From Acetatifactor sp. (lineage in GTDB: Bacteria; Bacillota; Clostridia; Lachnospirales; Lachnospiraceae), in the NCBI GenBank assembly GCA_024699575.1, contig JAILPF010000513.1, forward strand, positions 1 through 10,631: a stretch of 10,631 bases of DNA, in the 5' to 3' direction. The translations under genes were made by a program, and so were the position numbers. Positions 1-10,631 of the stretch are shown here, in pieces (the stretch's first letter is position 1; every line of letters starts with the position of its first letter). The notes beneath the pieces are model-generated. The model saw only the letters and a program-made list of their open reading frames with translations. It did no database searches and was not told where the DNA came from.

Positions 1-91
1 TTGCTTCCCGATACCATTTCTTTTTGCGAATACCGAAAAACGCCATTAAAAACAGTACACACAGGACATCGGAAATGAAAACCAGTAGGAC
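1..91 (-). pseudogene. Fragment of a second CPBP protease gene, cut at both ends
   Basis: These 91 bases are identical, without a mismatch, to 2119-2209 inside the intact CPBP gene. On the minus strand they encode about residues 66 to 95 of that protein, in frame, including VLLVFISDVLCVLFLMAFFG. The match stops sharply at base 91, so this copy lacks the first 65 codons. It may continue to the left outside the window. No start codon or ribosome binding site precedes it: upstream, on the minus strand, lie unrelated sequence and the 3' end of the GyrI-like gene. Perfect identity suggests a recent duplication or gene conversion, or an assembly artefact. Whether the C-terminal half with the active-site motifs exists beyond the edge cannot be seen. 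Confidence 0.85.
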
Positions 92-94
92 ACA

Positions 95-110
95 TTGGTG
101 CCTGACACAA
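95..110. repeat. Imperfect palindrome at the edge of the duplicated CPBP fragment
   Basis: TTGGTGCCTGACACAA reads nearly the same on the other strand, with the two half-sites differing at two positions. It begins four bases after the 91-bp repeat ends, so it marks the duplication junction. It could be a small repetitive element, a recombination footprint or chance. No transposase is nearby. Confidence 0.3.
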
Positions 111-185
111 TTAAATCAACTCGATTCCTTTATTGTTTTCATTTAAGATTGCAAACGAACATCTCGAATTTCGCAATTACTTAAT

Positions 186-212
186 AAAAACAGCTTGATA
201 TTTGCAAATCTG
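186..212 (-). terminator. Terminator-like hairpin after the GyrI-like gene
   Basis: Read on the minus strand, CAGATTTG begins the element and a short CTG arm closes it, followed by TTTTTATT. The stem is weak, and ATTTGCAAAT inside it is a palindrome of its own. It has the same length and position as the clearer terminator at 4112-4137. Both come just after the conserved ATATAAATCAG that follows the stop codon, so the two appear to be homologous copies. Termination here is inferred mainly from that parallel. Confidence 0.45.
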
Positions 213-221
213 ATTTATATC

Positions 222-680
222 TTATAAAATGTTAGGGTTAATTCCCACATACACATCTATCTCTGTGTTTTCAGGGCTTAACATATCTGTTTTCTTGGCA
301 ACATTATATCCCACTGTTATTGGTTGCAAGCGTTGTTGCATTATATATTGGTTTAACTGATTACATGCATCTTGTACTCCCCTTGGATGCCCTTGATAAG
401 AAGCTACCACTGCATTAACAATTTTGATTTGTTTCTTAAAAACAAACTGATCTGTTGATTCAATGCTCCTATCTATCGGTATCAGCAATTCCACATCAAT
501 TACATCCCCCTCGATGGCGTAAGTAGCAGTTATTGGAGTGCCTACGCGCTTTGCGCCCTCTTTCTGAATATGGCATTCCATTTCTTTCCCTTTGCTCTCA
601 AGCTCATTCTGCTTTACTTTTCCTCTATAGCTAAAAACATTTTCTATATTTAATTCCTGTTTTTCTTTAATCTCTAGCAT
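222..680 (-). CDS. GyrI/SOUL-like effector-binding-type protein, 152 aa
   Basis: The function is not known with certainty. The protein has no signal peptide or membrane segment. Its pattern of short amphipathic strands, a glycine-rich turn (ASYQGHPRG, about residues 98-106), a helix (VQDACNQLNQYI) and a terminal strand (DVYVGINP) resembles the GyrI-like/SOUL effector-binding fold found alone or attached to AraC/MerR-type regulators. I choose ATG 680 over the upstream TTG at 713 because the paralogous remnant at 4152-4211 begins with the same MLEIKE and has AAAAGGAG in front of its ATG; here AAAGGG precedes the ATG. The gene lies last in the bacteriocin/immunity unit, 82 bases after the four-helix protein. 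It could bind a small molecule or a peptide, or be an accessory immunity factor; none of this is proven. Confidence 0.75.
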   Translation of the reverse strand: MLEIKEKQELNIENVFSYRGKVKQNELESKGKEMECHIQKEGAKRVGTPITATYAIEGDVIDVELLIPIDRSIESTDQFVFKKQIKIVNAVVASYQGHPRGVQDACNQLNQYIMQQRLQPITVGYNVAKKTDMLSPENTEIDVYVGINPNIL

Positions 681-762
681 TTCGCCCTTTCTGTACCTCG
701 TTTCCTGCAACAATATCCTTAATAATCTCTTTAATTCTTCTCACTTTTAATCAATTGATAAC

Positions 763-1110
763 TTAAAGTCCATTTTTCATACGAAATGATAATACAAAAA
801 ATAATCCAAATACACCTATCAAGATAAAAATTTGCCACACCAAACTGCCTGCTTGTGTTATTCTAGCTACCCACAAGAAGCTAGCAAGGTAGAATTCATA
901 AATTTGTGAAAGGAAAAGCATAACACTCTTTTTTTCTCCTCTTACATACCAATATACCAAAATTGGCATTACAACAGCAATCATAAAATGTGCAACCGCT
1001 TTTATAACTGTATCACTACCTACAATCAAATCAGATATAGATATCAAAATTGTAAAGGCAGCCACACCACTATAAAGATATTTTCCATAAATTCTATTTG
1101 CTTTTTCCAT
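763..1110 (-). CDS. Four-helix membrane protein, candidate bacteriocin immunity protein, 115 aa
   Basis: The protein is almost entirely hydrophobic, with four predicted membrane segments at about residues 11-31, 34-56, 62-84 and 87-109. They are separated by short charged turns such as RGEKKS, and the protein ends RMKNGL. The start is well supported: AAAGGAGG lies about seven bases before ATG 1110. The restored reading frame of the upstream bacteriocin ends at 1094, overlapping this start by 17 bases, so the two genes were made to be co-translated. Small polytopic membrane proteins directly after a bacteriocin gene commonly give self-immunity. I recognise no named family. The frameshift upstream now stops ribosomes at 1216, which could lower translation of this gene by loss of coupling, although its own ribosome binding site is strong. 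Confidence 0.8.
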   Translation of the reverse strand: MEKANRIYGKYLYSGVAAFTILISISDLIVGSDTVIKAVAHFMIAVVMPILVYWYVRGEKKSVMLFLSQIYEFYLASFLWVARITQAGSLVWQIFILIGVFGLFFVLSFRMKNGL

Positions 1111-1371
1111 TTAAAGACCTCCTTTGACATTTGTACACCAGTCCAGATCCAATATAGCATCCTGCGGTCGCTCCTGAAGCTGCAGCTCCGATAAGCATTG
1201 CTCCATATGCAGCTCCTACAAATGCAGAGGCAGGAGCACATGCAATGGCGATACATGCAGTACCTGCAATAGCAAGTCCAGCGCCAACACTCTCCCAATT
1301 GACACCCCATCAATTTTTTCCAATTCCATTGTCGAAAGCTGTGTGAATCCACTGTTTAAGACCATTTCCAT
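1094..1371 (-). pseudogene. Class II bacteriocin precursor, frameshifted at the double-glycine site
   Basis: From ATG 1371 (AGGAG ten bases upstream) the frame encodes a typical GG leader ending STMELEKIDG, then goes out of frame and stops at 1216 after 51 residues. Adding one base to the G run at 1305-1308 (CCCC on the plus strand) restores IDGG at the leader end. The frame then continues into a 69-residue core starting VNWESVGAGLAIAG and containing AYGAMLIGAAASGATAG, ending at TAG 1094-1096. The restored precursor is 92 aa, with a 23-aa leader. The core is small, hydrophobic, rich in Gly and Ala and has GxxxG motifs, as in two-peptide class II bacteriocins. It contains four Cys residues. 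The damage is exactly at the processing site. It may be a real loss of function, a reversible homopolymer slip or a sequencing error. Confidence 0.85.
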
Positions 1372-1410
1372 TTCTTTTTTTCTCCTTTTTCTTAAAATGT
1401 ATTTGTTCTT

Positions 1411-1454
1411 TACACTCATTCGAAAAAGCGATATACTTTACACGAGTACTTTTC
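1411..1454 (-). promoter_or_regulatory. Bacteriocin promoter box, copy 1
   Basis: This 44-base stretch aligns without gaps to 4004-4047 upstream of bacteriocin A, with about 33 of 44 bases identical. On the minus strand each copy holds two AAAGTA-type half-sites whose starts are 13 bases apart (AAAGTAC, then AAAGTATATC here). AGTGTAAA also lies between the box and the ribosome binding site in both. There is no good TTGACA -35 box, as expected for a promoter that needs an activator such as the LytTR regulator encoded here. The role is inferred; the conservation is seen. Confidence 0.6.
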
Positions 1455-1490
1455 CTGTGGAATCCTACTTCCGCTTGAGTGCTTACCTTG

Positions 1491-1528
1491 TGGCTTCCCT
1501 CTCGTTTGCGCAATTCGGTGGGAAGTCA
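1491..1528 (-). promoter_or_regulatory. Conserved stem-loop upstream of bacteriocin promoter, copy 1
   Basis: TGGCTTCCC (1491-1499) pairs with GGGAAGTCA (1520-1528): nine pairs with one G-T wobble. The loop contains TTGCGCAA. The equivalent element at 4068-4099 has a different stem sequence that still pairs perfectly and keeps TGCGCAA in the loop. On the minus strand no T run follows it here, so it does not look like a simple terminator. It lies upstream of the promoter box and downstream of the CPBP stop codon. Confidence 0.55.
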
Positions 1529-1542
1529 TTTTTTATATAAAT

Positions 1543-1555
1543 AGCCTGTTGGGCT
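1543..1555 (-). terminator. Weak hairpin just after the CPBP stop codon
   Basis: On the minus strand AGCC and GGCT form a four-pair stem around CAACA, followed by ATTTATATAAAAAA. It occupies the position of the better terminator at 4112-4137 in the parallel cassette and is flanked by the same ATATAAATCAG and TTTATATAAA words. The stem is too short to be a convincing terminator alone, so some read-through from the CPBP gene into the bacteriocin unit is possible. Confidence 0.3.
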
Positions 1556-1558
1556 GAT

Positions 1559-2404
1559 TTATATCGCATTCTCCAATTGTTCATCCTTTGGTTTATTACT
1601 GAAATATATCATTACTGTTCCTGTCATCAGTACGCCGCCTACAATTGCAAACAATATGCATGTTAATGTATCACTCTCCATATTACTCATTGAAAGAAGT
1701 TCACCACATGCGTTAAATATGCTGTGCATGATTATGGATGATATAATTGAATCTGTTTTTACCGCTGCGACTGCCCAAATGCATCCAATCACAAATGTGT
1801 ATGTCATCCATAGTGGCTGAAGATGTCCCACACCAAACAATAATGATGATAAGAGCACTGCTACAGTTACCGGCATCGCCCTTCTGAGTCTGGATAAAAT
1901 GATTCCACGGAAAAATATTTCCTCCGCAATGGGCGCAACCACAACTCCAAACAATATCGAGAAAGCTGTCATATTCTGGAATAATGCACCCGATGCTTCC
2001 TCATATTCTTCAAGCACAGATGCCGGCAACAGGTTCAGCACTCCATCCACCAGCAATGCCATTCCCAATCCCATAACTACAAGATACGGAATTTCTGTTT
2101 TTTGAATGTTCTTTATGTTTGCTTCCCGATACCATTTCTTTTTGCGAATACCGAAAAACGCCATTAAAAACAGTACACACAGGACATCGGAAATGAAAAC
2201 CAGTAGGACTTGATTGCTAAGCAGAAATTCTTCCGTCATTTGAGTTGCAGTAATCTGATCTATCATCTCACCGTTAAGTCCGCTTTGAACTCCGATGACA
2301 ACACCATATACTATGCTGCCCAAAATGCCAATCAGCAGTTGCATTCCAAAGAATAATAAGAGATAACAAGTTACTTTACCCAGTTGTTTTAATAAGTTTT
2401 TCAT
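1559..2404 (-). CDS. CPBP-family (Abi/CAAX-like) intramembrane protease, 281 aa
   Basis: This is a polytopic membrane protein with all three CPBP signature motifs: EEIFFR (E161, E162, R166), FGVGH (F190, H194) and HSIFN (H227, N231). These are the glutamates, histidines and asparagine of the family's active site. Around them are about seven or eight hydrophobic segments, beginning at residues 11-40. CPBP proteins are frequent in class II bacteriocin loci, where some act in self-immunity and others in peptide maturation; which applies here is not visible. I choose ATG 2404, although its ribosome binding site is poor. The open frame extends upstream through a TTG at 2437 without a better site. 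The stop codon TAA lies within the conserved ATATAAATCA word that opens the next bacteriocin promoter region. Residues 66-95 are duplicated perfectly at 1-91. Confidence 0.9.
   Translation of the reverse strand: MKNLLKQLGKVTCYLLLFFGMQLLIGILGSIVYGVVIGVQSGLNGEMIDQITATQMTEEFLLSNQVLLVFISDVLCVLFLMAFFGIRKKKWYREANIKNIQKTEIPYLVVMGLGMALLVDGVLNLLPASVLEEYEEASGALFQNMTAFSILFGVVVAPIAEEIFFRGIILSRLRRAMPVTVAVLLSSLLFGVGHLQPLWMTYTFVIGCIWAVAAVKTDSIISSIIMHSIFNACGELLSMSNMESDTLTCILFAIVGGVLMTGTVMIYFSNKPKDEQLENAI
2119..2209. repeat. 91-bp perfect direct repeat with 1-91
   Basis: This internal segment of the CPBP gene is identical to the left edge of the window at an offset of exactly 2118 bases. The repeat ends abruptly at 2209/91, where the two copies diverge completely. 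Its other end is unknown because copy one runs off the window. Two such direct repeats could recombine and delete the third bacteriocin, its immunity candidate and the GyrI-like gene. Confidence 0.95.
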
Positions 2405-2477
2405 GTTTATAACCCGTCTTTCTGCGAAAGCCACCAATACGATTATGAAACTGGTGGTACTCGCTAATCTATCGTTT

Positions 2478-2666
2478 TTAAGCTTCTTCCATTCTGTTAT
2501 TATCTTCGCTATAAGACTGACACACTGCAGAACACATGGAGGTGAGTGGCAGGACTGTATAGCGGCGGCCTCGTATGTTTATATGTTGTTGGTCATCCGT
2601 TAAAGGCATCAATGGCTTATTTGTGTTACCCTTTAATTCTCGCTATCCGCTACCTCTCTGTTTCAA
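2478..2666 (-). pseudogene. Doubtful broken small ORF between CPBP and the small membrane ORFs
   Basis: GGAGG at 2674-2678 stands seven bases before a TTG at 2664-2666, which opens the frame MKQRGSG, a TAG stop, then about 54 more codons in the same frame (including MPLTDDQQHINIRGRR) to TAA 2478. The translation resembles no family I know. A second minus-strand frame is also open from about 2574 into the CPBP start. The stretch 2438-2693 is otherwise without a clear gene. It may be the residue of a lost gene or inserted DNA; it may equally be non-coding. Confidence 0.2.
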
Positions 2667-2693
2667 ACTTTTTCCTCCAGTTTATAAATATCA

Positions 2694-2948
2694 TTACTCA
2701 ATGCTTTTCCTTTTGTCACAATGATATTGACAAAGATTTCCTATAATCAGTGGTATAGCATACTGAAACGGAAACCTCCACCATACATAAAGCAGATTTA
2801 TGTGAAAAGATACATATATCCTTTTTATACATTGTGGCAATCCCATTGAAGCAATTACATATGGAATTCCAAAACAACGTAAATCATAACCATTATAACT
2901 AACACAAGAAATCATTGTCATGAGGATACCAATACCTATAAAATTCAA
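2694..2948 (-). CDS. Small hydrophobic ORF, possibly the cut-off C-terminal half of the preceding ORF
   Basis: The frame opens with a TTG at 2948 and gives 84 residues with two hydrophobic stretches (IGIGILMTMISC near the start and YAIPLIIGNLC near the end) and a basic tail, CDKRKSIE. There is no good ribosome binding site for the TTG. It is in the same frame as the 55-aa ORF at 2958-3125 and separated from it only by one TGA and three codons. The simplest reading is one gene of about 143 codons interrupted by a nonsense codon; the alternative is two small proteins. It matches no family I recognise. Context suggests an immunity or other membrane protein of the bacteriocin A/B unit. Confidence 0.4.
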   Translation of the reverse strand: MNFIGIGILMTMISCVSYNGYDLRCFGIPYVIASMGLPQCIKRIYVSFHINLLYVWWRFPFQYAIPLIIGNLCQYHCDKRKSIE

Positions 2949-2957
2949 CGTATTTTT

Positions 2958-3125
2958 TCATTCTTCTGGTTTTTTCTTTGATTTATATCTAACAATCAGA
3001 GACAAAAAAGTCAAAACTAACCATAAAGTCAAAGTTACACAAAGCGCTATTTTTTCATTGGTCATAATAAGCATTGATATAATCATAAAAACAATTCCCA
3101 AGATAGCTAATATATTTGATTTCAT
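2958..3125 (-). CDS. Two-helix small membrane protein, candidate immunity protein, 55 aa
   Basis: MKSNILAILGIVFMIISM begins the first membrane segment (about residues 4-21). A second follows at about 26-45 (ALCVTLTLWLVLTFLSLIV), and the end is strongly charged (RYKSKKKPEE). AAAGGAGG precedes two adjacent ATG codons, at 3128 and 3125; 3125 has the better spacing (six bases) and is preferred. The gene lies about 240 bases after bacteriocin B and has its own candidate promoter. Small basic-tailed membrane proteins beside bacteriocin genes are often immunity proteins; this is inferred from context. The downstream in-frame ORF after its TGA raises the possibility that this is the N-terminal part of a longer broken gene. 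Confidence 0.65.
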   Translation of the reverse strand: MKSNILAILGIVFMIISMLIMTNEKIALCVTLTLWLVLTFLSLIVRYKSKKKPEE

Positions 3126-3189
3126 CATAATCCTCCTTTCTAAGTTCTTTTCACAAGAATCCAAAAGGAACTTGACATGTCACGAATTA

Positions 3190-3218
3190 ATTATCTATAA
3201 CTATTTTTTTCTTGCTAA
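3190..3218 (-). promoter_or_regulatory. Candidate promoter for the small membrane ORFs
   Basis: On the minus strand TTAGCA (3218-3213) is followed after 17 bases by GATAAT (3195-3190), close to the TTGACA/TATAAT consensus, about 65 bases before ATG 3125. This would let the small membrane ORFs be expressed apart from the bacteriocin A/B transcript. Confidence 0.4.
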
Positions 3219-3290
3219 TACAAATGATTTGTAACAGTCATCTCTTTCTCCATCAGTTTACAAACATTTTTATACAATAAGTATAAGATC

Positions 3291-3352
3291 GTAGCGCGGA
3301 AAATTTTCTTTTTTTACTTGCCAAGTCCAAAAAGAAAATCTCCTCACGCCAC
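3291..3352. repeat. 62-bp imperfect inverted repeat after bacteriocin B
   Basis: The left arm GTAGCGCGGAAAATTTTC plus a T run pairs with the right arm ending at 3352. The inner 11 pairs (3303-3313 with 3329-3339, ATTTTCTTTTT and AAAAAGAAAAT) are perfect. The outer part continues with about four mismatches and one bulge. The loop is about 15 bases, 3314-3328. It starts 17 bases after the bacteriocin B stop codon. It could slow or end transcription, protect the 3' end of the bacteriocin mRNA, or be a small mobile repeat. No T run follows it on the minus strand, so it is not a textbook terminator. Confidence 0.55.
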
Positions 3353-3368
3353 CTCATTAAATCACATA

Positions 3369-3650
3369 TTATGATATTGCGTCAGCAATAAAATCCCAAG
3401 CACTCTCAGCTGCACTTTTAGCGCCTGCATATCCTAAGCGAGCGCCTACCGCACCTGTTCCAATACCAACAACAACGCCTGCCGGTGTGGCAAAACCCAG
3501 AGTAGAACCAGTGGTAACGGAAAAGCCGCCCACAAAGCCTGCAGCTGCTCCTACTACGCCACCACAAACACCTACTCCTGTGCAAACCACTTCCTTAACG
3601 CCACCACCATTGATTAATAGTAAATCATCAGAAGATAAAATTTCGACCAT
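3369..3650 (-). CDS. Class II bacteriocin precursor B with GG leader, 93 aa
   Basis: The leader is short: MVEILSSDDLLLINGGG fits the GG-leader pattern (acidic DD, then LxxI before the glycines). Cleavage after Gly16 or Gly17 leaves a core of about 76-77 residues. The core starts VKEVVCTGVGVCGG, carries two Cys residues five apart, is rich in Gly, Ala and Val with several GxxxG motifs (GAAAGFVGG, GAVGARLG), and ends in a more polar helix (SAAESAWDFIADAIS). AAGGAGG lies seven bases before ATG 3650 and directly follows the stop of bacteriocin A, so the two are co-translated. Such pairs suggest a two-peptide (class IIb) bacteriocin, with the membrane-spanning helices meeting through GxxxG. The ABC exporter encoded here would process it. 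Pairing with A is inferred. Confidence 0.85.
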   Translation of the reverse strand: MVEILSSDDLLLINGGGVKEVVCTGVGVCGGVVGAAAGFVGGFSVTTGSTLGFATPAGVVVGIGTGAVGARLGYAGAKSAAESAWDFIADAIS

Positions 3651-3662
3651 ACCTTAGCCTCC

Positions 3663-3971
3663 TTAACCTAAATAACCAGCAGCTGCAACGCCTGCAGCTG
3701 CTCCAGCCACAAATCCACAAACACCACAAATTACTCCACCAACAATTGCCCCTGTTGCAACGCCTGCCGGAACCGCAACAACAGTAGCCGCTGTTCCTAT
3801 CCCTCCTATCATTGCGCCAAGAGCCGCACCAGACTGTGCTCCACCATAAGCACCTCCAATGCCACCAACGACACCTCCTACAACAAGTTGCCATAATTCA
3901 GCTCCACCTTCTGTTGTCATAATGTCGTCATACGACATTTCACAGAAACCATTGATAAACGTAATTTCCAT
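3663..3971 (-). CDS. Class II bacteriocin precursor A with GG leader, 102 aa
   Basis: The 23-residue leader ends in DIMTTEGG; the 79-residue core starts AELWQLVVGG. The core is extremely rich in Gly and Ala and hydrophobic, with repeated GxxxG-type motifs (GGVVGGIGGAYGG, GAALGAMIGG). It has a Cys pair (ICGVC) near the end and terminates GVAAAGYLG. GAGGAG lies ten bases before ATG 3971. Upstream are the promoter box and stem-loop shared with the third bacteriocin; downstream, the stop codon TAA touches the ribosome binding site of bacteriocin B. The family expectation is membrane pore formation in related bacteria after leader removal by the C39 exporter. I do not recognise a named bacteriocin. 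The leader contains an unusual Cys (GFCEMSY). Confidence 0.87.
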   Translation of the reverse strand: MEITFINGFCEMSYDDIMTTEGGAELWQLVVGGVVGGIGGAYGGAQSGAALGAMIGGIGTAATVVAVPAGVATGAIVGGVICGVCGFVAGAAAGVAAAGYLG

Positions 3972-4003
3972 TATTTAAAATCTCCTCTTCTCTTAATTGT
4001 TTT

Positions 4004-4047
4004 TACACTATTTAAGAAAAGTGATATACTTAACCTAGGTACTTTTC
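4004..4047 (-). promoter_or_regulatory. Bacteriocin promoter box, copy 2 (bacteriocins A and B)
   Basis: This is the homologue of 1411-1454. On the minus strand the half-sites are AAAGTACC and TAAGTATATC, again starting 13 bases apart, followed by AGTGTAAA. It lies 33 bases upstream of ATG 3971 and probably drives bacteriocins A and B. As in copy 1, there is no consensus -35 box. The LytTR regulator at 8001-8750 is the natural candidate to bind it. Confidence 0.6.
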
Positions 4048-4067
4048 TTAAAGTGCTTGTGATTAAA

Positions 4068-4099
4068 GGCTCTGATAGTTGCGCATACTTTTCAGAGCC
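4068..4099 (-). promoter_or_regulatory. Conserved stem-loop upstream of bacteriocin promoter, copy 2
   Basis: GGCTCTGA (4068-4075) pairs perfectly with TCAGAGCC (4092-4099), and the loop carries TTGCGCA. On the minus strand it is followed by TTTAATC, so it may also terminate weakly. The stem sequence differs wholly from the copy at 1491-1528 while pairing is kept, which points to selection for structure. Confidence 0.55.
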
Positions 4100-4111
4100 C
4101 TTGCTTTATAT

Positions 4112-4137
4112 AAAACAGTTTGTCTTTGACAAATCTG
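4112..4137 (-). terminator. Rho-independent terminator after the exporter operon and gene remnant
   Basis: On the minus strand CAG-A-TTTGTC pairs with GACAAACTG around an AAA loop: nine pairs with one bulged A. TTTT and then ATAT follow. It lies just after the remnant of the GyrI-like gene and would separate the regulator/exporter transcript from the bacteriocin A/B promoter. Confidence 0.7.
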
Positions 4138-4151
4138 ATTTATATTGTTTT

Positions 4152-4211
4152 CTACAAGCTGTTTGGACTAATCCCCACATACAACTCTTGATTCTCTTTA
4201 ATTTCTAACAT
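4152..4211 (-). pseudogene. 19-codon remnant of a second GyrI-like gene with its middle deleted
   Basis: The complete mini-frame reads MLEIKENQELYVGISPNSL and stop. The first ten residues match the start of the 152-aa protein at 222-680 (MLEIKEKQEL), and the last nine match its end (YVGINPNIL). About 133 codons between them are missing, and the deletion kept the frame. The start keeps a strong AAAAGGAG site four bases before the ATG, better than that of the full-length gene. Synonymous differences from the intact copy show an old paralogue, not a recent duplicate. The same ATATAAATCAG and hairpin follow both genes. It is most likely dead; translation of a 19-aa peptide remains formally possible. 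Confidence 0.8.
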
Positions 4212-4257
4212 ATTACTCCTTTTGACGAACTAAGTGATGATTGGTAAGAAACTCGTG

Positions 4258-5796
4258 CTATTTGGCACCAAACAGTTTCTCAATCAGCACATTCATCACG
4301 CTTTTGGTCTCCGTTATTATTTTGGTTTCACACAACATACCAACCTTTAATCTTGCAATATCACCGGACTTGTTACAAAACTCTGTGCTATCGATTGAGG
4401 ATTCGATTACATAATATGCACTTCCGCTTTCATTGACCTTGAGGTCGGCAGATACAAATTCCACCTGCCCACCCATTGTTCCATATTCATTTGATGGATA
4501 TGCGGATATTTCATACTTCACCTTCATGCCTTCATCAATCTTGGCAATGTCACCATTCGCAATATAGCTTTTCACAATATATGCACTGCTCTCTGTATCG
4601 GGAATGATGGATAAAAGCTGCATTCCTCCGGTTGCATAATCTCCCAGAGACACATCGTTTATCATATTTACCACCCCGGAAATAGGTGCCTTCACATAGG
4701 CATTTTCAAGCGAAACACTTAAACTCTCTATCTGCTTCTGTAAATCCTGCTGTTTTTGCCTGCATATATTTAGCTCCGACACAACCGCATTATGTTCGGT
4801 TGCGATGAGTCCCATAACCTTGGTATTTACACCATTCTTCGTTAATGATGTCTTTCCGTTCATATATTCGGATTTATTATTTTGAGACAGTTTAATATTT
4901 TGTTCCAAATTCAAAATTGTCTGTTCCACAGCTTCTATACTCTGTGTTTCATAAGCTTTCAATGCGCTATCCCGTTGAAATAACATATCATTAATACTTT
5001 TTTCTAAGTCTTCCACTGCACCAGATGTAGCGTCACCATCACTGACTGTTTTCTGTAATTCCTCTTTTTGTCTGCGTAATTCATTAATTTTCACATCATA
5101 CTGCCCGGCGGTATTATTATATTGTGCAATATAATTTTCCATTCGGCTGTAATAATATGTCTCATTTTTTGAAAATGGATTTTCGTGTTTGGAAAGCGCT
5201 TCTTTTAAACGCCTGTTCCAATCAATTTCACTCTGATAATACTCCTCCATACTTCCACTGGTTTCAATCTTTGTCGCATACGTAGACAGTTCATCATGAT
5301 AATTTTGATATAAACTTTCTTCATTATTTTTTACCAATAACATTCTTGAAGCTATATCGGAATAATAAATATTATTCTGATATTCCTCTCCGATCGAAAC
5401 ATCATCCTCCAGCCACGCATCGTAGGCTTCCAGCATAGCTATTCGTTCCTCGTTATCTTCAGCCTGCTTTGTATATGCTTCTAACTGCAAATCATAATCC
5501 TGATGTTCGATTGCATAAAGGATGTCACCTTTTTCCACTCTTTGTCCGTCCTGCACATTTTTCACTGCTATGAGTCCCGGCAACTGATTGGACACCGTAG
5601 AAATATCAGCCGCAACGGCTATCGTGCCCACACCTTTTACCTCTATATCCACTCTAAAAATGCACATCCAAATCACAGCAAGCACAACAAATATCATGAT
5701 GACATGCAGGAACCAGAAAACAACCGGATGTGGTTTGGAGCCATAGACCTCCGTACTGTCTGTCATTTCATTCATATCTATAATTATCGGTTTCAC
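4258..5796 (-). CDS. HlyD-family accessory protein of the bacteriocin exporter, 512 aa
   Basis: The protein is anchored by one N-terminal membrane segment (about residues 25-47). A first lipoyl-like half-motif (KGVGTIA ... GLIAVKNVQDGQRVEKGDIL, about 54-93) follows. A long charged coiled-coil region fills about 100-350, then comes the second half-motif (YVKAPISGVVNMI ... GDYATGG) and a beta-rich C-terminal domain. This is the standard order of membrane fusion/accessory proteins working with peptidase-containing ABC bacteriocin exporters. The gene begins with GTG at 5796, with AGAGG nine bases upstream, 15 bases after the exporter stop codon; an internal ATG at 5775 is a weaker alternative. 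It is the last intact gene of the regulator/exporter operon. Its length is similar to or a little longer than typical Gram-positive relatives. Confidence 0.93.
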   Translation of the reverse strand: MKPIIIDMNEMTDSTEVYGSKPHPVVFWFLHVIMIFVVLAVIWMCIFRVDIEVKGVGTIAVAADISTVSNQLPGLIAVKNVQDGQRVEKGDILYAIEHQDYDLQLEAYTKQAEDNEERIAMLEAYDAWLEDDVSIGEEYQNNIYYSDIASRMLLVKNNEESLYQNYHDELSTYATKIETSGSMEEYYQSEIDWNRRLKEALSKHENPFSKNETYYYSRMENYIAQYNNTAGQYDVKINELRRQKEELQKTVSDGDATSGAVEDLEKSINDMLFQRDSALKAYETQSIEAVEQTILNLEQNIKLSQNNKSEYMNGKTSLTKNGVNTKVMGLIATEHNAVVSELNICRQKQQDLQKQIESLSVSLENAYVKAPISGVVNMINDVSLGDYATGGMQLLSIIPDTESSAYIVKSYIANGDIAKIDEGMKVKYEISAYPSNEYGTMGGQVEFVSADLKVNESGSAYYVIESSIDSTEFCNKSGDIARLKVGMLCETKIITETKSVMNVLIEKLFGAK

Positions 5797-5811
5797 TAAT
5801 GTATACCTCTT

Positions 5812-8004
5812 TTACTCGTTCTCCAGGGACTGTTGCTTAACCAATTCCGCATATTTACCATCTTGCATACGTAATTCTTCATGGGTTCCTGCTTCGATTA
5901 CTTTCCCTTTTTCCAGCACATAAATTCTGTCACAATGCTTAATCGTACTTAATCTATGCGCAATAAAAATGGTTGTCATATCCTTACAGTATTCACGAAT
6001 TGTCTCATCCAATGCCCGTTCGGTAATAGCATCCAGATTGCTCGTTGCTTCGTCTAAAATTAAAATATCAGGGTTTTTGAGCATTGCCCGTGCAATGGCC
6101 AGCCGCTGTCTTTGTCCACCTGAGAGGTTTGCTCCGTTTTCCTCCAGCCTCGTCTCATACCGTAACGGCATCTCATTGATAAACTCATGCGCCTGCGCCT
6201 TCTTGGAAGCTGCAATCACATCATCCACTGTAATATCATCAATACCCAGCATCAAATTTTCCATGATTGTGCCGCTAAAAAGAAAGGTCTCCTGTGAAAC
6301 ATAAGCAATTTTATCTCTTAGCACCTCTATACTGATATCTTCTAAATTATTTCCACTGATTGTGATATCGCCTTTTTCCGGACGATATAGATGTAGCAGC
6401 AGTTTGGACAACGTAGTTTTACCGGAACCACTCTCACCGACAAATGCCACCTTCTCTCCCCTTCCAATTAATATATTCACATCTTCGAGAACTAATTTTC
6501 TGGTACCATATCTGAAATCAATATTTTTGAATTCTATATCTCCCAATAATGACTGCGGTTTCATCTTTCTTAGTTCAGTCTCATCTTTCTCTGCATCAAG
6601 ATCGAGAATCTCCCCCAGTCGCTCAGCCGCCACAACTGCTGTCTGCATTTGTGGCTGAAGATTGATTAAATTTTTAATCGGCTCCAGGAAATATATCAAA
6701 AGAGAATTGAAGGTAATTAACTGTCCAATTGTCATACTGCCATTGATAACATGTATTCCACCGACCCACAGAATCACAACGCCACCAATCAATTCAACCG
6801 CTGTTTTCAAAGAACTTTGTATATTGCCGACCATACACAAATCAAACACACTTTGTAACAATCTGACAAATTTCTTTTCCGTGTTCAGATTTGCTTTTCT
6901 CTCCGCATTATATGCCTTCACCGTTTGAATACCATTTAAAGACTCCACCAGGTAAGAAGTAAGCTGTGCATTATCTTCCATCTGTTTTTCATTTAACTTC
7001 TTATATGGCTTCTGAAAGGCAAAAACAATAATTGCATAAAAAATAACCAGAATCAATGTGATACCAAAAAGCATTCCATCTTGTGTGTATAAGATAATTG
7101 CTCCGGCGAACGCCATCAGCGTATCAATCATGATTGTAAGCGTCGCTCCGGAAATAGCATCTCGCACCTTGGAAGCATCATTAAATCTGGAGATAATCTC
7201 TCCCACTTTTCTGGTTCCAAAAAAATTCATGGGTAACTCCAAAACATGACGATAATACCCAAGCAATAAAGCGATGTCCAACTTCTGACTCAGATAAAGC
7301 AACAGATGGGCGCGAAACGCATTCAGCAATATGCGGAAAATATTTAATACAATCACACCTATGGACAATGTCAACAACGTATTTTTTAATCCGTCCGGCA
7401 ATACCGTATCGACCAGTTCTTTAAAGTAAAATGCTGCCAGAATACCAAATGCTGTATATAAAAGCGACGCTAAAAATATGTGAATCAACAGCATTTTTTG
7501 TGGAATCAGGAGGCGGAGAAAACGCTCAAATAATCCCTGCGTTTCGTCTTTCTTTTGAAATGTTTCGTTTTTCACGAGCAATATTAAGATTCCCGTCCAA
7601 CGATACTCCGGTATTTCTCCTTCAGGCACATTACTGCCAAAGAACTCTTCCGGTGTGAGTTTTACGATTCCTTTACCCGGGTCTGCAATCACAACCTGTT
7701 TTTCTGTAATTTTATGTATTACAACATAATGCAACAAATTACCTTTTACAATCACATGTGCAATACACGGCAATGGGAATTCTGAAAAAAAAGCTTCCGT
7801 ATTGCCTTTTACCCCTTTTGCAGAGAATCCCAAATGTTCTGCCGCCTGTATCACTCCATAAGCATTGGTTCCCTGTTTATCTGTACCGGCAATTTCTCTG
7901 ATTTTTGAGATGCTTAACTTATAGCCGTTTTGTTTAGCTATCGTTGCCAGGCAGGCCGCCCCGCAATCTGTTATATCATGTTGTCTGACACAGTAATATC
8001 TCAT
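5812..8004 (-). CDS. Peptidase C39-containing ABC bacteriocin exporter, 730 aa
   Basis: This full-length exporter cuts GG leaders and pumps out the core peptides. The N-terminal C39 protease domain (about 1-145) has Gln8, catalytic Cys14 (DCGAAC), His92 (LHYVVIH) and Asp108 (ADPGKG). The membrane domain (about 165-445) has six helices. The ATPase domain (about 485-730) has Walker A GESGSGKT (523-530), Q-loop Gln571, signature LSGGQ (627-631), Walker B ILILDE (647-652) and H-loop His683. All key residues are present, so it should be active. ATG 8004 overlaps the regulator's TGA by four bases, which indicates translational coupling. It is the only exporter in the window and so probably handles the pheromone and every bacteriocin. 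Confidence 0.97.
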   Translation of the reverse strand: MRYYCVRQHDITDCGAACLATIAKQNGYKLSISKIREIAGTDKQGTNAYGVIQAAEHLGFSAKGVKGNTEAFFSEFPLPCIAHVIVKGNLLHYVVIHKITEKQVVIADPGKGIVKLTPEEFFGSNVPEGEIPEYRWTGILILLVKNETFQKKDETQGLFERFLRLLIPQKMLLIHIFLASLLYTAFGILAAFYFKELVDTVLPDGLKNTLLTLSIGVIVLNIFRILLNAFRAHLLLYLSQKLDIALLLGYYRHVLELPMNFFGTRKVGEIISRFNDASKVRDAISGATLTIMIDTLMAFAGAIILYTQDGMLFGITLILVIFYAIIVFAFQKPYKKLNEKQMEDNAQLTSYLVESLNGIQTVKAYNAERKANLNTEKKFVRLLQSVFDLCMVGNIQSSLKTAVELIGGVVILWVGGIHVINGSMTIGQLITFNSLLIYFLEPIKNLINLQPQMQTAVVAAERLGEILDLDAEKDETELRKMKPQSLLGDIEFKNIDFRYGTRKLVLEDVNILIGRGEKVAFVGESGSGKTTLSKLLLHLYRPEKGDITISGNNLEDISIEVLRDKIAYVSQETFLFSGTIMENLMLGIDDITVDDVIAASKKAQAHEFINEMPLRYETRLEENGANLSGGQRQRLAIARAMLKNPDILILDEATSNLDAITERALDETIREYCKDMTTIFIAHRLSTIKHCDRIYVLEKGKVIEAGTHEELRMQDGKYAELVKQQSLENE

Positions 8005-8750
8005 AGCTTTCCTCTCGCATGCCTTATCTTTTCTGTATGCCTTTCTTTGACTTCTCTTCTGTGCTTTCTGCTCAGCGGAACTTCCACGTCATCTCCGAAA
8101 TATACTGATTCATTTCCGACTTCTTTGATTTTGTCGAAGTTAACGATAAAACCTTGATGGACATAACCAAAAATATCGGAATCCAATCTCTGAAATATTT
8201 GTCGCAATGGTTCGTAACATATTTTTTCCCCATCGTCCATATGAATGACAGATTGATTTCTACGCTTTTCGATGTAAATTATCTGATCGACATCTAATAT
8301 GATATTTCCCCTATTAGCATTGATTTCCAGATATTTTTTTGTTGCCTCACTCTCATCCTTTTGATAAGCAATTTGGACAAGTGCTTTTTTTAATACTTTC
8401 TTCAATGCATCGTATTTTACCGGCTTCACCAGATAACCTATTGCCTCAAGGTCGTATGCACAAAGTGCGTATTCATCATGGCTTGTCACAAAACAGATTT
8501 CGCCACTATAACCTTGTCCCCGCAAATGATCTGCCGCATCAATTCCGCTAATCGGTTTCATTTCAATATCCAGAAACAGAATGTCAAAATTACAATCTTG
8601 TGCAACAGCTTCCAACAAATCCTGTGCATTCAAATATATCTTGCATTTCAAATCGTAATTGTTTTCATCTGTATAAACTTTAATGCATTCAACCAATTTA
8701 TTTAAGAAATATTCTTCATCATCACACACACCTATGTTTATTGTTTTCAT
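8001..8750 (-). CDS. LytTR-family response regulator, 249 aa
   Basis: The receiver domain (about 1-125) has the acidic pair Asp10/Asp11, phosphoacceptor Asp61 (FLDIEM), Thr89/Ser90 and Lys109 (VKPVK). A LytTR DNA-binding domain (about 145-245) follows, with YVHQGFIVNFDKIKEV and PLSRKHRREVKE. This is the AgrA/ComE/PlnC-type architecture that controls bacteriocin genes in response to secreted peptides. I choose ATG 8750, with GAGGAG seven bases upstream; the TTG at 8765 would overlap that site. It lies between the pheromone gene and the exporter, in the same direction, and its partner is very likely the kinase at 9177-10478. Likely targets are the direct repeats at 9088-9121 and the boxes upstream of both bacteriocin operons. 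Confidence 0.95.
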   Translation of the reverse strand: MKTINIGVCDDEEYFLNKLVECIKVYTDENNYDLKCKIYLNAQDLLEAVAQDCNFDILFLDIEMKPISGIDAADHLRGQGYSGEICFVTSHDEYALCAYDLEAIGYLVKPVKYDALKKVLKKALVQIAYQKDESEATKKYLEINANRGNIILDVDQIIYIEKRRNQSVIHMDDGEKICYEPLRQIFQRLDSDIFGYVHQGFIVNFDKIKEVGNESVYFGDDVEVPLSRKHRREVKERHTEKIRHARGKL

Positions 8751-8846
8751 CGACCGTCTCCTCAATCTTATATTGTCATGTTAACAATAAAACAAAAACA
8801 AATTCAACCCCTCGGTGATGTTTGGTTCAAAACACGTGGTGATTGG

Positions 8847-9008
8847 TCAGTTTCCTTTCAGCCAATTGGTTATTATTTCAAACACATTTTCCCACGGAGT
8901 ATATTTAGTTGGTTCTTTTCCATCACTATCCCCACCACTGATTTCATATAATTCATCTTCCTCTACTTTCATAAATTGTTCCGTAAACAGTTGTTTCTCT
9001 CTTTTCAT
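8847..9008 (-). CDS. GG-leader peptide, likely inducing pheromone, 53 aa
   Basis: The leader, residues 1-26, starts MKREKQLFTEQFMKVEEDEL and ends YEISGG, matching the GG-leader consensus (ELxxIxGG). The predicted mature peptide is 27 residues, starts DSDGKEPTKYTPWE and ends with the amphipathic NVFEIITNWLKGN. It has two Trp and a net charge near -2, and lacks the Gly/Ala-rich GxxxG body of the bacteriocins. GGAGG precedes ATG 9008 by about seven bases. Its position, first in the regulator/exporter operon and back-to-back with the kinase, is that of an inducing peptide in three-component bacteriocin systems (compare plantaricin A or ComC-type signals). It could instead be a small bacteriocin, but no immunity gene follows it. 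It is easily missed because it is so short. Confidence 0.85.
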   Translation of the reverse strand: MKREKQLFTEQFMKVEEDELYEISGGDSDGKEPTKYTPWENVFEIITNWLKGN

Positions 9009-9052
9009 ACCCTACCTCCATATATCATGTTGCTCCTGCTTTGCACTTACAA

Positions 9053-9081
9053 TTTATAACGTTCATCACCATATTTCAACA
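9053..9081 (-). promoter_or_regulatory. Candidate promoter of the pheromone/regulator/exporter operon
   Basis: On the minus strand TATAAA (9058-9053) lies 17 bases after TGTTGA (9081-9076), or 15 after the overlapping TTGAAA. The -10 is good and the -35 poor, which fits a need for activation. The nearer 13-bp direct repeat ends only about seven bases upstream of this -35, the usual position for an activator. Confidence 0.5.
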
Positions 9082-9087
9082 GTTCAG

Positions 9088-9121
9088 TGGTATTTGACAT
9101 GTTTCCAATGGTATTTGACAT
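9088..9121. promoter_or_regulatory. Two 13-bp direct repeats 21 bp apart, probable regulator operator
   Basis: TGGTATTTGACAT occurs at 9088-9100 and again, without change, at 9109-9121. The 21-bp step equals two helical turns, so both sites face the same side of the DNA. That is the arrangement typical of LytTR dimers at quorum-sensing bacteriocin promoters. The pair lies between the back-to-back pheromone and kinase genes; the right copy contains the kinase promoter's TTGACA. Confidence 0.75.
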
Positions 9122-9144
9122 ATTTTTGAAAAAAATGGTAAAAT
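9115..9144 (+). promoter_or_regulatory. Strong promoter of the histidine kinase gene
   Basis: TTGACA (9115-9120) is followed after 18 bases by TAAAAT (9139-9144), a near-perfect housekeeping promoter. It predicts a short leader of about 25 bases before ATG 9177. Because the -35 box is inside the right operator repeat, a bound regulator could block or modulate kinase expression while activating the opposite promoter. Confidence 0.7.
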
Positions 9145-9176
9145 AGCTTTGAAATTCAACTATGAGGTATCGCACA

Positions 9177-10478
9177 ATGAATGAACTTACAATTTATACA
9201 GAAACATTATCAAACATCATTACATTGGCAATTCTTGATGAGGCTATTGGACATTTTTTACACTATCGTGAAAATATAAATCTATTCCGCACAAGGTTCA
9301 TTTTTTATGGGCTTACAATTATCTTATCGATTACACATCTTTTTCCTCATCATACAGCAGTTCTCACTTGCCTTGAGATAATCTATCTTATAACGGTAAC
9401 CAGGGCCTCCTTTTGGCGGTACCTGTATACTTATTTATTATACTATCTTTACACCTATGGAATCGGACTTCTAATTTTATCCATTTACACTATTGTTTAT
9501 TTTAAATTTGTTCCAATTATGGATGAGTCTCTTGATACCTTATATCAATTCACCCAGATAACCGTCGTCTTTGTTATGTATCTCATTCTGGTTACCTATA
9601 TTATTGGGAAACATAAAGCATCACAACCCCGGGCGACTAAGTACAGAGCCTATTTTCTTTCTTTTATTTCGCTGATTGTCATACTCTTACTTGGCACAAA
9701 TGTGCTCTATGGCAAGCTTTTAACAGAAACCAACAATTCAACCGGATATCCTCTTCTGTTTCTGTTGCCCACCATTGAATTGATTGCTTTAATCTACATT
9801 ACTATTTTCCGAAAATTTTTGGATGTCATGGACGAAAACATATCCATGCGAACGGAACTGAATATCAACACCTTACAAAAAGATTATTTTACCCGTACAG
9901 AGGATAATTTAAAAACACTGTCAATCCTGAGACATGATTTTAAAAATCATCTGATTGTCTTAAGTGATTATGCAAATACCAACCAGATTGATAAATTCAA
10001 CGAATATCTCGAAAAAATACAAGGTTCCCTCTCGGAAACCACTTTGATTCGCACCCCCTCCAAAGTTTTATCTGCCATCCTTAATTCAAAGGCTCAGGAT
10101 GCCCGGCTTGCCGGAATTACTTTCAACACCGATTTACAAATCCCACTTTGGACAATGAGTGATTTTGATGCTGTGGTTATTTTGGGAAATTTATTGGATA
10201 ACGCGATTCGCGCTGCACAGAAATGTAACTCTCCGTATATTAATTTGTGTATGAAGCAGGTAGATTCCTATCTGGATATAGACTGTACCAACAACCATTG
10301 CGAAACAATCCTCGAAAAGAACGGAAAACTTCTCACTACAAGAGAGCAACAAAAAGAGCTCCACGGACTTGGTCTTTCCAGTGTCCGCAGAGCTGTCAAT
10401 CGAATTAACGGTGAGTTAGAAATCAATTATACCGATGATACCTTCCATGCCTTTGTATCATTTCCAAACTATTTATAA
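9177..10478 (+). CDS. AgrC-like GHKL (HPK10) sensor histidine kinase, 433 aa
   Basis: Six hydrophobic segments lie within about the first 215 residues. A linker helix follows, then the phosphorylation motif LRHDFKNHL with His253. The ATP-binding domain has the N-box LGNLLDNAIRAA (about 337-348) and the G-box HGLGLSSV (about 396-403). The HDxKNH form and short C-terminal ATPase place it with peptide-pheromone receptors such as AgrC and PlnB. I choose ATG 9177, with GAGG nine bases upstream; the ATG at 9162 has no site and lies almost at the predicted transcript start. It is back-to-back with the pheromone gene, so ligand and receptor are neighbours. A terminator follows it. Its end overlaps the end of an opposing gene by ten bases. 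Confidence 0.93.
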   Translation: MNELTIYTETLSNIITLAILDEAIGHFLHYRENINLFRTRFIFYGLTIILSITHLFPHHTAVLTCLEIIYLITVTRASFWRYLYTYLLYYLYTYGIGLLILSIYTIVYFKFVPIMDESLDTLYQFTQITVVFVMYLILVTYIIGKHKASQPRATKYRAYFLSFISLIVILLLGTNVLYGKLLTETNNSTGYPLLFLLPTIELIALIYITIFRKFLDVMDENISMRTELNINTLQKDYFTRTEDNLKTLSILRHDFKNHLIVLSDYANTNQIDKFNEYLEKIQGSLSETTLIRTPSKVLSAILNSKAQDARLAGITFNTDLQIPLWTMSDFDAVVILGNLLDNAIRAAQKCNSPYINLCMKQVDSYLDIDCTNNHCETILEKNGKLLTTREQQKELHGLGLSSVRRAVNRINGELEINYTDDTFHAFVSFPNYL

Positions 10479-10631
10479 GGAATCGTGTTTCCTTTCTTTC
10501 GATACATGGATATTTTGTCCGCCAATTTCTGGCGGACATTTTTAACGTATTTTCTACTGATAGGAAGCTCAATATGATTCCCCATAAACGCCACATTATT
10601 CTTTACTTCTTTTAAATATCTGAAATTGATA
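10469..10631 (-). CDS. C-terminal end of a second LytTR-family protein, cut by the window edge
   Basis: An open frame enters from the right edge and ends at TAG 10469-10471. Its 53 visible residues include INFRYLKEVKNN, IELPISRKYVKNV and a basic tail. This is the end of a LytTR DNA-binding domain, and lines up with the regulator at 8001-8750 (VNFDKIKEVGNE, VEVPLSRKHRREV) while being clearly a different gene. It is probably another response regulator or a LytTR transcription factor; the receiver part lies outside the window. It converges on the kinase with a ten-base tail overlap, and the kinase terminator lies inside its coding region. Confidence 0.75.
   Translation of the reverse strand, partial: INFRYLKEVKNNVAFMGNHIELPISRKYVKNVRQKLADKISMYRKKGNTIPYK
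10516..10543 (+). terminator. Rho-independent terminator of the histidine kinase gene
   Basis: TGTCCGCCA pairs perfectly with TGGCGGACA over nine bases around an ATTTC loop and is followed by TTTTT. It acts on plus-strand transcripts; the other strand has no T run after the hairpin. It is located within the coding region of the opposing LytTR gene. Confidence 0.88.

Follow-up and report, generated by a model that had tools for sequence, protein, structure and literature searches.

A candidate ComC/BlpC-type peptide pheromone gene in a bacteriocin locus of Acetatifactor sp.

The short double-glycine gene and its neighbours

The window analysed here is a 10,631-nucleotide stretch of DNA from Acetatifactor sp. 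(Lachnospiraceae), in which a short frame lies between a divergent sensor kinase gene and a set of regulator, exporter and bacteriocin-like genes. This frame (8847–9008, minus strand) consists of 53 codons preceded by the Shine-Dalgarno sequence GGAGG just 5' of its ATG, so that the coordinates, strand, translation and strong ribosome binding site given in an earlier note on this DNA all hold. The translation, with the leader separated from the core, is MKREKQLFTEQFMKVEEDELYEISGG|DSDGKEPTKYTPWENVFEIITNWLKGN, comprising a 26-residue leader ending in GG (8931–9008, minus strand) and a 27-residue core (8850–8930, minus strand), whose computed monoisotopic mass is 3180.54. The leader, which the earlier note had called clean, has the arrangement shared by the majority of the 19 relatives in the alignment, with a hydrophobic residue at −12, an E at −8, an L at −7, an I at −4 and a terminal GG. 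The core is also unlike the Gly/Ala-rich bacteriocins, as had been proposed; both intact bacteriocins of the locus are longer (93 and 102 residues) and rich in Gly and Ala.

Downstream of the peptide gene and on the same strand lie, in order, a response regulator with receiver and LytTR DNA-binding domains by Pfam (8001–8750), a peptidase C39 ABC exporter (5812–8004; PF03412, and TIGR01193 with 695 bits against a cut-off of 524), an HlyD-type accessory protein of the exporter (4258–5796; 96 bits, where the TIGR01000 cut-off is 259) and two GG-leader bacteriocin-like genes that are likely targets of the system. A linked C39 exporter, above its model cut-off, and an accessory protein are thus both present, and this exporter family cleaves after GG. 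The first bacteriocin-like gene (3663–3971) is assigned as class II from its frame, its leader and a weak TIGR03949 score (14.5 bits against 21.5), and the second (3369–3650) from its frame and leader, with no family match. A third GG-leader bacteriocin-like gene (1094–1419, minus strand) has, as read by eye, a frame broken near the GG site, the product of natural decay or an assembly error. Amid the bacteriocin-like genes there is also a gene for a CPBP (CAAX-like) membrane protease (1559–2437, minus strand) that possibly has a role in immunity or processing. Bases 1–91 of the contig are repeated exactly at 2119–2209, inside the CPBP gene, a repetition that probably reflects either recombination or the edge of the assembly.

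On the other side of the peptide gene, the plus strand encodes an HPK10-like sensor histidine kinase (9177–10478) whose catalytic half is SpoOB-type/HATPase_c_5 with a GHKL domain by Pfam. The kinase start at ATG 9177 was chosen from its Shine-Dalgarno sequence and is likely; it leaves 168 bp between the two divergent start codons, in agreement with the back-to-back arrangement described earlier. The AlphaFold model of the kinase (pLDDT 81.5, pTM 0.55) contains about seven N-terminal helices, which are predicted to be membrane-inserted from the helices together with hydropathy; passages of PMC4873836 describe HPK10 kinases as having 5–8 membrane segments. The best structural match in the PDB is the cytoplasmic part of AgrC, which covers the catalytic half alone, with other kinases close behind.

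Database searches place the peptide at the margin of described families. The search proposed in the earlier note, made with the single sequence against 5.8 billion proteins, returned the window peptide and nothing else. As far as these searches reach, the claim that the core matches no known pheromone stands for the exact core, but the peptide has relatives at the same position in 19 other loci. Against the NCBIfam ComC leader model the match is weak (E 6e-4, 19.3 bits against a cut-off of 50), and across the curated ComC models PF03047 and NF033214 the peptide has no Pfam match and an NCBIfam score below cut-off. It has no match to the class II bacteriocin model PF10439 above the gathering score, nor to any Pfam family, and a PDB sequence search with the peptide profile found no match. 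The core carries a net charge of −2, while 17 of the 19 relatives are neutral or basic, and its amphipathicity lies at the 99th percentile among its own shuffles. Taken with its setting, the 53-residue gene is very probably the source of a secreted signal comparable to the quorum-sensing peptides of streptococci.

A peptide family defined by position

Relatives of the locus were gathered through the kinase. While a single-sequence kinase scan of genome contigs recovered no relatives, a search based on an alignment of 33 kinases gave 78 loci in named genomes. The kinases P0002 and P0003, from metagenome contigs, are 62% and 48% identical to that of the window. A gap was defined as the DNA separating each kinase from the first large divergent gene beside it, giving 23 gaps (the window and 22 relatives); for L051 and L066, whose contigs lack such a gene, a segment of the upstream DNA was used. 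Four loci (L047, L057, L064 and L065) were excluded from this comparison as they are cut by the contig or have the kinase away from the exporter. Under a strict rule (minus-strand mini-ORF with a start codon, hydrophobic residues at −4 and −7, GG and a tail of 12–45 residues), a GG mini-ORF was found in 17 of the 23 gaps, every one with an SD-like sequence, and never on the other strand. With 300 dinucleotide shuffles per gap, the expectation is 0.12 gaps of 23, or 0.02 with an SD. Shuffles of the window's own gap (n = 300) contained a GG mini-ORF in 1.0% of cases and in 0.3% when an SD was also demanded. Six of the 22 relative gaps lack a strict match: three are near misses (L043 with T at −4, L059 with Q at −7 and L063 ending in AG), L049 and L062 contain no GG mini-ORF, and L066 is interrupted by the contig end. 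Adding the three near misses by hand reading brings the set to 20 loci with a peptide, that of the window included.

More distant GHKL kinases served as a control, for which at least 500 bp of upstream DNA was needed and an ORF of this kind was accepted within 700 bp on either strand. Such an ORF occurs beside 3 of 51 of these kinases (3/45, and 0/6 added later; L064 is included, and L079 and L112 are too short upstream), indicating that a GG mini-ORF beside the kinase is largely specific to the window's kinase clade. The earlier note had made conservation of the frame in related loci, and an excess of synonymous over non-synonymous change, the touchstones of its reading. The GG frame is kept in place in the 19 loci, and dN/dS is below 0.5 in the four computable pairs (0.34, 0.16, 0.40 and 0.34) out of five hand-picked ones, the fifth giving no dS; all are pairs of relatives, as the window peptide has no close homologue from which its own selection could be gauged.

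A profile search identified 16 family proteins at E ≤ 0.01, the query among them. One of these, P0125, occurs on 591 contigs, and the three proteins with a named source are all called 'hypothetical protein'. The same-position relative in L055 passes the Pfam ComC model PF03047 (25.7 against 20.4), and the peptide family thus touches ComC via the leader. In a peptide search of 299 family genomes, matches at E 0.01–1 other than the window's own peptide, many of them in much larger frames, were taken as chance; the match in G008 (E 0.45) is the same-position peptide of L059. Viral contigs yielded no relative, and plasmids and phages gave partial kinase matches, none reaching 80% coverage of the kinase. 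Separately, the close relatives P0129/P0135 and P0123/P0126 have nearly identical leaders and much altered cores, as expected for a pherotype change.

Across the 20 peptides the leader follows a recognizable code: position −12 is L in 15 and L/V/M/I in all 20, position −8 is E/D in 19, position −7 is L/M in 17, position −4 is I/V/C/T in 20, and the leader ends in GG in 19 and AG in one. Trp is present in 15 of the 20 cores, in several cases within FDW, QW or DFW contexts, and as a set the cores exceed their own shuffles in amphipathicity (Stouffer z 6.1, n = 20).

Similarity between cores follows similarity between the membrane halves of the adjoining kinases (Mantel rs 0.31, p 0.002), and this holds after the catalytic half is partialled out (0.25, p 0.008; 0.012 under new permutations). 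The plain correlation of core with catalytic half is smaller (rs 0.19, p 0.04) and vanishes once the membrane half is partialled out (−0.02, p 0.54), and that of core with exporter is 0.08 (p 0.21, 17 loci). The result changes somewhat with sampling: rs is 0.28 (p 0.010) with a near duplicate dropped, 0.39 (p 0.007) without the Mediterraneibacter clade and 0.24 (p 0.04; partial 0.20, p 0.065) without the largest peptide clade. The leader, for its part, correlates with the membrane half (0.32), the catalytic half (0.34) and the exporter (0.30), with partial values of 0.15 (p 0.066) for the membrane half and 0.17 (p 0.038) for the catalytic half. Part of the pattern is therefore due to common descent. 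Core and leader differ in the expected direction, though modestly, and these comparisons offer moderate support for a core that tracks the membrane half of the kinase more than its catalytic half.

Direct-repeat boxes and a leader RNA

The divergent region contains a 20-bp direct repeat with a period of 21 (9085–9125), and in the relatives the DNA 5' of the peptide gene contains a box of the form TACCAAATAGCAC-N8-TACCAAATAGCAC, again with a 21-bp period. A matrix built from the relatives without the window detects three boxes in the window, all on the minus strand, where the best score from 20 shuffled windows was 10.9 bits. The first (9087–9120, 33.0 bits) lies 5' of the pheromone gene; a −35-like TTGAAA starts 7 nt after it (9079) and is followed at short spacing by a −10-like TATAAA. 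The second (8815–8848, 23.7 bits), with TTGAAT at +7, overlaps the pheromone stop codon and lies 64 nt 5' of the regulator ATG. The third (4234–4267, 39.0 bits) falls where the accessory gene ends, 5' of the bacteriocin genes, and has no TTG at +7; a scan with the window's own 13-mer had lost this site among chance matches, and the relatives' matrix recovered it. Portions of PMC2766830 and PMC6193735 describe the LytTR architecture as repeats of 9 bp with 12 bp between them, placed some 10 bp 5' of the −35 element. The boxes at the peptide genes have this geometry, and the window boxes are predicted binding sites of the LytTR-type.

The box is a consistent feature of the family. Its leave-one-out score at the peptide is at least 20 bits in 18 of 19 relatives (19.6 in L063), and a TTG stands exactly 7 nt past the box in 20 of 20 loci, where the TTG made up 3 of the 34 scored bases of the placing seed. 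A degenerate pattern, run over the 3.16-Mb assembly (77.8% complete), has three exact matches, all in the window; as it was drawn from these same sites, this result bears only on the absence of other exact ones. Elsewhere in the assembly there are one match with one mismatch and four with two mismatches, and the reversed control gave 0. Of the 16 relatives with a regulator visible in the locus, 12 also have a box at that gene. Three others have none within 300 bp of the regulator (which lies elsewhere or is cut), and in L041 the regulator follows the peptide. Under a strict rule that requires a GG-leader frame with a Gly/Ala-rich tail of 20–45 residues no more than 800 nt past a box, 6 of 19 relatives qualify, and a box precedes a GG-leader bacteriocin-like frame in 10 of 19 when longer frames are read by eye.

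These boxes qualify the claim that the peptide gene heads a regulator/exporter operon. The peptide gene does precede both, but the regulator has its own box (8815–8848) and need not rely on read-through from the peptide gene. Right after the third box is a remnant (about 4155–4216, minus strand) that, by eye, resembles the two ends of ORF 222–713 joined together, as if an internal stretch close to the bacteriocin promoter had been deleted. Given the lack of a TTG at +7 and this ORF222-like remnant behind the box, the bacteriocin promoter may be damaged in this strain even though its signalling genes are intact. L137 (G000 C593:1489–1520, minus strand) is another box, with one mismatch and a suitably spaced TTG; it is located beside rpsF-ssb-rpsR-like frames with no obvious downstream gene, and could possibly serve an induced small RNA or be a relic.

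The mRNA of the first bacteriocin gene is predicted from a covarying alignment to begin with a conserved structured 5'-leader RNA (3997–4121, minus strand), and a second copy, found as a model match (1404–1548, minus strand), precedes the frame-disrupted bacteriocin-like gene. This leader of about 125 nt is modelled with a helix 1 around a CGCG/GCGC loop and helices 2–3 that enclose AAAAGTACCTAGGTAAAGTATAT..CTTTT. It also occurs at L041, L042, L043, L052, L059, L149–L158 and others, and a model of 16 sequences gave 28 matches in the 25 loci searched, those 16 and 12 more. One of those 12, a third copy in the same genome as the window (L178; G000 C173:7708–7803), is cut by the contig end. Pairing is kept in 95.5% of 573 cells, compared with 28–45% when the partners are slid, and changes occur on both sides in 15 of 21 pairs; the alignment was itself fitted to the model, which favours structure in these figures.

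Rfam 15 at gathering thresholds had no match for the leader RNA from five sources including the window, and a permissive Rfam scan of window positions 3960–4260 gave only weak matches far below gathering. Searched by pattern, 4 of 138 genomes of the genus have the leader RNA, and these are exactly the four with a pheromone kinase at E ≤ 1e-60; among family genomes the pattern occurs in 9 of 397. The model finds it in 11 of 250 family genomes, and therefore also beyond the pheromone kinase clade. Among 27 copies (the second window copy left out), 13 precede a GG-leader frame, 8 a protein whose start by eye resembles a signal peptide, 1 another small frame and 5 no listed frame. The leader RNA is thus a candidate new cis-regulatory RNA of the Lachnospiraceae. 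No description of it was found in the open-licence PMC literature, and it may be more novel than the pheromone system here.

The proposed circuit, its alternatives and its relatives

The reading considered highly probable is that the frame is the precursor of a ComC/BlpC-type pheromone in a switch for bacteriocin production. The complete circuit proposed in the earlier note gains support from the kept frame, from dN/dS, from the joint variation of core and sensor (moderate) and from the LytTR-type repeats. First, a secreted and probably unmodified peptide would be made from 8847–9008, with the adjoining C39 exporter expected to cut after Gly-Gly and export the 27-residue core. Next, the core would bind the multi-helix membrane half of the divergent kinase, consistent with the covariation of core and sensor, and the kinase, judged by its family, would phosphorylate the LytTR regulator. 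The regulator would then bind the 21-bp-period repeats 7 nt 5' of the −35-like elements and act on the pheromone gene (positive feedback), on its own gene and on the bacteriocin genes, whose promoter is less clear. Promoter activation with positive feedback is the behaviour anticipated from the named families. Overall, the locus would switch on bacteriocin production in response to cell density or to neighbours. The weakest link is direct induction of the window's bacteriocins, as the third box has no TTG at +7.

The peptide could instead be a small bacteriocin that uses the exporter while the kinase senses something else. It has a GG leader and shares the exporter, and short amphipathic GG peptides such as plantaricin A can be antimicrobial; 5 of the 20 family peptides match PF10439 (Bacteriocin_IIc) at E ≤ 0.1, the best being L055 (20.5 against 27.1). 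Against this stand the fixed site beside the kinase in 20 loci and the variation of the core with the membrane half of that kinase, and the intact bacteriocins of the locus are of the longer, Gly/Ala-rich kind described above; this reading is quite unlikely. A pheromone that is also weakly antimicrobial would agree with the amphipathicity of the cores as a set, but typical membrane-active peptides are not acidic, as the window core is (net −2), and such a dual function is judged very unlikely. Finally, an untranslated chance or decayed frame, which would suit a protein search returning the peptide alone and the damage to the bacteriocin part of the locus (third box, frame-disrupted gene), is extremely unlikely in view of the SD, the leader code, the 53 intact codons, the position kept in 19 relatives and the gene's own box.

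The pheromone circuit resembles the ComC/CSP-ComDE and BlpC-BlpHR systems in its GG-leader precursor, C39 ABC exporter, HPK10-type kinase, LytTR-family regulator, direct repeats about 21 bp apart 5' of the promoter and bacteriocin targets. The gene order and box of the streptococcal ComC/BlpC systems provide the reference for the differences: in the window the kinase is transcribed divergently from the pheromone/exporter unit, the regulator is apart from the kinase and has its own box, the box sequence differs, the host belongs to the Clostridia and not to the lactic acid bacteria, and the peptide falls below the ComC cut-offs. The streptococcal parts and their 9–10 bp repeats about 21 bp apart are described in sections of PMC4739728 and PMC4873836, and the sil system in a section of PMC2766830. 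Since the window peptide fails the ComC models, while L055 passes PF03047, the window locus is filed, on sequence features, as a member of the ComC/BlpC-type kind of system, outside the ComC model family.

GSP of Streptococcus gallolyticus is similarly a GG precursor, and its bacteriocin-inducing signal passes through a kinase and its regulator. In PMC8545107 the most damaging loss is that of Trp10, which Leu-Lys follows, and GSP is trimmed three residues past the GG. The comparison with the family is between the importance of this Trp and the Trp-containing cores, with no overall sequence similarity claimed. Among the 19 relatives, the peptide with the highest overall identity to that of the window (28%) comes from the Lactobacillus rogosae ATCC 27753 record (L059, 9716–9859). 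The two share the core pattern W-[EK]-N-V-[FY]-[ED], and the L059 box repeats are perfect; unlike the window, L059 has a short exporter frame (269 residues), and its kinase membrane half is only 21% identical. The agr system (AgrD/AgrC) shares the kinase superfamily, with the AgrC cytoplasmic part as the best PDB match, but the window core contains no Cys that could form an agr-type thiolactone, a C39 exporter takes the place of AgrB, and a Pfam search among ten window proteins found no AgrB. The available text of a rumen bacteriocin paper (PMC13289728) treats GG-leader peptides and quorum sensing in general terms only, and no account of these Lachnospiraceae systems was found in the open-licence PMC literature.

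The same circuit, with other signal cores, is found in related genomes; the locus is present, for example, in the records of Mediterraneibacter glycyrrhizinilyticus An427 (L045) and Roseburia sp. 1XD42-69 (L053). Quorum sensing by GG-pheromone peptides is known mainly from lactic acid bacteria. There is about an even chance that the loci represent a lineage-wide Lachnospiraceae dialect, undescribed in searchable papers, made up of divergent kinase/GG-pheromone pairs, fast-changing cores read by matching sensors, a TACCAAATAGCAC repeat code for the regulon and a leader RNA control layer on some bacteriocin and secreted-protein mRNAs. On the mRNAs of target genes, the leader RNA may amount to a new regulatory class in its own right. 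In gut Lachnospiraceae, the signal, exporter, sensor, regulator, DNA box and likely targets can be read as a complete set. Because the cores can be synthesized and the boxes used as reporters, what triggers bacteriocin production, and who talks to whom in the gut, become directly testable.
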